NCBI GenBank assembly: GCA_946187935.1
Contig: CAMHSJ010000001.1
Coordinates: 1-64,000 of the forward strand
Length of the DNA: 64,000 bases
DNA from: an uncultured Clostridia bacterium
Lineage (GTDB): Bacteria > Bacillota > Clostridia > Saccharofermentanales > Saccharofermentanaceae
Direction of reading: 5' to 3'
Below are positions 1-64,000 of this stretch, one piece after another. Numbering within the stretch: the first letter of the stretch is position 1; every line of letters starts with the position of its first letter. Under the pieces are notes generated by a model that worked only from the letters and a program-made list of their open reading frames with translations, did not search any database and was not told where the DNA came from. The position numbers and the translations under genes are program-made.

Positions 1-2
1 CA

Positions 3-68
3 GATCCTGAAGGTAACCTGATAGAGATTGGCTCCTGGGATAAACCATATGAGGAGAAGGATCTGTAA
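3..68 (+). CDS. VOC/glyoxalase-fold protein, C-terminal end only
   Basis: The window opens inside a gene. The third frame reads DPEGNLIEIGSW and ends at TAA (66-68). DP(E/D)GN-x-(I/L)E is the usual last strand of VOC superfamily proteins (glyoxalase, fosfomycin or bleomycin resistance proteins), where the Glu is often a metal ligand. Only 21 residues are present, so the substrate cannot be inferred. A second, complete VOC gene lies at 10244. Confidence 0.6.
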   Translation, partial: DPEGNLIEIGSWDKPYEEKDL

Positions 69-140
69 CAGAGGACAGTCCGGATAATAAACAGTATTAT
101 AGGATAGTAGTCTGAAGTAAATGGTGGTAATAACAAAACA

Positions 141-938
141 ATGATTTCAATATACAAGAAATATCACATCGCATACTGGTGCATCGGAATTGTCGAGATC
201 ATAGGCATGATCATAGCGAACCTCTGGTTCTGCAGACGCACATGGGTTCCTGCGATACCGATAACGGCCGTGACGATATTACTGGTCTTGGTTGATGCAT
301 TTATCTTTACTAAGCTCACATCGAAAAAGCTCTCTAACGAAGTATTGCCTCTCTTCTACAATTGCCAGGTACATAAGTTTATAGATGAGATGAACATGCT
401 TTTCGCGAAAAAGGCAAAAGGCCCTGTCGTATCGATGTACAATGCAATAGTTGCGAGAGGTTACGGCTCCATTGATGATTACGATTCGGTCTATGAGTGC
501 TGCAAAAAGATTAAGTCAAAAGGCTATAAGTCTGAATATCACAGGTGCATGATCGAGTACTACCTGAAGAACGATCAGCCCGACAAGGCTCAGGAAGAGA
601 TAGAAGCGCTTAGAAAACTCATGGAGAAAATGAAGAATCCGAAGTATATAGAAGGCTGCGAGACCACTATTAAGAATGCGGAATTCTACATGAGGATACA
701 GCAGGGCAACTACGAAGGCGCAGAAGAGCACTATCAGAAACAGCTGGACACCATAAAACCGCTTTATCCCATAACAGAAGTAAGTTATTCGTACGCGTTG
801 GGAAAACTGCTTTTCTTGAAGGGCGAACCGGAAAGAGCAAGGAAATACCTTCAGGTTGCAATTGATCTTGGCGGCGACACTAAATACAAGAAGTTCGCCG
901 AAGAGTTGCTTCAGAAAATCAGCAGGAAACCAGACTGA
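141..938 (+). CDS. Membrane-anchored TPR-like protein
   Basis: 265 residues. Two hydrophobic segments (about 12-30 and 37-58) are followed by a soluble helical region (about 75-260). The later segments, such as 'YALGKLLFLKGEPERARKYL', have the spacing of tetratricopeptide repeats, so this is probably a cytoplasmic helical scaffold tethered to the membrane. No catalytic motif is visible. The ribosome site upstream of ATG 141 is weak, but no other in-frame start fits. It ends 19 bases before the barstar-like gene and may be co-transcribed with it. Function unknown. Confidence 0.7.
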   Translation: MISIYKKYHIAYWCIGIVEIIGMIIANLWFCRRTWVPAIPITAVTILLVLVDAFIFTKLTSKKLSNEVLPLFYNCQVHKFIDEMNMLFAKKAKGPVVSMYNAIVARGYGSIDDYDSVYECCKKIKSKGYKSEYHRCMIEYYLKNDQPDKAQEEIEALRKLMEKMKNPKYIEGCETTIKNAEFYMRIQQGNYEGAEEHYQKQLDTIKPLYPITEVSYSYALGKLLFLKGEPERARKYLQVAIDLGGDTKYKKFAEELLQKISRKPD

Positions 939-957
939 GCGGGTTATAGGGAAGAAT

Positions 958-1257
958 ATGAAACAGATTACTATAGATGGAAATAACTTTTCGAACGAAG
1001 AAGAGTTTTATACCGAAATAGATAAATTGCTGACGAAGGATCTCAGCTGGAAGACAGGTCATAATCTTAATGCTTTCAATGATTTGCTATGCGGCGGATT
1101 TGGTTTTCATGCTCCCGGTGAAGAGTTGATGATAACTTGGATCAACGCGGGAAAAAGCCGGAAAGCGTTGGGTGAAGAATTGTTTAATATGATTACGGAC
1201 ATAATTCTGGACAGCGATAATTCAGGACATGAATGCAAACTGAAGATTGAGAACTGA
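958..1257 (+). CDS. Barstar-family ribonuclease inhibitor (orphan)
   Basis: 99 residues. The ORF track starts earlier, but ATG 958 gives the normal barstar length and N-terminus: a beta strand 'KQITIDG' followed by the 'EEEFYTEIDKLL' helix. The diagnostic middle, 'HNLNAFNDLLCGG', matches the barstar helix 2 pattern (N-L-x-A-x-x-D-x-L), and 'MITWINAGKSR' matches the next strand. Barstar proteins bind and block barnase-type secreted RNases, or act as immunity proteins for RNase toxins. No barnase-like or polymorphic-toxin gene is seen beside it, so it may protect against a foreign toxin or have lost its partner. Confidence 0.75.
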   Translation: MKQITIDGNNFSNEEEFYTEIDKLLTKDLSWKTGHNLNAFNDLLCGGFGFHAPGEELMITWINAGKSRKALGEELFNMITDIILDSDNSGHECKLKIEN

Positions 1258-1373
1258 TACGTATTTTTCAGTATATAACACAAGGGAAATCGCTCTTATT
1301 GAGGTTTAACTCTTTGTGGGTGCTTGAAGAGGGCGCTGCCGAATAAGAGAAGACCGTTGAGAGGCGGCTCTAA

Positions 1374-1382
1374 TGATATAAT
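1374..1382 (+). promoter_or_regulatory. Extended -10 promoter element before the sodium channel gene
   Basis: TGATATAAT has the TGnTATAAT form of an extended -10 box, 34 bases before ATG 1416. A weak TTGAGA lies only 14 bases upstream, consistent with an extended -10 promoter that depends little on its -35. Confidence 0.45.
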
Positions 1383-1415
1383 GGACCTGCATTATTCAAA
1401 AGGCAGGGTGTTTAT

Positions 1416-2231
1416 ATGATAAAGGGTTTAAAGAAGGTTACGGACAGCAGTGTTTTTCAGGGGATAATCCTGTTTGTTATCATTTTCAATGCCATCATCA
1501 TGGGAATTGAAACGATCAAAGGACTGTCACAGGGCGCTATCGGTACACTGGCACTTATCAATGCTATATGTCTTTAGATATTCGTCCTTGAGATCATCAT
1601 TAAGTTCCTGGCTTATGGATTGGATTACTTCAAAGACCCATGGAACTGGTTTGACATGCTGATAGTCGGCATCTCATTTGTCTCCGGTCTGTCGTTTATG
1701 GCAGCGTTTCGTGCCGTCAGGGTCCTGCGCGTTTTCAAGTCATTAAAGGCGCTGCGCGGAACCAGGCTCATCAGCTCAGTTAAGCACCTTCAGATAATCA
1801 TCGGCGCGATCGTTAAGTCGGTCCCTTCCATTATGTGGACCGGGATCTTGCTCTTGCTGATCTACTACATCTTTGCGCTGATCGGCGTAAACCTCTTTGG
1901 GGAAGAATTCCCGGACTGGTTCGGCACGATCGGCAAAGCGATGTACACTCTGTTCCAGGTAATGACTCTGGAATCGTGGTCAATGGGCATCAGCCGGCCT
2001 GTAATGGAAGTCTTCCCTTATGCGTGGGCTTACTTTGTTCCGTTTGTTCTGCTGTCTTCCTTCATCGTCATGAACGTTGTTGTCGGTATCGTTGTTAATG
2101 CAATCAGCGAAGTAACTGCTGAGAATAATGATGGAGAAGCTGCTGATAAGACACCGTCAAACGGGGAACTGATCAAAGAGATCCGTTCGCTTAAAGAACA
2201 GCTTGACAGGATGGAGAAAGCGCTGAAGTAA
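1416..2231 (+). pseudogene. Bacterial voltage-gated sodium channel (NaChBac/BacNav type), interrupted by an in-frame TAG
   Basis: From ATG 1416 one frame runs to TAA 2231, apart from an amber codon at 1575-1577 (residue 54), between the S1 segment and the S2 sequence 'IFVLEIIIKFLAYG'. Downstream the channel is complete. S4 is 'RAVRVLRVFKSLKALRGTR', with Arg/Lys at about every third position. The pore has the selectivity filter 'TLESWSM', close to NaChBac TLESWAS. S6 is intact, and the C-terminus is a short coiled coil (EIRSLKEQLDRMEKAL), as in BacNav tetramers. About 271 codons is normal for the family. Removing one point mutation would restore the gene, so this is a very recent pseudogene, a sequencing error, or a readthrough case. 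TAG is a normal stop in neighbours (for example 34760 and 58502), so a recoded genome is unlikely. Confidence 0.85.
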
Positions 2232-2300
2232 GACTTGCAAGTCAACTCTTAACATAACTGACCTTCCCTTGGAGTATAATTCAAGGAGGGGAGCAAGAAG

Positions 2301-2792
2301 ATGTTTAACGAGCACGACATTTCACGCAACGCGTGTCAGCTTTTCGGAGAGCAGGCCAGCCAGGGATATGACTGGTGGTGGCATTCTTTTACGGCGCGTA
2401 ATGCTGAGACAGGTGAGGAGAAGCCATTCTTCATCGAGTTCTTTTTGTGCAACCCTGCGCTGGGCGGAGACGAGCCTGTTTTCGGACAGCTGCCGGAGAA
2501 TAAGCAGAAGGGAATAAGGCCTTCTTATCTGATGGTCAAGGCAGGTGCCTGGGGTAAGGATGCGGTTCAGCTGCACAGGTTTTACGGGTGCAATATCGCG
2601 TGGTTGTTCGTGATGTCATTTATTCCGTTCGGAACAGCCTGGGTAGGTTCGTATCCGTCAGCGTTTGCACCTTTGGCCACAGTTCTTGGCGGATTCTGTC
2701 CGACGCTGCTTTCATTATCGTTGCAGTTGTTTCGGCATGGTGGATCGTACCGGGCAGGAAGTAATACAGAAGGATATAAGGAGGCAATTTAA
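2301..2792 (+). pseudogene. Chimeric gene relic: tocopherol-cyclase-like N-terminus joined to a TMEM175-like fragment
   Basis: The ORF has a good ribosome site (AAGGAGGGGA) before ATG 2301. Residues 1-93 (DWWWHSFTARN, NPALGGDEPVFGQLPENK) resemble the start of a tocopherol-cyclase-like lipocalin family of Clostridia, which is normally much longer. The sequence then changes abruptly to a hydrophobic stretch, 'WLFVMSFIPFGTAWVG', that resembles the TMEM175/DUF1211 channel family (F-x-x-S-x-I-P-F-x-T-A-W). The ORF tail reads as nonsense, while the +1 frame over about 2692-2765 gives a sensible membrane helix end (AAFIIVAVVSAWWIVPGRK). This fits a deletion that joined two genes plus a frameshift. 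Family names are from memory, not a search. The last codon overlaps the next gene's start. Confidence 0.6.
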
Positions 2793-3277
2793 TGAAGAGT
2801 CTGATCATTTATTTCAGCAGAGCTGATGAGAACTACGCAGTAGGATATATAGACAAGGGCAATACGGAAATAGTTGCCGGGTTTGTTTCGGAACTGACAG
2901 GAGCTGATATGTTCAAGGTTGAGCCTGAAACTCCCTACGCAGCAGACTACAGCACCTGCATCGAGGAAGCAAAGCAGCGCATAGGCAATGCTCCCATCAA
3001 AGAGAAACTTACGGATATTTCCGCTTACGATACCATCTTCATAATGAGCCCTATCTACTGGGGTACATATGCTCCCGAGATGGAGACGGCACTTGAGGGT
3101 CTGGATTTCGCGGGAAAGACCGTAAGGATCATCTGTACCCATGAAGGCTCCGGATTGTCGGGAATGCCTGCTGATGTTAAGAAGATGTGCAAGGGCGCAG
3201 ATGTTGATGCCAATGGTCTGGCTATTGTTGGATCAAGGGCTAAGAGTTCGAAGAAGACAGTTGAGAGATGGATCTGA
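2792..3277 (+). CDS. Flavodoxin-like protein (FMN)
   Basis: 161 residues. The first strand and loop, 'SLIIYFSRADENY', have the S/T-rich phosphate loop that binds FMN in flavodoxin_4-type proteins. 'MSPIYWGTYAPEM' is the W-containing 50s-type loop, and 'THEGSGLSGMP' is the third loop, typical of family members beside redox operons. Likely a cytoplasmic electron carrier or FMN-dependent reductase. AAGGAGG lies 7 bases before ATG. It heads a same-strand run of five genes (2792-6172) with gaps of 9-20 bases. Confidence 0.85.
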   Translation: MKSLIIYFSRADENYAVGYIDKGNTEIVAGFVSELTGADMFKVEPETPYAADYSTCIEEAKQRIGNAPIKEKLTDISAYDTIFIMSPIYWGTYAPEMETALEGLDFAGKTVRIICTHEGSGLSGMPADVKKMCKGADVDANGLAIVGSRAKSSKKTVERWI

Positions 3278-3292
3278 TTATAAAACGGGATC

Positions 3293-3805
3293 ATGGGAAA
3301 TACACTTAAGAATTTTTCAAAAGAAGGTCAAAAGCTGCCGATGTTCGGGATAGGACCATATCTGATATATGGGACAGCATTCCTTAACGCAGCGGTGATC
3401 ATCCTGACTTCTTATGTTTTCAAAGCGGGTATTCTGGAGGATATCTGGGTCTGGATCTTCCGCATTACCGGCGGGATCGTTATTGCGCTTGGAATACTCA
3501 TTTGGTTTATCGGTGCGATGCGTTCCGGTATGGATAAGAACATAACAGAAAACATACTTAAGACCGATGGGATCTATTCATGGGTAAGGAATCCCATGTA
3601 TACCGGTTGTTGGTTTATCATAATCGGAATAAGCTTTATGTGGCATAACTACTGGGTGCTCCCTGTGATCATCGCTGACTGGATGATCCTGACGGTCGTA
3701 TTGAAGAATACGGAAGAAAAATGGCTTCATGATCTATATGGCGAAGAATATGATGCGTACAAGAAACGAGTCAACAGGTTGATCCCCCGGGTGCCGAAAC
3801 AGTAA
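3293..3805 (+). CDS. Isoprenylcysteine/phospholipid methyltransferase-like membrane protein
   Basis: 170 residues with four to five hydrophobic segments. The C-terminal half has the ICMT/PEMT signature 'RNPMYTGCW' followed by 'EEKWLHDLYGEEYDAYKKRV', where the paired Glu and E-Y-x-x-Y residues form the SAM-binding region in integral membrane methyltransferases. The substrate in bacteria is usually unknown; lipids or isoprenoids are candidates. It lies 15 bases after the flavodoxin gene, so co-expression is likely. Confidence 0.8.
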   Translation: MGNTLKNFSKEGQKLPMFGIGPYLIYGTAFLNAAVIILTSYVFKAGILEDIWVWIFRITGGIVIALGILIWFIGAMRSGMDKNITENILKTDGIYSWVRNPMYTGCWFIIIGISFMWHNYWVLPVIIADWMILTVVLKNTEEKWLHDLYGEEYDAYKKRVNRLIPRVPKQ

Positions 3806-3820
3806 TTAAGACAGGTGTCT

Positions 3821-4423
3821 ATGCAAAGACCGGATTTTGACAGCATAAGATCATATGACGAGTTCAGCAAGTACTATTGGTATAGAGATGAACTCATAAG
3901 CATATGCAAGGAACACGGTCTCAAAGCGCCGGGCGGCAAGATCGAACTTAACAGGGTGATCGAATCCTATTTTAACGGCGTCATTATCCCTCCGGCTAAG
4001 AAGACGACTGTCAGGAAAAGCGCCTTTAAAGGGGACCTGACTCTTCAGACAGGGCTTATCGAGTGCGGTTTTACTTTCGGTCCGCGTTTTCGCGAATTCT
4101 TCGAAAAGACAACAGGCATAAAACCGTTTAAGTTCAATGTGGATATGGTTGCGGCTGCCAAGGCAGTTAAGGAAAACGGTGATGAGAGTTTTACTCTGGG
4201 CGATCTTCTGGAGATCTATTACGGAAGGAAAACGTATGCTGCTTATGACAGATCCGCGCTTCAGTGGAACAAATTTGTGAAAGCCTTCTGTGAGGATCCC
4301 GATACAAGAATCTACCCGAACAGGCTAAAAGCTGCGGCTAAGCTATGGAAGATCGTCAGGGATTCTGATATGCCCAAAGAATACACTAATGATCTGCTGG
4401 TAAAATATAAGACAAACATCTGA
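3821..4423 (+). CDS. SAP-domain-like protein, DUF6434-type C-terminus
   Basis: About 200 residues. The N-terminal 55 residues (YDEFSKYYWYRDELISICKEHGL...GGKIELNRVIESYF) look like a SAP-type helix-extended-helix module. The C-terminal part, 'FTLGDLLEIYYGRK...YDRSALQWNKFVKAF', resembles DUF6434 proteins of Clostridia. The track begins at GTG 3815; ATG 3821 two codons later is an equally good start. It is a soluble protein, possibly nucleic-acid binding, with no enzyme motif visible. Confidence 0.65.
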   Translation: MQRPDFDSIRSYDEFSKYYWYRDELISICKEHGLKAPGGKIELNRVIESYFNGVIIPPAKKTTVRKSAFKGDLTLQTGLIECGFTFGPRFREFFEKTTGIKPFKFNVDMVAAAKAVKENGDESFTLGDLLEIYYGRKTYAAYDRSALQWNKFVKAFCEDPDTRIYPNRLKAAAKLWKIVRDSDMPKEYTNDLLVKYKTNI

Positions 4424-4439
4424 GAGGAAAGAACTGCAT

Positions 4440-5096
4440 ATGAAAAAAGGCGTGATCTTCGATATGGACGGCACAGTTTGGGATTCATCCGAGAACGTTG
4501 CAAGATCCTGGACAGTAAAGGTTCAGGAAGCAGGATTTAAAGATAAGATCATCTCGCGAGAAGACATACAGCGAAACATGGGTAAGCCCATGGATGCCAT
4601 TGCAGACGACCTCTTCACATATACCAAAAAAGGTCCCGAAAGAGATGCGCTCCGCTATGCCTGCGAGAACTATGAGAATGAGTACTTAAGAGAAAACGGC
4701 GGCATATTATATGACGGCGTTCTCGATACATGGGCCGGGCTTAAGAAGATGGGTTATCACATCTATATCGTGAGCAACTGCCAGGCAGGATATATCGAAG
4801 CATTCCTGGAGTTCTACCATATTCCTTACGGCAGCCCCGAAGATCTTGTCGAAGACATCGAGTGCTATGGTAATAATCTCCTTCAGAAAGATGAGAATAT
4901 CAGGCTAATAGCTGAGCGCAACGGTCTTACCGGAGCCTGCTATGTCGGCGACATCCAGAGCGATTACGATGCGACGGCCAAGGCAGGTCTTCCGTTTATT
5001 CACGCCAAGTACGGTTTCGGCAGCATAAACACCGAAGTCCCTTACATAAACAGTTTTAGTGAGCTTACAAAAGTAGTACCGGAAGTAATTGGATAA
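4440..5096 (+). CDS. HAD-superfamily hydrolase (phosphoglycolate phosphatase-like)
   Basis: 218 residues. Motif I 'FDMDGTVWDS' has both catalytic Asp residues, motif II is 'IVSNC', a Lys lies before the cap return, and motif IV is 'YVGDIQSDYDA'. The alpha-helical cap (about 20-90) places it in subfamily I, with PGP- and beta-phosphoglucomutase-like enzymes that remove phosphate from small metabolites. It sits 20 bases upstream of glycerol-1-phosphate dehydrogenase, so a glycerol phosphate or related sugar phosphate is a reasonable guess. Confidence 0.85.
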   Translation: MKKGVIFDMDGTVWDSSENVARSWTVKVQEAGFKDKIISREDIQRNMGKPMDAIADDLFTYTKKGPERDALRYACENYENEYLRENGGILYDGVLDTWAGLKKMGYHIYIVSNCQAGYIEAFLEFYHIPYGSPEDLVEDIECYGNNLLQKDENIRLIAERNGLTGACYVGDIQSDYDATAKAGLPFIHAKYGFGSINTEVPYINSFSELTKVVPEVIG

Positions 5097-5116
5097 CAAG
5101 AAAGAGAGGTCACATC

Positions 5117-6172
5117 ATGCCCAAAGACGAAATCTCCATACCGCCTATCCTTAAGATCGAAAGAGGCGTGACAGCCAATATCGGAGGATTCCTGAAAGAA
5201 GCAGGGTTTAACCAGGTGGTGATCCTGTTCGGAAACGGCCTGACGGAAATGTTCGGTGATACTGTCTTCGGATCGTTCAGCGATGCCGGAGTCAAGGTCC
5301 TTCACCATCAGGAGATGGATACCGTTGACTTTAACGACATAACGAAACTCGCGTTCGAACTTCCCAACAAGACACAGGCCGTGATCGGCATGGGAGGCGG
5401 CAAGGTTATCGATGCGGCCAAATATATCGGTTATGTTTTGAGGATACCATTTATCAGCGTTCCAACGAGTTCGTCATCTGACGGATTCTCCAGTTCTTCG
5501 GCTTCGCTTATAGTTGACGGGCACCGTAGATCACTGCCCGCGAAGATGGCTTACGGGATCCTTGTCGATACCGATGTCATCAAGAGCGCGCCTGTGAGAT
5601 TTCTTTATTCGGGCGTAGGCGATATGGTCGCGAAGATCTCTTCGACCTACGACTGGCAGCATGAAGAAGACCTTGGCTTTGATGAAGTCAATGACTTCGC
5701 CTTCATGATAGCCAAGAAGGCCGTTAATTCATTTGTCAGAACGCCTTTTGAATCAACAGAGGAAGACCTCTTCTTAAAAGAACTTCTGGACTCCCTTGCA
5801 ATGAGCGGCGTCGCGAACGAGATCGCGGGATCTTCCGCTCCCACGAGCGGCAGCGAGCACCTTATCTCACATGCGCTGGATTCATTCTTGGAGCGCCCCC
5901 AGCTCCACGGCATCCAAGTCGGCATCGCAACATATATCATGTGCAGGATCTGTGATCACCGCTGGAAGAGAGTAGATGACATCTTTACTAAGACAGGTTT
6001 CTGGGATTACTGCGCAACGCTGGGTCTGAAAGCTGACGATTACATAAAGGCAGTCGACATGGCTCCTTCAATCAAGCCTCACCGTCATACGTATCTCCAC
6101 GAGGAGAAGTACAGAGAGCTTGCCAAAGAGCTCATCAAGACTGACGATAAGCTTAAAGCGATCCTGAAATGA
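5117..6172 (+). CDS. egsA: sn-Glycerol-1-phosphate dehydrogenase (NAD(P)-dependent, EgsA/AraM family)
   Basis: 351 residues, the usual family length. The enzyme reduces dihydroxyacetone phosphate to glycerol-1-phosphate, the archaeal-type enantiomer. Visible motifs are the nucleotide loop 'GMGGGKVIDAAK', the substrate loop 'SVPTSSSSDGFSS', and three expected metal ligands: Asp in 'GVGDMVAK', His in 'SGSEHLISHALD', and His in 'QLHGIQVG'. In Bacillus the product feeds PcrB to make heptaprenylglyceryl phosphate; no PcrB homologue is in the window. AGAGAGG precedes ATG 5117. Last gene of the 2792-6172 run. Confidence 0.9.
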   Translation: MPKDEISIPPILKIERGVTANIGGFLKEAGFNQVVILFGNGLTEMFGDTVFGSFSDAGVKVLHHQEMDTVDFNDITKLAFELPNKTQAVIGMGGGKVIDAAKYIGYVLRIPFISVPTSSSSDGFSSSSASLIVDGHRRSLPAKMAYGILVDTDVIKSAPVRFLYSGVGDMVAKISSTYDWQHEEDLGFDEVNDFAFMIAKKAVNSFVRTPFESTEEDLFLKELLDSLAMSGVANEIAGSSAPTSGSEHLISHALDSFLERPQLHGIQVGIATYIMCRICDHRWKRVDDIFTKTGFWDYCATLGLKADDYIKAVDMAPSIKPHRHTYLHEEKYRELAKELIKTDDKLKAILK

Positions 6173-6189
6173 GACTTGACCTTATCCCC

Positions 6190-6278
6190 AAAAACCGGTC
6201 TTTGATTTCAGTTGATTTTTCAGAACTGTAAACTAGAGTATTAATGTTAAAATGGATTTGCCGGAGCGAAAAACCGGT
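6190..6278 (+). repeat. Direct repeat AAAAACCGGT, two copies, before the flavoprotein operon
   Basis: AAAAACCGGT occurs at 6190-6199 and again at 6269-6278 in the leader of the 6334 gene. The ACCGGT core is palindromic, so each copy could be a half of a regulator site. An AT-rich, promoter-like stretch lies between them, but I could not place a convincing -35/-10 pair. Confidence 0.4.
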
Positions 6279-6333
6279 TTTCCTTACAGGATATCTTATG
6301 GTAGATCCGTCGGGTTAAGAGGGAGGTGCTATC

Positions 6334-7878
6334 TTGTCAGAGAAATACGATCTGATAGTCATCGGTGCCGGCAACGGGGGCCTGATGACGGCATGCCGCG
6401 CATCAAGGATGGGACTTAAGACGCTCGTATTGGAGCGCCACAACATGCCAGGCGGCGCTGCCTCAAGTTTTGTTCGCGGAAGATTTGAATTTGACGCATC
6501 GCTTCACGAAGTTCCTGATTTTGGCGAGGGTGAAGCAAGGGGCGAACTCGGCAAGCTCTTTGACGAGCTCGGCATCAAGGTCGAGATGCTGCCTGTTAAG
6601 GATGCTTTCAGATACATAGTTCAGGAAAACGGAAAGAGGACGATCGACGTTACATTCCCTCACGGCAAGGACAAGGTAATGGATCTTATTAGTGAGATCT
6701 GCCCTGAGGATGTTGATTGCATGAACAAGCTCTTCATGGCATATGACGACATGGTGGCAGGTCTTGATTACTGGGGCTCTGCCAGGGGCAATCCCGATCC
6801 TGAAGTCCTGCGGACCAAGCATGCCAACTTCATGAAGATCATGACGATGTCAGCCGGAGAGTTCTTCCGCGCAATAGGCATGAGCCAAAAACTGATCGAC
6901 ATTATGACTGCCTACTGGCCTTACCAGGGCACTGAGATCAACACCATAGACGCATCCAGATACCTGCTCATGATCTGCTCTTTCTTTGAAAATGGCGCTT
7001 ACATCCCGAAGATGAGATCGCACCAGATATCGGAGGCCATCGTGAACAGAGCAGCAAAGCTCGGATGCAAGTTCCTTTTCGGGACGGAAGCGACAAAGAT
7101 CATTACCAAGAAAGGTGCTGTAAGCGGAGTCCGGACTGAAGACGGGAGGATCTTCGAATGCACTGCGGTCGCATCGAACGCTTTCCCTGAGGTCGTCTAT
7201 GGCAAGCTTCTTGATGACAAGTCGCTGGTACCTCCTTATGAGTATAAGAAGATGAATGCCAGAAGCTACGGTTTCAGGGCTTTCAGCGTATATCTGGGAC
7301 TCGACGCTTCTCCGGAAGAGATCGGCATAGAAGATTACACTATCTTTATCGGATCCAACAAGGATTCCAAGGTCATCTACGATAACTCGAAAGACAGAGA
7401 ACTGTCAGAGTACTCTTTGGATGTGTGCTGTCTTAATATCGCAAACCCCGACTGTTCCCCCAAAGGAACGACCATGATAGTCCTCACCATTTCTTATACG
7501 GACGATGCATGGGCTGACGTTACCGAAGAGGAGTACGTGAAGGAGAAGAGAAGGATCGCGGATCTGATGATCACGCACCTCGAGGAGATCATGGGCTTTA
7601 AGGTCCGCGAGCACATAGAGGAGATCGAGATCGCAAGTCCTGTGACTTTTGCCCGCTACATGGCAACTCCGCAGGGCTGTGTCTACGGCTACAGTTCCGA
7701 GAAATGGGACGGCATGTCCTCAAGAACGGTCGCAAACGGAGCCGAGAGGACCATCCCGGGATTATTCTTCGTGGGAGGCCACTCTTCTTCGATGTCAGGC
7801 TACTTGCCTACATACACGGGAGGCAACAGAACGGGATTCCAGATCTTAGGTTATGTTATGTCAGGAGGCGGAAAATAA
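6334..7878 (+). CDS. CrtI/phytoene-desaturase-like FAD-dependent oxidoreductase
   Basis: 514 residues. The N-terminus 'DLIVIGAGNGGLMTACRAS' is a Rossmann FAD-binding loop, followed by the 'LERHNMPGGAASSF' motif shared by CrtI, CrtISO and related flavoproteins. The C-terminal 'GLFFVGGHSSSMSGYLPTYTGGN' is the second FAD contact. It starts at TTG 6334 behind GGGAGGTG. Its stop overlaps the next gene's ATG (TAATG), so the two products are probably made together as a flavoprotein and its reductase. No carotenoid genes are nearby, so the substrate is unknown; unsaturated lipids or steroids are possible. Confidence 0.8.
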   Translation: MSEKYDLIVIGAGNGGLMTACRASRMGLKTLVLERHNMPGGAASSFVRGRFEFDASLHEVPDFGEGEARGELGKLFDELGIKVEMLPVKDAFRYIVQENGKRTIDVTFPHGKDKVMDLISEICPEDVDCMNKLFMAYDDMVAGLDYWGSARGNPDPEVLRTKHANFMKIMTMSAGEFFRAIGMSQKLIDIMTAYWPYQGTEINTIDASRYLLMICSFFENGAYIPKMRSHQISEAIVNRAAKLGCKFLFGTEATKIITKKGAVSGVRTEDGRIFECTAVASNAFPEVVYGKLLDDKSLVPPYEYKKMNARSYGFRAFSVYLGLDASPEEIGIEDYTIFIGSNKDSKVIYDNSKDRELSEYSLDVCCLNIANPDCSPKGTTMIVLTISYTDDAWADVTEEEYVKEKRRIADLMITHLEEIMGFKVREHIEEIEIASPVTFARYMATPQGCVYGYSSEKWDGMSSRTVANGAERTIPGLFFVGGHSSSMSGYLPTYTGGNRTGFQILGYVMSGGGK

Positions 7879-9647
7879 TGGCTGATAAAGATTATCTTAA
7901 AGAAGTTTCCGCCGACGGTTTCTACGAACTCCTTCCGAAGCGTCAGGCGGTAATAAGCAAGGCTTCCGGGGAGGAGCCCCGGTATGACTTCAATGCGAAT
8001 GTCCTGGCAAGAAGCCTTCATCCCAAGGTTCAGCATGTTAAGGTCTGCGATATCAAAGAATTAAACGGCGCACGTGTCTATACTCTCGAGCCAGACACAT
8101 CAAAGGGAACAACGAAACTCGCATATTTCAGGGCAGGGCAGTATATATCCCTTAAGCTTAAGATAGGCGGTTCTGTGCTTACCAGACCATACTCTTTATG
8201 CTCTTCGCCGAAGCTCGCGTTAAGCGGCAAGTATCAGATCGTAGTAAAGAGCATGAAGGACGGATTCGCATCCGAATACATAAACAGGGAATTCAAGATC
8301 GGAACTGCTTTAGATATCTCCGAGCCGGCCGGCTTTTTTGATTATGAGCCGCTTAGAGACAGAAATACCGTGGTCGGTCTTGCCGGTGGTTCAGGCATAG
8401 CGCCTTTCATGTCTTTTGCTTCTGCCATTGCGGACGGCACAGAGGATTTCAATCTCATACTCCTTTACGGAAGCAGGACGGAAGAAGAGATCCTGTTTAA
8501 GGAAGAACTTGCTGAATACGAGAAGTCGGCAGGCGGAAAGATCAAGGTCATCCACGTTCTTTCTGATGAAGAAAAGCCCGGTTATGAACATGGCTTTATC
8601 ACTTCTGATCTGATCTCAAAACATGCGCCTGATGTCTATTCTGTATTTGTGTGCGGATCACAGGGCATGTACGACTACGCAGAAGGCGAGTGCAAAAAGC
8701 TCGGCCTTAAGAAAAAAGACATAAGATTCGATGCATACGGGCAGTACAGACTCTCATCGCGCGATGCAGAGTTTACTGACGTGCACAAGGACAAGACTTA
8801 TGAGATAACGCTCATAATGAACGACGGCATCGAACATAAGATACCTGCACGCGCAGATGAACCTGTACTTGTGGCATTAGAGCGCGCAGGTATTGAAGCA
8901 CCGGGCAAGTGCCGCTCGGGCGAATGCGGTTTCTGCCGTTCAAAACTGGCGTCAGGCGAGGTCTACACACCGGAGAGAGTCGAACGGAGAAGGCAGTATG
9001 ACAAGGAGACGGGCTACATTCATCCATGCTGCACATTCCCCAAGTCCGACCTTAGGATACTTATTAATTACGAAGAACCAAAAATAGAAAGGAAGGTTAA
9101 AGATATGAAGAAGAAAGAACGTTTGATGGGTATTATAATGGCCATTATAATCTCGCTTGCTATGGGTATTCTCGTAGCTGCCCTGATCCCTGTGATCAGT
9201 CCTCAGGCTGCTGAGTCACAGCCCGTGGCTGTCCGTTATATATCCAACATCCTGATGTCAGTTGTAACAGGCATCATCGTGGCATTTGTCATCCCTCTCG
9301 GAAAGCTCGGCAGGGGTCTTGCCAATAAAGCCGGCGCAATGCCTCCGTCATTTAAGTTCACACTGCTTAATTCCATTCCTCTTGCGGTAGGCAATACGCT
9401 CATCGTAAGCCTTGTCTGCAGCTTCTTTGGTGTCCTGATGGGACGTTCCCATGCTGCAGCTGAAGCTCTTGCTCACATGCCTCCGTTCCCGGTCATGTGG
9501 CTCGGAAACTGGGTCAAGCTCCTCCTTCCCACACTGATCGTAAGCTATCTTCTTGCCGTTATCCTCTCACCTGTCGTATCACAGGCGATCGGCATAGCTG
9601 ATGCAGGCGCAGAAGTCGGAAGAGCTGCTTCAGGCAAGGACGACTGA
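7878..9647 (+). CDS. Ferredoxin-NAD(P)H reductase with 2Fe-2S domain fused to a C-terminal membrane domain
   Basis: 589 residues from ATG 7878 (the track start is too early). Order: FNR-type FAD barrel with 'TRPYSLCSSP' (about 100-115); NAD(P) domain with 'GLAGGSGIAPFMS'; plant-type 2Fe-2S domain with C-x4-C-x2-C in 'CRSGECGFC' and a last Cys in 'HPCC' (about 315-400); then from residue 410 a membrane domain of about 180 residues with three to four helices. An internal ATG at 9105 has its own upstream GAAAGGAAGG, so the membrane part may also be made alone or was once a separate gene. Likely passes electrons from NAD(P)H to the adjacent flavoprotein at the membrane. Confidence 0.8.
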   Translation: MADKDYLKEVSADGFYELLPKRQAVISKASGEEPRYDFNANVLARSLHPKVQHVKVCDIKELNGARVYTLEPDTSKGTTKLAYFRAGQYISLKLKIGGSVLTRPYSLCSSPKLALSGKYQIVVKSMKDGFASEYINREFKIGTALDISEPAGFFDYEPLRDRNTVVGLAGGSGIAPFMSFASAIADGTEDFNLILLYGSRTEEEILFKEELAEYEKSAGGKIKVIHVLSDEEKPGYEHGFITSDLISKHAPDVYSVFVCGSQGMYDYAEGECKKLGLKKKDIRFDAYGQYRLSSRDAEFTDVHKDKTYEITLIMNDGIEHKIPARADEPVLVALERAGIEAPGKCRSGECGFCRSKLASGEVYTPERVERRRQYDKETGYIHPCCTFPKSDLRILINYEEPKIERKVKDMKKKERLMGIIMAIIISLAMGILVAALIPVISPQAAESQPVAVRYISNILMSVVTGIIVAFVIPLGKLGRGLANKAGAMPPSFKFTLLNSIPLAVGNTLIVSLVCSFFGVLMGRSHAAAEALAHMPPFPVMWLGNWVKLLLPTLIVSYLLAVILSPVVSQAIGIADAGAEVGRAASGKDD

Positions 9648-9673
9648 AGAAGGCTTAAATAACTATGAACTGA

Positions 9674-9704
9674 TAAGCCCGTGAGCAAACAGCTTGCGGG
9701 CTTA
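9674..9704 (+). terminator. Hairpin after the redox operon
   Basis: TAAGCCCG pairs with CGGGCTTA across a loop that can add five more pairs (TGAGC/GCTTG). There is no T tract after it, so it may be a weak terminator or an mRNA 3' stabiliser. Confidence 0.5.
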
Positions 9705-9727
9705 ATTCGGACGGACACAGGAGTAAT

Positions 9728-10240
9728 ATGGCAAATACCGTCACTTCTTTTCGAATAGTATTTAGTATCGGACTGTTGTTCGTGCCTGTGTTTTCGCCCT
9801 TATTCTATGTCCTGTATCTGCTCGCAGGAATAAGCGATATGTTAGACGGTACGATCGCGAGAAAGACAGGGACTGTAAGTGATCTTGGCTCGAAACTTGA
9901 TACTGCAGCTGATATCGTTTTTGTGACGGTATGCCTTATAAAGATGATCCCTGTGCTTGATATACCCTCATGGCTTGTTATCTGGATATTCGTAATTGCG
10001 TTGATCAAGGTGACCAGTATAGTATGGGGATATGTTATCAGCAAAGAGTTCTTTGCTGCACACACCCTGATGAATAAAGCTGCAGGCTTTATGTTGTTTC
10101 TTTTGCCGTTTACGGCAGTTGTCATAGATCTTAAATACAGCGGAGTGTTTGTCTGTATACTGGCAACTGTTGCTGCGGCAGAGGAGATCCATTTGATAAG
10201 AAACGGAGCAAAAACAAAAGTCTTTACTGCGGAGAAATAA
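9728..10240 (+). CDS. CDP-alcohol phosphatidyltransferase family protein
   Basis: 170 residues, slightly short for the family, with five to six membrane helices. It carries the full catalytic pattern D-x2-D-G-x2-A-R-x8-G-x3-D-x3-D: 'DMLDGTIAR' followed by 'GSKLDTAAD'. Such enzymes swap CMP on a CDP-lipid for an alcohol headgroup (glycerol phosphate, inositol phosphate, serine) in the membrane. The headgroup cannot be told from sequence. AGGAG precedes ATG 9728, and the next gene starts 4 bases after its stop. Confidence 0.85.
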   Translation: MANTVTSFRIVFSIGLLFVPVFSPLFYVLYLLAGISDMLDGTIARKTGTVSDLGSKLDTAADIVFVTVCLIKMIPVLDIPSWLVIWIFVIALIKVTSIVWGYVISKEFFAAHTLMNKAAGFMLFLLPFTAVVIDLKYSGVFVCILATVAAAEEIHLIRNGAKTKVFTAEK

Positions 10241-10243
10241 AAA

Positions 10244-10633
10244 ATGAAGTTTAATTCTTTGATACCTGAACTGACGGTGGATGATATTGAGAGGACCAAG
10301 GATTTCTATGTGAACAAACTGGGCTTTAAGATCGAATACGAGAGACCCGAAAACAAGTTTGCATTTTTGTCTTTATATGAGAATCAGATCATGTTCGAAC
10401 AGGCAAACGGTCATTGGTCAGTCGGGGAATTAGAGCACCCGTATGGAAGAGGGATCAATTTCGAGATGGCGGTCCCAGATGCGGAAGAGATGTATAAGAG
10501 AATACTGGATAAGGGGATCCGTCCGTTCAGAGAACTGATGGAAAAAAGATACAGGAACGGTGACGAATATATAATCCAGCATGAATTCCTCATCCAGGAT
10601 CCCGACGGTTATCTTCTCAGGTTTGCGGACTGA
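10244..10633 (+). CDS. VOC-family protein (glyoxalase/bleomycin-resistance fold)
   Basis: 129 residues, the normal length for a single VOC unit of two beta-alpha-beta3 modules. 'LTVDDIERTKDFYVNKLGFK' is the classic first module; 'DPDGYLLRF' is the last strand, with Leu where metal enzymes often have Glu. Members bind drugs, act as isomerases or are orphan binding proteins. No substrate is implied by the context. It lies 3 bases after the CDP-alcohol transferase gene. Confidence 0.8.
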   Translation: MKFNSLIPELTVDDIERTKDFYVNKLGFKIEYERPENKFAFLSLYENQIMFEQANGHWSVGELEHPYGRGINFEMAVPDAEEMYKRILDKGIRPFRELMEKRYRNGDEYIIQHEFLIQDPDGYLLRFAD

Positions 10634-10797
10634 TCTGACTTCCGGGGGTTTCCGCATTCGGGACAGAATTTGGAATCAAGACCCTTTTTGCCGCAGCTGC
10701 AGTCCCAGGTTCCTTCGCTCTGAGGCTGCGCGGACCGGTTAAGAGCATCTGTCTGCTGCTTAATCTGTCCGATCCCCATAAATGCCGTCATGGGCAT
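10609..10797 (-). pseudogene. Zinc-ribbon C-terminal remnant (SPFH/virion-core-like protein)
   Basis: This minus-strand frame of 62 residues contains 'WDCSCGKKGLDSKFCPECGNPR', a C-x-C...C-x2-C zinc ribbon typical of the extreme C-terminus of SPFH/virion-core-like proteins, which are normally over 300 residues. An in-frame stop lies eight codons upstream of the ATG, so the body of such a gene is absent. It overlaps the VOC gene end by 25 bases. Most likely a relic; a small free zinc-ribbon protein is possible. Confidence 0.4.
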
Positions 10798-10906
10798 CTT
10801 AGGCGGTTCAGATTATAACAGAAGAGCTTATCATTGCCCTGCCGGCATGATCGGACTATAGTTATTCTTGGGAATATGCAAAAGTTATCAATAAGGAACG
10901 GGAAAG

Positions 10907-11770
10907 ATGAGACTTACAAACATTAATTGCCCGCAGTGCAACGGACGGCTCAGTCAGCAGGAAGACAAGTTCTACTGCAACAGCTGCGGCAGCGCATTTA
11001 ACGTCGATTACGATGAAGCGGACGTAGAGTATGCCAAACTCGTAACCGAGCCCGAGAGAGCAAGGCTCCTTCTTGATAAGGAACGCAAGTACCTGGCAAA
11101 GGACGAGGAGCTCAGAAGGAAATTCATCACAGGTGAGATGAAGAAGGAGTTTGTAGAGCAGGCCAAGACCACGGGCATGTCTTATCTTGGAGGCATAATC
11201 TATGCTGTGGTCTTAGGCGGAATAAGCACTCTGTTTGTCATCATATTTGTGATCGCATTATTTATCAGTGCAGGGAAGAATTACAGGGCTGAAAGCGAGA
11301 TGAGAGAAGAGGAGAGGTTGGAAAGACTTGAAGACCTCTCCGCAAGGGACATCGAAAAAGATGAGAACTTCCTCGAAAATGCCGTTGCAGCCGGGACCGC
11401 TTATGAGAGATTCAGAAGAGACGATACTGTCGGGAACGATGCCGAAGACGGCGGCGATGCTCACATGGAAGGCTCGCCTGTTGCCGAGAGTTGTTATCTG
11501 TTAAAGGCCGGAAGTGACAACATTCTCTGCATTATATATAAGACCACATATGAGTTCAGCGGAAATAAGGACACAAGAGAGGTTTATGACAGTGTCTTTT
11601 TCGAGGATATAGAGCCTGACGAAACAGGTCATATCGTATGCGAATACAGCTATTGCAGTAATGCCAACGGAAGCGGAGCTGACTATCACTGGGATGGTTA
11701 TGACAGTGCTGAAGCTGCCTATGAAGATCTGCTCGATGATGGCTTCGAGATCTTTGAGGTCGATATTTAA
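10907..11770 (+). CDS. Zinc-ribbon membrane protein, first of a tandem paralogue pair
   Basis: 287 residues. An N-terminal zinc ribbon (CPQCNGRL...YCNSCGSAF, residues 9-32) is followed by a charged linker 'DEADVEYAKLV', one long hydrophobic segment (about 92-122), and an acidic C-terminal domain of about 150 residues. The next gene has the same order, and the shared linker shows tandem duplication. Probably a membrane protein with the ribbon inside the cell. Function unknown. Confidence 0.7.
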   Translation: MRLTNINCPQCNGRLSQQEDKFYCNSCGSAFNVDYDEADVEYAKLVTEPERARLLLDKERKYLAKDEELRRKFITGEMKKEFVEQAKTTGMSYLGGIIYAVVLGGISTLFVIIFVIALFISAGKNYRAESEMREEERLERLEDLSARDIEKDENFLENAVAAGTAYERFRRDDTVGNDAEDGGDAHMEGSPVAESCYLLKAGSDNILCIIYKTTYEFSGNKDTREVYDSVFFEDIEPDETGHIVCEYSYCSNANGSGADYHWDGYDSAEAAYEDLLDDGFEIFEVDI

Positions 11771-11788
11771 GAAAGGGGGACAGGCAAC

Positions 11789-12649
11789 ATGAAACTAAGA
11801 ACACTTGACTGTAAGAACTGCGCTGCCCCTTTAAGGCAGGAAGGTAATAAGCTCGTCTGCGCCTCCTGCGGATCGGTATTCGACATCCCGAGCGATAAAG
11901 CGGATATCGAATACGACAGACTGGTCAATGCAGAAGACTATATAAGACTGGAGCTGGCAAAATCCATTCTGGCGCTCGAGAAAAGCTACAAGACCAAAGA
12001 ACAGATCAGCCAGGAAAAGCGCGAGAAAGAGTACACGGCAAGGCGCAAGCGTTTGACAAAAGCCTTCGGCATCATCATCCTCGTCGCTGCTGTATCTACG
12101 ATCCTCTGCTCTGTTTTCGGAGGCGTGATCTTCGGCGCTCTTAACAGTGCCAGACACAACAGGCACAAGGCTCAGGAAACGGCGGAAACCGCCGTCTGGG
12201 ATCCGGGCTTCAGGGTCACTCCGAGCGATCTTAAGAACGATAAGGATTTCTGGAATTATATCAGCGAAGGCATTATAGAAGAGACCAAGGAAGGTTATGA
12301 CAGCAGGGGTTCGGTCATCTTCTCTTCTGATGAGATCTGGGGCGTCAACACGGATCCTGAGATAATAGGCAGATACCTGATAACCGGTGAATACGACAAT
12401 GCGCTCTATATCATATTCAAGATCACGTTCGAGAACATCGACGGAAGCACAAAGGAAATGTATTACTGCTGCGCTGCAGAGGACATTACTGTAGATGAGA
12501 ACGGCAATATCGTCTATGACGGTTTTACAGGAATGGATACGGTTTCATACGATATCAGATTCCATGCGGATACGGATCTGAACATGATCTATCAGACGTT
12601 TATTAGCGGCAGCAAGTATGACTATCAAAGGTTCGTATTCGAGTTCTGA
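11789..12649 (+). CDS. Zinc-ribbon membrane protein, second paralogue
   Basis: 286 residues, parallel to its upstream neighbour: zinc ribbon 'CKNCAAPL...CASCGSVF', the linker 'DKADIEYDRLV', one membrane segment (about 90-115), then 'DLKNDKDFWNYI' (compare 'DIEKDENFLENA' in the first copy) and a C-terminal domain ending in 'FVFEF'. The C-terminal domains have drifted more than the N-termini. GAAAGGGGG lies before ATG 11789, 18 bases after the first copy. It converges on the deaminase gene with a 3-base gap. Confidence 0.7.
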   Translation: MKLRTLDCKNCAAPLRQEGNKLVCASCGSVFDIPSDKADIEYDRLVNAEDYIRLELAKSILALEKSYKTKEQISQEKREKEYTARRKRLTKAFGIIILVAAVSTILCSVFGGVIFGALNSARHNRHKAQETAETAVWDPGFRVTPSDLKNDKDFWNYISEGIIEETKEGYDSRGSVIFSSDEIWGVNTDPEIIGRYLITGEYDNALYIIFKITFENIDGSTKEMYYCCAAEDITVDENGNIVYDGFTGMDTVSYDIRFHADTDLNMIYQTFISGSKYDYQRFVFEF

Positions 12650-12652
12650 TGA

Positions 12653-13048
12653 TCAGTCGATCCACCACATAGGCGTCAGATCTCCGAGCTTCATTACGAT
12701 ATCTTTGGAATAATCGATCATGATGTCGATGTCTTTATACCTGCCGGGCATAAGCTGGACCATTAATTCCCTGCATGCCCCGCACGGAGCACCCTTGCCT
12801 TCGTTCGGAGATATGCACAGGACTCTGTCTATCTCATACTCACCGTTAGTGATCATGTTAAATATCGCGTTCCTCTCGGCACATATTCCCAATGTTGAAC
12901 ATGTGTCTATGCAGACGCCCACATATATCTTGCCTGACTTGGAGCGAACGGCAGCGGAAACCTCTCCCGCCGTAACATACTCTGATATTGTCTTGCCTCC
13001 GTGCACGCTCTTTGCAGCGTTATACATATCAACCCAGATCTGATCCAT
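12653..13048 (-). CDS. Cytidine deaminase-family protein
   Basis: 131 residues, the length of small tetrameric cytidine deaminases. The zinc site is clear: 'CAERNAIF' (ligand Cys plus catalytic Glu) and 'PCGACRELM' (two more ligands). The substrate loop before it (GVCIDTCSTLGI) departs from the usual N-x-E-N-A-S-Y-x-L, so the substrate may not be cytidine itself; blasticidin-type or other nucleoside deaminases are alternatives. A single gene on the minus strand, convergent with the zinc-ribbon pair. Confidence 0.8.
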   Translation of the reverse strand: MDQIWVDMYNAAKSVHGGKTISEYVTAGEVSAAVRSKSGKIYVGVCIDTCSTLGICAERNAIFNMITNGEYEIDRVLCISPNEGKGAPCGACRELMVQLMPGRYKDIDIMIDYSKDIVMKLGDLTPMWWID

Positions 13049-13185
13049 GATCTTTAATCCTCCCCGTTTCTTATAAAAGGTATTCTATCACACAATATTT
13101 ATACTTTCGGTTATCATTAGTTAAGAGGATGTTCACATTAAGGTAGTACAATCAGGAATATGAGATATTGTTGGGAGGAAGGCAT

Positions 13186-15069
13186 ATGAAGAACAGATCT
13201 GCCTTAAGACCGCTTGCCCTGTTGTTAGCAGCGGCGTTTATATTTACTTCCGGCTGCAGCTCTTTTGTTGCCCGCTCAACAAAAGAGCCTTCTGAATCAG
13301 AAACAGAAACAGAACCAAGCGGATCCGGATCTGCCTTTGATTCCCTTGCTGAAGATGAATATAAAGAAGAAGACCTTGCCCTTTACTCTTCTTTTGAAGG
13401 TGTGCCGGATGAGATCACAGTCCGTTTCTACAGCGGTATGCCAAGTGTTCCCTATATCGGAATCGCCCAGTACAAAGAACTGGTCCAGGATGAGACGCTC
13501 AGCGTGGAGAGCGACGGCGGCTGCCTGATCCTTACTGCCGGAAACGGAGCCTCTGTGATCGCAGATCCCGAGGCTGACACCCTTACTTCTGACCGCTGGG
13601 CTGAATTCAGGATCGATCAGGAGAGTTTCAATTCTGATAAAGTTGCAGGTTTTAGGGATCAAAACGCACCGTTCGTGATGATAGAGTCCGCAGAATTTGA
13701 GCCTCAGAAAGAACCCTTGGTATTTGACTTTGCGGAGTATGAGATCCCTCTTTATACTGATGAACAAGATGTCTACCTGCCGCTCGCAATGGTTAATGAA
13801 CTGATGACAGACGTGGCATTTACGACACTTGCTTATAATGAGGAAAACGTCTATCTGTATAATGGTTTTGAAGTGCTCAGCATGTCTGATATCGATCCTG
13901 ATTATTATCAGCGTTTTGCTGACGGAACGCCGCGCGACCCTGACATGGCAGAGTATGCATATCACCAGTTATGCTTCAGTCTGGACAAGCTGTATGGATG
14001 TACGGGGTCTGCTCCTTTGGATAATTCCATAGCCGAGATCGGGCTTGACAGGGCGCTTCTGGAAACGGATGAATATACGGCTATGATAAGAGAGATGCTG
14101 CTGTCCACTGACCGTGATATTTACAACGCAGGATTATTCTTTTTGAGCATATATATGACTGATCCGCACAACGGTATGTATAATGAGGATCTGTATAACA
14201 TACTGCTTGTAAAGGATCCGAAATGGATAAGCGAAAATATCTCAGAACCTTTAACCGGAGTAATGGAGACGGACTCTTATGCGCTCGCCCTCTTGCGGGA
14301 TTTCTTCACTTCTGATGTCCGTGAAGACAGAGAGGAAGTTTTCGGAGATACATTAAGCTATCACGAGCAGGGTGACACAGCTGTGATAACATTGGACAAT
14401 TTTACGGAATGTGACGAGGACGGCTGGTTCTCTTATTACCGCGGGGAAGGTCCCATGCCTGAAGATGATAATGTCGGAACGGTAGTCGCCGGGATCGAAA
14501 GAGCAAAGGAAAACCCGGAGATCAGGAATGTCATTCTCGATGTCTCAAACAATAGCGGCGGAAGCAATGATCTGATGATGACGATCGTTGCTCTGATAAC
14601 AGGCGGAGCAGATTGCAAGTGCTATGACCGCACTACCGGCCAGTACTATATTCTCCATTACGTGATCGATTCGCGTTTTGACGGCAGTTTTGACACATCA
14701 GCGGCTTATGATGATACTGATCTCAACTTTGCGATACTGACGTCCCATAATTCCTTTTCCTGCGGAAACGCAGTGATCAGCCTTTTAAAGGATGCCGGCG
14801 TTCCTGTCTTCGGCGAGATCTCCGGCGGAGGCACCTGTATGGTCCGCAGCCTGGCCCTTCCGGAGGGGCCGGTCTTTATGATCTCCTCTCCTTTTGCCGT
14901 AATGGTAAATTGGGATGGAGACATGATCGAAAACGGTATCCCGGTCGATTCCTATCTGGTCACGGAATCCGAAGATGGCAGTCTTGATTACACAGGCCTT
15001 TTCGATATTGATAAACTCTCCGGACTGATGTCGGAGTATTATGAGGTTGTATTAGAGGAAACGACATAA
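13186..15069 (+). CDS. S41-type peptidase-like lipoprotein
   Basis: 627 residues from ATG 13186, which follows GGGAGG; the tracked TTG start six codons earlier lies in that ribosome site. A signal peptide with lipobox 'FTSGC' makes it a lipoprotein, followed by an acidic Ser/Glu linker. The C-terminal domain has the S41 (C-terminal processing protease) core: 'ILDVSNNSGGSNDLM', a nucleophile region 'NSFSCGNAV' and 'FGEISGGG'. The usual S41 Lys position is not obvious. The long N-terminal region (60-380) has no named domain. Likely an extracellular protease or peptide-binding relative. Confidence 0.75.
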   Translation: MKNRSALRPLALLLAAAFIFTSGCSSFVARSTKEPSESETETEPSGSGSAFDSLAEDEYKEEDLALYSSFEGVPDEITVRFYSGMPSVPYIGIAQYKELVQDETLSVESDGGCLILTAGNGASVIADPEADTLTSDRWAEFRIDQESFNSDKVAGFRDQNAPFVMIESAEFEPQKEPLVFDFAEYEIPLYTDEQDVYLPLAMVNELMTDVAFTTLAYNEENVYLYNGFEVLSMSDIDPDYYQRFADGTPRDPDMAEYAYHQLCFSLDKLYGCTGSAPLDNSIAEIGLDRALLETDEYTAMIREMLLSTDRDIYNAGLFFLSIYMTDPHNGMYNEDLYNILLVKDPKWISENISEPLTGVMETDSYALALLRDFFTSDVREDREEVFGDTLSYHEQGDTAVITLDNFTECDEDGWFSYYRGEGPMPEDDNVGTVVAGIERAKENPEIRNVILDVSNNSGGSNDLMMTIVALITGGADCKCYDRTTGQYYILHYVIDSRFDGSFDTSAAYDDTDLNFAILTSHNSFSCGNAVISLLKDAGVPVFGEISGGGTCMVRSLALPEGPVFMISSPFAVMVNWDGDMIENGIPVDSYLVTESEDGSLDYTGLFDIDKLSGLMSEYYEVVLEETT

Positions 15070-15090
15070 TAGACTGAGCCTGACAGGAAG

Positions 15091-15216
15091 ATGCTTCATG
15101 ACTCCATCCTTAATGAATACGGACTGTCTCCCGAAGGCCGGTTTGACCGGGGATCTTTAAGATCTGTCTACGATGCCAGGGGCAATGTCAGCAGCATCGA
15201 ATTCTGCTACCTTTAA
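15091..15216 (+). CDS. Small ORF of 41 codons, possible gene remnant
   Basis: ATG 15091 follows GACAGGAAG and reads 41 residues, ending 'VYDARGNVSSIEFCYL' at TAA. The composition is protein-like and the C-terminus resembles that of a larger protein, so it may be the tail of a lost gene. It was below the ORF-track cutoff. Function unknown. Confidence 0.3.
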   Translation: MLHDSILNEYGLSPEGRFDRGSLRSVYDARGNVSSIEFCYL

Positions 15217-15286
15217 GAAGTTCTGTTTTTGCAAAGTCCGCGAAACTGCAATATCATATACCCATAAGCGGAAAGGGGGACAGCCC

Positions 15287-15727
15287 ATGAAAAAGATAGT
15301 CATTGTTCCTGTTCTTATAACTGCATTTATCCTGTCAGCCTGCACATCAGCCGGGACCGCTGAAACAACAACGGAGGCTCTGTCAACGGACGCATCATCC
15401 ATCGCGGCCACAAAAGATGAGGATCTTGTAATGATAGGTTCCAAGGGGATAAAGACAGAGTACTATAATGCCCTTTTCGAGATAGAAGACGGTGTTTTGT
15501 ATGTATCACTTAATAATGGCGATAAGAAGTTTAAGACTCAGATCGAAGGCGCAGATCAGCTCATGGTCTCTCCCATGACGGCTGAAGGATATCACATATA
15601 TGCATCTCTTACGCTTTACGATAAGGACGGCAGTATTACTGAAGTGATAAACCTTGGAGCAAAGGACAGCTATTTCACACAAGCGGAGATCGAGTCTGCT
15701 TTGGGAGAACTGACGGAAGTGGTCTAA
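15287..15727 (+). CDS. Small lipoprotein of unknown function
   Basis: 146 residues from ATG 15287, behind GAAAGGGGGAC; the longer tracked ORF starts within the spacer. The signal peptide ends in lipobox 'ILSAC', followed by a Thr/Ser/Ala linker and a globular domain of about 95 residues with alternating strands. No known family is recognised. It is one base from the next lipoprotein gene, so the two are surely co-transcribed. Confidence 0.7.
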   Translation: MKKIVIVPVLITAFILSACTSAGTAETTTEALSTDASSIAATKDEDLVMIGSKGIKTEYYNALFEIEDGVLYVSLNNGDKKFKTQIEGADQLMVSPMTAEGYHIYASLTLYDKDGSITEVINLGAKDSYFTQAEIESALGELTEVV

Positions 15728-15728
15728 G

Positions 15729-16547
15729 ATGAAAAAGCTAATAGCATTGCTCTTATGTTTTGTTCTCATACTCCCCTTATTCGGCTGCACAAAGAAGGAA
15801 GCGGCATTTCCCGTTGTCAGGTGTGTGGATAATGAGATAACGGTAAACGGAGAGTTTATCGCTACATCAGAGTCTTTTGCCGTAGTCCGTATGGATGCTA
15901 ATGTGATCTGCCTTCTGACGGATTCGGGGTATATCAATCTGGACGGCGAAGGAAACATCATAGAGCTTAAGGACGTAATAACAGATCCTGATATTTACGA
16001 AGCGTCCATAAGCGGTAAAGTGGATAGCTTGAGACATGCGATCGTTGCAAGGGACAGCGTTATAGAACACAAGATCGATCACGATAAGATGCTGGAAGCC
16101 ATGTCCTCTTACGATGACGCGATGAAGATGTCTTTTTTGATCGGCGCGGAAGCTGTTCACATCATCTATAAGGATGATGAAGGCTATGCTGAGTCTGTGT
16201 CGTTCGGCTTTGAAGAAGACGGCATCAACAAGGCATACGGCCCTTCAGACGGGTTAACATGCAGTAAGTGGATGACAGGAAGAGTAGGATACGGCATAGA
16301 GGGTCTGATGCCGGATGAATATGCCGATCACTGGGCCGAAGATTCGCTTGAGATAGTATATCCCGATGGACAGATCTATTACTGGTTCTGTATAGCTTAT
16401 ATGGACGAAGAAGGCAGCAAGACCTATTATTCAGCCATTGCCAAAAAGGACGGCGATACAAGAAAGCTCATTTACCTTGAGCCTGTTCCCGGATCTTTTT
16501 ATTGCTGTGATATCGAACAGTTCGAAGGCATCTTGGAAGGGCTGTAA
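15729..16547 (+). CDS. Lipoprotein of unknown function
   Basis: 272 residues. The signal peptide ends in lipobox 'LPLFGC', so the protein is anchored on the outside of the membrane. The body is rich in aromatic and acidic residues, with a segment 'DGQIYYWFCIAYMDEEG' that suggests beta-sheet. No family recognised. It begins one base after the preceding lipoprotein stop and converges on the zinc-ribbon gene, leaving six bases. Confidence 0.65.
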   Translation: MKKLIALLLCFVLILPLFGCTKKEAAFPVVRCVDNEITVNGEFIATSESFAVVRMDANVICLLTDSGYINLDGEGNIIELKDVITDPDIYEASISGKVDSLRHAIVARDSVIEHKIDHDKMLEAMSSYDDAMKMSFLIGAEAVHIIYKDDEGYAESVSFGFEEDGINKAYGPSDGLTCSKWMTGRVGYGIEGLMPDEYADHWAEDSLEIVYPDGQIYYWFCIAYMDEEGSKTYYSAIAKKDGDTRKLIYLEPVPGSFYCCDIEQFEGILEGL

Positions 16548-16553
16548 GATCCG

Positions 16554-17930
16554 TTATTGATCTGAACTCCTGAACGCTTCTTGATTCTCAAACTCGATCT
16601 TGGCTTTTGAGTCGTAGTATTCTTCTGCAGGCGGTCTGGGTCCGACGATGTTGTTCGTTTCATTTAAGAGGTTTATGTACGATCTGCGCCTCTTTGTCGC
16701 AAGTATAGTAACCGGTCTTGTCAGGAATTCCAAGGCAGGTTCGATCTTCTCACCGAGGCTTGATTTAAACTGGTATCCCAGAAGCGTCATCATGCCGAGA
16801 GGCGAGATCAGGCAGACGCATCCCAGGAGCAGGACAAAGCCTGCTGTTGATGTAATGAATGCAGCGCCCAGCTGATATAGGGCAAACAGGAATGCTGCGA
16901 ACAGGGCTATCCCCAATGTGATCAGGAGGGCGTCAATGATCCTGTGACCTATAAGCCTTAATCTTCTCTTGGCTTCGTCTACAGGCAGGTATCCGTCCGT
17001 CTTGCCGGTCTGACCGTTTACCGCGCACATGTATTTCTTGCCGCCGTAGCTGTAGTTTAAAAACCACACAGGATAGAGGGCATATGCGTGCTCAAGGTCG
17101 TACGGCTTTGCCGCACACGCTCCGAATTTGACTGAATCGTATTCGCTGAAGGCGAGCCTCGCGGTCTCTTTTCCGTACTGTTCCATGCGCGTTAAGATGC
17201 GGTCACAAAGACTGCCTGTCTCAAGGTTGAACTTCTGCGCGTAGAAGCCCTGCAGGTAAGACGACTGGAAAGGCTTTCTCTCGGATATGTTAAAAGGCTC
17301 GACCGACTCCATGAGAGCGTCGTTTATCTCAAGCGAACCGTCAAAAGGCACGTTGTTGTACTTGACGTCAAAGTCCGACATCAGGATGTATCTGCTGCCC
17401 GGCATGGCCGCGCTCTTGACGCCTTCGCCTCTGACACTGACCTTGCACCTGGAGCTTAAGAGCCAGAACGGGACATAGATGCCCTTGATGCTCTCCAAGT
17501 TGCTCTTGTCGAAGAAATCAGCCGGCACATATTTCTTGGATCCGGCAAACTGCGTTATGTTTGATTCCGCTTCCTCTCTCGTGATCTTAAAGGGGATGAT
17601 GTAATCGGGCCTGAACCTTTTCGAGAGGCGCCTGGTTATGATGGCAGGGGAGCCGCAGAAAGTACAGGATGTGGCAGCGGTGTTCTTGTCCGTGATGAGT
17701 ACCGCGCCGCAGCTGTCGCAGACGATCTCTAACTTGTCCTCCTCGTTCTCATCAGCCTCGCCCGCATCTATCTCGGGGAGCTGGAGCATGAGATCGATCT
17801 TCTCGGGACTGTATCTGTTGCCGCAGAAATCACATTTGACCATCTGCTCAACGGGATCGAAAAGCAGTTTCCCGCCGCATGACGGGCACTTAACGTCTCT
17901 TGAAGAAGCATTGCTGTTTGCACTATCCAT
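16554..17930 (-). CDS. Double zinc-ribbon membrane protein
   Basis: 458 residues from ATG 17930, which follows GGAGCCTTTT; the tracked start lies inside the upstream transporter gene. The N-terminus has two zinc ribbons: 'CPSCGGKL...CDFCGN' and 'CDSCGAVL...CTFCGSP'. A central domain with 'YIIPFKITREEA' and 'YVPFWLLSS' is typical of the TFIIB-zinc-ribbon-like proteins of Clostridia, and two membrane helices lie in the last third. It is 10 bases downstream of the OFA transporter and probably shares its transcript. Function unknown. Confidence 0.75.
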   Translation of the reverse strand: MDSANSNASSRDVKCPSCGGKLLFDPVEQMVKCDFCGNRYSPEKIDLMLQLPEIDAGEADENEEDKLEIVCDSCGAVLITDKNTAATSCTFCGSPAIITRRLSKRFRPDYIIPFKITREEAESNITQFAGSKKYVPADFFDKSNLESIKGIYVPFWLLSSRCKVSVRGEGVKSAAMPGSRYILMSDFDVKYNNVPFDGSLEINDALMESVEPFNISERKPFQSSYLQGFYAQKFNLETGSLCDRILTRMEQYGKETARLAFSEYDSVKFGACAAKPYDLEHAYALYPVWFLNYSYGGKKYMCAVNGQTGKTDGYLPVDEAKRRLRLIGHRIIDALLITLGIALFAAFLFALYQLGAAFITSTAGFVLLLGCVCLISPLGMMTLLGYQFKSSLGEKIEPALEFLTRPVTILATKRRRSYINLLNETNNIVGPRPPAEEYYDSKAKIEFENQEAFRSSDQ

Positions 17931-17940
17931 AAAAGGCTCC

Positions 17941-19140
17941 TTAAGCAGTCTTGGCAGAGCGGTTACATACCAGGAGATAGCAGATGACGAGGGCAACGGC
18001 ATAGAGGATGCCGGCCGTTATTATGATGTACTGATAGTTGTTATCCGTGTTTTTCAGGATAAGATCTGAGAGTGTGTTTCCCGTAAGGCCTGCTATTGCC
18101 CATGCAGATAGAGTAAGGCCGTGGATCTTGGAGATGTTCTTCATGCCGAAGCGTGATTCCAGGAGCGCAGGCAGCGTTGAGAAACCGCCGCCGTATCCGA
18201 GGTTTACGATCATGAGAAGGAGTATAACAAGGACTCCGTTTACGATGCCGAACGACAGTGCGCATATCAGTATGCACGATATGAAGATGATGACATAGAT
18301 AAGGCTTCTGTCTTTAAGCTTGTCTGAAACAGTCGAATAACCGATGCGTCCCAGGGCATTGCATATAGCTGTGACAGAGGGGATGATGCTGACTATGAGG
18401 GCAAGAGAATTAAGACCTGCAAAACGCGCTTCAAGGAACTGCTTCTCGTAAGATATCAGCATCAGGCCGCAGTGGATGTTGATGTAGAAGATGAGCCAGA
18501 TGCCTACGAAGGTCCTGTTCTTCAGGATGGAATAGCTGAATTCATTGTTAGTCTTGACCTCGGTCCAGTCGGAGGGTTTCTTAAGAAGGAGATGTCCGAT
18601 GAACATCATGATGAAATATGCTATGCCGAGGATAATGAACATGTTGGAGATGCCGACGCTCCTCTGGAGCGCTTCCATGATCGGCGTGGCTATGGCTTTT
18701 GCAAGACCGAATCCCATGATGGATATGCCTGTGGCAAGCCCCTTGTGGTCTTTAAACCAGAGCATCAGCGTCTTAACGGGAGTCAGATATCCGACGCCTA
18801 ATCCTATGCCCATGATGCATCCGTAGAAGATGTATATCAGGATAAGGGCCGGCATTCCCGTAAAGAACCTGAGCGTGAGACCAGTGCCTATCATGCCCGT
18901 CGTAAAGCATATGGCAGCGATCAGCGATGATTTGTGGATATTAAGCTCTACCAGCTTGCCTGCAAAGGCTGCTGACATCCCGAGGAAGAATATCGCAAGG
19001 GAGAACGCCAGACCCACGGCAGAAGGCGACATCGTGATCGCATCCGCCACTGCCTGTTTGATGGTGCTCCAGCAATAAACCGTTCCGATCGAACAGTGAA
19101 TGAGCAAAGCCGGTATCGCAGACCTGATCCATTTCTCCAT
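17941..19140 (-). CDS. OFA-family MFS transporter (oxalate/formate antiporter-like)
   Basis: About 399 residues with twelve predicted helices. The N-terminal 'LIHCSIGTVYCWSTIKQAV' and 'GMGLGVGYLTPVKTLMLWF'-like region match the OFA family of the major facilitator superfamily, which moves monocarboxylates. ATG 19140 has GAGGTG at good spacing; a GTG three codons earlier (19149) is the tracked start. Substrate not predictable. First gene of a two-gene minus-strand unit. Confidence 0.8.
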   Translation of the reverse strand: MEKWIRSAIPALLIHCSIGTVYCWSTIKQAVADAITMSPSAVGLAFSLAIFFLGMSAAFAGKLVELNIHKSSLIAAICFTTGMIGTGLTLRFFTGMPALILIYIFYGCIMGIGLGVGYLTPVKTLMLWFKDHKGLATGISIMGFGLAKAIATPIMEALQRSVGISNMFIILGIAYFIMMFIGHLLLKKPSDWTEVKTNNEFSYSILKNRTFVGIWLIFYINIHCGLMLISYEKQFLEARFAGLNSLALIVSIIPSVTAICNALGRIGYSTVSDKLKDRSLIYVIIFISCILICALSFGIVNGVLVILLLMIVNLGYGGGFSTLPALLESRFGMKNISKIHGLTLSAWAIAGLTGNTLSDLILKNTDNNYQYIIITAGILYAVALVICYLLVCNRSAKTA

Positions 19141-19259
19141 ATTCTTCACCTCACCAACTCATAGTCTTTCTATTGTATCAAGAAATAGTGATATATAGGA
19201 AAGAGATTATTGATCGATCTATATAGAATCAATTCAGCAGCCAACGGCCTGACTAAGTA

Positions 19260-22088
19260 TTACTTCCTTACAAACCTGAATATATTGCCCTTGTCGTCAG
19301 GGGAGAGCGAGCTGATGTATTTGAGATACATCTCTGATACGAAGTCGCCCTTGCCTTCATCCCTGATCTTCTCGAGGGCTTTTACCGCGTCATCTCTTCT
19401 GCCGAGCTGGAACAGCCTTAAGGCCTCGCGGAATTCTATAATGTTTGCTTCACGCTCCTGCTTGACGTCTTCTTTGAGACAATCCAGGACTTCGTAAACG
19501 CCCTTGACTTCATTGACGCCGGCAACCTGGATCATGCCAAGGTATCTGAGCTTGAGGTCGTCAGGCGAAGCGAGGCGGTCAACGGTATCCTTCGAGACGA
19601 GGATGGCCGTCTTGTACTGCTTCGTAAGTGATTCGAGCCTGGAAGAGAGGTTGACCGTATCTGATATGACCGTGCCCGAGAGACGCTCGCTCTCGCCGAC
19701 GATACCGATCATGGCCATGCCGGTGTGAATGCCGATGCCGATGTTGATGTCGCTGACATTCAGTTCTTTTGCAGTCTCGGGATCTAATACTATCGCGCGG
19801 TAGAGGTCAACGCCTGCTTTTACCGCATCGTCCGGATCTTCGAAAAGAGCCATTACCGCATCACCTATGTACTTGTCGACAAAGCCGTTGTGCTCACGGA
19901 TGATGGGGCCCGCCTTGCCGTAGATGGTATTGACGAAACCGAAGTTCTCCTTGGCAGTCATCATCTCCGAGTTGATGGAGAAGGAACGGATGTCGCAGAA
20001 GAGCACTGTGAGTTCACGGCTGCTCGCATCACCAAGTGTAAGGTCAGTGAAGCTTTCCTTGCCGAGGTATTCGCGGAACTTCTCAGGAACGAACTTGTAG
20101 TAGAACTTCTCGGTGCGGTCCTTCTCCTTGAAGGATCTCTCGAGGCTTATGGCCATCTCGTTGACCTGCGAACATATCTGGCCCAATTCGTCCTTGGACT
20201 TGTAGTTGACTCTTGCTGACAGGTTTCCTTCTGAGATGCTCTTAACGGCGGATGTCGCCTTCTTGATGACCCTGATGTTGTTGAGCGTGGATAAGACAAG
20301 GAGCAGAAGGAGAGTCCCGATGACGAGTACGCTGTATCCTGCGATCTGATACCAGATCTTGCTCCTGTCTGAAAGAAGGATGGAGTAGTCAGCCTCGACC
20401 TTGACGAAGTAACTTCCTTCGCCGCCCGCGTCGTTGATCCGTCCGTAAGCTGCGATGGTATTGTTCTCATATGCGTCCTTGCCCGTAATGCCGCCGAGCT
20501 TGTCCGTAAAGTACACGGGAGAGTCCCAGTCAGAATCCGTCTTGGGCAGATCCACATCCGTGTTCAGTTGGTATTCGAAAGGCATCGTGAGTTCTTCGTC
20601 ACTTGAAAGGACATAGTAATTGCCATCGTCTGGATGGTAGATGATGGAGAATATATAACCTTCGCTCCAGTATCTGCTGCGGTTAGTGGAGAGTTTCGTG
20701 AGCTTTTCGCGCAGGTCCATATAAGCGGCGCCTGTCCCCTCATCGGTCTTCAAGAGACCTGAGAAGTCGTAGCCGTCCAGGGTGTCGGTCGCAAGCTCAG
20801 TGATCATGACAACATCGTTCTCGATGCTGCTGCTCTTTTGCGAATCGACATAGTTATAGACGCTGACGGCAACGATGGTCGCCAATATGAGGAACACGGG
20901 AATGGTTATGATGAGCTGCTTATAAAGGAGCGTCTTCTTGCGGATGAAGAGGTTGATGACGAGCCCTAACAGCGGGATGAACATTAGATACCCGTATAAT
21001 GAAACGAGATGCATCAGGATAGTAACATGAGGTCTGAATACGATGTCTTCGCGAACGGCTTCGCCGCCGGACCAGGTGTAAAGACCGTTCTCGAGGCAGA
21101 CTGCTATAGCTTCAGCAGAAGAGTCATCGGGGTGGTAGGACTCCATCTTGACCAGGTAGTCTGAGCCTGTTACCTCGAACATCTTGGTAAGATCTCCATT
21201 CTCTAACAGACTGATGGTAAAAGGTCCGGTTCCTGTTGCAACATAGAGTTTGCCGCCGCATAAGACAGCATTCCTGAAGAACGGGTGATCAGTTCCTTCG
21301 GAGGTGTCAAAGCGGTATATGCTCTCGCCCAGAGGCTCATTAAATCCTGTGCGGTAAACATTGCCGTCGCTTCTTATGAACAGGAACGAGCCGTCCAAGG
21401 GGATCACGTATGCAGTATACGTGCCGTTCTCATCCGTAGCGTAAAGATCGCTGACGCTTACAGCCTGGGACTTGGTGTCGATCGAATAAAGAGTAACACC
21501 TTTTGGTTCAACCGTAGCGAACGTGACATGTCCGTCGTAGTAGTTGAACTTGCTCATCTTGGTGTAGCGGAGTCTGTCGGTGTCTTCGTAATCTATGGTA
21601 AATATCTCATCGACGAACTTGTAGTCAGCTGACAGCCTTACTATCGTCTCTGCTGAGAAGATGGAACTGTCGTGCTCGTTGTCGTGGTATCTGACACCGT
21701 AGAATTCTCCTTCATCTGTCATGACAAAGTTGGTCGGATAGAACATCTTTGAATTGCCGGCCATCGGGTCAGAAACGGTCGCGATGCCGCAGTATGTCTG
21801 CTCTTTGGTGTTTACATTATCTATGGCGAAAAGACCGTAAGTCGGGTCGATGCTTAGAGCAGCAAAGGTTCCGTCGTCCCTCATCGAGAAACGTCTTACG
21901 CCTGCAAAGTCAAATTCATAGTAGAAATTTCCCATTGCATCGCATGAACCGTGCGTATAGGGAAAAATAGAGGACGGCAGATCCAGTACAAAGGACGTTA
22001 CCATTATGAAGACAAAAGCCAGCAAGTTCCAGCGCGCCTTGCCGCAAGTCTTGAATATAAACTTTTTAAAACCTTCTTTAAGTTTCAT
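19260..22088 (-). CDS. Membrane adenylate cyclase (class III) with extracytoplasmic sensor and HAMP domain
   Basis: 942 residues. Order: membrane helix (about 20-40); large external region (about 45-360) with repeated 'GxFYG/DGSFLF'-type strands suggesting a beta-propeller; helix (about 370-390); a second helix pair around an external segment (about 395-590); HAMP (about 615-665); class III cyclase domain (about 690-880). The cyclase has 'VLFCDIRSFS' and 'FVDKYIGDAVMALF' (both metal Asp), Lys for adenine, and 'SDTVNLSSRLE' with catalytic Asn and Arg. It therefore looks active and should make cAMP in response to an external signal. A short helical tail follows. Confidence 0.85.
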   Translation of the reverse strand: MKLKEGFKKFIFKTCGKARWNLLAFVFIMVTSFVLDLPSSIFPYTHGSCDAMGNFYYEFDFAGVRRFSMRDDGTFAALSIDPTYGLFAIDNVNTKEQTYCGIATVSDPMAGNSKMFYPTNFVMTDEGEFYGVRYHDNEHDSSIFSAETIVRLSADYKFVDEIFTIDYEDTDRLRYTKMSKFNYYDGHVTFATVEPKGVTLYSIDTKSQAVSVSDLYATDENGTYTAYVIPLDGSFLFIRSDGNVYRTGFNEPLGESIYRFDTSEGTDHPFFRNAVLCGGKLYVATGTGPFTISLLENGDLTKMFEVTGSDYLVKMESYHPDDSSAEAIAVCLENGLYTWSGGEAVREDIVFRPHVTILMHLVSLYGYLMFIPLLGLVINLFIRKKTLLYKQLIITIPVFLILATIVAVSVYNYVDSQKSSSIENDVVMITELATDTLDGYDFSGLLKTDEGTGAAYMDLREKLTKLSTNRSRYWSEGYIFSIIYHPDDGNYYVLSSDEELTMPFEYQLNTDVDLPKTDSDWDSPVYFTDKLGGITGKDAYENNTIAAYGRINDAGGEGSYFVKVEADYSILLSDRSKIWYQIAGYSVLVIGTLLLLLVLSTLNNIRVIKKATSAVKSISEGNLSARVNYKSKDELGQICSQVNEMAISLERSFKEKDRTEKFYYKFVPEKFREYLGKESFTDLTLGDASSRELTVLFCDIRSFSINSEMMTAKENFGFVNTIYGKAGPIIREHNGFVDKYIGDAVMALFEDPDDAVKAGVDLYRAIVLDPETAKELNVSDINIGIGIHTGMAMIGIVGESERLSGTVISDTVNLSSRLESLTKQYKTAILVSKDTVDRLASPDDLKLRYLGMIQVAGVNEVKGVYEVLDCLKEDVKQEREANIIEFREALRLFQLGRRDDAVKALEKIRDEGKGDFVSEMYLKYISSLSPDDKGNIFRFVRK

Positions 22089-22210
22089 ATACGTAAGTAT
22101 AACATGAACTTGTCAAGGCTCCATATTTCTTCTTATCGTGCTGTTGATTCGTGATATATTGTTATTGGATCCGGAGAATGGAACCTGCAAACGGATATGG
22201 AAGGTTTACT

Positions 22211-23065
22211 ATGATCAGAGCGTTTTCGAACTTAATCATGCTGCCTGAGGACTCGAAGGTTTTTTGCGCTGACACAGAGTCCGGTTATCAATTCTACAGC
22301 GGCGGTTTCTTCGGATACGGGGAGAAGGGGGATTTTGTTCCATATTCCCTGATGCATTTTATCCCTATCCTTGTGATCGTGCTCTTGATCGTCCTGTGCT
22401 TCCTTAAGAAGGACAGATTAAGGAGCTGGAAGTATGAAGGAAGGTTCAGATTCATTTGTGCCTTTGTCATGCTTATTGCCGAGATGTCTTACTTCTGGCG
22501 TCTGGTTTATGTCGGAGATGAGACCGGAGCCGGTTCAATGCTCCTTAAGCTTCCTCTTCAGGTATGCCAGTGGGGCCTTATCTGCGCTTTCTTTGCGCTC
22601 CTGAGCCTTAACGATACTCTGTTTGGCATAAACTTTTTTATCTCACTTTGTCTTACCACGCCTGCACTGTTCATTCCGACGGTAATATCCAGGACAGGTC
22701 CCGGGTACTACAGGTATTATCAGTTCTGGCTGGAACACGGGCTTCCGATAATCAACGTGTTCTACCTTATGACCGTACACAGGAAGAAGCCGAAGTACCG
22801 TCACCTCTGGCTTGCGGTCGGTCTTCTGTTGCTGATGTCCATCCCATGCCTTATCGCAAACAGGACTATCCCCAATGCCAACTATATGTACCTTGGAAAC
22901 TTTGCGCCCGGAAGTACGAATACCTTAGATCCGTTGTCGTCTTTCCCCAAGGAGCAGTATCCGAGATTTTTCTTGATGGTCGGTCTGGCAGTTGTACTGT
23001 TTCATATCGCGTTCTTCGTTTGGAAGGGGATTGATCAGCTGTATCAGAAGAAGCACAGCAAATAA
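22211..23065 (+). CDS. YwaF/TIGR02206-family integral membrane protein
   Basis: 284 residues from ATG 22211, which has GGAAGG six bases before it; the tracked GTG is 20 codons earlier without a ribosome site. Seven to eight membrane helices are visible. The 'LPLQVCQWGLICAFFAL' and 'EHGLPIINVFYLM' segments match the YwaF/TMEM164-like family, where a Cys and a His are conserved and an acyltransferase role is suspected but unproven in bacteria. It is divergent from the adenylate cyclase, with a 122-base shared spacer. Confidence 0.75.
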   Translation: MIRAFSNLIMLPEDSKVFCADTESGYQFYSGGFFGYGEKGDFVPYSLMHFIPILVIVLLIVLCFLKKDRLRSWKYEGRFRFICAFVMLIAEMSYFWRLVYVGDETGAGSMLLKLPLQVCQWGLICAFFALLSLNDTLFGINFFISLCLTTPALFIPTVISRTGPGYYRYYQFWLEHGLPIINVFYLMTVHRKKPKYRHLWLAVGLLLLMSIPCLIANRTIPNANYMYLGNFAPGSTNTLDPLSSFPKEQYPRFFLMVGLAVVLFHIAFFVWKGIDQLYQKKHSK

Positions 23066-23169
23066 GCCCTGTTCCATAAAAATTAACATAATAATTTATA
23101 CATTGGTAACACTCTGAAACCGTCCTGAAGGTAGAATCGAAGTATCAATCTTTATGAGGGTGATTAACT

Positions 23170-24390
23170 ATGGCTTCAGACAACAAGTTCAGAAGAGTTA
23201 CTTTCGAGCTCATGGAACAGCTCCTGGAGGTCACAAACCTTGAAGAAGCTCTGGCAGGAAGTCTCGAGATCATTGTCAGGGAACTTAAGAGTGAGGCAGG
23301 CGCCATCTGGCTTCTCGACAAGAAGACGGACCGTCTTGCCCCTGTATTCCATATCGGTCCGACTGATATCTCCAACATCAGCATAGAGAACGGGATCGGC
23401 ATCGAAGGCCTTGTCACCAAGACAGGCAAGTCCATGCTGGTATCTGATGCCGCGAACGATCCGAGATTTGACGGCACGGTATTTGATGACAACGGACTTA
23501 TCACCAAGACGATGATATGCGTCCCTTTAAACAACGTTAATGATGTCATAGGATGCTATCAGATAGTCAACAAGCAGAACGGTTCAAAGTATGATCAGGA
23601 AGAGCTCGAGCTTTGCGAACACATAGCGGCTCTTGCGGCAATGACGATCGACGAGAAGGGATTTATCGTCGAACTCGAAGAGAAGAAGGAAGTTCTGGCT
23701 TCTCTTAAGAACGTAACCAAGCAGTACCGTACCGGCGATACGGTAAATATGGTGCTCAAGGGCATCAACCTCGAGATATACAAGAACGAGTTCGTCGTTA
23801 TATTAGGCGAGTCGGGATGCGGCAAGTCTACCATGATGAATATCGTCGGAGGAATGGATTTCCTTACGAGCGGAACGCTTACCATCGAGGGCAAGGACTT
23901 TTCGCGCCCGACGGATGAGATGCTCACGATGTTCAGAAGAGAGTATGTAGGATTCATATTCCAGGCATATAACCTCATGCCGAATCTTACCGCTCTTGAG
24001 AATGTCCAGTATATCGCAGAGCTCGTAGATGATCCGATGGATGCCGAAGAAGCTCTTGCCAAGGTCGGCCTGTCACACCGTGCGGGAAATTACCCGGGAC
24101 AGATGTCAGGCGGACAGCAGCAGCGCGTTTCCATTGCGCGCGCCCTGGTCAAGAAGCCGAAGCTCATATTGGCCGACGAGCCTACTGCAGCTCTTGATTA
24201 CACGACCAGCATAGAAGTCCTTCAGGTCATAGAAGACATCGTTAAGAACAAGGGCACAACGGTAATGATGGTCACGCATAATGTCGAGATCGCCAAGATG
24301 GCTGACCGTGTCGTTAAGGTCAGGAACGGGAAGATCGCAAACATCAAGAAGAACCTTCATCCACTGCATGCGGAAGAACTGATCTGGTAA
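23170..24390 (+). CDS. ABC transporter ATPase with N-terminal GAF domain
   Basis: 406 residues. Residues 1-160 form a GAF domain (about '[14 protein letters not shown]' to '[12 protein letters not shown]'), with the small-ligand or redox sensor style '[10 protein letters not shown]' and '[14 protein letters not shown]'. Residues 175-400 are a MacB/LolD-type ATPase: Walker A 'GESGCGKS', signature 'MSGGQQQR', Walker B 'LILADEPT' and H-loop 'VTHN'. It ends 4 bases before the permease. A sensor domain fused directly to this ATPase class is uncommon and suggests that transport is gated by a cytoplasmic ligand. Confidence 0.88.
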
Positions 24391-24394
24391 CAGT

Positions 24395-27300
24395 ATGAAG
24401 AAGACACAACGCAAAGACGCAAGACGGAACATAACAAAGCAGATAGTTTCTTATCTGTCTATCGTTATCATTGCCATGCTTGCGGTCTTAGCGTATCTCG
24501 GGATCAATTTTGCCGCCAAGGCAATAGCCGATAACGGCAACCGTTTTTATGACGAATGCAATTTCAGGGATGTTCAGATAATATCGACCAAGCTCCTTAC
24601 TCCGGATGACATGATAGCTATTGCTCAGACCCCGGGAGTATCGGATGTCGAAGGAGTGCTCATGACTGACGGTTCGCTGGGTTTTGGCGGCAATCAGACT
24701 GATATCAGAGCAGTTTCGCTTACCGAGAGGGTCAATACAGTCCTGCTTATGGACGGAAGACTGCCTTCTGCTCCCAATGAGTGTGTGATAGAGAAGCCCA
24801 TTGAAGAAGATTTGGGGATCAGCATAGGAGATACGGTTACGGTCACTGATCAGGACGGCAATATCCCCGCTTATCTTAAGTGCTCAGAATACGTTGTAAC
24901 GGGTTTTGTGTTTCATCCGGATCATTCCTGCTGGCCTTTTGTAGCTCCCGGAACCCGGTACATAGTTGTAACTCCGGATGCTTTTGATACTGAATCTCTC
25001 GAAAACTGTTTCATGACAGCCGAGGTAAAGATCGAAGGTACTGACGGTATGGACAGATTCAGCAGCAAATATCTTGATACGGTATCTGAAACGGTTTCAG
25101 GACTTGATGCACTCGGACAGGAGCGTTCACTTTTAAGATACAACGACATCATTGGAAGATACACAACAGGTATTGATGAGGGCCGGGCAGATCTTGATGA
25201 AGCTGCTATTAAACTAAGTGATGCCAGAGCTGAACTTGATGAAGGCTGGGATAAATATAATGAAGGTTTGCAGGAATTATCTGATGCGGAGGTCACGCTC
25301 GCTGATTCTCAGAAACAGCTGGAAGATGCCAAGGCCCAGCTCGAATCAGGGCGCGCAGAACTTGACGATGCCAAGGCCCGGCTTGCTGCGGCAAAATCCG
25401 AACTTGATTCCGGCTGGTCTCAGTTAGAAGATGCAAGACATCAGCTTGAGAGTGCACGCGCACAGTTAGATGATGCGAAGGCTCAGCTTGAAGATGCGAA
25501 GACCCGGCTGGAAGATGCGAAGGCCCAGCTGGAAGATGCAGCTTCTCAGCTCGAGTCAGGCTACGGGCAGATTGAGGATGCGAAGTCCACGATCCGCAAT
25601 ACACTGAAGGATTCGATCACCAACGTTCTTGGCACTGACATAGCAAACAGGATCAACTGGGCGGTGCCCTCGGGCGGTATCGATCTTGAAGATCCGAATG
25701 TAAGTGCAGCAATTCTCGCCATCACTCAAGGCATTACCATAGACCTGAACAGATCAATGGGTGACAACATCTATTCACTCATCGCATCACTCGGTATCCC
25801 AGAAGAAGAACTCAGGGCCGCATTTGAGAAAACGACCGGAACGATCCTTGATCTTTCTGACGGAAGCACTGTGCTTCAGGCGATAGTCAGTTACGTAACG
25901 GCAGAGTATCAGTCGATCAATGACAAGTACGAGGAATTTGCCTCTGCGGCGCGGTCATGGGATACGGGACACACCCAGTACATCAACGGGCTAAACGATT
26001 ACGGTGATGCACAAAACAGATATAATGACGGGCTTTCGCAGTATAACGCCGGCGAAGCCGAGTATCAGTCAGGCCTTGCGCTCTACAGCAGCAAGCTTGC
26101 CGTATATAATGCAGGCAAGAAAGAATACGACACAAAATATGCCGAATATCTTAAAGGCGAAGACGAATACGCAAGAGGCCTTGCGGAATACAATGCAGGT
26201 CTTGAAGCTTACGAAGAAGGACTTGATAAGTACCAGGAAGGCAAAAAGGAGTTAGAAGACGCACTTACCAGGTTAGAGGAAGGCGAAGAACAGTATGAAG
26301 CAGGTCTTGCCGAGTATAACGAAGGCGAGAGCAGATTAGAGGAAGCTGTCTCTGAGAGGGACAGCATCGATTCGTGTCACTGGGTCGTCCTCAATGCAGA
26401 AGGCAATGCCAGTTACCTCAGTCTTAACAGCGGAACTTCAAGCGTAAGCGGATTAGGCGGAACTTTTGCCCTTATCTTTGTTCTTGTCGGCGCACTTGTT
26501 ATCTATGCGACAGTCGGCCGTATCGTTGATGAACAGCGAAGGCTTGTGGGCGCAACTAAGGCACTTGGATTCCTAAACAGAGAGATCCTTGCCAAGTACA
26601 TGCTCTTTGGCGTGTCAGGTACGGTCTTAGGCATGACACTGGGCACCGTCGGAGGCTACTTTGGCATTCAGGCGCTGGTCCTTCAGATCTATGGCAGATA
26701 CTATGTATTCGGTGCAGGCAGTAAAGCGTTCAACACCATCCTTACCGTCATAGTATTTGCAGGAGGACTGCTCCTCTCGAGCCTTGCAGTCTGGTTTGCA
26801 TGTACAAATCTGATGAAGTCAACTGCAATAACTCTGATGCAGGAAGCAGTTCCAAGTGCAGCCAAGAAGGCAAAAAAGCCGGGAAAGAAAGCCGGCAAGG
26901 GTTCTTTGTATCGAAGCCTGATCTTACTGAACATGCTTTCCGATAAGAAGAGAGTTGCAGTTACCATAGCGAGTATCGCCGGATGCTGCTCTCTTCTTGT
27001 TGCCGGTCTTACGATGAGCTACTCGATAAAGAAATCCGTCGATTCACAGTTTGGTGATATTCAGCTTTATGATATGAAGATCACATTTAACGGTTCCGTC
27101 TGTGAAGATGCAGAGCAGGAGATCGCTGATATCCTGACACAAGAGGGAGCGTCCTTCATTGCGATAAGCGACAACACCGTTACCTACGATGTCGGAGGAA
27201 AGCTGAGAATTGTCGAACTCATGTCAGGTGATATGGAAGCATTAAACGAATTCTATATCAGACGTGACCCAAAGACGGATCAGCTGATAACAGACTCTCA

Positions 27301-28015
27301 GGGAGGCATCGTCATCCACAAGAGAAACTCCATCATCAATCATCTTAAGGTCGGAGGAGAGATGACTCTTTTCGACGAGGCCATGAATCCTCATACGGCA
27401 AAGGTAAGCGGCATTTACATTAACTACATTGGCGCGGGTGCCTTCATGAGCGCAAGTGATTACGAGAGTATATTTGGCTCAATGCCCGTCAGCAACACTT
27501 TCCTTGTCAATTACTGCGGCGCGGACCCTGAGAGGATCGCTTCGCGTGTATCTCAGACAGAAGGTTATCTGAACCTGGAAAAGACAACGGATACCATAGC
27601 TTCTATCAACGAATTGACATCAGCCCTGGATTATCTGTCTTTACTGTTCATAGCGATCGCAGGTATGCTGGCATATTTTATCCTCATGAACCTTGTAAAC
27701 ATGTACATAAACCAGAAGAAGAAGGAACTCGTGATAATGAGGATCAACGGGTTTACGGTGTGGGAGACGATACGCTATGTATCCATGGAACTTATCATAA
27801 GCACCATCCTGGGTATCGTTACAGGTTTTGTGACGGGATCATTGCTGGGCTACAGGATCATCTTGCTTTCTGAAGGAACTGACCTTTACCTCACGAAGGC
27901 GCTTCAGTTCAGATCATGGATCGAGGCTTCGCTCATTACCATACTCTTCACAGGACTGATAAGCGCCTGGGCTCTTAGGAAGGTCAAGAATCTCAAACTG
28001 ACCGATGCGGCCTGA
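24395..28015 (+). CDS. Giant FtsX-like ABC permease with two external coiled coils
   Basis: 1206 residues. One N-terminal helix (about 15-40) is followed by a periplasm-side MacB-like domain (about 45-250). Coiled coil 1 (about 265-395) is built of 7-residue units such as 'LEDAKAQ'. A globular insert (about 395-510) follows, then coiled coil 2 (about 520-665), with units of the form Y-x2-G-x3. Three FtsX helices lie at about 685-820, a second external domain at about 880-1060 and three more helices to the C-terminus. The paired coils could fold into a long external hairpin, as in SMC-like arms. It acts with the GAF-ATPase. Likely exports or extracts an envelope substrate, or senses a peptide. 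Confidence 0.85.
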   Translation: MKKTQRKDARRNITKQIVSYLSIVIIAMLAVLAYLGINFAAKAIADNGNRFYDECNFRDVQIISTKLLTPDDMIAIAQTPGVSDVEGVLMTDGSLGFGGNQTDIRAVSLTERVNTVLLMDGRLPSAPNECVIEKPIEEDLGISIGDTVTVTDQDGNIPAYLKCSEYVVTGFVFHPDHSCWPFVAPGTRYIVVTPDAFDTESLENCFMTAEVKIEGTDGMDRFSSKYLDTVSETVSGLDALGQERSLLRYNDIIGRYTTGIDEGRADLDEAAIKLSDARAELDEGWDKYNEGLQELSDAEVTLADSQKQLEDAKAQLESGRAELDDAKARLAAAKSELDSGWSQLEDARHQLESARAQLDDAKAQLEDAKTRLEDAKAQLEDAASQLESGYGQIEDAKSTIRNTLKDSITNVLGTDIANRINWAVPSGGIDLEDPNVSAAILAITQGITIDLNRSMGDNIYSLIASLGIPEEELRAAFEKTTGTILDLSDGSTVLQAIVSYVTAEYQSINDKYEEFASAARSWDTGHTQYINGLNDYGDAQNRYNDGLSQYNAGEAEYQSGLALYSSKLAVYNAGKKEYDTKYAEYLKGEDEYARGLAEYNAGLEAYEEGLDKYQEGKKELEDALTRLEEGEEQYEAGLAEYNEGESRLEEAVSERDSIDSCHWVVLNAEGNASYLSLNSGTSSVSGLGGTFALIFVLVGALVIYATVGRIVDEQRRLVGATKALGFLNREILAKYMLFGVSGTVLGMTLGTVGGYFGIQALVLQIYGRYYVFGAGSKAFNTILTVIVFAGGLLLSSLAVWFACTNLMKSTAITLMQEAVPSAAKKAKKPGKKAGKGSLYRSLILLNMLSDKKRVAVTIASIAGCCSLLVAGLTMSYSIKKSVDSQFGDIQLYDMKITFNGSVCEDAEQEIADILTQEGASFIAISDNTVTYDVGGKLRIVELMSGDMEALNEFYIRRDPKTDQLITDSQGGIVIHKRNSIINHLKVGGEMTLFDEAMNPHTAKVSGIYINYIGAGAFMSASDYESIFGSMPVSNTFLVNYCGADPERIASRVSQTEGYLNLEKTTDTIASINELTSALDYLSLLFIAIAGMLAYFILMNLVNMYINQKKKELVIMRINGFTVWETIRYVSMELIISTILGIVTGFVTGSLLGYRIILLSEGTDLYLTKALQFRSWIEASLITILFTGLISAWALRKVKNLKLTDAA
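25320..25560 (+). repeat. 21-base coding repeats encoding coiled-coil heptads
   Basis: Within the permease gene, units of the form GATGCNAAGGCNCAGCTNGAA recur every 21 bases. Three adjacent near-identical units lie at 25472-25534, and looser copies lie upstream from about 25327. Each unit is one heptad. Near-identity at DNA level points to recent slippage or unequal exchange, so repeat number may vary between strains. Confidence 0.75.
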
Positions 28016-28390
28016 AACGTATTGCGCGGATATCTTTGTTCCACATACCGCAAAACGTTTCGGCAAGGATCTTGCAGCCATCGCCTTGCTTTACAAGTGC
28101 AGGCGTGAAGAACAGGGCCAGGACTCTCTTTATCTCATCAGAAGCAGTCTTCTGTTCGCGGCGGGGCATGCTGTCTGTCAGCTTTTCGAGCCGGTCTGGT
28201 ATCTCTCTTGCCTCAGCTTCGTTAGATGAGAGATGCTTCCGGTTTTCAGTATTCTGCCTCGCATCAGGGTTGCAAGGATGGAATAAGCGATATACAATCA
28301 TAATTGCAGCAGGTCAATTAGTTATTCGCGTCCTGCTGCCGCGGCGCCTTATGGCGGGGTCAATAATGATAAGAACCTTAGAATCTCATC
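28016..28390 (+). other. Intergenic stretch with no clear gene
   Basis: About 375 bases between the permease and the radical SAM unit. A minus-strand ORF (27993-28301, 102 residues) and plus-strand ORFs exist, but none has a ribosome site or a recognisable motif, and the minus frame runs into the permease gene. It could be a decayed gene. The downstream part (28300-28390) has no notable structure. Confidence 0.4.
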
Positions 28391-28462
28391 ATGAATGACA
28401 GACCTGACCGCAGAAACTGCGGTTTGGATTTGGTGTTCGTGAAAGGAGGTTCTTTTTTATGA
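28391..28462 (+). CDS. Possible 23-codon leader peptide overlapping the radical SAM gene
   Basis: ATG 28391 reads MNDRPDRRNCGLDLVFVKGG and three more residues to TGA 28460-28462, which overlaps the radical SAM start as ATGA. The downstream gene's ribosome site (AAAGGAGGT) lies inside it. Its own ribosome site is poor. A short stem (CCGCAG AAA CTGCGG) lies within it at about 28408-28422. It could be a translational coupler, a small peptide substrate, or chance. Confidence 0.3.
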   Translation: MNDRPDRRNCGLDLVFVKGGSFL

Positions 28463-29211
28463 GTCGCGAATATCTTTTGAACGTAAACAGAATAGAGTTC
28501 ACAGTCACAATGGCCTGCACGGGAAGGTGCAAGCATTGTTCTGAAGGTGACCACACGCTCTGCCGTGAGCACATCGATCCGAAGATCGCAGCATCGTCCG
28601 TAAAGAAGATCTGTGAGGTCTTCAAGATCAAGTCTCTCATGACATTCGGAGGCGAGCCTTTGCTCTTCCCTGAGACTGTCATGGCGATCCACAGCACTGC
28701 AAAAGAGATGGAGATCCCACAAAGGCAGCTCATCACAAACGGATTCTTCTCCAAAGAAGAGTCTAAGATCAGATCTGTTGCGGAGGGCCTTTCTGAGAGC
28801 GGTGTAAACGACCTGCTCTTATCTGCAGATGCTTTCCACCAGGAAACGATCCCGTTAGAGCCTGTCAAGCTCTTCGCCGAGTGTGTTCTTGAAGCAGGCA
28901 TTCCGATCGAGCTGAGTCCCGCGTGGCTGGTGAGCCGTGAAGATGACAATCCCTACAACGTAAGGACAAGAGAGATCTTATCTGAGTTCGATCTTCCGGT
29001 CGGTCAGGGAAACATAATATTTCCCTACGGCAATGCGCTCAAGAACTTAAGAGAGTACTTCGGAGAAGACGTAAAGGAATTCTCTCCTTACGAAGAAGAC
29101 CCAAAAGACATCCGCACCATATCGTTCTCACCAAACGGAGATGTCTTAGGCGGCAATGTTTATGAGACGGACATTTTGGAGATATTAAGAACTTATGATC
29201 CCGGCATTTGA
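28459..29211 (+). CDS. Radical SAM protein
   Basis: 250 residues. The N-terminus 'FTVTMACTGRCKHCSEG' holds the CxxxCxxC cluster site, and 'LMTFGGEPLLFP' is the GGE motif that binds SAM. The C-terminal region has no Cys-rich SPASM or Twitch cluster, so only one 4Fe-4S is expected. Small single-cluster members of this type in Clostridia often have unknown substrates. AAAGGAGGT precedes ATG 28459. No transporter or obvious precursor peptide gene is next to it apart from the short overlapping ORF. Confidence 0.85.
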   Translation: MSREYLLNVNRIEFTVTMACTGRCKHCSEGDHTLCREHIDPKIAASSVKKICEVFKIKSLMTFGGEPLLFPETVMAIHSTAKEMEIPQRQLITNGFFSKEESKIRSVAEGLSESGVNDLLLSADAFHQETIPLEPVKLFAECVLEAGIPIELSPAWLVSREDDNPYNVRTREILSEFDLPVGQGNIIFPYGNALKNLREYFGEDVKEFSPYEEDPKDIRTISFSPNGDVLGGNVYETDILEILRTYDPGI

Positions 29212-29266
29212 CCGGAATCCGGCAGTGAAAACAGTTTTAATTGGTCGCGTTTAGAGTAGATGATAT

Positions 29267-29515
29267 TCAAGACAAAAACATGCCCTGACCTTTAAGAGAT
29301 TGCTGATAGCTGTGGTCAAGCATGGCATTAAGTTCCTCTTCTGTAAGAGAATCCATGGCCCTTGGACCTGCCGGTACAGTTAATGAGAACGGGATACCGT
29401 GTCTGTAGATGATCTGTCTGTACAGAGCATTGATCACCACCGAAACAGGTATGCCCAGGTTCTGAAGGATCTCTTCGGATTTGTTTAAACGATACATTAA
29501 CGATACACTGAACAT
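29267..29515 (-). CDS. RelB/DinJ-family antitoxin, no toxin beside it
   Basis: 82 residues. 'LGIPVSVVINALYRQIIYRHGIPFSLTVP' is the ribbon-helix-helix and linker of RelB/DinJ antitoxins; the C-terminal 'ELNAMLDHSYQQSLKGQG' is the toxin-wrapping tail. The N-terminus 'MFSVSLMYRLNKS' looks as if two residues were inserted into the expected 'VSLRLNK', where the DNA has an 11-base tandem repeat (29489-29510). Only 55 bases separate its stop from the convergent radical SAM gene, so no RelE/YafQ toxin follows. It may be an orphan antitoxin or regulator. Confidence 0.75.
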   Translation of the reverse strand: MFSVSLMYRLNKSEEILQNLGIPVSVVINALYRQIIYRHGIPFSLTVPAGPRAMDSLTEEELNAMLDHSYQQSLKGQGMFLS

Positions 29516-29543
29516 GTAATATCACTCTTAACGGAGGAGATAC

Positions 29544-30212
29544 ATGTTCAGAGTATTGCTCGTTGAAGATGACAGTCAGATCAGGGAAGTGATCGGTGAT
29601 TATTTCTCAAGACGCGATCAGATCGAACTGGATTTTGCTGAGGATGGCAACTTAGGCCTGTCCAAGATCCTTAACGAAACCTACGATCTCATCGTGCTCG
29701 ACGTTATGATGCCGGGACTCGACGGATTTGAGCTCTGCAAGATCATCAGGAAGAGATCGGAGATACCGGTTGTCTTTCTGACAGGCAAAGTTAGGGAAGA
29801 AGATGTGCTCTACGGCTACGAGATAGGTGCGGACGATTACATAGTCAAGCCCTTTTCGATCGCGGTTTTGTACAAGAAGCTTCTTGCCATGTTAGAGCGA
29901 ACTAAGACAGAGCATACTGAACATAAGATCCTGACGAGCGGACAGATCAGCTTAGACCCTTTGAAATTCGAGGTAAGAGTAGAAGGGGAGATCGTAGATC
30001 TGCCGCCCAAGGAGTATCAGATCCTTAAGTACATGTTAGAGCACCCGGGTGTTGCGGTGACGAGAAAGCTCCTGCTCGCCGTTGCATGGGGAGATGACAT
30101 GTACATAACCGAGAGAGTGATCGATAACCGCGTCAAGAACCTCCGCAAGAAACTTCGGAAAGAAGGAAACCGTATCAAGACTCTGATAGGGGTCGGATAC
30201 AGATTCGATTAA
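29544..30212 (+). CDS. OmpR/PhoB-family response regulator
   Basis: 222 residues. The receiver domain has 'VEDDSQI' (acidic pair), phospho-acceptor Asp in 'IVLDVMMPGLDG', Thr in 'FLTGK' and Lys in 'YIVKPF'. The winged-helix DNA-binding domain runs from about 125 to the end, with 'RVIDNRVKNLRKKL' as the recognition helix. ACGGAGGAG precedes ATG 29544. Pairs with the kinase 11 bases downstream. Divergent from the antitoxin gene (28 bases). Confidence 0.92.
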   Translation: MFRVLLVEDDSQIREVIGDYFSRRDQIELDFAEDGNLGLSKILNETYDLIVLDVMMPGLDGFELCKIIRKRSEIPVVFLTGKVREEDVLYGYEIGADDYIVKPFSIAVLYKKLLAMLERTKTEHTEHKILTSGQISLDPLKFEVRVEGEIVDLPPKEYQILKYMLEHPGVAVTRKLLLAVAWGDDMYITERVIDNRVKNLRKKLRKEGNRIKTLIGVGYRFD

Positions 30213-30223
30213 GGAGGTTACCT

Positions 30224-31885
30224 ATGAAGAAATACATTTCTTTTCTCTTGCCGCGCATGGTATCCTGCGTGCTTATTGCAGCTGTTGTCTACGGCATATC
30301 TGTATCTGTTCTGTATGACAAGTACAAAGGAGCTTTAGAAAGAGGCTATACCGCATACTACGACCGGTATACGAAGATGCTTTCAAGGTACGATGAGGGA
30401 GTTATCGACGGGACATTCCTCGAAATGTATACTAATTTTTTCTATAACGACTACGTGAGATTTGCAAAGGTCACAGATGACGGAAGCATCGAGACGATAT
30501 ATGAGACAGATTACGATGTAATACCGGTTTGCTTCGGCGTCAAGGAATGGATCTATGTAACAGACAACGAGGAACTTCTTGCCTTGGGCAGCAGGCACTA
30601 CCAAAATGACGAGACGGGCTTTTACATTAATATCGACTATAAGAAGTGCGATGATGTTCAAGAGATAATCAAGAACTATGACACATACCTTCTCAACACA
30701 TTTGACTGCATGGCCATATCGGACGGTTACTATAACTATCCGTACGATCTGTTCTATATCGCATCCGAGCTCAGCGGATACTGCGGATATCATGTGATCG
30801 GAATGAAGTCATATTATACCGACGGCGACACACTCTATCTCGGCAAGGTGGAAGAATCTTTCGCTGACGGCGGGACCAAGAGGCCTTTCGGCAAGGAGTG
30901 GGATTTTACGGATCAGGCTGATCAGAGCAAGTATATTACTTCAGATGAACCATTCGGCGGCGTAGCTGAGATAAGGCTTCCGAGAGTCCGTCCGGACAAG
31001 TTTTTCGAATCAAAGGGAGATCTGTTTAACTGCAGCAATATTGAGGAGCTGAAGCAGCAGATAGCAAAGTATTCGGACGAGGATGCTATAGCGGATTCGA
31101 TCTGGTATTGCTCAGACGAGGAAGGCGAAGGCGGCCGCAAACTTCACGCCGTGATCAGAGAGTATGAGGCAGGCGGAAACACTTACCTTGTTGAGTATAT
31201 TGTAACGACCGCAGGTTTTACTGAATACTACAGACCGTTCCTCATTGCTTATGCCGTTATCATGCTGGTGACAGGTATTGCAGTAAGTCTTCTGATCTCC
31301 ATAAGACCTTACCGCAGGTACAGAAGAGCATACGAGGACAATGCCTTTAAGAACAATCTCATAGATACACTTGCTCATAACCTCAAGACGCCTCTGATGG
31401 TGCTCGGAGGCTACGCCGAGAACCTTAAGGATGTCAGCAGCGCAGAAGACAAAAACCGCTACGCCGACCAGATCCTTGCCAAGTCTTCAGAGATGAACAA
31501 GGATATCGAAGCTATCCTTAAGACGGCCGGAAAGAACAGTCCTGTCCTCACCAAAGGTTCTGTCAAAGAGGTGCTTACATTAGAAGCTGCCAAACTGGGC
31601 ATCGACATTGCCATCACAGGCGACATGACGCTTAAGATGGATAAGGAATACATCGACAATGCCATATACTGCCTTATCGATAATGCCAACAGATATAAGA
31701 CCGCTGATTCTTCTATCGAAGCTGTGATCAGCAGTAAGAGCATCGTAATCAGGAACAAGACTGAACTTGATAAGTTCACGCCCGGCACAGGTCTTGCGAT
31801 CGCCGGAAGGATAATAGCGCAGCACGGCTTAAGGCTTGAGACGGATCTTAAAGACGGCGTTTTTGAAGCTAAGATAATCAAGTGA
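30224..31885 (+). CDS. Membrane sensor histidine kinase
   Basis: 553 residues. Helix 1 at about 8-28 and helix 2 at about 345-368 bracket an external sensor of about 310 residues with no recognised fold. There is no HAMP domain. The H-box is 'DTLAHNLKTPLMVL'; the ATPase domain has N-box 'CLIDNANRY' and G2 'GTGLAIAGRI', but the usual D-x-G-x-G is degenerate, as seen in some short HATPase domains. It follows its response regulator by 11 bases and ends at a strong terminator. The signal is unknown. Confidence 0.88.
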   Translation: MKKYISFLLPRMVSCVLIAAVVYGISVSVLYDKYKGALERGYTAYYDRYTKMLSRYDEGVIDGTFLEMYTNFFYNDYVRFAKVTDDGSIETIYETDYDVIPVCFGVKEWIYVTDNEELLALGSRHYQNDETGFYINIDYKKCDDVQEIIKNYDTYLLNTFDCMAISDGYYNYPYDLFYIASELSGYCGYHVIGMKSYYTDGDTLYLGKVEESFADGGTKRPFGKEWDFTDQADQSKYITSDEPFGGVAEIRLPRVRPDKFFESKGDLFNCSNIEELKQQIAKYSDEDAIADSIWYCSDEEGEGGRKLHAVIREYEAGGNTYLVEYIVTTAGFTEYYRPFLIAYAVIMLVTGIAVSLLISIRPYRRYRRAYEDNAFKNNLIDTLAHNLKTPLMVLGGYAENLKDVSSAEDKNRYADQILAKSSEMNKDIEAILKTAGKNSPVLTKGSVKEVLTLEAAKLGIDIAITGDMTLKMDKEYIDNAIYCLIDNANRYKTADSSIEAVISSKSIVIRNKTELDKFTPGTGLAIAGRIIAQHGLRLETDLKDGVFEAKIIK

Positions 31886-31892
31886 CTGATCC

Positions 31893-31925
31893 AAGGGGTG
31901 TTCCGCCGGGCGGGATGCCCCTTTT
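31893..31925 (+). terminator. Rho-independent terminator after the histidine kinase
   Basis: AAGGGG (31893-31898) pairs with CCCCTT (31918-31923), with a GC-rich inner stem (TTCCGCC/GGCGGGA) and a following T run, TTTT. It lies 7 bases after the kinase stop. Confidence 0.75.
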
Positions 31926-32046
31926 GATATGCTTTATTCCAAATCCATTCCAGAAGAACAGGATAATCTTTCCCATTTCTTAACTTAACGAATGAGAGTT
32001 AATCATCTATGCTATAACCATGAATAACCTATGCGGGGGATCAGTC

Positions 32047-32961
32047 ATGGAGTACATACTTGAGACTACTAAGCTAACCAAGACTTACGGCAAGAGCACT
32101 GTTCTTGACGGAGTAGAGATCAGGATACCTAAGGGCTCGATATTCGGTCTTGTCGGCAGGAACGGCGCGGGCAAGACTACGCTGATGAGACTGATCACAG
32201 GTCTTCAGGATCCGACATCAGGCAGTTATAAACTCTGCGGTGTTGATTCTAAGAGCGGTAAGATCGACCGGGTAAGACGCAGGATGGGAGCTTTGGTCGA
32301 GACCCCGGGCATCTATAAGAATCTTACTGCCGCTGATAATCTTAAGGTTCAGTTTATTAACCTGGGCCTTACATCATATGGCGAGATACCTGAGATATTA
32401 GAGCTCGTCGGATTGTCTGACACAGGCAAGAAGAAAGCGGGCAAGTTCTCTCTCGGAATGAGACAGAGATTAGGTCTTGCGATAGCGATGTGCGGCAATC
32501 CTGATCTTCTTATCTTAGACGAACCGATCAACGGACTTGACCCCCAGGGCATAGTCGAGATGCGTGAGACACTCATCAAGATCAACCGCGATAAGGGAAC
32601 TACCATACTGATATCAAGTCATATATTGGATGAGATGAGCCGTCTTGCAACTCACTATGCGTTCATTGAGAAGGGTCACATCATCCAGGAGATAAGCAGC
32701 GAAGACCTGATGAAGAAAGTGCGTAAGTGCACGGTGGTCAAGGTCAGCGACACAAAGACAATGGCGCTGGTATTAGAAGAGATGGGACTTAAGTATGAGA
32801 TAGAAGATGATGATTCGCTCGTCAGTATATTCGGACTCGATAACATCAGCCCTGTTGTATTAAACGCAGCGAAGAAGGGTATAGATGTTACTGATATCAA
32901 GGAAAACGATGAGAACCTTGAAGGCTACTTCATAAATCTCATCGGTTCAAAGAAGGTCTGA
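32047..32961 (+). CDS. ABC transporter ATPase, bacitracin/lantibiotic-immunity type
   Basis: 304 residues from ATG 32047 behind GCGGGGGAT; the tracked start nine codons earlier has no ribosome site. Walker A 'GRNGAGKT', signature 'FSLGMRQR' and Walker B 'LLILDEPINGLDP' fit the BcrA/LanF class, with the 'GMRQR' signature and a C-terminal extension of about 90 residues typical of it. Works with the two permeases that follow to expel membrane-active peptides or pump another envelope compound. Confidence 0.88.
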   Translation: MEYILETTKLTKTYGKSTVLDGVEIRIPKGSIFGLVGRNGAGKTTLMRLITGLQDPTSGSYKLCGVDSKSGKIDRVRRRMGALVETPGIYKNLTAADNLKVQFINLGLTSYGEIPEILELVGLSDTGKKKAGKFSLGMRQRLGLAIAMCGNPDLLILDEPINGLDPQGIVEMRETLIKINRDKGTTILISSHILDEMSRLATHYAFIEKGHIIQEISSEDLMKKVRKCTVVKVSDTKTMALVLEEMGLKYEIEDDDSLVSIFGLDNISPVVLNAAKKGIDVTDIKENDENLEGYFINLIGSKKV

Positions 32962-32962
32962 T

Positions 32963-33805
32963 ATGTTGCTGCAGTTAAGATCAAATCTGACAAGACTCTT
33001 TCTCGGCAGGGGAACATGGATCTATCTTATCCTGAGCATCCTGCTGCCTTTTGCCGTTTATTACAGCGTGTTAAACAGAGGCTCGGGCAACGGACATGCC
33101 ATGCTGGGCAAGTATTATATATTCGGCTCGATCCTGCAGGCGGTTTTCTGCGCTCTGTTCTTCGGGAGAGAGGAGCAGTCTAAAGGGTTCCAGAACAAGA
33201 TAGTGGTGGGAACAAAAAGGATCAGTATCTATTTTGCTGATCTTATAACGACCTTGCTTATTGCGGTATCGGGTCTTATTGTCCACGCGGGGATAATATG
33301 CATTCTTTTTAAGACTGAGATAGGCAGAGACAGCCTTAAGGACATGTACCAGTACAGGCTCTACGAGAGGTGCCTTACGGGCAAGGGGCTGTATCTGACG
33401 CTTCTTTCGGTCCTGTTATGGCTGGTATGTTTCACGGTCGTCTTTACCGTGATCAATCTGTTTTCTTCGAGCAGGGTGTTCGTTTTATTCTTCTCGGCTT
33501 TCCTTATCTTTATCTCTGTCTATCTCCCGTCAGAGATAACGGCGCGATTGAATCACCCTGAATTCATAACCGTGGAAGATGAGGTGACACATGTAAAAGA
33601 GACGGTCCCGAATCCCGGATATATCTCCGGCAGGATGCGTGACGTGTGCGTCTATTATGTTGAATCAAGTCCGTTAGCGCTCACCGTTAATGAACTTGAC
33701 GGCAGGAGCCTTAAGACGGAAAAGATCGCTGAAGTAACCTTGACGGTCTCAGTCTTAACATGTGCCGCGGGAGCCGTCAGCTTTGCAAGGAAGGAGTTCG
33801 ATTGA
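32963..33805 (+). CDS. ABC-2-type permease (first)
   Basis: 280 residues with six hydrophobic segments (about 18-36, 45-65, 95-115, 150-172, 178-198 and 250-268) and an external loop before the last one. Its start is one base after the ATPase stop (TGATATG). This is the position of a LanE/LanG-type subunit. Sequence is not conserved enough to name it further. Confidence 0.75.
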   Translation: MLLQLRSNLTRLFLGRGTWIYLILSILLPFAVYYSVLNRGSGNGHAMLGKYYIFGSILQAVFCALFFGREEQSKGFQNKIVVGTKRISIYFADLITTLLIAVSGLIVHAGIICILFKTEIGRDSLKDMYQYRLYERCLTGKGLYLTLLSVLLWLVCFTVVFTVINLFSSSRVFVLFFSAFLIFISVYLPSEITARLNHPEFITVEDEVTHVKETVPNPGYISGRMRDVCVYYVESSPLALTVNELDGRSLKTEKIAEVTLTVSVLTCAAGAVSFARKEFD

Positions 33806-33806
33806 T

Positions 33807-34760
33807 ATGCGGGTAAAGAAGATAATGTCAGGGTATATATTCAGGGCATTTAAAGAAAAGGAATTCTATATCATGTTCCTCCTTAACCTCTTAGGTTCTG
33901 TTGGCATGATAGCGATCACATTCTCAGCCGAGTATCCGCAAAACAACATTGACCTTGTCTATTATTCATTCGTTATCCCTGCTGCCAATGCCGCGGTGTT
34001 TGTCCTTATGCATGAGAATGCGCTGTTTGCCGGCGGTACGGTAAATAACCTCATAACCACAGGCCACACCAAGCGTTCGGTCTATATCGCTCATCTCCTG
34101 ATGGCTTTGGCAGCGGATATCCTGTTCATGCTGGTCTTCTATCTGTGTTTCCTGATATCTCAGGTCATTTCAGGCCGCTTCCTTAAGATCTCCATCGGAA
34201 GCCTGGCGCTCATTGCTCTGCTCAGTCTCATGATCTCTTTTGTGATAATGGCGATAACGGTAGCATCGCATTTCATATCCCGCAGGGCAGTGGCAGCGCT
34301 GATCGTGACAGGAGCGCTTGTATTCGGACTTAATGCAGTCAGCGTGGGCGTGGCAGAGTCGGCGATCCTTATGCCGGTGCATGAGATCGACTACGATTCG
34401 CCGCAGATGCAGCTGGTTAAGAGAGCTCTTGCGGAAGACCAGACCCGGGTCGATTGGCAGATAGATCCGTTTACTCTTGAAGATCACGTATATCTTGACG
34501 GCACCGAGATAAACATCTACAGCAAGAAGGTCAATCCTGAAGCTATAAGAGGTACAAAACGCAAGGTGCTTATTTCTGTCATGCAGTCAATGCCGCTGAC
34601 GCATCCGTTTATCAGTTATTCAACAGTTCTTTCAACAGCAGATAATGCGGCTGAGGCAAACACGGCATACCTTCTTTTTGGCATAGGGGTGGATCTTGCA
34701 TGGTTTGCCGTCATTACCGCAGTAGGGGCGTTCATCTTCAAAAAGTCCAATCTTAAGTAG
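33807..34760 (+). CDS. ABC-2-type permease (second)
   Basis: 317 residues from ATG 33807, with AAGGAG before it; the tracked start lies within the previous gene. Six hydrophobic segments, with a polar external loop at about 205-275 ('DQTRVDWQIDPF'). Two separate permeases behind one BcrA-type ATPase is the LanFEG arrangement of lantibiotic self-protection. No lantibiotic synthesis genes are here, so resistance to outside peptides is more likely than immunity. It ends in TAG. Confidence 0.75.
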   Translation: MRVKKIMSGYIFRAFKEKEFYIMFLLNLLGSVGMIAITFSAEYPQNNIDLVYYSFVIPAANAAVFVLMHENALFAGGTVNNLITTGHTKRSVYIAHLLMALAADILFMLVFYLCFLISQVISGRFLKISIGSLALIALLSLMISFVIMAITVASHFISRRAVAALIVTGALVFGLNAVSVGVAESAILMPVHEIDYDSPQMQLVKRALAEDQTRVDWQIDPFTLEDHVYLDGTEINIYSKKVNPEAIRGTKRKVLISVMQSMPLTHPFISYSTVLSTADNAAEANTAYLLFGIGVDLAWFAVITAVGAFIFKKSNLK

Positions 34761-34778
34761 ATGTGTTATAACTAATGT

Positions 34779-35699
34779 ATGCGTTTACTTATTGCCCTCG
34801 TAGTATTGCTTGCGATACTGGTCATTATCCTTACGGTCAAGGTGGCTCTTCTAAGGAAGGGATTTGATGAGATGACCGAGAGCATCGAAGACCAGGTCAG
34901 AGGCAATACCGGGATCCCCGCGCATCTTACGACATCAGATCCTCATGCCCGGAAAGCATGCAACACTCTTAATAAAGAACTTAAGGCTTTAAGGGAAGAA
35001 CGCTTAAGATACGAGCGGGACGGCAAGGCGGTCTCTTCATCAGTTACAGCTCTGTCTCACGATCTGAGAACACCTCTTACGGCTGTAAATGCATATCTTG
35101 AACTTCTCGAGACCGAGACCGACGAAGATAAAAGACGCGAATACCTGGGCCGCATTAGGAGCAGGACAGAGAGTCTCAATGCCCTTACAGACGATCTTTA
35201 TAAATACCAGACATCGAGCATAGAGCAGAGAACTTCAGGAGATGAGGATGATTTAGGGCCGTCTTCCGTTGCGCTTAACCGCTTCCTCGAAGAATGCCTC
35301 CTGTCTTTTTACGCTTCGTTTGGCAAAGCGGGGATCGAGCCTGAAGTTGATATACCGGCTAAGCCTGTAAACATATTGATCGAACCAGGGGATCTTAACC
35401 GCATCCTCGAAAATGTTATCAGCAACGCCGTCAAATATGCCAAGGGCAGCCTGAAAGTAAAGCTCTATGACGACGGGCGTGTTGAGTTTAAAAACCCTGC
35501 AGGCGGCATAACACCTGTCGATGCAGCCAAGCTGACGGACAAGTTCTTTACGGTCAGGAGCGGAACGGGTTCAGGCGGACTAGGGCTTTATATCGCCAGA
35601 GATCTTATCGAAAAGTCCGGCGGCAGCATAGACATCTCTGTCAAAGATGAGATGCTCAGTATAGTTCTTCAGTTTATCCTTGCAGATCAGCCATCTTAA
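34779..35699 (+). CDS. Sensor histidine kinase, short type
   Basis: 306 residues with one N-terminal membrane helix (3-23) and no real external domain, so sensing probably occurs in the membrane or through the ABC exporter. H-box 'ALSHDLRTPLTAV'; ATPase N-box 'NVISNAVKYA' and G-box 'GTGSGGLGLYIA'. It is 18 bases downstream of the second permease. Its end overlaps the end of the response regulator gene on the other strand by 26 bases. Confidence 0.85.
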   Translation: MRLLIALVVLLAILVIILTVKVALLRKGFDEMTESIEDQVRGNTGIPAHLTTSDPHARKACNTLNKELKALREERLRYERDGKAVSSSVTALSHDLRTPLTAVNAYLELLETETDEDKRREYLGRIRSRTESLNALTDDLYKYQTSSIEQRTSGDEDDLGPSSVALNRFLEECLLSFYASFGKAGIEPEVDIPAKPVNILIEPGDLNRILENVISNAVKYAKGSLKVKLYDDGRVEFKNPAGGITPVDAAKLTDKFFTVRSGTGSGGLGLYIARDLIEKSGGSIDISVKDEMLSIVLQFILADQPS

Positions 35700-36345
35700 A
35701 GCCGATGCCCCAGACAGCCTCAATATAGTCCTTGCCGCCTGCTTCCTTGAGCTTGCGCCTTAAGTTGGTTATATGGACTTTAAGCGAACTCTCCATGCAG
35801 TCAGGTGTATCACTCTTGATCAAGTCCAGAAGCTCAGATTTGGAGATAACCCTTTCCTTATTCTGCATGAGTATCTTAAGGATCGCATATTCAGTCCTGG
35901 TAAGGTGGATCTCTTTGTCTCCTGCAGTGACTTTGCGGTTGTTATCGTCGAGCCTGAGATCTCCTGCTGAATATGTGCTTACAGGGTTTTGACCGGGAAC
36001 TTTCCTAAGAGCGACTTCAACGCGCGCCAGGAGTTCTTTCACATTGAAAGGCTTGGTTATGTAATCTACACATCCGCTCGTGAGCAGATTCACTTTATCG
36101 TCCACAGAAGACTTGGCGCTCACAGCGATAACGGGCGTATCCTTATCTATGTGCGTCAGCAGTTCTTCGCCAGTCATGCCTGGCAGCATAAGATCCATGA
36201 GTATGAGATCAGGATGCGTATTGAGAGCTAATCTTCCCTCTGTCCCGCTCTTGGCCCAAATGGTCTCATGACCTGCCTTGCTAAGCTCGTCTTCCAGGAT
36301 CTTACCTATGTCTTTATCGTCTTCTACAATAAGTATCTTTGCCAT
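35674..36345 (-). CDS. OmpR/PhoB-family response regulator, convergent with its probable kinase
   Basis: 223 residues from ATG 36345, preceded by AGGAGATC; the tracked start is 18 codons upstream. The receiver has 'VEDDKDIG', Asp in 'LILMDLMLPGMTG', 'VSAKS' and Lys in 'YITKPFN'; the winged helix ends in 'YIEAVWGIGFKM'. It faces the LanFEG-like operon's kinase tail to tail. Likely controls that ABC operon. Confidence 0.88.
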   Translation of the reverse strand: MAKILIVEDDKDIGKILEDELSKAGHETIWAKSGTEGRLALNTHPDLILMDLMLPGMTGEELLTHIDKDTPVIAVSAKSSVDDKVNLLTSGCVDYITKPFNVKELLARVEVALRKVPGQNPVSTYSAGDLRLDDNNRKVTAGDKEIHLTRTEYAILKILMQNKERVISKSELLDLIKSDTPDCMESSLKVHITNLRRKLKEAGGKDYIEAVWGIGFKMADLQG

Positions 36346-36452
36346 TATGTGATCTCCTGTAAGACAGTATAAGACAAAGAGCTCTGCGGTTAAAGACAAT
36401 AAGCAGATTATGCGTTATTATGGTCTCAATATTACTAATGGGGAGATCTGAT

Positions 36453-37112
36453 ATGAGTGATAACAACAATACCAGGACGTTGACCGAGGCTGAGCAGAAG
36501 AGAGTAGATGCCTTCAATGTTACAGAAGAGAAGCTGACAGGACAGGGCTATGTAAGAAAGGACCTGACGATATCTGTAGAAAAAGCAAATCTTGTAGGGC
36601 CTTTGCTCGTACTTCCGATAATCGCAGTGGTCATAGTGGTCTTTGCTTTGCTCCACGGAGTTACCCCTTTTGTAGATTTTTGGAAAAACAGCAGCATACT
36701 TACAGCAGTAGCGGTAATACTCGCAAGTCTGTCACTCGTGCCGCTCGCTGTTGTGCATGAGGGCATCCACGGCGTCTGCTGGAGTATATTTGCAAGAAAC
36801 CATATGAAGGATATAGAGTATGGTTTCATCAAGGAGAAGATCACTCCGTACTGTTATTGCAGAAGTCCTTTGTCCAAAGGTGCGTATATCTTCGGTTCCA
36901 TGATGCCGATGACGATACTGGGCCTTCTGGTCTGCATCCTTGGCATCATAATAGCAAGTCCGATCACTATGTTCATCGGCGTATTGCAGCTCTTGGGCGG
37001 TTCGGGCGATATCCTTATTACCTTCATGCTCTTAAGGTATAATGCCAAGGGCAAGGATGCGATCCTTATGGATCATCCGACAGAGTGCGGACTTATTGTT
37101 TTCGAGAAGTGA
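36453..37112 (+). CDS. DUF3267-type membrane zincin
   Basis: 219 residues from ATG 36453 behind GGGGAGAT. The second hydrophobic segment runs into 'VVHEGIHGVCW', an HExxH zinc site, and a later 'GSGDILITF' supplies a likely third ligand (Asp), as in the DUF3267 putative peptidases. Four membrane helices are expected. Intramembrane proteolysis is an inference from the motif. The stop codon lies inside a REP-like palindrome. Confidence 0.8.
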   Translation: MSDNNNTRTLTEAEQKRVDAFNVTEEKLTGQGYVRKDLTISVEKANLVGPLLVLPIIAVVIVVFALLHGVTPFVDFWKNSSILTAVAVILASLSLVPLAVVHEGIHGVCWSIFARNHMKDIEYGFIKEKITPYCYCRSPLSKGAYIFGSMMPMTILGLLVCILGIIIASPITMFIGVLQLLGGSGDILITFMLLRYNAKGKDAILMDHPTECGLIVFEK

Positions 37113-37135
37113 CAAGGGGACAGGCCTGTTGTCAC
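37109..37135 (+). repeat. REP-like palindrome, copy 1
   Basis: GTGACAA pairs with TTGTCAC around an inner CAGG/CCTG with a GGGGA bulge. The element begins on the stop codon of the DUF3267 gene. A 23/27 match lies at 56317. The form resembles REP sequences that are moved by RAYT/TnpA-REP transposases in Bacillota. Confidence 0.6.
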
Positions 37136-37166
37136 ATCCAACTTGTTTCAAAGATACCAGTCTAAA

Positions 37167-37197
37167 AAGCCGGGTCCTGATAAGGATCCGGCTTCTT
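37167..37197. terminator. Bidirectional terminator between convergent units
   Basis: AAGCCGGGTCC pairs with GGATCCGGCTT (one G-T pair) across TGATAA, with TCTT on one side and AAAA on the other. It can serve both the DUF3267 gene (+) and the ABC permease (-). Confidence 0.7.
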
Positions 37198-37243
37198 AAG
37201 CGGTAAGATCTGAAAACAGGATTCAAGAAAGTTGGGATCCGGT

Positions 37244-39847
37244 TTACTCCACGTTCTTGAGCGCGTCTGATAACGGTATCTTCTTGATCCTCATGATATC
37301 GAAGAACGATACTATGAAGTACGATGCAAGCAATATTCCGATCATCTTAAGTATGCTGATAAAACTGACATATACTTCAAACCAGCCGGACATCGAATAC
37401 ATGATGACTGCAAATATGGCGGTAAGCCCTGACACTGACAGCAGCGATGTCACCACAGCAAGGACTATTACAACTCCTGTTGTCAGATTGATATAGAGAC
37501 TGTTGATCTCTTTGTTCTCATAGCCAAGCACCTTGACCATCGAGATGGATGCCGCGTTCTTCTCGATGATTATCTTTGTGAGCAGATAGATCACGAAGAT
37601 CCCTATGATAAGGCAAGCAAACGATATGTAGTCCATATAATTGCCCATCGAGTGATCGATCTGGATGGAAAGCGCCATGATGTCTTCTCTGGTGATGACA
37701 GTGTAGATAAGCTCCTCATCTATATCTTCTATCGCAACAGATGAGAAGAAACCCGTGAAACTGCCCTCATCCAGGTCAAAGCATTTGTTGAAATCCTCAT
37801 TTCGCATAAAGACCGCAAGGCTGCCCATATATGTATACACGCCCTTGACCTCAAATGTATAGGTCTTATCCGAGTACTTCTCCTTCAAAGTAATGGTGTC
37901 GCCTTCGCGGAGCATGAACTTGGCTGCGTACGCGCTCGATATGAGCACTCCGTCTTCAGGAAGCTCAGACTTGATGTATCTGCTGTCATCTTCGATGCCA
38001 TAGACTGTAATGCCTTCACCGACATGAACGCCGTCTATAGTCTCCAGATTAACCATCGAGAACTCTTCCGCACTTTCGGTATCAGTCGTGATGATGTTCT
38101 CATCCTTATCCTTATAGTCTTTGAGGATGTACTGATATTCCGAGATGAGGTCCTGTGTCATGATGTTCTTGTAGTGGCTCAAAGTCTCGGGGAGTCCGAT
38201 CGAGAAGGAGAGCAGGAGCATGACGAAAGCGATGCCGAAGAAGAGTACTATGTAGCTTCCAATGTTCTGCAGGAGTATCCTCAGGCGGAAACGGCTGAAG
38301 AACTTAAGTCTCGGCAGTCTGACTGCCTTTTTCCTCCTGGATGTCGACAGATCCCTTCTGAGGAACTTGAGTGGTGACAGCCTCATCTTGCCGGCTACGA
38401 CTATCAGATTGATGATGAGCACCAGCACGAGAGGGATCAAGGTTGTATTGACGAACGCCTCGGCATTCCATACCGTCTCATATGCGGGCAGGCTGTATGA
38501 GTTATAGTACATCCCGACGACAGTGTCCTTAAATACCGTGTAACCGAGAACATTGCCTAAGACAGCGGACAGGAGCGTAACGATGACAGGCATCAGCATG
38601 TAGTATCTGATGAGCTCGCCTCTGGTGTAACCTGTCGCCCTGAGTGTTCCGATCACCGCAGCTTCGCGCACGATGGTGTTCTGCGTCGTTATCGCGAAAA
38701 CGAATGCCAGCACTGCCACAAACACATACACCAACACTTGCATCATCGCGACATCCGAACCGAAATCTTCCGGCGCGAACTGTATCGCCTGGTTTGCATA
38801 TGCGGGAATGAAATCCGTTACCTCGTTTGTGTTGTCTTCGTACGGCTCTAATTCTTCAAGCTTGTCTATGGTTTCGTCGATCTTGTCCTGCTCGGCAGCG
38901 AGTGCATCGGCATCTGATTGAAGAGCATCTATATCTTCCTGAAGCGAGGCCGATTCTGCGAGCCACTCGGGGTCGCCTGCAAGAACCTTGTCGTAATTTG
39001 CCTCGAGCAGGGCAGATCTTTCCTCCAGTTCTTCACCGCGGACTTCAAGCTCATCTGCCTGAGAAGAAACGCTTTCAAGATAAGCTGTCCATTCGTCCAC
39101 ATTATCTGCGAGCTGCTCGGCTTCGTCCTTATTGTCCGTGTAACCGCCGGTTGCGCAGATGACAGCCACTTTCTCGATCAGCTCGTCGCCCCAATCCTTC
39201 TCTTCATAGACCGAGCCGGGCGAAGTAATGTATCTGAAAGCATACTGATACTTTATGCTGCCGGGAAGATCATCCCACGCATCTTCTGTCATGAGCGCCA
39301 CATCGAAATCGATTGCGTTGAACATGATGTCGGAATTCTTCTTGAAGAGCGTGCTGTAATCAGGCAGCGCTATGAAGCCGACGACCTCAAGATCCTTGCC
39401 GTTTACAGTGATCATATCGCCAATGTTTATACCATTGTTGTCCGCGTGCATGCGGTCTATCGCGATCTCGCCTTTTCCCTCGGGAAGGCGGCCTTTGATA
39501 ACGCATGCGATATTGAGGTCTTCTCTTATCTTGAAGACTCTTACCATTGCACTGTCGTTGCCGTCTGATACCTCTGATACTTCTTTGTAGAATTGTTCGT
39601 ACAAAGTGATGTTGTCAGGCATTTTGGCAAGGAGGTCTTCAGAAGCTTCTTCCTTCAGCTCTATATGACCGTCTTCGAGCATGTACTTGTCATAGGAATC
39701 ATCGAAAGCTTTGAGCATGCTGCCGTTTGCAACAAGCATGCCGGATACCGTTCCGATCATGAAGCTCATGAGAAGGGACAGCACGGCATATCTCTTCCAC
39801 TCCTTGGCAAGGTCTCTTATGATCCTTTTGTTAATAGGGTTTCTCAT
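37244..39847 (-). CDS. FtsX-like ABC permease with external coiled coil
   Basis: 867 residues. One N-terminal helix (about 18-40); a MacB-like external domain (about 45-255); a coiled coil (about 255-345, 'SSQADELEVRGEELEERSALLE'); three helices (about 375-500); a second external domain (about 560-700); three helices at the C-terminus with 'IKKIPLSDALKNVE', a typical end for this family. Same plan as the 24395 permease but with shorter coils. Its ATPase lies 11 bases upstream on the same strand. Confidence 0.85.
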   Translation of the reverse strand: MRNPINKRIIRDLAKEWKRYAVLSLLMSFMIGTVSGMLVANGSMLKAFDDSYDKYMLEDGHIELKEEASEDLLAKMPDNITLYEQFYKEVSEVSDGNDSAMVRVFKIREDLNIACVIKGRLPEGKGEIAIDRMHADNNGINIGDMITVNGKDLEVVGFIALPDYSTLFKKNSDIMFNAIDFDVALMTEDAWDDLPGSIKYQYAFRYITSPGSVYEEKDWGDELIEKVAVICATGGYTDNKDEAEQLADNVDEWTAYLESVSSQADELEVRGEELEERSALLEANYDKVLAGDPEWLAESASLQEDIDALQSDADALAAEQDKIDETIDKLEELEPYEDNTNEVTDFIPAYANQAIQFAPEDFGSDVAMMQVLVYVFVAVLAFVFAITTQNTIVREAAVIGTLRATGYTRGELIRYYMLMPVIVTLLSAVLGNVLGYTVFKDTVVGMYYNSYSLPAYETVWNAEAFVNTTLIPLVLVLIINLIVVAGKMRLSPLKFLRRDLSTSRRKKAVRLPRLKFFSRFRLRILLQNIGSYIVLFFGIAFVMLLLSFSIGLPETLSHYKNIMTQDLISEYQYILKDYKDKDENIITTDTESAEEFSMVNLETIDGVHVGEGITVYGIEDDSRYIKSELPEDGVLISSAYAAKFMLREGDTITLKEKYSDKTYTFEVKGVYTYMGSLAVFMRNEDFNKCFDLDEGSFTGFFSSVAIEDIDEELIYTVITREDIMALSIQIDHSMGNYMDYISFACLIIGIFVIYLLTKIIIEKNAASISMVKVLGYENKEINSLYINLTTGVVIVLAVVTSLLSVSGLTAIFAVIMYSMSGWFEVYVSFISILKMIGILLASYFIVSFFDIMRIKKIPLSDALKNVE

Positions 39848-39858
39848 AGTTTGCTTCC

Positions 39859-40578
39859 TTACCAGTCAAGCTCTGTGGCGCTGATCTTGTTATCGTTTAA
39901 GATGTTCTTTCTTACGACGCCGTCACGGAGCTTGATGACATGATCTGCCATTTCCTGGATGGCACTGTTATGAGTAACCATTATTACCGTATTGCCGTAT
40001 TTCTGATTGACATCTTCTATGAGCTTTAAGATCTCTTTTGATGTGTTGTAATCAAGTGCGCCCGTGGGCTCGTCGCACAGGAGGATGTCAGGATTCTTGA
40101 CTATCGCTCTTCCGATGGAAGTCCTCTGCTGCTGTCCGCCTGAGAGCTGGTTAGGGAGCTTATATCTGTGATCCCAGAGTCCTAAAGTATTAAGGAGCTC
40201 ATCGATGTCCAGCGGGCTGTCCGAGAGATATGCGCCGACTTCGATGTTCTCCTTAACATTCAAGTTCGGAATGAGATTGTATAACTGGAAAACGTAACCT
40301 AAATGCTTTCTCCTGTATCTGGTAAGAGTCTTCTCATCCATGTCCCTTAATTTGTCTCCTGCTATGGAGATATAGCCGTCATCTGCGTTGTCGATGCCGC
40401 CTATGATGTTGAGAAGAGTGGACTTGCCCGACCCTGAAGGACCGAGAAGGACGCAGAACTCGCCCTTTCTGACAGTAAAGTCCATCCCGCGCAGGACTTC
40501 CTGTCTGCTGTCACCCTCTCCGAATGCTTTGTACACCTTACAAACGTGAAGGAATTCCTGAAGTTCTTTTTCTGACAT
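39859..40578 (-). CDS. ABC transporter ATPase (MacB/LolD type)
   Basis: 239 residues from ATG 40578 with GAGGTGG upstream; the tracked start is 14 codons earlier, near the promoter. Walker A 'GPSGSGKS', signature 'LSGGQQQR', Walker B 'ILLCDEPTGALD', H-loop 'VTHN'. Its tail 'ISATELDW' resembles 'LHAEELIW' of the GAF-ATPase at 23170, so the two ATPases belong to one subfamily. First gene of a two-gene unit under a strong promoter. Confidence 0.88.
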   Translation of the reverse strand: MSEKELQEFLHVCKVYKAFGEGDSRQEVLRGMDFTVRKGEFCVLLGPSGSGKSTLLNIIGGIDNADDGYISIAGDKLRDMDEKTLTRYRRKHLGYVFQLYNLIPNLNVKENIEVGAYLSDSPLDIDELLNTLGLWDHRYKLPNQLSGGQQQRTSIGRAIVKNPDILLCDEPTGALDYNTSKEILKLIEDVNQKYGNTVIMVTHNSAIQEMADHVIKLRDGVVRKNILNDNKISATELDW

Positions 40579-40614
40579 AAAACCACCTCGTTTCCTGCTA
40601 ACATATGAATAATT

Positions 40615-40658
40615 GCTCATATGAGCACATTATAAAGTAAGCGCATATTGATTGTCAA
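40615..40658 (-). promoter_or_regulatory. Near-consensus promoter with palindromic operator for the ABC operon
   Basis: On the minus strand: TTGACA (40658-40653), an 18-base spacer, TATAAT (40634-40629), then the perfect 12-base palindrome GCTCATATGAGC (40626-40615) over the expected start point. A repressor bound there would block initiation. No regulator gene is adjacent. Confidence 0.8.
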
Positions 40659-40693
40659 TCTCGTTGCTTTTATGCAACTCTTCCAAAATCGAG

Positions 40694-40720
40694 GCAATAA
40701 AAAACGGGACTATTTATTGC
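40694..40720. repeat. Inverted repeat GCAATAAA / TTTATTGC
   Basis: Perfect 8-base arms separated by 11 bases, with a further AGCAATAAAA just downstream (about 40729). Upstream of the ABC promoter; it could be a second regulator site. Confidence 0.45.
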
Positions 40721-40880
40721 ATCGATAAAGCAATAAAAGTCTCGCTTCGAAAGACATATACCGAGGGGATCCCCTGTGATGACGATACATGCCGCACGCG
40801 CGGGCGTGCAAGCTACTCCCTAATATCTCCGTTCATTGTAACACTTGAAGATCATATATCAAGAGTGCTTTACAGAGATC

Positions 40881-42359
40881 TCAGAATAGTGCCTTTATGC
40901 AGATGTTGCCTAAGGAAGGGGAGGAGGGGGATGCTTCAACGGCGTTTTCACTGAGCATGACGGAAACCGAACCGGCCTGGTCAAGACCGCAGTAGTCACA
41001 TATGGATCCGCTGTAACCATCAGCGGAGCAGAGAGCCTCATAGGTTCCGCTGTCAGCCATGTCGAGCCAGCTCCCATTCAAATAAACGAAGGATTCGCCG
41101 GGGTGACATTCGGCACTGTAGATCAGGTTCTCATCACCTATGGCAAAGCCTTCACAAGGCGCAGGACCGTGATATTCGATGACTATGGTAAAGAATTCTA
41201 CGGGCAGGGGAGAATCAAGTTCGATTATGTGATAACCAAGATCTTCAAAACAAGCATCCTGTGTGTATAAGACCTCTCCGAACTGACCCTTCAGGATCTT
41301 TACCGTCACGCTCTCATCCTTTTCGCAGATAAAGGTGCCGACGGCCTTAAGATAGCCTTTGGCATCGAAAACATTGGCGCAGACTGTCGTATCACCTGTC
41401 TTAAAAAATAATTGGTTCCCTATATCGAAAGATACGACATCACTGTAGTCAGAAGAAACCATGTAGCACTCGGGAGCTTCCAGGAAGGATTCGTAGGACA
41501 TCCAGTAATACCCGTGATTGCCCCAGTATTCCGATCTGGAATTCTGGACCAGCCATGCTCCGTCATGCTCAGCGGGTATCCTGAAATACTCCTTGGGGAA
41601 GTTATCGTCCCATCCGATTATGACGGCTGCGTGATCAACGATATTCTCGGGATTGTTCATGGTCTTATATCCGTCAAAGACCCTTATGTCCCATGAGCTG
41701 TCATTAACACCTGCATAGACTGCTCCGTAAGTTACCAGAGCATGCTTGATGTCATCTGTGGTCATTTGGTTAAGCCTAATGGAGTCAGTAAGGACATAAT
41801 AGGTGTCGCCGCTCATAAAGCCGTTTGAACAAGTAAATGGAACAAATCCGTCACAGCCTCCGGCTTCGTAAGGATCTGTAGTCCAGGCTGTGTCAGAAAA
41901 GGAGAAGCCCTCCACATCGTATTCGTCCATATAGATATTATCGACGATGCCGTGCGGGTCTATATCTATGGCGATCCCCTGATCTATGAGCATATTTGAT
42001 TCCATCGCGGTCGCTGCAGCAAAAGCCCAGCAGTCACCCGCATCCTGTGCCTTGACGGGAGTGGTAAGCCCCATCTCTGCAAGATTAAAGTATTCGCGGT
42101 TTATAAGGGACCCGGGATCAGCAGGTGCATCATCAGGATAGATAACATGGTTATAAGCGTGCTCGTCAGACAGCCTGCTGTTCTCAATGCCTGTGATGCC
42201 CGTTGATTCAGATACAGAAGATGCTCCGGTGGAACCTGCAGATGAGGGTGTAATGCTCTCAGTGCTTACCGCTGTTTCGGCCCCGGTTTCGCTGCAGGAA
42301 CTAAGCCCCATGCAAAGTGTTGTTATAAGGATCAAAGATATGTATCCGCTGCGCTTCAT
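40881..42359 (-). CDS. Papain-like (C1A) cysteine peptidase lipoprotein with lectin-like tail
   Basis: 492 residues from ATG 42359, preceded by GAGG. Lipobox 'MGLSSC' is followed by a Ser/Thr/Gly linker. The peptidase domain has the oxyanion Gln and nucleophile Cys in 'VKAQDAGDCWAFAA', His in 'IVDHAAVIIGWD', and Asn in 'LVQNSRSEYWGNHGYYWMSY', so it looks active. The last 140 residues resemble the lectin-like domain that accompanies such secreted peptidases in Bacillota. Probably a surface protease acting on host, dietary or competitor proteins. Confidence 0.85.
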   Translation of the reverse strand: MKRSGYISLILITTLCMGLSSCSETGAETAVSTESITPSSAGSTGASSVSESTGITGIENSRLSDEHAYNHVIYPDDAPADPGSLINREYFNLAEMGLTTPVKAQDAGDCWAFAAATAMESNMLIDQGIAIDIDPHGIVDNIYMDEYDVEGFSFSDTAWTTDPYEAGGCDGFVPFTCSNGFMSGDTYYVLTDSIRLNQMTTDDIKHALVTYGAVYAGVNDSSWDIRVFDGYKTMNNPENIVDHAAVIIGWDDNFPKEYFRIPAEHDGAWLVQNSRSEYWGNHGYYWMSYESFLEAPECYMVSSDYSDVVSFDIGNQLFFKTGDTTVCANVFDAKGYLKAVGTFICEKDESVTVKILKGQFGEVLYTQDACFEDLGYHIIELDSPLPVEFFTIVIEYHGPAPCEGFAIGDENLIYSAECHPGESFVYLNGSWLDMADSGTYEALCSADGYSGSICDYCGLDQAGSVSVMLSENAVEASPSSPSLGNICIKALF

Positions 42360-42437
42360 GTTATGCCTCACAGTTTATTTATACATGAAGTTTAACAGAC
42401 TTAGTGTCCCCTAAGAACACGATTTTTAAGATACGTG

Positions 42438-42466
42438 TTGACAAAGGTGATAAGCGGAGTTAATAT
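42438..42466 (+). promoter_or_regulatory. Strong sigma-A promoter
   Basis: TTGACA (42438-42443), 17-base spacer, TAATAT (42461-42466). Transcription would start near 42473, giving a leader of about 190 nucleotides before ATG 42662. Confidence 0.75.
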
Positions 42467-42543
42467 ACCATTCCCGCTTTGCGCGCGGCAGGAAAAGGGA
42501 ACAGTAAAAATCACCAGAAACAAACGAAAGAAGAAACAGGGAA

Positions 42544-42574
42544 AAGTCCCCCGGGGGGCTTAGCCCCGTTTTTT
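42544..42574 (+). terminator. Leader terminator with a competing hairpin (possible attenuator)
   Basis: GGGGC-TTA-GCCCC (42555-42567) followed by GTTTTTT (42568-42574) is a compact intrinsic terminator lying between promoter and gene. The overlapping palindrome AAGTCCCCC/GGGGGGCTT (42544-42561) shares its G run, so the two structures compete. This suggests regulated read-through. Confidence 0.65.
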
Positions 42575-42580
42575 CACCGT

Positions 42581-42601
42581 ACCTTGAAAACTGAATATCA
42601 G
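42581..42601 (+). promoter_or_regulatory. rRNA-leader-like sequence ACCTTGAAAACTGAATA
   Basis: This stretch closely resembles the conserved TTGAAAACT-x-x-ATA sequence of the 16S-23S spacer in Bacillota, part of the pre-23S processing and antitermination region. Here it follows a terminator and precedes protein genes, as also recalled from leaders in some integrative elements. A role in antitermination is inferred. Confidence 0.5.
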
Positions 42602-42661
42602 AAAGGAGAAGGAAGCCAGGAAGTCAAAGGCAAAGGTTTCACAAACGATCGGAGGTAAAAC

Positions 42662-43294
42662 ATGATCGAAACTAAAATTTACTGGCACGATGCCCAGACC
42701 GTAATTCCCGAAGACGAGACCCCGGTGGATGTAGCCGCCGAGGCAACGGGCTATAAGGAATGGGCGACAATGTCGCTCCGTTACATCCGGGAGGGAAGAG
42801 ACTATGAGATCCCTCTTTGTATCGGAGGAGTCAGGGCGGAGACTGCCAAGTGGACAGGATTCTTCCTTCCGTATGTCATGGGGTCCAAGATCAAGATGAT
42901 GCAGCTCCCGGGCATAGCATACTGGACAGACAGGATCGTCTTCGGCAAGGAGAACCGCAAGCTGTCTGATTCAGATCTTGAATCTTCCATGGTCTGGCAC
43001 ACACCGGATGAAGCAAAGCCTGAGTACAAGTCAGAGCTTCTGGTGGTGACAAGAGACGGCCATGGCGGATACGAGACGAGAGCTGCGTTCTATATGCCGG
43101 AGAACACCGGAATGGATGTCTTAGACAGGGAACGCCGTGAAGTGATCTTCGCTTACACTCATGAGGATGGTTTTTTCGAGCTCTTCAGAGCACCGGGCGG
43201 CGACCATGTTCACATTCACGTGCCGGACGTAGTCTACTGGGGCTACAGGCCGGTCCCTGATACCAACCCGGAAGACACGATGATCATTGGATAA
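42662..43294 (+). CDS. DUF551-like protein with two modules
   Basis: 210 residues. Two similar halves: the first runs from 'YWHDAQTVIPEDETPV' to 'GIAYWTDR', the second from 'VWHTPDEAKPEYKSELLV' to 'VVYWGYRPVPD'. W-x(3-6)-P-E...P-V/I...YW-x-x-R resembles DUF551, a short domain found mostly in phage and mobile-element proteins and of unknown function. Soluble, no signal peptide. GATCGGAGG precedes ATG. The long regulated leader argues that expression is tightly controlled. Confidence 0.6.
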   Translation: MIETKIYWHDAQTVIPEDETPVDVAAEATGYKEWATMSLRYIREGRDYEIPLCIGGVRAETAKWTGFFLPYVMGSKIKMMQLPGIAYWTDRIVFGKENRKLSDSDLESSMVWHTPDEAKPEYKSELLVVTRDGHGGYETRAAFYMPENTGMDVLDRERREVIFAYTHEDGFFELFRAPGGDHVHIHVPDVVYWGYRPVPDTNPEDTMIIG

Positions 43295-43308
43295 GGAAGG
43301 TGATAAGA

Positions 43309-43614
43309 ATGCATACGACAGTAATCTGGAATCCTGTAAGTGAGATACCTAGAAGCGAAACTCCCATCCTTCTGGCACAGTGCATAGCAGGAGACTGGCG
43401 CGTCACGACCGGTTTCTACTATGAGAAAGGGACAGTATTAAACGTTCCGGACAACGGTCAGTTCATAGACGTCACCGTTGAAGAGTCCGGGTTCTACGTT
43501 GTGCCGGAGATAATCGACTTCGATGACAGGTACAAGATGCAGCTGACCAAGGCTGCAACCTACTGGGCCTACAGGCCGACGCCGGAAGACACATACGGAA
43601 CTTTAAGAGACTGA
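43309..43614 (+). CDS. DUF551-like protein with one module
   Basis: 101 residues from ATG 43309 with AAGGAAGG upstream; the tracked GTG 43300 lies in that site. 'VIWNPVSEIPRSETPILLAQ' and the ending 'ATYWAYRPTPEDT' match the modules of the preceding protein (VVYWGYRPVPDTNPEDT), so the three modules are paralogous. It lies 14 bases after its neighbour and ends 10 bases before a strong terminator. Function unknown. Confidence 0.6.
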   Translation: MHTTVIWNPVSEIPRSETPILLAQCIAGDWRVTTGFYYEKGTVLNVPDNGQFIDVTVEESGFYVVPEIIDFDDRYKMQLTKAATYWAYRPTPEDTYGTLRD

Positions 43615-43624
43615 TATTAACAGC

Positions 43625-43657
43625 AAGGGGATTACAAATTGCGTAATCCCCTTTTTG
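43625..43657 (+). terminator. Strong intrinsic terminator of the DUF551-like unit
   Basis: AAGGGGATTAC pairs perfectly with GTAATCCCCTT across a 7-base loop, and a T run follows. It closes the 42438-43614 transcription unit. Confidence 0.9.
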
Positions 43658-43687
43658 TTTATATACTTTTTACCGTAAGGGGGCAGC

Positions 43688-45154
43688 ATGAACAAGTCCG
43701 GAGATCATTTTATAAAGCGTTATGAGGTGGCAGCCATAGCCGTCTGTTCTTTGGCGTGGCTGCTTATCGCATTTAACATTCCCTATATGCACGATGACTG
43801 GGACTGGGGTCTTAAGGACGGCATATTCCATCTTGTCCATGCCGATCTCAACAGCAGATACATGGGAAATCTGTTTGAAGTCCTAATGACAAGGTCGGTC
43901 ATATTAAAGACTCTTATACTTGGCGCAGGCTACAGCCTTATACCTTTCCTTTCCGTCTATCTTCATAAGGTCAAAGACGCGGGAAGAGGCGCAGCATATC
44001 TTATCGTCAGCATTCTTATCTTCTCTTTAAACCATGAGATGTGGAGCGAGACCTACGGCTGGATCGCGGGCGCGGCAAATTTCATTTTGGTCATGCCGTT
44101 TCTTATCCTGTGGCTTTATGCGGTAAGAGGTCTTTATGGCCAGAAATGCTATGTAAAGATATGGCAGAAGATCCTTTTGTTTCTACTGTCTTTTGCCATG
44201 CAGCTGTTTCTCGAAAACATTGCAATCACTGTAAGCTTTATTTCTTTTCTGGTTCTTATACATCTTCTGAGAAGAAAGTCTGATAACATCATTCCTGCGG
44301 TCGTTATCTTCATTGGGAATCTCACAGGCGCACTCATATGTATCTTCAGCGGCACCGTAAGGGAATTATTCGGGACTGGCCAGGCTGTTGAAGGCTACAG
44401 GAGATTTGTCTTCGGGATGTCAGATCCGCTTATAGTAAAGCTTTCCAAGAGCCTGGGATTCTTCTTCTCTGACTGCCTTCCTGACGTCTATCACATCTGG
44501 AATGCTCCCGCGGTCATCTCTGTTATCGCCGTTCTTACGGTATATGTTCTAAGGAGCGCGAAGAAGAGAAAAGCTCTTTACGCGTTTGCTCTTATTAACG
44601 TTCTCATATGCATCTATCTTTCTCTGTCCCTTACAATAAGCACACGCCGCTTCTATGCTGTCATGGGAATTGTGATATTTGCTGTCATCATTATCGAGAT
44701 ACTCCTGACAGACCTTAAAGATAAGTTCTTTGTCCTGGGGATATGGATCATGGCTCCTCTTGTAATAAGCCCGATGTGCATTCTCGATAACTGGGGCCCG
44801 AGGCTCTTTGTCACGGTCTTCCTATTGCACATAGCAATGCTCTCTGTCCTCATTAATAACCTTGAGGTAAAGCTGTCAGCATCAATGGCTAAGATCATAT
44901 ATATCGGCATAGCCTGCGTTGTCATTATGAGGATCGCACTTGCCGTTCTTATCTATGCTGAGATAGGAAGCTGTACTTCCCGCCGTATGGATCAGATCCA
45001 AAGAGCAAGAGACGGAGAAGTGACGCAGTTATATCTTGAAGCTTATCCGCACGAGATCTATCTTTATAAGCCCGATCCAAAGGAGCCTGAGCGCGTTTTA
45101 TACTTCAAGGCGTTCTATGGCATTCCTGATAATGTGAACATAATAACGGACTAA
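43688..45154 (+). CDS. DUF6056-like multi-spanning membrane protein
   Basis: 488 residues with about twelve hydrophobic helices. An acidic pair just after the first helix, 'MHDDWDWG', is in the position of the catalytic Asp of GT-C glycosyltransferases, and 'NHEMWSETYGWIAGA' fits DUF6056 proteins, which are suspected lipid-linked sugar transferases. GTAAGGGGG precedes ATG 43688. Its stop overlaps the AraC gene's stop by 4 bases on the other strand. Confidence 0.7.
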   Translation: MNKSGDHFIKRYEVAAIAVCSLAWLLIAFNIPYMHDDWDWGLKDGIFHLVHADLNSRYMGNLFEVLMTRSVILKTLILGAGYSLIPFLSVYLHKVKDAGRGAAYLIVSILIFSLNHEMWSETYGWIAGAANFILVMPFLILWLYAVRGLYGQKCYVKIWQKILLFLLSFAMQLFLENIAITVSFISFLVLIHLLRRKSDNIIPAVVIFIGNLTGALICIFSGTVRELFGTGQAVEGYRRFVFGMSDPLIVKLSKSLGFFFSDCLPDVYHIWNAPAVISVIAVLTVYVLRSAKKRKALYAFALINVLICIYLSLSLTISTRRFYAVMGIVIFAVIIIEILLTDLKDKFFVLGIWIMAPLVISPMCILDNWGPRLFVTVFLLHIAMLSVLINNLEVKLSASMAKIIYIGIACVVIMRIALAVLIYAEIGSCTSRRMDQIQRARDGEVTQLYLEAYPHEIYLYKPDPKEPERVLYFKAFYGIPDNVNIITD

Positions 45155-46002
45155 GAGTTTCTGTATTTATTGGGGGTCAGCCCCATCTCTTTTCTAAACA
45201 CCCTGATAAGATGGCTTGCATCCGTAAAGCCTGTCATGGCGCTGATCATGGCAAGATCCATGCCTGTCGTCTTAAGGAGCTCACAGGCTTTGGCTACGCG
45301 CACATACTGGACATATTCCTTAAATGGTCTTCCGAATATCTTTTTGAACTTCCTGGCAAACCTCGAGTAACTCATATTGCACATGGATGCCATATCAGAT
45401 GCCAAAAGCGGTCTTGAGATATTCTCATCGATATATGAAGGCAGCATGCCTATGTCAATGTAAGATTCTTCAGAAGAAGAAAGAAGAGATGTGTCCATAC
45501 CTTCTTCTGCCCAGAGCCTCATTATCTCCGTTAAGACTATCTGAAGATCTGCGCTTATTATGCCGAGATATCCCATGTGCTTTTGCTTCATCTCGTTTAT
45601 GGCGTTCTCTGTCAGTTCGGGAATCCTTGTCTTTTGTATCTCGCCTGATCTGAAGTGCACCTTGATGTCCTTTTGTGATGACAGTGTAAGAAGAGCTGAT
45701 TCGCTCCAGCTGAGTCCGCCCATTGCACTGTTTCCGGGAGTGAACTTGATGACGGAATACCTGGCAGGCTCTTTAAGTGTCTTAATTGCATGCATGGCAG
45801 AAGGTAAAAGAACGACCAGATCACCCGGAAGGGCAGTGATGTCGTTTCTTCCTATGGTGACCTTGATCCTGCCTTCCGCGATATACATGATCTCCATGAA
45901 ATAATGCCAGTGCATCCTTACTTCATAAGGACTGTTGTGGTCCTCAACAAAACATTCATAGCGGTGATCCTTGATGTCAGAATACTCGTATAGCTTAGAC
46001 AT
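45151..46002 (-). CDS. AraC-family transcriptional regulator
   Basis: 283 residues. An N-terminal cupin-like sensor (about 15-150, 'MRMHWHYFMEIMYIAEG') is followed by the double helix-turn-helix at 180-283: 'LASDMASMCNMSYSRFARKFK' and 'MISAMTGFTDASHLIRVFRKE', the AraC signature. It is divergent from the SDR and epimerase genes (99-base spacer), so it is the likely regulator of that pair, responding to a sugar-like ligand. Confidence 0.88.
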   Translation of the reverse strand: MSKLYEYSDIKDHRYECFVEDHNSPYEVRMHWHYFMEIMYIAEGRIKVTIGRNDITALPGDLVVLLPSAMHAIKTLKEPARYSVIKFTPGNSAMGGLSWSESALLTLSSQKDIKVHFRSGEIQKTRIPELTENAINEMKQKHMGYLGIISADLQIVLTEIMRLWAEEGMDTSLLSSSEESYIDIGMLPSYIDENISRPLLASDMASMCNMSYSRFARKFKKIFGRPFKEYVQYVRVAKACELLKTTGMDLAMISAMTGFTDASHLIRVFRKEMGLTPNKYRNS

Positions 46003-46101
46003 ATTGCTCTTTCTGTTATATTAATTGACATATTCATTATACTTTATTGCCTGTTCAAGATATATAGTCTGCTTATAGATCAAGTTACCGGGGGGTTATT
46101 T

Positions 46102-46845
46102 ATGGTTGATGTTAACGGCAGATGGGCGCTCGTAACAGGCGCGGCAAGAGGCATAGGCAGACTCGCTGCACTTTTCCTGGCAGACAGGGGATGCAACATC
46201 ATAGCCCAGAGCAGGGACAACAAGCACACGGATGAACTCGTAAAAGAACTTGCAGACAAGGGCGTCAAGTCGATCCAGGTTCAGTGTGAGCTTTCTGATG
46301 CTGATTCCGTAAGAGCCATGCTCAAGGCCATAGACGATATCGGAGTAAGAGTCGACATAGTCTTAAACAATGCGGGCATGCAGATCGCATACAGGACTGA
46401 CTACATGAACACGCCTGTAGAAGACTACACCATTAGCTTTGCGATAAACACGATAGCCCCCATGCTCATCTGCTACCATTTCCTTCCCAAGATGCAGAAG
46501 GAAGGATTCGGCAGGATCGTAAACACTACGAGCGGCATCGCATTAGAGCCTGAGCAGGCGGGATACTCTGCGAGCAAGGCGGCACTTAACAAGGTAACCA
46601 TAGATATCGGTTCCAAGTTAAGAGGAACTGATGTTGCTATCAACCTTTGTGATCCGGGCTGGTGCAGGACCGACCTCGGAGGCCCCAATGCGCCCAATGC
46701 TCCCGAGAGCGCGATCCCGGGCGTCGTTGTAGGAGCCTTCATAGATGACGGCAAGTCAGGAAGGATCTTCTCGGCAGGCAGGTTCTATGACATGACTCTC
46801 GAAGAAGCGGTAAAGACAGCAGAAGGCATGGACAGCCCTTATTGA
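46102..46845 (+). CDS. Short-chain dehydrogenase/reductase
   Basis: 247 residues. 'ALVTGAARGIGRLAAL' is the nucleotide-binding loop (TGxxxGIG), 'LNNAG' is the NAG motif, Ser lies in 'VNTTSGIALEP' and the catalytic Y-x3-K is in 'YSASKAAL'. A classical NAD(P)-dependent oxidoreductase of sugars or alcohols. GGGGGG precedes ATG 46102. It is 10 bases upstream of the epimerase-like gene and divergent from the AraC gene. Confidence 0.9.
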   Translation: MVDVNGRWALVTGAARGIGRLAALFLADRGCNIIAQSRDNKHTDELVKELADKGVKSIQVQCELSDADSVRAMLKAIDDIGVRVDIVLNNAGMQIAYRTDYMNTPVEDYTISFAINTIAPMLICYHFLPKMQKEGFGRIVNTTSGIALEPEQAGYSASKAALNKVTIDIGSKLRGTDVAINLCDPGWCRTDLGGPNAPNAPESAIPGVVVGAFIDDGKSGRIFSAGRFYDMTLEEAVKTAEGMDSPY

Positions 46846-46855
46846 CGGAGGCCAT

Positions 46856-47869
46856 ATGAAGATACTTTTAATCGGAGGCACGGGAACGATCAGCATGGCG
46901 ATCACGCGTGCTCTTGCATCAAGAGGAACGGACGATGTTTATCTGCTCAACAGGGGCACAAGGACATCAGAGCTTCCAGGCGGCGTTAATGTTATCAGCG
47001 CAGATATCAATAACGAGGATGAAGTAAAGACAAAGATCTCCGGCATGAAGTTTGATGCCGTCTGCGAGTTCATAGGATTTGTCCCGGAGCAGATAGAACG
47101 CGATCACAGGCTTTTCGCAGGTAAGACGGACCAGTACATATATATCAGCTCGGCATCCGCATACCATAAGCCCGTAAGAAGCTATGTGATAAATGAGGGC
47201 ACGGCTCTGGCCAACCCCTACTGGCAGTATTCCAGAGACAAGATCGCTTGCGAGGATCTGCTCATGAAATACTACAGGGAAGAGGGATTCCCTGTTACGG
47301 TCGTAAGGCCGAGCCACACTTACGATGACAGGAGCGTACCCCTTGGAGTCCACGGCAATAAGGGAAGCTGGCAGGTCGTAAAGAGGATGATGGAGGGCAA
47401 GCCCGTCATTATCCACGGCGACGGGACTTCGCTCTGGACCATGACGCATAACACTGATTTTGCGAAGGGTTACATCGGACTTATAGGCAACCCTCATGCC
47501 ATAGGCGAGGCGTTCCAGATAACGAATGACGAGACGCTTACGTGGAACCAGATCTACGAGACCATCGCCGGGGTGTTAGGCGTAAAGCTTAACAGCGTCC
47601 ACGTCTCATCCGAGTTCTTAAGGGATGTAAGTGACTACGATTTCGAAGGATCTCTCATAGGAGACAAGGCATGCTCTGTCGTATTCGACAACAGCAAGCT
47701 TAAGCGCGCAGTCCCGGGATTTGCCCCCGATGTCAGGTTCGAACAGGGCATTGCCATGGCAATAGAAAACATCTTAAAGCACCCTGAATACCAGATCGAA
47801 GACCCTGAGTTTGACAGCTGGTGCGATAAGGTGATAAGCGTGATAGAGCAGGCCAAGAAGCAGTTTTAA
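46856..47869 (+). CDS. NAD-dependent epimerase/reductase, extended SDR
   Basis: 337 residues. 'ILLIGGTGTISMAI' is the Rossmann loop with the G-x-G-x-I form of atypical extended SDRs; 'ISSASAY' provides Ser, while the usual Y-x3-K is shifted to 'YWQYSRDKIACE', with Y-x3-K in YSRDK. The closest picture is the isoflavone-reductase or nucleoside-sugar epimerase group of Clostridia. It forms an operon with the SDR and ends before a strong hairpin. Confidence 0.85.
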   Translation: MKILLIGGTGTISMAITRALASRGTDDVYLLNRGTRTSELPGGVNVISADINNEDEVKTKISGMKFDAVCEFIGFVPEQIERDHRLFAGKTDQYIYISSASAYHKPVRSYVINEGTALANPYWQYSRDKIACEDLLMKYYREEGFPVTVVRPSHTYDDRSVPLGVHGNKGSWQVVKRMMEGKPVIIHGDGTSLWTMTHNTDFAKGYIGLIGNPHAIGEAFQITNDETLTWNQIYETIAGVLGVKLNSVHVSSEFLRDVSDYDFEGSLIGDKACSVVFDNSKLKRAVPGFAPDVRFEQGIAMAIENILKHPEYQIEDPEFDSWCDKVISVIEQAKKQF

Positions 47870-47896
47870 ACAACCACAGAACCTCTTACAGATATT

Positions 47897-47946
47897 GATG
47901 CCACACCTTGTCATAAGGAAAACTTATACAAAGTGTGGTATCTTTA
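47897..47946 (+). terminator. Long imperfect hairpin terminator
   Basis: GATGCCACACCTTGTCATAAG pairs with CTTATACAAAGTGTGGTATC (about 20 pairs with G-T pairs and one bulge) across GGAAAA, then TTTAT. It separates the epimerase gene from the next. Confidence 0.7.
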
Positions 47947-47977
47947 TCGTGGAATAAGGATAAGGGAGGATAAAACT

Positions 47978-49375
47978 ATGCCACACAGCTCAGGCGGCGG
48001 ATCACACGGCGGCGGATTCCATGGTTCAAGCCATTCATCTTCATCGGGCGGAGTATCAACCCGTTACTATCCCGGCGCAAGGAAATACATGTATCACACA
48101 CATGACGGTCATACCAGGTATGTTTATTCAAGGACAAAGCCTGCCAAGCCTTCACTTGCTTCAGTTTTGGTATTTCCGATATTCGGCTTTTTCTTCGCTT
48201 TGATAATGGCTGTCGGCACGCTTGCCGATACACCCAAGAAGCTCGATCAGGACTATCCCAAGCAGAATGTATATGTCTACGACAACATTTCCATCATAGA
48301 AGACCATGAGTCGCTCACGGAAGAACTTAAGGCGTTCCAGGATGTGACGGGAATATGCCCTGTCGTATATACGGTCTTTGACGAACAATGGGAATCCGAT
48401 TACGATGACCTCGAGGAATATACCTATGATCTTTATGTGGATGAATATAGAGACGAGAAGCACTTCGTTATCGTTTATTCCATTCCGGAAGACACATGGG
48501 GTGATGAGCAGAATTATCAGTGGTCATGGGAAGCCTGCCAGGGCGATTACACTGACGATATCATCACCGATACTTTCTTCGAGAACTTCGGCAACAGGCT
48601 GAACCGTGAGATAGGCGAAGCGTCAGATCCGGGTCCCGCTCTTGAAACGGCATTTAAGTATGCGACCCAGAGAGCAGATGCAAGGATCAACCCCCAGGGC
48701 AGTGCCAAAGCTCTGCGCACGGTGGTCTCGCTGATGCCCTCACTCTTTATGTTCGGCATAATGATTGTCATAGGTATCGTAATGTACCGCAACTACGTCA
48801 AGATGAAGGATGTCGAATACGAGGAAGTGCCTTTGGATCAGGAAGAAACCATCAAGGGAGATTTCCTCTCTTCGATGACGCTGGGAACAAATGCAAATAC
48901 TGCTTCTGCGAACACTTCGCCAAACAAGAATAATTCTGCCTTGGCAATAGTAGCCGTAGTAGTCTTGATCTTCCTGGCTCCGTTCTTTTTCTCAGGCATC
49001 GCGATGCTCATAAGCGGTATTGCAAAAGCTGCCCAGGGCGACCCCTTTACGCTCATCTTCGCCCTCATCTGGAACATCATAATAGTCGTTATCATCTTCT
49101 CGATCTTCAGGGCTATTACCAAGAACAAAAAGAAGAAGCCGGCTCCTCTTACTGCAGAATACCCCCAGCCTGACAAGGGCTTCGGTGAGCCTGTCTCAGC
49201 CGCTCATAAAGACAAGGCGGAAGACAGACAGATATTCTCATCAACTCCGTCTTACGATGACACTCTATTTGAGAGAACATTCAAGGAGAATGACACAGGT
49301 CTGTTCTCCGGCAGCTCCAAGACCGACTATGATGACGAAGACTATAAGCGCATGAAGAGAAAGGGATACGAGTAA
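47978..49375 (+). CDS. TPM-like membrane protein with Gly/Ser/His-rich N-terminus
   Basis: 465 residues from ATG 47978 behind GGGAGGATAA. The first 30 residues are low complexity ('GGGSHGGGFHGSSHSSSSGG') and may bind metal. A helix at about 60-80 is followed by an external domain (about 90-230, 'NVYVYDNISIIEDHESLTEELKAF...PVVYTVFDE') that resembles TPM_phosphatase domains. Helices lie at about 245-265, 315-345 and 360-385, then a polar acidic tail. Function unknown; a membrane quality-control or envelope role is the usual guess for TPM proteins. Confidence 0.65.
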   Translation: MPHSSGGGSHGGGFHGSSHSSSSGGVSTRYYPGARKYMYHTHDGHTRYVYSRTKPAKPSLASVLVFPIFGFFFALIMAVGTLADTPKKLDQDYPKQNVYVYDNISIIEDHESLTEELKAFQDVTGICPVVYTVFDEQWESDYDDLEEYTYDLYVDEYRDEKHFVIVYSIPEDTWGDEQNYQWSWEACQGDYTDDIITDTFFENFGNRLNREIGEASDPGPALETAFKYATQRADARINPQGSAKALRTVVSLMPSLFMFGIMIVIGIVMYRNYVKMKDVEYEEVPLDQEETIKGDFLSSMTLGTNANTASANTSPNKNNSALAIVAVVVLIFLAPFFFSGIAMLISGIAKAAQGDPFTLIFALIWNIIIVVIIFSIFRAITKNKKKKPAPLTAEYPQPDKGFGEPVSAAHKDKAEDRQIFSSTPSYDDTLFERTFKENDTGLFSGSSKTDYDDEDYKRMKRKGYE

Positions 49376-49389
49376 ATATCTCTGCAGAA

Positions 49390-49491
49390 TTCCATAGAGT
49401 GCTCCATAATCACCTGCCTTTTATGGACCGGATTATGGAGTTCCATAAAGTGCTCCATAATTGCATATCGATTATGGAGCAACTTATGGAA
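49390..49491. repeat. Direct and inverted repeats built on CTCCATAAT
   Basis: Arm TTCCATARAGTGCTCCATAAT occurs at 49390-49410 and 49441-49461 (20/21 match). Its inverse occurs in full at 49471-49491 (19/21 match to the second copy across a 9-base loop) and in part at 49432-49440. The long hairpin abuts the stop codon of the minus-strand gene, so it may act as its terminator or be a small mobile repeat. Confidence 0.75.
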
Positions 49492-50253
49492 TCAGGCTGA
49501 TAATCCACTTTCATCCAAAGCTTTACAGCATAAACTGTTGACCAATGAAGTGATTACCGCAGTGATCAGGTCAGTGCCGGGCATATAAGAAGCCGTTCCA
49601 TATAGAGTCAGTAATGATTCGCCCGGCAGGATATTGCAGCTGAAATATTTATTTATCTTATGCAAAGCATTGATCATGTATTCTTCGTTGTCTGCCATCC
49701 CCAGAAACTCGATCAAAAAACAACGGTCGATAAAATCAAGATAAACCACAAAATCAGGATAATACACATCGCCGTTAATATATACTGCAGGCTCATACTT
49801 ATACTTAAGACCTAATGATTCAAGGCATTCTGCGATTATGACTTCCCCTCTTGATCTCATACGGATATTGCCATGGTTTAAAAAGCCCTTAAATGGCACC
49901 GGATTACTGCACTCCTTTAATTCTTTGAAGAATCTTCCGTTCAATTCTGCCTTGTAAGGGATGAGCTTTATCCTGCTGATCTGCTGCTTTTCCCTTGCGC
50001 TCAGATTAGCCTCAAGATCCATAACTATGCGCTTTGCCTTATCCCGCTTCTCCTTTAGCTCTGCAAATCTTGCTGCCTTCGGTGAATCCTTGGCGCATTC
50101 ATGGCTTTTGTATTTTTTGCCTGACCTATAGTAGACTCTGTACACATTTCTTCCATTATGGACTCCTTCTTTGATCTCCGGGATCTCTAAGAGGATATTC
50201 TTGTTATACAGGTATCTGGCTATCTGCCACGCATTCGTTAATTCGTTCTTCAT
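49492..50253 (-). CDS. PD-(D/E)XK nuclease-like protein
   Basis: 253 residues. The C-terminal half has the pattern 'RSRGEVIIAECLESLGL' (Glu), 'YYPDFVVYLD' (PD) and 'FLIEFLG' (E-x-x in the strand where E-x-K is expected; here E-F-L, so the Lys is missing or shifted). This fold is used by restriction enzymes and repair nucleases. The N-terminal region is charged, with helix 'KEKRDKAKRIVMDLEANL'. AGGAGGTGAAG precedes ATG. No methylase is adjacent. It may be a solitary or catalytically changed nuclease. Confidence 0.6.
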   Translation of the reverse strand: MKNELTNAWQIARYLYNKNILLEIPEIKEGVHNGRNVYRVYYRSGKKYKSHECAKDSPKAARFAELKEKRDKAKRIVMDLEANLSAREKQQISRIKLIPYKAELNGRFFKELKECSNPVPFKGFLNHGNIRMRSRGEVIIAECLESLGLKYKYEPAVYINGDVYYPDFVVYLDFIDRCFLIEFLGMADNEEYMINALHKINKYFSCNILPGESLLTLYGTASYMPGTDLITAVITSLVNSLCCKALDESGLSA

Positions 50254-50332
50254 TTATCTTCACCTCCTGATTAAATGATACCTGCTATTTCTTTTAAAAA
50301 ATGCGACAAAATCATACAAAAACCGACAAATA

Positions 50333-50353
50333 AAGGGGGCCTATAGCCCCCTT
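50333..50353 (-). terminator. Hairpin after the DUF5684 gene
   Basis: AAGGGGGC pairs with GCCCCCTT across CTATA; on the minus strand it is followed by TATTTGT. It lies downstream of the 50379-50924 gene. Confidence 0.75.
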
Positions 50354-50378
50354 GCTGATGTAAATCAGTTGTCTTTGA

Positions 50379-50924
50379 TCAGATATCGAAAAGCCCGTCT
50401 TCCATCTGATGGCCTCTGCTCGGTATGTAGGTGTTGTCTGAAAGACCGAGCACGGGAATACCGACAGGGGTTAACAATAAGAGCATTACTATTCCCCAGG
50501 CCTTGGACTTGCCAAACTTCTCGGCAAGGGACATATAAACCAGGACCATCATAAGCATCATGAAGAAGCTGCCGACGAACGGTATGAATGCGAAGAGAAC
50601 ATAGTAACCCTGATAGCCTGCGATCTCGTTTAATACCCATGAATTATAGATCGGGATAAGGCACTTCCAGCCGGGCTGGCCGGCCTTGGTGAAGAGCTTC
50701 CACTGTGAGATCAGCATTACGGCCGCCATAACAAGGCTTATGCCGATCATGACCAGATACATGAAGATGAGCGGCAATATCGGATCGTCTGCTGCGACCA
50801 TCCAGACGATAAAGATGAATGGCGTTGCAAAAAGGGCAATATAGCACAAGACGGCTAATACCGACATTCCGATAGCAAGACCACTCGGTTTCCAGTCAGG
50901 ATAGACTGTGGGTTGATTGTTCAT
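50379..50924 (-). CDS. DUF5684-type membrane protein
   Basis: 181 residues with four to five helices. The segment 'WKLFTKAGQPGWKCLIPIYNSWVLNEIAG' is the DUF5684 signature (K-A-G-x-x-G-W-K...P-I-Y-N), often seen next to signal-peptidase-like genes. No enzyme motif. AAGGGGGGAC lies upstream of ATG 50924. Function unknown. Confidence 0.75.
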   Translation of the reverse strand: MNNQPTVYPDWKPSGLAIGMSVLAVLCYIALFATPFIFIVWMVAADDPILPLIFMYLVMIGISLVMAAVMLISQWKLFTKAGQPGWKCLIPIYNSWVLNEIAGYQGYYVLFAFIPFVGSFFMMLMMVLVYMSLAEKFGKSKAWGIVMLLLLTPVGIPVLGLSDNTYIPSRGHQMEDGLFDI

Positions 50925-50994
50925 TAGTTTGTCCCCCCTTATTCCTTGGATGATTGGATTATAACATAAACAGATAATAGCAGATTTAACAGTG

Positions 50995-51645
50995 TTACAA
51001 GCCTGTATTTTCGTACTCTATATCGGATACGAGGCCGTCCGTGAAGAAGAACGTAAGGCGCGAGGAGCCTGACTCGTAGCATATGGACGAGCCGTTATCA
51101 GTATAGCCCGGACCATATGTGGTTATGACGTTGTCAGCCGTATCAGACAGCCTGATGCCTTCTCTGGTGGTCAGCTCAGGGCTCGTGATCTGTATGCCGC
51201 TAATTACATTCGTGCCATTGGCAGAAGGAGATACAAACAGGGTAAAGTCCCTGTATGTGTAAATGCTGACTGAAGAATCAGAGGACTCATCAAGATTCTC
51301 CGTATTGCTTCCGGAGCCTACGTAGAGTTCATATCCCGTTCCCAGCTGAGTTATAGTCTGGTCAGCGGGATCTCCGGGAACGATATTGGTGCCGTAATAG
51401 TTAAGGTAATACTTCTGGACTGCGGTAACGGAGTCTGCTATCACCAGATCGGCAGTTGCCATACCGCTTACAGAAGATGCAAGAGATTCATCAGGGTCTG
51501 TCTCGATAGTAACTATCGTGCCCGCAGCCTCGCCGTTGGACAGAGTGATCTCTATCTCTTTGCTTCTGCCGCATGAACAGATAAGAAGGGGAATGATCAT
51601 GGCCCCGGCCGTTAAAGCGATAGAGGTGGATCTTCTGCCTTTCAT
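50995..51645 (-). CDS. Lipoprotein of unknown function
   Basis: 216 residues. The signal peptide ends in lipobox 'LLICSC'. The C-terminal 90 residues, with 'GIQITSPELTTREGIRLSDT...VITTYGPGY' and 'TFFFTDGLVSDIEY', have the pattern of repeated beta units seen in secreted proteins that sense a substrate ('GI.lGdt..dvi..yG'). It lies 6 bases downstream of ProB and is probably co-transcribed. Confidence 0.7.
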   Translation of the reverse strand: MKGRRSTSIALTAGAMIIPLLICSCGRSKEIEITLSNGEAAGTIVTIETDPDESLASSVSGMATADLVIADSVTAVQKYYLNYYGTNIVPGDPADQTITQLGTGYELYVGSGSNTENLDESSDSSVSIYTYRDFTLFVSPSANGTNVISGIQITSPELTTREGIRLSDTADNVITTYGPGYTDNGSSICYESGSSRLTFFFTDGLVSDIEYENTGL

Positions 51646-51651
51646 AGCATT

Positions 51652-52467
51652 TTACCTTGCTGCGAAGAAAGTTCCTACGTCGTCCTGATCAAGGATACGC
51701 TCAAGGACCTGGGGCTCAGAGCCGTCAGCAATGATGCCGTTGATACCGTGAGCTGTGCACTTGTCCATAGCGGTGATCTTAGTCTGCATGCCGCCGGTAC
51801 CGAGCCATGAACCCTTGCCTGCCGTGAAATCGAGCATGTCTTCAGTAATTACCTCAACATAAGAGATCCTCTTGGCATCAGGATTCTCCTTGGGGTTTGA
51901 ATCGTAAAGACCATCAACGTCTGACAGGATTATGAGCAGATCTGCGCCTGCGAGGCATGCAACGTCAGCAGACAAAGTGTCGTTGTCTCCGAATGTTCCG
52001 TTGTGCATGATCTCCGTCGTGGATACGGTGTCGTTCTCGTTGATGATCGGGATTATGTTCATCTCAAGAAGAGTCTCGAGAGTGTTGGTGATATTTGCTC
52101 TTGTAAGGCGGTCTGTAATGCCGTCCTTGGTCAGGAGAACCTGTCCTGCCCTGTAGGAATACTCTGCAAAAGACCTGAGATATGCATTCATCAGTTCGCA
52201 CTGTCCGACTGAAGCAATGGCCTGCTTTTCTCTTGTCGTCTCGGGACGCTTGGTAAGGCCGAGATAGCCGACACCCACGCCGATGGCACCGGAACTCACC
52301 AGAAGGACTTCCTTGCCGCGGTTCATGAGGTCAGATATAGAGCGGCATAATCTGTCGATATTGCCGAGGTTCATCTTGCCGTTGTCGTATGTAAGAGTAG
52401 ATGTACCGACCTTGATGACGATACGGTTTGCGAAGTTTACAGCTACTCTAGAGCCACCGTTACTCAA
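51652..52467 (-). CDS. proB: Glutamate 5-kinase, first step of proline synthesis
   Basis: 271 residues. The amino-acid-kinase fold is clear: 'IVIKVGTSTLT', 'VSSGAIGVGVGYLGL', 'PIINENDTVST', 'FGDNDTLSADVA' and 'GTGGMQTKI'. The product phosphorylates glutamate with ATP. The C-terminal PUA domain of enterobacterial ProB is absent, which is common in Bacillota. The start is TTG 52467 with AGGAG ten bases before it. No proA follows, so the pathway genes are split in this genome. Confidence 0.9.
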   Translation of the reverse strand: MSNGGSRVAVNFANRIVIKVGTSTLTYDNGKMNLGNIDRLCRSISDLMNRGKEVLLVSSGAIGVGVGYLGLTKRPETTREKQAIASVGQCELMNAYLRSFAEYSYRAGQVLLTKDGITDRLTRANITNTLETLLEMNIIPIINENDTVSTTEIMHNGTFGDNDTLSADVACLAGADLLIILSDVDGLYDSNPKENPDAKRISYVEVITEDMLDFTAGKGSWLGTGGMQTKITAMDKCTAHGINGIIADGSEPQVLERILDQDDVGTFFAAR

Positions 52468-52549
52468 TTGGATAGCGCTCCTTATTTACTAAGATTACAA
52501 AAAGCACGTAAAGGATATACTCTTATATTAGAAAAAGCAAGATTAAGGT

Positions 52550-54853
52550 TTATACGCCGCCTGTTGTCTGATCGTCCGGTATCTGGGCGTTGGGATCAGG
52601 TTCAGGGGTAGGTATCGGGGTTGGCACATGGATAGGGCAGGGCCTGTCTTCTGAAGGACAGAGCATGCTTCCCGAGACAAAGTAATCAGTATATGTAGTT
52701 CCTGCCGCGCGGCATTCGTCAGTCGGATAGTAACCCGAAGAGCAGACCTGAACTGATATGATGGAGTCAGGCTTAACAAAAGTTGCGCCCGGAAGGTTCT
52801 CGTGTATCCTCTGCATGCAGTACATCCAGATCCTTACGGCATTGTTGCGGTCAGGCTTGGGGATGGAGGTCTGTCTTAACCTGTTGTCGTATCCGTACCA
52901 GACAGCAGCTGCATAGTAGGGAGTGAACCCGCAGAACCACTTATCGTTGTTGTCAGATGTTGTACCTGTCTTGCCTGCGGTATCGATGTGTTCGCCTGCA
53001 GCATTGGTCAGCTGTCCGCCGTACTTGGAAGGAGTACCTGAAGTTACAACGCCCTTGAGCATGTCTGCCATGAGGAAACATGTTTCGGCTGAGTATACCC
53101 TGTAGCTTAAAGGGTTGGAAGTTATAACAACATTACCCTCGCTGTCTAATACCTGCGTATATGCATAAGGCTGCGTATATGTTCCGCCGCTTGCAAACGT
53201 GTTATAAGCAGCAGACATCTCGAGCGTGGTCATACCCGTGGTAAAACCGCCTACTGACTGAGACGGGAACGCTCCTTCGGATGTCCTGTCGATGCCGACC
53301 TGCTTGAGATACCAGAGCGCCGTATCGCCTCCGACATCAGTCCAGACCTGTGCGGCAATGGTATTACGCGATTTGACAAGACCCTGTCTTATAGTGATGG
53401 GCCCTAAGTAGTCTCTTTCGTAGTTTACAGGCCAGACCGAATTGGGATTTGAAGGATCCAGGTGGCATTCCTCATCCACATAGATCGTTCCCGGAGCGAT
53501 TATCCCGAGCTCCAAGCCCGGTCCGTATGCGATCAGCGGCTTGACTGAAGATCCGGGGTTCCTGTGCGATGAGACGGCCCTGTTTAGTGACAGGTTCATA
53601 GTCTTCTCGCCGTATCCGCCCTGCATCGCGGCAATGGCTCCCGTAGAGGTGTTAATAACGACCATGGACCCCGTTGGTTTCTCAGGGTAATCCGCTAACG
53701 CGTCGGGGTCAGCCTGGAACAGATCCCTGTTCTTAAATGCTTCGTCGAGTACAGCCTGCGTGTCAGGCTCGAGCGTCGTATAGATATGGTAACCGCGGTT
53801 ATAGACCAGGGTGGCTGCGAGGCTCCTTGAGATGCCTCTTGCCTCAGCGAGGTCAGTGATGACTTCGGAAATGGCATACTCGGTAAAGTAGGAGTTGATC
53901 TGTACGCTCCTGTCAGTCTCGCGCTCCTTGAACACGACTTCGGTATTGAGTGCTTCGTTATACTCATCCTCAGTGATGTAGCCCTGTTCGTACATCTTAC
54001 CGAGGATGATCCTCATTCGTCTTAAGGCATTGCGCCTGCCTGATTCCCTTAAGGGATTGTAGTAAGAAGGGCTCTTGGGAAGACCTGCAAGAAGCGCGCA
54101 TTCGTTGAGGTTAAGATCCTTGGCATCCTTGCCGAAGTAGTTCTGCGCAGCAGCCTGAACGCCGACATAGTTGTTGCCCATCGGCGCAAGGTTCAGATAG
54201 AGCTCTAAGATCTCATCCTTGGACAGGTTCTGCTCGAGCTCCATTGCCGAGAACCACTCCTGGACCTTACGCGAAGTGGAGTGCTCATCCTGACCGCTTA
54301 TGAGCTTGACCGTCTGCTGGGTAATGGTGGATCCGCCGTGCGTGGCAGAACCGCCATGGGCAAGTGCGGAGATGAGCGCGCTTCCGATCCTCTTGATGTC
54401 GATGCCGGAATGCTCGTAGAAACGCTGGTCCTCTACGGATATGATCGCCTCATCGATATATGTGTCCTTGATGGAGCCGTAAGAAACATAGATACGGTCA
54501 ATGTTCTCGCTTCCAGTAAGCTTGGCGATAACATTGCCCTGACTGTCGTAAACGAATGAAGTCTGCGATTCCTCAGCCGTGGTAAGATCGCCGATCGACA
54601 AAGGCTTGGTCGTCGAAGCGTAGCCTAAGAGCATACCCGCTCCGAATCCTCCGAACAGGAAGCACAGACACAGAACTATGACCACGACTACCCGCGTGAC
54701 ATCTCCTGCAAATCCCATGATCTCGCGGAATACACTTCTCGAAAAGCCTGACTTCGTAGGCTTGCCCTTGAGCTGGGATCTTAATTCATCTGCCAAAGCG
54801 CTGCTCTCCGGATTGACCGGGATAGTCGAGCGCTGATTCTTACTTGTGGCCAA
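52550..54853 (-). CDS. Class A penicillin-binding protein (PBP1-type)
   Basis: 767 residues, starting at TTG 54853 behind AGGAGG; the tracked start is 25 codons upstream in the promoter area. A membrane helix at about 60-90 is followed by the GT51 glycosyltransferase (about 110-290, 'EDQRFYEHSGID', 'GGSTITQQTVK'), then a transpeptidase with SxxK 'SSVKP', 'SRN' and KTG 'AGKTGTTSDN'. It polymerises and crosslinks peptidoglycan outside the membrane. The tail is Pro/Thr-rich ('PTPIPTPEPDPN'). Divergent from the RNA methyltransferase. Confidence 0.92.
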   Translation of the reverse strand: MATSKNQRSTIPVNPESSALADELRSQLKGKPTKSGFSRSVFREIMGFAGDVTRVVVVIVLCLCFLFGGFGAGMLLGYASTTKPLSIGDLTTAEESQTSFVYDSQGNVIAKLTGSENIDRIYVSYGSIKDTYIDEAIISVEDQRFYEHSGIDIKRIGSALISALAHGGSATHGGSTITQQTVKLISGQDEHSTSRKVQEWFSAMELEQNLSKDEILELYLNLAPMGNNYVGVQAAAQNYFGKDAKDLNLNECALLAGLPKSPSYYNPLRESGRRNALRRMRIILGKMYEQGYITEDEYNEALNTEVVFKERETDRSVQINSYFTEYAISEVITDLAEARGISRSLAATLVYNRGYHIYTTLEPDTQAVLDEAFKNRDLFQADPDALADYPEKPTGSMVVINTSTGAIAAMQGGYGEKTMNLSLNRAVSSHRNPGSSVKPLIAYGPGLELGIIAPGTIYVDEECHLDPSNPNSVWPVNYERDYLGPITIRQGLVKSRNTIAAQVWTDVGGDTALWYLKQVGIDRTSEGAFPSQSVGGFTTGMTTLEMSAAYNTFASGGTYTQPYAYTQVLDSEGNVVITSNPLSYRVYSAETCFLMADMLKGVVTSGTPSKYGGQLTNAAGEHIDTAGKTGTTSDNNDKWFCGFTPYYAAAVWYGYDNRLRQTSIPKPDRNNAVRIWMYCMQRIHENLPGATFVKPDSIISVQVCSSGYYPTDECRAAGTTYTDYFVSGSMLCPSEDRPCPIHVPTPIPTPEPDPNAQIPDDQTTGGV

Positions 54854-54940
54854 TTGCTTTGCCTCCTGATAGATTACTCCTAATTTTACCACGACTTCAG
54901 ATATAATTAGATTACTATTATGAGGCAATCGGAGATCACC

Positions 54941-56320
54941 ATGGGAAGCGAAGCGGTTATAAGCATCAAGGCACTTGGCAGCGAAGGGCAGGGAATAGGC
55001 GTCCTTGAGTCCGGCAAGACCGCTTTTGCAAAAGGAGTCTTCCCCGGCGAGACAGCAAGGGTCAGGATAGGTCGCGAGACTTCAAGATACTGCGAATGCG
55101 AAGTCTTGGAGCTTTTGGAACAGTCAGAAAACAGGATAAGTCCGTTCATCCCGCAGGATAAGGTCAGCGGCGGTCTTCCGCTGGCATGTCTCAGCTATAG
55201 CGGGCAGCTTAAGTTCAAGCATGACAAGGTAAGGGACTGCATCGTTAGGATTGCGGGCATCCCTGAAGCCAAGGCTGATGAGCTGATGCGCCCTATAAGA
55301 GGCGCGGGGGACAACCGCCGCTACAGAAACCACATGCAGTATGCGGTAGATAACGGCAAGATCGGTCTTCTGGTATCAGGTTCTCATGAACTCGGAACAT
55401 ACGACGAAGAACTGATAGAATACGAGATCTTCAGCAAGATCAGGCACAGGATAGAAAGCTCATTTGAAAGAGCGCCCACAAGGCTTCTTACAGGTCTGGT
55501 CTTAAGGGCATCTTTAAGGACAAAAGAAGTCCTGGCAGAGTTTGTTTCTTCGGGCACCGGTCCCCACGAAACATTGATAAGGGACATAACAAATTACCTC
55601 ACAGCAAGCGGGATAACTGAAGGCATAAGACAGGTCTTGCAGGATGACGGTTTTGATCTTAACGGCATTCTTCTTAGGATCAGTCCTGACAAGACATCTT
55701 TAAGGACACGCGGCGGTAAGCGCGTGGTAATAGAAGGCAAGGACTGCTACGATGAGATATTCTGCGGAAGAAGACTAAGGATCAAGGCAGGATCCTTTTT
55801 CCAGGTGAACACAGAGCAGGCCGAAGTCCTCTGTGAACTTGCAAGTGAAGGATTAAAGGGCAGCAAGGTCATCTACGATCTTTACTGCGGCTGCGGTACA
55901 CTGGGCATGGGAGTAAAAAGGGAAGGCCAGAAGATCTTCGGCATCGAGGCGGTGCCGGAGGCAATTGAATCTGCCAAGATCAACAGAAAGCTCGCTTTCC
56001 CGGGCGAAGAGGACGATCTTGATTATCTTTGCAGGGACGTCCTTAAGACGGACTTCAGATCTCTCATCGCCAAAGGCAAGATCCCAAGTTGCGACGCTGT
56101 CATCACTGACCCTCCGAGAAAGGGTATGGATGCAGGCGTCATAAAGAAGATCTTAGAACTTAATGCCCCCCGAATCGTCTACGTCTCCTGCGACCCTGCA
56201 ACCCTGGCAAGGGATCTTAAGCAGCTTACAAGAGTATATGAGATAAAGAGCATAACGCCCGTAGACATGTTCCCCAATGCGGCCGGAGTGGAGACGGTTT
56301 GCATGTTGATCAAAACGTGA
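54941..56320 (+). CDS. 23S rRNA (uracil-C5)-methyltransferase, RumA/RlmD/TrmA family
   Basis: 459 residues from ATG 54941, which has GGAG at good spacing; the tracked ATG seven codons earlier lacks one and lies only 13 bases after the TATAAT at 54902. A TRAM domain (about 1-60) is followed by the SAM domain 'VIYDLYCGCGTLGMG', 'VITDPPRKGMD' and catalytic Cys in 'VYVSCDPATLARDL'. In the place of the Fe-S cluster site (usually C-x-x-C...) only one Cys remains ('LACLSYSGQLKFK'). The exact uridine (TrmFO/RlmCD-like or RlmD) cannot be told. Its stop lies in a REP-like palindrome. Confidence 0.85.
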   Translation: MGSEAVISIKALGSEGQGIGVLESGKTAFAKGVFPGETARVRIGRETSRYCECEVLELLEQSENRISPFIPQDKVSGGLPLACLSYSGQLKFKHDKVRDCIVRIAGIPEAKADELMRPIRGAGDNRRYRNHMQYAVDNGKIGLLVSGSHELGTYDEELIEYEIFSKIRHRIESSFERAPTRLLTGLVLRASLRTKEVLAEFVSSGTGPHETLIRDITNYLTASGITEGIRQVLQDDGFDLNGILLRISPDKTSLRTRGGKRVVIEGKDCYDEIFCGRRLRIKAGSFFQVNTEQAEVLCELASEGLKGSKVIYDLYCGCGTLGMGVKREGQKIFGIEAVPEAIESAKINRKLAFPGEEDDLDYLCRDVLKTDFRSLIAKGKIPSCDAVITDPPRKGMDAGVIKKILELNAPRIVYVSCDPATLARDLKQLTRVYEIKSITPVDMFPNAAGVETVCMLIKT

Positions 56321-56343
56321 CAAAGGGACATGCCTTGTGTCAC
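56317..56343 (+). repeat. REP-like palindrome, copy 2
   Basis: GTGACA-AAGG pairs with CCTT-G-TGTCAC. It matches copy 1 at 37109 in 23 of 27 positions and again begins on the stop codon of the upstream gene. It marks the left edge of the AT-rich island. Confidence 0.6.
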
Positions 56344-56443
56344 ATAAAAGAGTGAGAAGAGGCATAGAAAAACAAAAAAGGAACGAGCAAGCCACAGTAC
56401 TATGGGAGTCAGATGGCATCAATCCATATAGCAATCAAGCTTA

Positions 56444-56746
56444 TTATAATGATGACAAGAATTTCAACAAAGCATCTTGTTGATCTTTATTCAGCTTACT
56501 GAAATGATCAATTAGCAATGCCTGTTTTTCTGTTAGTGTTACACTTTCGCCAGAGTCATTAAAGAACTGGGACAATGTGATATTGAACGCATTGCATATT
56601 TTCTCGAGAGACTGAACTGTTGGGCAAACATTCTTACGATACCATGATGAAATGGTTGTTTGCGGTATGTCAGATTCGACGGATAATCTGTATTCGCTCC
56701 AGCCTCTTTCTGTTCGTAAATCCAGAATCTTTTTCAACACATCCAT
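56444..56746 (-). CDS. XRE-family helix-turn-helix regulator
   Basis: 100 residues from ATG 56746 (the ATG 8 codons earlier is equally weak). The HTH spans about 4-58 ('LRTERGWSEYRLSVESDIPQTTISSW', 'SLEKICNAFNITLSQFF'), typical of phage-repressor-like proteins. A short helical C-terminus may dimerise it. It is divergent from the ChW protein gene across 181 AT-rich bases and probably regulates it or itself. Confidence 0.85.
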   Translation of the reverse strand: MDVLKKILDLRTERGWSEYRLSVESDIPQTTISSWYRKNVCPTVQSLEKICNAFNITLSQFFNDSGESVTLTEKQALLIDHFSKLNKDQQDALLKFLSSL

Positions 56747-56927
56747 TTTGTACCACTCGATAGTTAGCATTTTAGTAAATTTAATACGATGTTCACCAAC
56801 AGATAATAATTTTAGTAGTAGAATAATAACGACAAATAGTTATATCCAGCATTACCGTTCTGAATGTACTAATGCTTTTCAAATGAATATTAGCTATTTG
56901 CAGCCTATTATGAAGGAGGATTGATTA

Positions 56928-58502
56928 ATGAAAGGTAAAACCAAGTGGAGAAAGCTGATAGTGGTATTCGTAGCGCTATCTTTAGTCATGATGTTTATTC
57001 AGCCGCAGTTGTTAGCGGATACTACTGATGGTACTTACACAATTAGTTGGTCGCAAGAAAAACTCCCAGGATTTAATGTGGCATATCAGAGTAGCGCAAA
57101 AGCGGGAGAAAGAGCGAAAATATATATTACTCACTACAGAGAATTTGCATTTAATAGTGTAACTGTTAATGGTCAAGAAATAACAGAATACACCAATGAT
57201 GGAAGCTCAGTTAACAATTCAGACTATAACGAGGGCATAATTGTTGAGTTTGTTATGCCGGCAGAAGATGTTGAGTTTACTATCAATGCTACTTTGCCAG
57301 TTTACAAGATCACTTTAAACAAAAGTGAACATGGTACAGCTGTACTAGATAAGAATACGTTCTATCCTGATGACGAAATAAAACTGACTGTAAAACCAGA
57401 TGAAGGCTATGAAGTTGAATCCATTATTGTAGGCTGTACAGACTTCAATGGTTATTATACTGAAGAGGACATGTTATATTATTTCGAAGATGTTGATACT
57501 AATGAGTACCCAATATACACAGGCTATGGAGATACAACAGTCAATGTTTCGTTTAAAAAATCCGCTTCACCTTCACTTACAGGCGGAATAGCACATGTTC
57601 AGGACATAGGAAACAAACCAGCGACTACTGATGATTCAACAGGCATTCTTTCGCTTGGAACAACTGGACAGTCAAAGCGTCTAGAGAGCATCCTGATTGA
57701 CTTCGCTAATCCTACTTCATATTCAGGTGCTCTTGAATACAGAGTACATGTTCAGAACATTGGTTGGATGCCTTGGACAGGTGCAGGCAATCCTGTCGGT
57801 ACATCAGGTAAGGCTTTACGTCTTGAAGGTATTGAGATGCGTCTTACAGGAGAACTTGCTAAGCATTATTCTGTTGAGTATTGTGCACACATCCAGGACT
57901 ACGGAGATGCACAGGGCTGGGTAAGAGACGGCGCTTTGGCAGGAACAACTGGAGAATCTAAGAGAATCGAACAGATCAAGGTTAGGATTGTTCCTATCGA
58001 TAGTGATAATACAACTTCTGTAAATTACAGAGTGCATGTTCAGGATTACGGTTGGGAGTCCAAGTGGGCAGCGAACGGTGCTATGAGTGGTACACAAGGC
58101 CAGTCCAAGAGACTTGAAGGCATCGAGATACATCTTGGAGGATGCCAGTACTCAGGTGGTATCAGATACAAGACTCACATTCAGAACATCGGCTGGGAGA
58201 ACACATGGACACAAGACGGTGAGATGAGCGGAACGCAGGGCCAGTCTCTTAGACTTGAAGCTATTAAGATCGAGCTTTATGGAGAGATGGCATCTCATTA
58301 CGATGTTTACTATAGAGTACATGCACAGGATATTGGCTGGATGTCATGGGCGAGCAATGGAGCATCTGCAGGAACAGCTGGAAGGTCAGCAAGGCTCGAA
58401 GGCATACAGATCGTACTTGTACCTAAGGGTGCAGCAGCTCCGGGTGCTACATATCAGGGTATCACGGCAGTAGATTCTAGAGCATTTATTGAAGGATTCT
58501 AG
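56928..58502 (+). CDS. Secreted ChW-repeat surface protein
   Basis: 524 residues. The signal peptide covers about 1-30. Residues 35-205 hold two beta-rich modules like the repeat domains of surface proteins ('AGERAKIYITHYREFAFNSVTVNG', 'YKITLNKSEHGTAVLDKNTFYP'). From about 215 to 515 there are six ChW repeats (for example 'YRVHVQNIGWMPWTGAGN' and 'VHVQDYGWESKWAANG', each followed by 'GTxGxSxRLE-x-I'). ChW repeats are thought to bind proteins or sugars outside the cell. No sortase motif, so it is secreted. The first half is clearly AT-richer than neighbouring genes. GAAGGAGGATT precedes ATG. Confidence 0.88.
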   Translation: MKGKTKWRKLIVVFVALSLVMMFIQPQLLADTTDGTYTISWSQEKLPGFNVAYQSSAKAGERAKIYITHYREFAFNSVTVNGQEITEYTNDGSSVNNSDYNEGIIVEFVMPAEDVEFTINATLPVYKITLNKSEHGTAVLDKNTFYPDDEIKLTVKPDEGYEVESIIVGCTDFNGYYTEEDMLYYFEDVDTNEYPIYTGYGDTTVNVSFKKSASPSLTGGIAHVQDIGNKPATTDDSTGILSLGTTGQSKRLESILIDFANPTSYSGALEYRVHVQNIGWMPWTGAGNPVGTSGKALRLEGIEMRLTGELAKHYSVEYCAHIQDYGDAQGWVRDGALAGTTGESKRIEQIKVRIVPIDSDNTTSVNYRVHVQDYGWESKWAANGAMSGTQGQSKRLEGIEIHLGGCQYSGGIRYKTHIQNIGWENTWTQDGEMSGTQGQSLRLEAIKIELYGEMASHYDVYYRVHAQDIGWMSWASNGASAGTAGRSARLEGIQIVLVPKGAAAPGATYQGITAVDSRAFIEGF

Positions 58503-58534
58503 GAATAGGCTAACAGCTTTATGCAAGAAGAAGG

Positions 58535-58559
58535 GCCGGTTAATTCTAACCGGCTTTTC
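58535..58559 (+). terminator. Intrinsic terminator after the ChW protein
   Basis: GCCGGTTA pairs with TAACCGGC across ATTC, followed by TTTTCTCTTCT. It lies 33 bases after the stop. Confidence 0.9.
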
Positions 58560-58644
58560 TCTTCTGTTATGAATAATCATTCTTATTGCGTTGCCATGTT
58601 ATCGTAAAATTGGAATGCACATTGCAGCAGAGAAAATGTGTCAA

Positions 58645-58708
58645 ATTTGCATATCGTGTTGAATTATACATGCAAATATTGCATAATAAGCTTAGGGGCG
58701 TATGCAAA
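58645..58708 (+). promoter_or_regulatory. Promoter and repeated operator of the MNT-HEPN operon
   Basis: TTGAAT (58659-58664), 17-base spacer and CATAAT (58682-58687) form the promoter. An inverted repeat ATGCAA-ATA-TTGCAT (58670-58684) sits in the spacer and -10. Related words ATTTGCATAT (58645) and TATGCAAA (58701, touching the start codon) flank it. These are likely sites for the XRE domain of the antitoxin, giving self-repression. Confidence 0.65.
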
Positions 58709-59182
58709 ATGACTGAATTAAAGACTCTTAGAATCGAGAGAAAACTCACCCAAAAACAGGCTGCGGATACGATAGGCGTTTCCTTAAGGTCTTATGTCTC
58801 ATATGAGAACGACAGAGCTAAGTCAAATACTGCAAAATACAGATTCTTCCTGCAGGAGATATCCAAGCTCAATGTTGTCGATGAAGATCACGGAGTACTG
58901 ACATTAGATGAGATCACTTCCGTTTCGAATACTATTCTTCCCGATTACGATATAGATTACTGCTATTTGTTTGGTTCATATGCAAAGGGGGAGGCTGCTG
59001 ATTCAAGTGATGTAGATCTTCTAATTGCAACTAAGATTACCGGCATACGATACTATGAGATCGTTGAGCGTCTACGCGAGAAGCTTCGCAAAAGGGTCGA
59101 TGTTATTAACCTCAGCCAATTGGTCAACAACAGGGAACTCTTAAATGAAGTGCTCAAGGATGGTATCAAGATCTATGGGTAA
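58709..59182 (+). CDS. mntA: MNT nucleotidyltransferase antitoxin with N-terminal XRE domain
   Basis: 157 residues from ATG 58709 (AGGGG upstream); the longer tracked ORF starts within the promoter. Residues 1-50 are an HTH ('LRIERKLTQKQAADTIGVSLRSY'). Residues 60-155 are a minimal nucleotidyltransferase with the G-S-x10-D-x-D active site ('GSYAKGEAADSSDVDLLI'). In type VII systems MntA adds AMP to a Tyr of the HepT toxin and so silences it. The N-terminal HTH is not part of the standard MntA and would let the same protein act as repressor. It overlaps the toxin gene by 8 bases. Confidence 0.85.
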   Translation: MTELKTLRIERKLTQKQAADTIGVSLRSYVSYENDRAKSNTAKYRFFLQEISKLNVVDEDHGVLTLDEITSVSNTILPDYDIDYCYLFGSYAKGEAADSSDVDLLIATKITGIRYYEIVERLREKLRKRVDVINLSQLVNNRELLNEVLKDGIKIYG

Positions 59183-59501
59183 CATTAAAGGCGATGACTA
59201 TTTTTCTTCCAAGATCGTTGCTGATCTATCCTTTATTGTTGAACACACGAAGGATATCGATATATGTGAGTTGAGCCATAACGAGGTGTTGTTGGATTCG
59301 ATGATGTTTCGTTTGATACAGATATCCGAGAATGCCAAACGGTTGAGTGATGACTACAAGGAAAGACGCAACTACATACCTTGGATAGCCATATATGGTT
59401 TAAGAAACAGGATCGTTCATGATTATGGAAGTGTTGATCTGGATGTTATCTATTCAACGCTGAAAGATGACATACCTGTATTACTCGAAAAACTTCAGTG
59501 A
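59175..59501 (+). CDS. hepT: HEPN-domain toxin (HepT)
   Basis: 108 residues from ATG 59175, inside the end of the antitoxin gene. All-helical, with the diagnostic 'RNRIVHDYG', an R-x4-H-x-Y motif near the C-terminus: Arg and His form the RNase site and Tyr is the residue that MntA AMPylates. 'LDSMMFRLIQISENAKRL' is the dimer helix. Length and motif match HepT. The toxin cuts RNA when free of modification; the pair acts in stress or phage defence. Confidence 0.88.
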   Translation: MGNIKGDDYFSSKIVADLSFIVEHTKDIDICELSHNEVLLDSMMFRLIQISENAKRLSDDYKERRNYIPWIAIYGLRNRIVHDYGSVDLDVIYSTLKDDIPVLLEKLQ

Positions 59502-59595
59502 TACAATCTATTGTTCAAAGATTTTTAACGGTTACTATATTATAATTGTTTCATAATTGGAAGAACGGGCAGTCTGATCTGCTCCGGAGGACGTT

Positions 59596-62500
59596 ATGGA
59601 TAAGCAAAATGATATCTTCAGAAAGATAGCTGAATCGCTGCTGGTCGACTATTCCAGCGTTTACTATGTTAATGCGGTGACCAATGAATATTTTTGGTAT
59701 TCAGTTAATCCGGAATTCCATTCCCTGAGCCTTGAACAGGGCGGGGATGATTTCTTTAAGAACATCATAAGAGACTGCAGGCAGGTCGTCTACGAAGAGG
59801 ACCAGCATATCTTTATAGAGGATATCCAGAAGGACAAGCTCCTCGCCGCCATGAAGAAGGGCAGCATGAAGAACATAGAATACCGTCTCATGATTGGAGG
59901 CGTGCCGACATGGCATTCCCTGAGGATGATAAGGAGCCTTGATGATTCAGCGGATTACATTATCCTCGGCGTCACCAATATCGATGAGCAGTACCGCCAG
60001 AAGGAGATAGAAAAAGAGGTCACGCGTCAGAAAGAGGTCTACAACCAGATCGCTTCAAGTCTTGCGGGTCAGTATGACACCTTGTACTACATCGATCTTG
60101 AGACGAATACCTATGTTGAGATCTCATCTACGGACGATTACAAGAAGCTCAATGTTCCTGCAACAGGCAGCGACTTCTTTGCAGAGAGCAGAAGGAGCAT
60201 CCGCAAATACGTGCATCCGGAAGATCAGGACAAGGCCATGAAGATCCATTACAAGGACGCCATGCTCGCGAATCTTAAGCACAGGAATTCGTACTCTCTG
60301 TCCTGGCGTCTTGTTGTAAATGGTGTTGTTAAGCACATAAGGCATACCGAGATAATGGCCCATGACCGTAAGCACATTGTTGTTTGTATAGAGAATATCG
60401 ATGACGAGGTCAAGGCAAGCACGGAACTCAAGGAGACCCAGCAGAAGAGCATCACTTATTCCCAGATAGCAGAGAGCCTGGCATCGCAATATGACATGAT
60501 CTACTATGTGGACAGCCGGAGCGGCGCATACAAGGAATTTGCCACGCATAAGCTTTATGGCGAACTTGAGATCCAGGAAGAGAGCGATGACTTTTTCGGT
60601 GATGCAGAGCAGAATATCGACAGGATCATCTATCCTGAAGACAGGCAGAGACTAAAGCTCTTCCTTAACAAGGACAATCTCATATCACAGCTTGATGAGA
60701 AAAAACAGCTAATTGAAGATTACCGCATGACGGCAGGCAAGAAGCCGCAGTATACCCGTATGACGGTAACCTGGTCTTCTGACAGGTCGCACTTCATAAT
60801 ATGTGTCGAGAACCGCGAAGAAGTCGTCAAGAAAGAGAAGGAGCACTTAAGAGCTCTTACGATGGCCAACGAGACAGCCAGAAGGGACCTTCTTACCGGG
60901 ACACGCAACAGAACGGCTTATCTTGAATATGAGAAAGAGCTCCAGGCTAAGCTGGATGATAAGACCTGTGAACCCTTTGGCATCATCGTATGCGACCTTA
61001 ATGATCTTAAGCTCATTAACGATACGCAGGGGCATAAGGCGGGAGATGAATATATCAGGAATTCGTGCAGGTTCATCTGCAGGGTGTTCTCGCACAGCCC
61101 GGTATTCAGGACCGGAGGAGATGAGTTTGTCATCTTCCTCATGGATCAGGATTATATCGACCGTGAGAATCTGTTTCTCACATTCAGGAAGCAGATAGAG
61201 GAGAATGCCAGGACCGGCGAAGGGGCGATAATCGCCATGGGAATGTCTGAGTACAAGCCTGACGATGACAAGATGGTCGAGGAAGTCTTTAACCGCGCGG
61301 ACGGACGCATGTACGAAGACAAGAATCACCTTAAGGAGATCAAGCTCTTAAGAGAGAGCCGCGTGATGAAAGATAATGCCAACGCCAAGGTGATCACGGA
61401 AGACAGAAGGAAGATGCTCGATGCTCTGTTTAAGTCCTATGACGTCGTATCAGAAGGAACTTATGTATTTCTCTGTGACATGAAGTACGATTTCTCCAAG
61501 TGGTCGAAGAATGCGGTGGATACTTACGAACTCCCTTCTGAATATATGTATGGCGCAGGGGACATATGGGAGAACTATATCCATCCCGAAGACCGCGATG
61601 CCTACCATAAGGGCATAGACGAGATCTTTTCGGGTGGTTCATCGGGACACGATATGCAGTACCGCGCAAGAAAGCCGGACGGCAGCTACGATGTGTGCAC
61701 CTGCAGGGGCGTTGTAATAAGAGATCTTCTCGGGGAACCGGACTATTTCGTCGGAACGATAAGAAACCACGGATCGCAGGGACATGTTGACACGCTGACG
61801 GGCCTTCGTAACCAGTATGGTTTCTTCGAGGATCTTGAGGGCTGGATCAAGAGAAAAGCTGAGATATTCGTTCTTATCGTGGGCATAAGCAAGTTCTCGG
61901 AGATCAACGAGGTCTACGGCTATCACTTCGGCAACCGCGTGCTCCAGCTTTTCGCGAGGAAAGTATTCGAGAATACCGGCAACAGCGGAGTGTGCTACAG
62001 GATCGACGGCACCAAGTTTGCGGTGATAAGTAATTCCTTGTCCGCCGATGAGCTTCAGGAGCGATATTCAAAGTTCAGGAATTACTTCAGGGAAGTCTTC
62101 CAGGTCGATGACAAGCGCATCCTTCTCGAAGTAAACTGCGGCGCGCTCAAGCTCGACCAGTTCGAGTTTGACCCGCAGACGGTATATTCCTGCCTTAACT
62201 ATGCATACACGGAATCCAAGTCCTACCGTCAGGGCGATATGGTCATGTTCCAGAATGACCTGGGTGAGGATAACAGACAGAGGCTCGAGAAGCTCCACGC
62301 TATCAGGGCTTCGATAAAGCATGGCTACAGGGGCTTTTATCTTCTTTATCAGCCTGTTGTCGATGCACAGACAGAAGAACTGATCTCGGCTGAAGCCCTC
62401 CTTCGCTGGAAGAGCGATACTTACGGAGTTGTTCCTCCGGACCAGTTCATACCGCTGCTCGAATCCGATCCGCTCTTCCCTGAGCTCGGCGAATGGATAA

Positions 62501-63069
62501 TAAGAGAGGCTGTGGTCGCAGCCAAGAAGGTCATAAAGAAGATCCCGTCATTTGTGGTCAACATCAATCTGTCCTATACCCAGATACAGAAACCTGATTT
62601 TGTCGACATGGTATTCCGCATCCTGGATGATATGGATTATCCGCCTGAGCATCTCTGTTTCGAGGTTACTGAAAGATGCAGGCTCCTTGACATCAAGCTC
62701 CTTAAGAATGTTACCACGAGTCTTAAGGCCAGAGGCGTGCTGATCGCTCTTGATGACTTCGGTACCGGATTCTCTTCTGTCGGCATCGTAAAGGAGCTTC
62801 CGTTAGACATCATAAAGATCGATCAGGGCTTTGTAAGAAAGATCGAAGAAGACAAGGTCGACAGGGAACTGATCAAGCACTTCTCAGGACTTGCATCGCT
62901 CTTTGGCGCCAAGGTATGTGTCGAAGGCGTTGAGACAGTCGGCATAAGGAACATACTCCAGAAGTTCAAGGTCGAGAGTTTCCAGGGCTACTACTATGCA
63001 AGACCGCTTAAGCTTAATGAGTTCATTGCCTGGGAGATGGACAGGCTTAAGGAAGAAAACGGGAATTAA
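59596..63069 (+). CDS. PAS-GGDEF-PAS-GGDEF-EAL cyclic-di-GMP protein
   Basis: 1157 residues, cytoplasmic. Three PAS-like repeats of about 140 residues open the protein, each with a 'YYV-x-x-x-T/S-x-x-Y' strand (about 23, 156 and 301). The first GGDEF domain (about 437-590) has an intact 'RTGGDEF' at residue 507; its inhibitory RxxD site is absent. A fourth PAS (about 615-735) precedes a degenerate second GGDEF ('RIDGTKF'). EAL follows (about 905-1150), with 'EALLRW' near 933, 'LDDFGTGFSS', 'KIDQGF' and 'CVEGVET' all intact. So it may both make and break c-di-GMP, switched by PAS signals. Confidence 0.9.
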   Translation: MDKQNDIFRKIAESLLVDYSSVYYVNAVTNEYFWYSVNPEFHSLSLEQGGDDFFKNIIRDCRQVVYEEDQHIFIEDIQKDKLLAAMKKGSMKNIEYRLMIGGVPTWHSLRMIRSLDDSADYIILGVTNIDEQYRQKEIEKEVTRQKEVYNQIASSLAGQYDTLYYIDLETNTYVEISSTDDYKKLNVPATGSDFFAESRRSIRKYVHPEDQDKAMKIHYKDAMLANLKHRNSYSLSWRLVVNGVVKHIRHTEIMAHDRKHIVVCIENIDDEVKASTELKETQQKSITYSQIAESLASQYDMIYYVDSRSGAYKEFATHKLYGELEIQEESDDFFGDAEQNIDRIIYPEDRQRLKLFLNKDNLISQLDEKKQLIEDYRMTAGKKPQYTRMTVTWSSDRSHFIICVENREEVVKKEKEHLRALTMANETARRDLLTGTRNRTAYLEYEKELQAKLDDKTCEPFGIIVCDLNDLKLINDTQGHKAGDEYIRNSCRFICRVFSHSPVFRTGGDEFVIFLMDQDYIDRENLFLTFRKQIEENARTGEGAIIAMGMSEYKPDDDKMVEEVFNRADGRMYEDKNHLKEIKLLRESRVMKDNANAKVITEDRRKMLDALFKSYDVVSEGTYVFLCDMKYDFSKWSKNAVDTYELPSEYMYGAGDIWENYIHPEDRDAYHKGIDEIFSGGSSGHDMQYRARKPDGSYDVCTCRGVVIRDLLGEPDYFVGTIRNHGSQGHVDTLTGLRNQYGFFEDLEGWIKRKAEIFVLIVGISKFSEINEVYGYHFGNRVLQLFARKVFENTGNSGVCYRIDGTKFAVISNSLSADELQERYSKFRNYFREVFQVDDKRILLEVNCGALKLDQFEFDPQTVYSCLNYAYTESKSYRQGDMVMFQNDLGEDNRQRLEKLHAIRASIKHGYRGFYLLYQPVVDAQTEELISAEALLRWKSDTYGVVPPDQFIPLLESDPLFPELGEWIIREAVVAAKKVIKKIPSFVVNINLSYTQIQKPDFVDMVFRILDDMDYPPEHLCFEVTERCRLLDIKLLKNVTTSLKARGVLIALDDFGTGFSSVGIVKELPLDIIKIDQGFVRKIEEDKVDRELIKHFSGLASLFGAKVCVEGVETVGIRNILQKFKVESFQGYYYARPLKLNEFIAWEMDRLKEENGN

Positions 63070-63072
63070 CAT

Positions 63073-63684
63073 ATGGATCAAAAACAGAGAATGATCGCGA
63101 ACTTGCCTTATAAGGCCTGGATGGACGGCCTTTTGGAGGACAGGGAGGAGACTAAGAAAAAGGTCTATGAGTACAACAGCCTTCCGCCTGAAAGATGGGG
63201 TGAGAGGACAAAGCTCATCAAGGCCATACTCGGCAAGACAGGTGATCAGATCCATGTCGAAGCGCCCTTCAGGTGTGATTACGGATACAACATTGAAGTC
63301 GGTGAGAATTTTTATGCCAACTACAACCTCATAATCCTTGATGTGGGCAAGGTAAGGATCGGTGACAATGCCCAGATCGCTCCCAATGTAGGCATCTACA
63401 CAGCAGGTCATCCCATCCACCCCGACTCCAGGAATTCAGGGTATGAGTACGGCATTGACATCACCATAGGAAACAATGTCTGGATCGGAGCCAATTCCGT
63501 AATACTGCCCGGAGTCACCATAGGAGATAACGCCGTCATAGGTGCGGGAAGTGTTGTTTCCAAGGACATCCCATCTGATGTCATCGCCGTCGGCAATCCC
63601 TGCAGGGTCATAAGGAAGATCACAGAAGAAGACAGGGACTTCTACTACAAAGACAGAAGATTTGATGTGGATGATTACAAGTAA
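63073..63684 (+). CDS. Sugar O-acetyltransferase (maltose acetyltransferase-like)
   Basis: 203 residues. The N-terminal helices 'LPYKAWMDGLLEDREETKK' and the hexapeptide left-handed helix ('IGDNAQIAPNVGIYTAG', 'IGNNVWIGANSVILPGVTIG') are those of Maa/NodL/LacA. The catalytic His is in 'TAGHPIHPDSR'. It moves acetyl from acetyl-CoA to a sugar hydroxyl, as a trimer in the cytoplasm. Its ATG is 3 bases after the EAL gene's stop, so the two are co-transcribed. Confidence 0.88.
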   Translation: MDQKQRMIANLPYKAWMDGLLEDREETKKKVYEYNSLPPERWGERTKLIKAILGKTGDQIHVEAPFRCDYGYNIEVGENFYANYNLIILDVGKVRIGDNAQIAPNVGIYTAGHPIHPDSRNSGYEYGIDITIGNNVWIGANSVILPGVTIGDNAVIGAGSVVSKDIPSDVIAVGNPCRVIRKITEEDRDFYYKDRRFDVDDYK

Positions 63685-63728
63685 AAGACTCAGCCGCAAA
63701 CCGGGCCGGTAAACCTTCTAACAGTTAA

Positions 63729-63836
63729 ATTGCATATTTATTGCTTAAAATCGGATTTCACGTACTGAATATGCAAAAATCGGTGGTTATTGCGTCTTGA
63801 GTACGTGAAATGCATTTTCGCGTACTGAATATGCAA
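63729..63836. repeat. Cluster of direct and inverted repeats in the spacer
   Basis: CGTACTGAATATGCAA occurs at 63761 and 63821, exactly 60 bases apart. ATTTCACGTACT (63755-63766) is inverted as AGTACGTGAAAT (63800-63811). TTGCATATT (about 63730) is the inverse of the AATATGCAA in both direct copies. Function unknown; the words ATGCAA/TTGCAT also occur in the MNT-HEPN operator. Confidence 0.7.
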
Positions 63837-63892
63837 TTTCTTGATCTGTCTATGAGTTTAAGCCTTAAGAGAGCCGCAGGAAAGCAAACAGA

Positions 63893-64000
63893 TCACTCGA
63901 TGATCTTGATGGTCTTATCGCTTGTATAGCTGTTCCACCCGGGGTCAGTATTCCATGCAAAGTCAGACCAGATCTTGCGCAGTCTCTTGCCGATCTTATC
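63893..64000 (-). CDS. C-terminal end of an unidentified gene
   Basis: The minus-strand frame is open from the window edge to TGA (63893-63895), reading 35 residues with 'IWSDFAWNTDPGWNSYTSDK'. The Trp-rich end resembles secreted or phage proteins, but no family can be named from this length. Confidence 0.5.
   Translation of the reverse strand, partial: DKIGKRLRKIWSDFAWNTDPGWNSYTSDKTIKIIE

Follow-up and report, generated by a model that had tools for sequence, protein, structure and literature searches.

The region lying immediately 3' of an rlmD-like RNA methyltransferase gene in the genome considered here is a place where genes turn over rapidly. The AT-rich stretch that begins there is a patchwork, in which two or more independent cargo units are found next to a REP element. 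The best explanation overall, and one which we hold with good though by no means complete confidence, is of a patchwork spot carrying both an XRE–ChW unit and an HTH-fused, presumably self-repressing toxin-antitoxin (TA) pair of the type VII HepT-MntA kind. As an ‘island’ the stretch is ordinary. What is new, as a well-supported if provisional conclusion, is the helix-turn-helix (HTH)-fused MntA with its twin operators, found within an otherwise known HepT-MntA kind; no description of an HTH-fused MntA was found in the open-access literature searched.

By ‘the window’ we mean the whole stretch of DNA that was analysed, i.e., 64 kb at the start of a contig of 223 kb belonging to a 1.95-Mb genome. 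As that genome is split over 44 contigs, an assembly error is conceivable. Relatives include assemblies that go by the names Mageeibacillus sp., Saccharofermentans sp. and Ruminococcaceae bacterium, which are of the class Clostridia. Features are collected in Table 1.

Table 1. Features of the variable segment and its left flank, in window coordinates.
Feature	Position	Strand	Basis or remark
rlmD-like 23S rRNA/tRNA uracil-5-methyltransferase gene (left flank)	54920..56320	+	Pfam TRAM and tRNA_U5-meth_tr
REP element, 25-mer TGACAAAGGGACATGCCTTGTGTCA	56318..56342	+	Supplies the TGA with which the rlmD-like gene ends
Variable segment in full, bounded by syntenic blocks	56321..~63892	.	Comparison with G011 (locus L050)
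XRE (Cro/CI-type) regulator gene, likely start ATG at 56746	56444..56770	-	HTH_3, E=3e-8
Predicted XRE operator TAGTA-N7-TACGA, divergent XRE/ChW intergenic region	56773..56789	+	Identical in G065
Secreted ChW-repeat surface protein gene, with divergent InlB B-repeat	56928..58502	+	Pfam ChW, E=9e-87, 6 repeats
Intrinsic terminator-like hairpin between ChW gene and TA unit	58529..58560	+	14-pair stem, T-rich tail
Predicted operator O2 (TGTCAAATTTGCA), degenerate, located 32 bp 5' of O1	58639..58651	+	
Sigma-70-like TA promoter, TTGAAT-17-CATAAT	58659..58687	+	Same layout upstream in G025, G067, G001
Predicted operator O1, ATGCAA-ATA-TTGCAT, between -35 and -10	58670..58684	+	
HTH-MntA gene (XRE helix-turn-helix fused to minimal nucleotidyltransferase)	58709..59182	+	Pfam HTH_3 and Polbeta
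HepT RNase toxin gene (predicted), RX4HXY = RNRIVHDY	59175..59501	+	PF01934, E=1.2e-17, cut-off passed
GGDEF-EAL gene, native composition, within variable segment	59596..63069	+	
Maltose/galactoside O-acetyltransferase-like gene, within variable segment	63073..63684	+	

GC content stands at approximately 0.50 up to 56.2 kb, falls from there to 0.35–0.40, and is back to normal by about 59.75 kb. Ranked against 236 genes (approximately 299 kb) from the same genome, the XRE, ChW, MntA and HepT genes are found at GC percentiles of 1, 4, 2 and 1, respectively, and these four genes are alike as well in their odd codon use; the neighbouring rlmD-like, GGDEF-EAL and acetyltransferase genes are at percentiles 82, 45 and 50. 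Both profile and percentiles bear out an AT-rich dip following the methyltransferase gene, as described in a previous, sequence-only reading of this DNA. That reading also placed a recovery at the c-di-GMP (GGDEF-EAL) gene. GC indeed recovers there, but the variable segment does not end with that recovery, and the dip itself is uneven; taken by part, the ChW gene is at percentile 1 over its N-terminal portion and at percentile 21 over its ChW repeats. Structural RNA was sought using Rfam, with no match.

The rlmD-like gene is found in 59 of 59 genomes and, in every locus read, a PBP gene lies divergently on its left. To the right of the rlmD-like gene, by contrast, the first gene is a different one in nearly every congener read. 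This can be followed in the two closest relatives (G011 and G015), as judged by rlmD identity. With G011 (locus L050), window genes w1–w9 and w16–w23 are syntenic, the left block closing with the rlmD-like gene itself, the right block running from an esterase gene (63893), and in between are three unrelated ORFs, i.e., encoding a PadR regulator, an alpha/beta hydrolase and a product without Pfam match. G015 has another gene start downstream of rlmD (MYIKRSLENRV..., as read from the sequence). Because the flanks shared with G011 resume only at the esterase, the variable segment takes in the GGDEF-EAL and acetyltransferase genes too. GGDEF-EAL relatives occupy other neighbourhoods in other genomes.

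Acquisition of this AT-rich stretch as a defence/adhesion island had been suggested. Of that suggestion, the odd composition, the patchy occurrence of genes and the variable content between conserved blocks all stand, but the notion of one acquired island does not. That is, we view as quite improbable that a single such island came in whole between the rlmD-like and GGDEF-EAL genes, despite what four adjacent genes with common low GC and odd codon use, along with a REP at the left edge, would seem to offer in its favour. There is no tRNA anywhere in the window, no mobility gene (integrase, transposase) among the genes of 56.3–63.9 kb, no target duplication seen and no edge-to-edge direct repeat in 56100–59700. 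A search by synteny for the empty site, as had been recommended, did not succeed either, with none present among the readable relatives, which are congeners of other species and which hold different genes at the spot. The stretch consequently lacks the mobility gene, the tRNA or direct-repeat edge and the empty site of an integrative genomic island. Furthermore, the variable segment as defined by G011 reaches beyond the GGDEF-EAL gene, the XRE gene is old at its site, the nearest relative of the ChW gene is a paralogue in the same genome, and the TA pair occurs elsewhere without XRE or ChW genes. The TA part and the XRE–ChW part instead have the look of distinct units, divided by a terminator (hairpins of such kind: 2.2 expected in the region).

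At the left edge, what had been called a REP-like element is a true REP. Allowing up to 3 mismatches, 19 copies are found dispersed in the genome, with 0 in the 58 congeners that make up the rest of the 59 genomes, while a reversed control pattern has no copies. The element's DNA hairpin has a z of -3.4. Among 25 copies examined, the TGA at the foot of the REP terminates an ORF of 100 aa or more in 6, versus 3 among 101 other GTGACA sites (Fisher p = 0.002). The genome also has one Y1/RAYT transposase gene, on contig C5, which is flanked by REP copies at both ends and which scores 59.6 with the NCBIfam RAYT model, under the cut-off of 80. Seen together, then, are a dispersed intergenic palindrome and a linked Y1 transposase, as expected of a REP/RAYT system.

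Among 85 genomes of the genus, 6 have the XRE subfamily to which the window's regulator belongs (E <= 1e-15), and only in this genome and in G065 among those 6 does the gene follow rlmD. The two proteins are 84% identical, at the same site, yet synonymous sites are saturated between them, as is the case likewise for flanking genes. Given this combination, XRE at the post-rlmD site is an old arrangement under constraint, and recent XRE transfer between the two lineages is ruled out by the saturation. The GC3 values of the two XRE genes are 0.39 and 0.25, and the approximately 105 bp immediately upstream of XRE are also conserved with G065. The gene diverging from XRE differs, however, encoding the ChW protein here and a zinc-ribbon/Ig-like protein in G065; in G006, the XRE homologue once more has a ChW gene diverging from it.

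That XRE is conserved at this position in G065, where it is AT-rich too and where dS is saturated, could be taken to mean that the AT-rich patch as a whole is long resident and owes its composition to relaxed or specialised gene classes rather than to recent arrival. A ChW paralogue with a GC3 of just 0.41 (locus L108) fits with this as well. We nevertheless consider such an explanation unlikely, since two further ChW paralogues are of normal GC, and since nearly all congeners lack the TA pair, which is at differing sites in those that possess it. A patchwork remains the preferred reading.

The motif given in Table 1 as the XRE operator is expected 0.10 times in the window, and a similar one, TCGTA-N8-TACGA, is found upstream of four XRE homologues. 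Across the class this operator motif is strong in this genus only and is sparse elsewhere. XRE probably represses both itself and the divergent ChW surface-protein gene. Its earlier description as a phage-type repressor is acceptable as to family likeness but is not phage-specific: relatives occur in phage records (35–47% identity for the best of these), but relatives also adjoin chromosomal envelope and other genes, and XRE as a phage repressor was therefore set aside as unspecific. The ChW surface protein of the earlier reading is indeed present, by Pfam, with a signal-like N-terminus, a Flg_new_2 domain and 6 ChW repeats. Its gene has approximately 25 matches in its own genome, and its best match among the 59 genomes is a paralogue on contig C22.

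The toxin-antitoxin pair, too, is real and is of a mobile kind, with Pfam identifying a nucleotidyltransferase and a HepT-like RNase. The antitoxin gene, mntA, comes first and hepT second, with an 8-bp overlap. MntA is above cut-off for Polbeta and NTP_transf_2 and has HTH_3 and HTH_19 at its N-terminus; its GSX10DXD motif is intact by alignment (GSYAKGEAADSSDVD); and its AlphaFold model (pLDDT 87) has an HTH over residues 1–52, a weak linker at about 56–58 and an MNT domain over 66–156, with MNT antitoxins as the leading PDB fold matches. By sequence, HepT has no match in the PDB at 0.001. RX4HXY and GSX10DXD motifs are marks of active HepT-MntA pairs (PMC7641770), and thus what is seen here, i.e., an RX4HXY toxin, a GSX10DXD antitoxin and an overlapping, antitoxin-first order, is the sequence signature of HepT-MntA. 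The NCBIfam equivalog cut-offs are missed, however (NF047752 and NF047751; 52.4 of 60 bits for MntA and 33.2 of 60 bits for HepT), and the pair for this reason is filed as a variant of HepT-MntA rather than as an equivalog. With PADLOC, MntA matches the candidate family PDC-S09 and otherwise has just weaker, partial hits, and HepT has none. We read the pair as a HepT-MntA variant of type VII that is HTH-fused and, as predicted from its sequence, autorepressing; that it binds DNA and represses, that it adenylylates, that its RNase is toxic and that it has any defence role is what we infer for it.

The expected autorepression is suggested by what lies upstream. The antitoxin possesses an HTH and a palindrome overlaps the promoter, as would be expected of a DNA-binding, self-repressing antitoxin, with the O1 core expected just 0.02 times in the window. 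Where the pair is found at other sites (G025, G067, G001) there are again two sites, 32–33 bp apart. Over a class-wide sample plus phage contigs, 19 HTH-MntA upstream regions in all, a perfect 15-bp palindrome (6-bp arms, 3-bp spacer) is present in 13, versus 31 of 479 controls (6.5%), for a nominal p of 6.5e-12 which, as the 19 loci are related by descent, overstates their independence. Allowing one mismatch in this 6-3-6 palindrome raises the count to 17 of 19, and twin sites are spaced by 32–33 bp in 12 loci. By a broader test, an inverted repeat is found in 15 of the 19 upstreams versus 4.6 expected upon dinucleotide shuffling, with perfect inverted repeats absent from the other 4. No such palindromes are seen at the two HTH-less MNT genes of the genus that were examined (L029, L031). 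Palindrome arms vary by subgroup (TGCAA, GTGCCA, ACGCAA) but geometry is constant, and this change of arms with retention of geometry speaks for a co-evolution of operator with MntA HTH.

It might be supposed instead that another regulator binds these palindromes and that the HTH of MntA is vestigial. MntA of Shewanella oneidensis, after all, has no HTH and is nevertheless a repressor of its own promoter (PMC4621449), which means that autorepression does not need one. This we view as very unlikely, because the palindromes stay with the HTH-MntA gene even in phage contigs and in genomes that are unrelated, because they change along with the HTH-MntA subgroup, because HTH residues are conserved (R8, T14, Q15, R27 and Y29, among others, are invariant), and because a second, unrelated HTH-MNT group of the genus has different twin palindromes. 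In the preferred reading, the antitoxin would use its HTH to bind the twin palindromes over its own promoter and thereby repress the operon; its nucleotidyltransferase domain would adenylylate the tyrosine of the HepT RX4HXY motif, silencing the RNase; and a drop in antitoxin level would then both free HepT and open the promoter.

HTH-MntA has matches in 18 of 391 genomes of the class, approximately 15 of them full-length fusions. A related pair is found between the terminase large subunit and portal genes of one phage contig (L156), and the same order, as read by likeness to the first, is seen in another (L185). The TA pair had no match among 72,556 plasmid records, and a ‘bacteriophage’ record, MT836394, was dropped as phage evidence as its gene content looks like that of a bacterial chromosome. 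As related pairs lie between phage terminase and portal genes, a role of the pair in phage–phage or phage–host conflict is suggested. HepT is shortened or lost at several loci with MntA kept (L059, L061, L167, L168, L169, L183), and not every copy therefore is an active TA pair. The second HTH-MNT group (HTH_26 and Polbeta by Pfam, with a HepT-like partner) is found in four genomes (G024, G073, G075, G026), between rpsI-like and tsaE-like genes, and twin palindromes, e.g., TATAACAC-N4-GTGTTATA, approximately 31 bp apart, are present in 3 of the 4 upstreams. We lean, on balance, towards HTH-MntA being a separate type VII group of Clostridia and phages, one that would combine repressor and toxin-modifying enzyme in a single protein along with a 32–33-bp twin operator, that has a second, independent fusion as counterpart in the genus, and in which antitoxins outliving their HepT may serve as anti-addiction or anti-phage modules. 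In a group whose antitoxin contains its own repressor domain and whose operator can be read, any link between AMP transfer and transcription becomes directly testable.

As to known systems, the REP element is like that of REP/RAYT systems in being a short, dispersed palindrome accompanied by one Y1 transposase gene with REP at both ends, and is unlike them in its low copy number (~19–25) and in how often its foot supplies the preceding gene's stop codon. The ChW protein, with its signal-like N-terminus, Flg_new_2 domain and six repeats, is like other ChW-repeat surface proteins of Clostridia and is unusual only in the size of its family here (25 matches). The TA pair shares with S. oneidensis SO_3166/SO_3165 (HepT-MntA) an antitoxin–toxin order with overlap, an RX4HXY HEPN RNase and a GSX10DXD nucleotidyltransferase (PMC7641770). 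SO_3165 binds and represses its own promoter, but no DNA-binding domain is predicted for it and the two palindromes of its promoter are unlike each other (PMC4621449), whereas the MntA considered here has a fused XRE helix-turn-helix, with twin sites of one and the same geometry from locus to locus. A survey from 2009, in which the toxin and antitoxin roles are swapped, viewed its antitoxin as unlikely to be a transcription regulator (PMC2701414). The best structural matches of the MNT domain are to the HEPN-MNT system of Legionella pneumophila (PDB 8xeh, 8xeo), although the window protein aligns to that system's 108-residue MNT chain over its MNT portion only. Xress-MNTss of Streptococcus suis similarly pairs XRE with MNT and is reported to be autoregulated (PMC8406773), but XRE and MNT are separate proteins there, with MNT named as the toxin, and here they are fused. 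Lastly, as with type II antitoxins that have an HTH and twin operators (e.g., MqsA), a DNA-binding antitoxin is expected to repress its own operon; with type II, though, the toxin is silenced through binding, and here the antitoxin has as well an intact AMP-transferase motif.

HTH-MntA, i.e., the kind of antitoxin in the window's type VII pair with HepT, can be seen to persist where its partner does not, with HepT lost or truncated at six loci (L059, L061, L167, L168, L169, L183). These HTH-MntA proteins are orphan antitoxins, and their predicted operators are frequently intact. HTH-MntA/HepT pairs also lie in phage contigs (table).

A second HTH-MNT plus HepT pair is independent of this group. 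Found with it at L032 and L034 are twin palindromes, TATAACAC...GTGTTATA, spaced by approximately 31 bp, with related twins at L035. At L030 and L036 no HepT was seen.

Features and their coordinates (L, individual loci)
Feature	Location	Context
HTH-MntA/HepT, phage contigs	L156:1465-5309; L185:4157-8154	terminase large subunit gene one side, portal gene other
Second HTH-MNT + HepT	L032:1092-1944; L033, L034, L035	flanked by rpsI-like and tsaE-like genes
XRE subfamily	L109:9374-10967; L110:5078-7164; L123	divergent neighbour gene
Y1/RAYT transposase gene	L094:1067-1846 (own genome, contig C5)	one gene only; both ends with REP copies
REP	window 56318-56342, 37110-37134; L092, L095, L101, L102	provides stop codon of preceding gene

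Genes divergent from the XRE subfamily of regulators frequently encode secreted or membrane proteins, that is, ChW proteins (n=2), a zinc-ribbon/Ig-like protein (n=1) or lipoprotein-like ORFs, and at times a protein starting, N-terminally, with RVCFTGHRPEKL. ChW-repeat proteins, separately, have 25 matches in the window's own genome, a large expansion for only 1.95 Mb.

The REP-linked transposase scores 59.6 bits against NCBIfam REP_Tyr_transpos, below the cut-off of 80. REP palindromes themselves often supply the preceding gene's stop codon (6 of 25 copies; control sites, 3 of 101), a pattern that would fit either their insertion at gene ends or a trimming of those ends.

Follow-up and report, generated by a model that had tools for sequence, protein, structure and literature searches.

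The window, the 64-kb stretch of DNA analyzed here, carries two genes that we regard with good confidence as a chromosomal type VII HepT-MntA operon, in which the antitoxin MntA bears an XRE domain and serves both as repressor of the operon and as AMPylator of the toxin HepT. Both genes, mntA and hepT, are real and complete. MntA probably has two roles in one protein, inactivating the toxin and determining how much of it is made, and its interest lies in having an enzyme and a probable repressor in one chain, together with clear, conserved operators. Judging from sequence comparison, repression of the operon by MntA is very likely; AMPylation of HepT, which we read from intact motifs, is likely. 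An initial reading of the DNA letters by themselves (the sequence-only reading) had proposed that one protein AMPylates and represses. The promoter-recognition half of that proposal has gained support from conserved operators and from their association with the recognition helix, and the AMPylation half continues to stand on motifs.

An XRE domain on a type VII antitoxin

Pfam searches, an AlphaFold2 model and Foldseek were used to characterize mntA (positions 58709–59182, plus strand), which encodes 157 amino acids arranged as an XRE (HTH_3) domain at residues 1–54 followed by a minimal nucleotidyltransferase at residues ~64–157. HTH_3 matched residues 4–37 with an E-value of 3.9e-7, which passes the Pfam cut-off, and NTP_transf_2 (E 5e-9) and Polbeta (E 1.3e-14) both matched residues 76–156. 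The nucleotidyltransferase motif GSx10DxD, which marks type VII MNT proteins, is present as GSYAKGEAADSSDVD. The model (pLDDT 87.6) comprised five HTH helices in an XRE fold, a loose linker at residues 58–60 and a nucleotidyltransferase fold, placing the N-terminal domain in the XRE family by both profile and predicted structure. The complete GSx10DxD motif and the N-terminal HTH claimed by the sequence-only reading are thus both borne out. The top solved-structure matches to the model were the MNT antitoxins of the HEPN-MNT complexes 8xeh, 8xeo and 7bxo. HigA2 appeared lower in the Foldseek list, with ~50 residues matched, and no structure in that list covered both domains well.

Directly adjacent, hepT (59175–59501, plus strand) encodes an HEPN RNase-like toxin of 108 amino acids, identified by Pfam, profile search and fold matches. 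PF01934 matched with an E-value of 9e-18, and the protein contains RNRIVHDY, the complete Rx4HxY motif that had been reported from the letters alone. A profile built from HepT relatives matched the HEPN toxins 5yep_B and 7ae9_A, and the same two entries (5yep and 7ae9) were the top fold matches of the HepT model, with weak E-values. The two genes are co-oriented and overlap by 8 nt with the MNT gene first, which is the type VII gene order, and the −8 offset is shared by 43 relatives. Against the NCBIfam equivalogs, MntA scored 52.4 bits (NF047752) and HepT scored 33.2 bits (NF047751), each with a cut-off of 60 that was set for annotation and is not a mechanistic criterion. Since both fall under the cut-offs, we consider them divergent members rather than the equivalog itself.

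The promoter and its predicted operators

A candidate sigma-70 promoter, TTGAAT-17-CATAAT, lies at 58659–58687 on the plus strand, with the −35 element at 58659 and the −10 element at 58682–58687. It scored 9/12 in a consensus scan, a score that taken alone is no better than that of shuffled sequence; in relatives, a TTGACA-like −35 element is positioned between the two upstream operators described below. The main predicted operator, O2, is ATGCAAATATTGCAT (ATGCAA-ATA-TTGCAT) at 58670–58684, a perfect 6-3-6 palindrome over the spacer and the −10 element. The inverted repeat noted by the sequence-only reading is therefore there in exact form, and relatives keep it in the same position, at about −32. 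There was one exact occurrence of TGCAANNNTTGCA in the 64-kb window, and a genome search likewise found the exact 15-bp form ATGCAANNNTTGCAT once in 1.95 Mb.

The sequence-only reading also described two related half sites, of which one is a half site and the other is not. O3, ATGCAA at 58702–58707, is a half site directly 5′ of the start codon, and TGCA occurs within 13 nt before the ATG in 68/85 S-class relatives. The other, predicted operator O1 (TGTCAAATTTGCA, 58639–58651), is a degenerate full palindrome with 2 mismatches to TGCAANNNTTGCA, 32 bp from O2 center to center. Relatives hold an intact second palindrome at this site, and the window copy has decayed. Farther upstream, at 58615–58627, is another TGCA inverted repeat with a different spacing (ATGCACATTGCA); in relatives, a further TGCA repeat is often present 25–30 bp or so beyond O1.

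Comparison across relatives argues strongly for DNA binding by MntA. Perfect 6-3-6 palindromes numbered 67 in 101 HTH-MNT promoters, whereas dinucleotide shuffles averaged 3.2 (maximum 9). The palindromes clustered around positions −32 and −64 relative to the ATG. Wherever a locus had two good sites, O1 and O2 were spaced 30–34 bp apart, or about three helical turns (49/49 loci). No such excess was seen in the promoters of 19 HTH-less MNT genes, where counting all gap lengths gave 2 palindromes versus 2.6 in shuffles. One of those 19 belongs to a second HEPN-MNT pair in the window genome (contig 18, 31932–32556; L002, L162), which has neither an HTH nor promoter palindromes. A palindromic operator is thus conserved together with the protein in the protein's own promoter, as is characteristic of autorepressors.

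The operators also differ with the predicted recognition helix of MntA, which we placed from the AlphaFold2 model and the operator comparison at residues 25–35 (SLRSYVSYEND; 58781–58813, plus strand). Proteins with SLRSYKSYEND go with GTGCAAN3TTGCAC; those with V30 or I30 go mostly with ATGCAAN3TTGCAT; PLRTYQNYE (Q30) goes mostly with ACGCAAN3TTGCGT; and PLRTYKRYE goes with GTGCCAN3TGGCAC. Residue 30 ranked first of 157 protein columns in mutual information with operator base 1 (excess 0.51 bit, against 0.29 for the runner-up), and 82/87 loci fit the rule that K30 accompanies G, and V/I30 accompanies A, at that base. One locus, L089, has an I30 protein inside a supported K30 clade and has ATGCA operators. 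On the tree, we found 2 supported phylogenetically independent pairs, which gives no significance, though the direction was never contrary. Because changes on the tree are few, the association is strong yet mostly between clades. The natural variants K30/GTGCA, V/I30/ATGCA and Q30/ACGCA are ready material for work on specificity.

Taken with the conservation of the operators, the helix association strongly supports the prediction that the DNA-binding domain of the antitoxin recognizes the promoter of its own operon. It is very improbable that the palindromes serve another regulator and that MntA binds elsewhere through its HTH. The genome does encode other XRE proteins, including one ~2 kb upstream. 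However, the operators accompany HTH-MNT in a wide range of taxa and vary with the MntA helix, and no such operators precede HTH-less MNT genes. The upstream neighbor is a small XRE-like protein of 108 amino acids (56444–56770, minus strand) whose gene faces away from mntA/hepT.

Conservation, toxin loss and distribution

GSx10DxD was present in 103/105 distinct relatives, and the remaining two were broken reading frames. A HepT with Rx4HxY adjoined the antitoxin gene in 66/105 loci, and the acceptor Tyr was kept in all 66 of those intact toxins. These observations, together with purifying selection on the MNT domain, argue against a type II-like arrangement in which HTH-MNT acts as operon repressor and neutralizes HepT by binding it, with AMPylation weak or irrelevant. 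Such an arrangement would draw on the MNT:HEPN complexes that form in solved systems (PMC7641770, PMC11586414) and on the DNA-binding domain that is usual in type II antitoxins; we consider it unlikely.

At the other loci, the neighboring HepT was a fragment (22/105) or absent (15/105), and the rest were contig ends. Intact HTH-MNT accompanied by a truncated or missing HepT was therefore found at 37/105 loci (including L003, L012, L014, L053, L099, L109 and L110), so not every HTH-MNT is part of a working toxin–antitoxin pair. In L099 and L109, what remains of HepT reads MDN..ND joined to DIP or NDIP.., which is what a deletion between the repeated Lys-Asn-Asp codons close to the two ends of hepT would be expected to leave.

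This decay raises the idea that HTH-MNT has outlived its toxin and now persists as a self-controlled antidote to incoming related toxins, or as a regulator, while toxins are being lost. Several toxin-damaged loci do keep intact operators and antitoxin, and in the one pair of such copies compared (L014 and L112), antitoxin pN was far below pS. For the window locus, we nevertheless hold this to be rather improbable, a little more so than the type II-like arrangement. As in 66 relatives, HepT in the window has its full length and every conserved residue, and the single exact operator occurrence in the genome gives no sign of a wider regulon.

The full-length HTH-MNT fusion was found in 17/115 genomes of the same family and in about 15/391 genomes of the class. 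In a species-level genome collection, the best 80 of at least 524 relatives all aligned across the whole fusion; those 80 were mainly from Clostridia, with MAGs of Erysipelotrichaceae, Acholeplasmatales and Spirochaetia also present. Among 399 genomes sampled across the phylum, only the window’s own genome passed E 1e-30. Since that sample held no other strong match, the fusion appears to be concentrated in a few groups. A plasmid collection, searched by protein and by DNA, gave no match. Relatives also occur on a few viral-type contigs, and HTH-MNT genes on contigs classed as viral (L032, L033 and L117–L119 from IMG/VR, and MT836394.1) have predicted operators whose half sites (TCGCCA, ATGCAA and ACGCAA) vary as the recognition helix does.

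Downstream of the pair, a GGDEF/EAL gene is kept in 38/85 genus genomes. The DNA upstream of that gene differed in 11/11 compared loci, and the empty-site test could demonstrate no clean insertion site. The PADLOC candidate matches (PDC-S09) are confined to the MNT domain and provide no evidence for phage defense here. The sequence-only reading had allowed that the fusion might already be well described as common. A literature search limited largely to openly accessible papers found no description of an XRE-MNT fusion with HepT, but among Clostridia the fusion is no rarity, and its two domains will already be visible in domain databases.

A second class of HTH has been joined to MNT in the same family. 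At seven loci (L020 and L022–L027), an HTH_26-type domain is fused to MNT, with a HepT-like next gene at several of them. In 6/7, the promoter contains a pair of AACAC-N4-GTGTT operators at about −64 and −33; L022 has the proximal site only. Because this second class has its own operator pair, an XRE-type HTH has probably been joined to an AMPylating antitoxin, or re-fitted, more than once, in each case with a pair of operators ~31 bp apart. Two HTH classes on MNT in one family suggest repeated selection for promoter binding by an AMPylating antitoxin.

Proposed working of the operon and known systems

The sequences themselves show the domains, the motifs, the gene overlap and conserved operators that vary with the recognition helix; DNA binding, repression, AMPylation, toxicity and any link from the enzymatic state of MntA to its DNA binding are inferred for this operon. 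Since MntA has an XRE domain and its promoter has operators, it is expected to repress its own operon. Dimers of MntA would bind O2, the palindrome that covers the promoter spacer and the −10 element. O1, about three helical turns farther upstream, would assist, as might the half site O3 beside the start codon, and bound MntA would block transcription of the operon. The nucleotidyltransferase domain would move AMP from ATP onto Tyr84 of HepT, within Rx4HxY, and so block the RNase; we assign this activity because of homology to the Shewanella oneidensis system (PMC7641770). If free MntA dropped, or if unmodified HepT occupied MntA, repression would ease and both proteins would be made again.

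Coupling of AMPylation with repression in MntA is speculative. In one tentative version, which we think possible without favoring it, HepT that lacks the modification, or a shortage of ATP, sequesters MntA or removes it from O1/O2 and so induces the operon, and AMPylated HepT frees MntA to repress. If this were true, the operon would sense the modification state of its own toxin through one polypeptide. Conditional cooperativity has been described for type II antitoxins that neutralize by binding. To our knowledge, self-regulation of expression in type VII systems has barely been studied.

Autorepression is a logic common to type II XRE antitoxins, such as PezA and HigA2, and probably to the window MntA. 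The likeness extends to the HTH domain itself (PezA 2p5t; HigA2 7ewc), but PezA and HigA2 neutralize by binding and have no nucleotidyltransferase domain. The Xre-MNT system of Streptococcus suis also has XRE and MNT proteins in one autoregulated toxin–antitoxin operon; there, however, they are two proteins, with MNT described as the toxin and XRE as the antitoxin (PMC8406773). The HEPN-MNT complexes of Legionella pneumophila (8xeh, 8xeo) are the best structural match of the window MNT domain, but the solved MNT chain is ~108 amino acids long and has no HTH, and the text of that paper mentions neither transcription nor HTH (PMC11586414).

The S. oneidensis pair SO_3166/SO_3165 shares with the window operon the MNT-then-HEPN overlap, GSx10DxD, Rx4HxY and the MNT fold (PMC7641770, PMC4621449). 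Its MntA (SO_3165) has no predicted DNA-binding domain. SO_3165 was nonetheless reported to act on its own promoter, binding it and repressing it 1.6-fold (PMC4621449), so the principle of an antitoxin with two functions already has a precedent. The SO_3165 promoter has two dissimilar palindromes, whereas the window system has an XRE domain before MNT and repeated, conserved operators. Based on the comparative operator and helix evidence, we therefore describe a type VII HepT-MntA system, mainly of Clostridia, whose antitoxin appears to have turned dedicated autorepressor; its variant features are the dedicated DNA-binding domain and the operator array.
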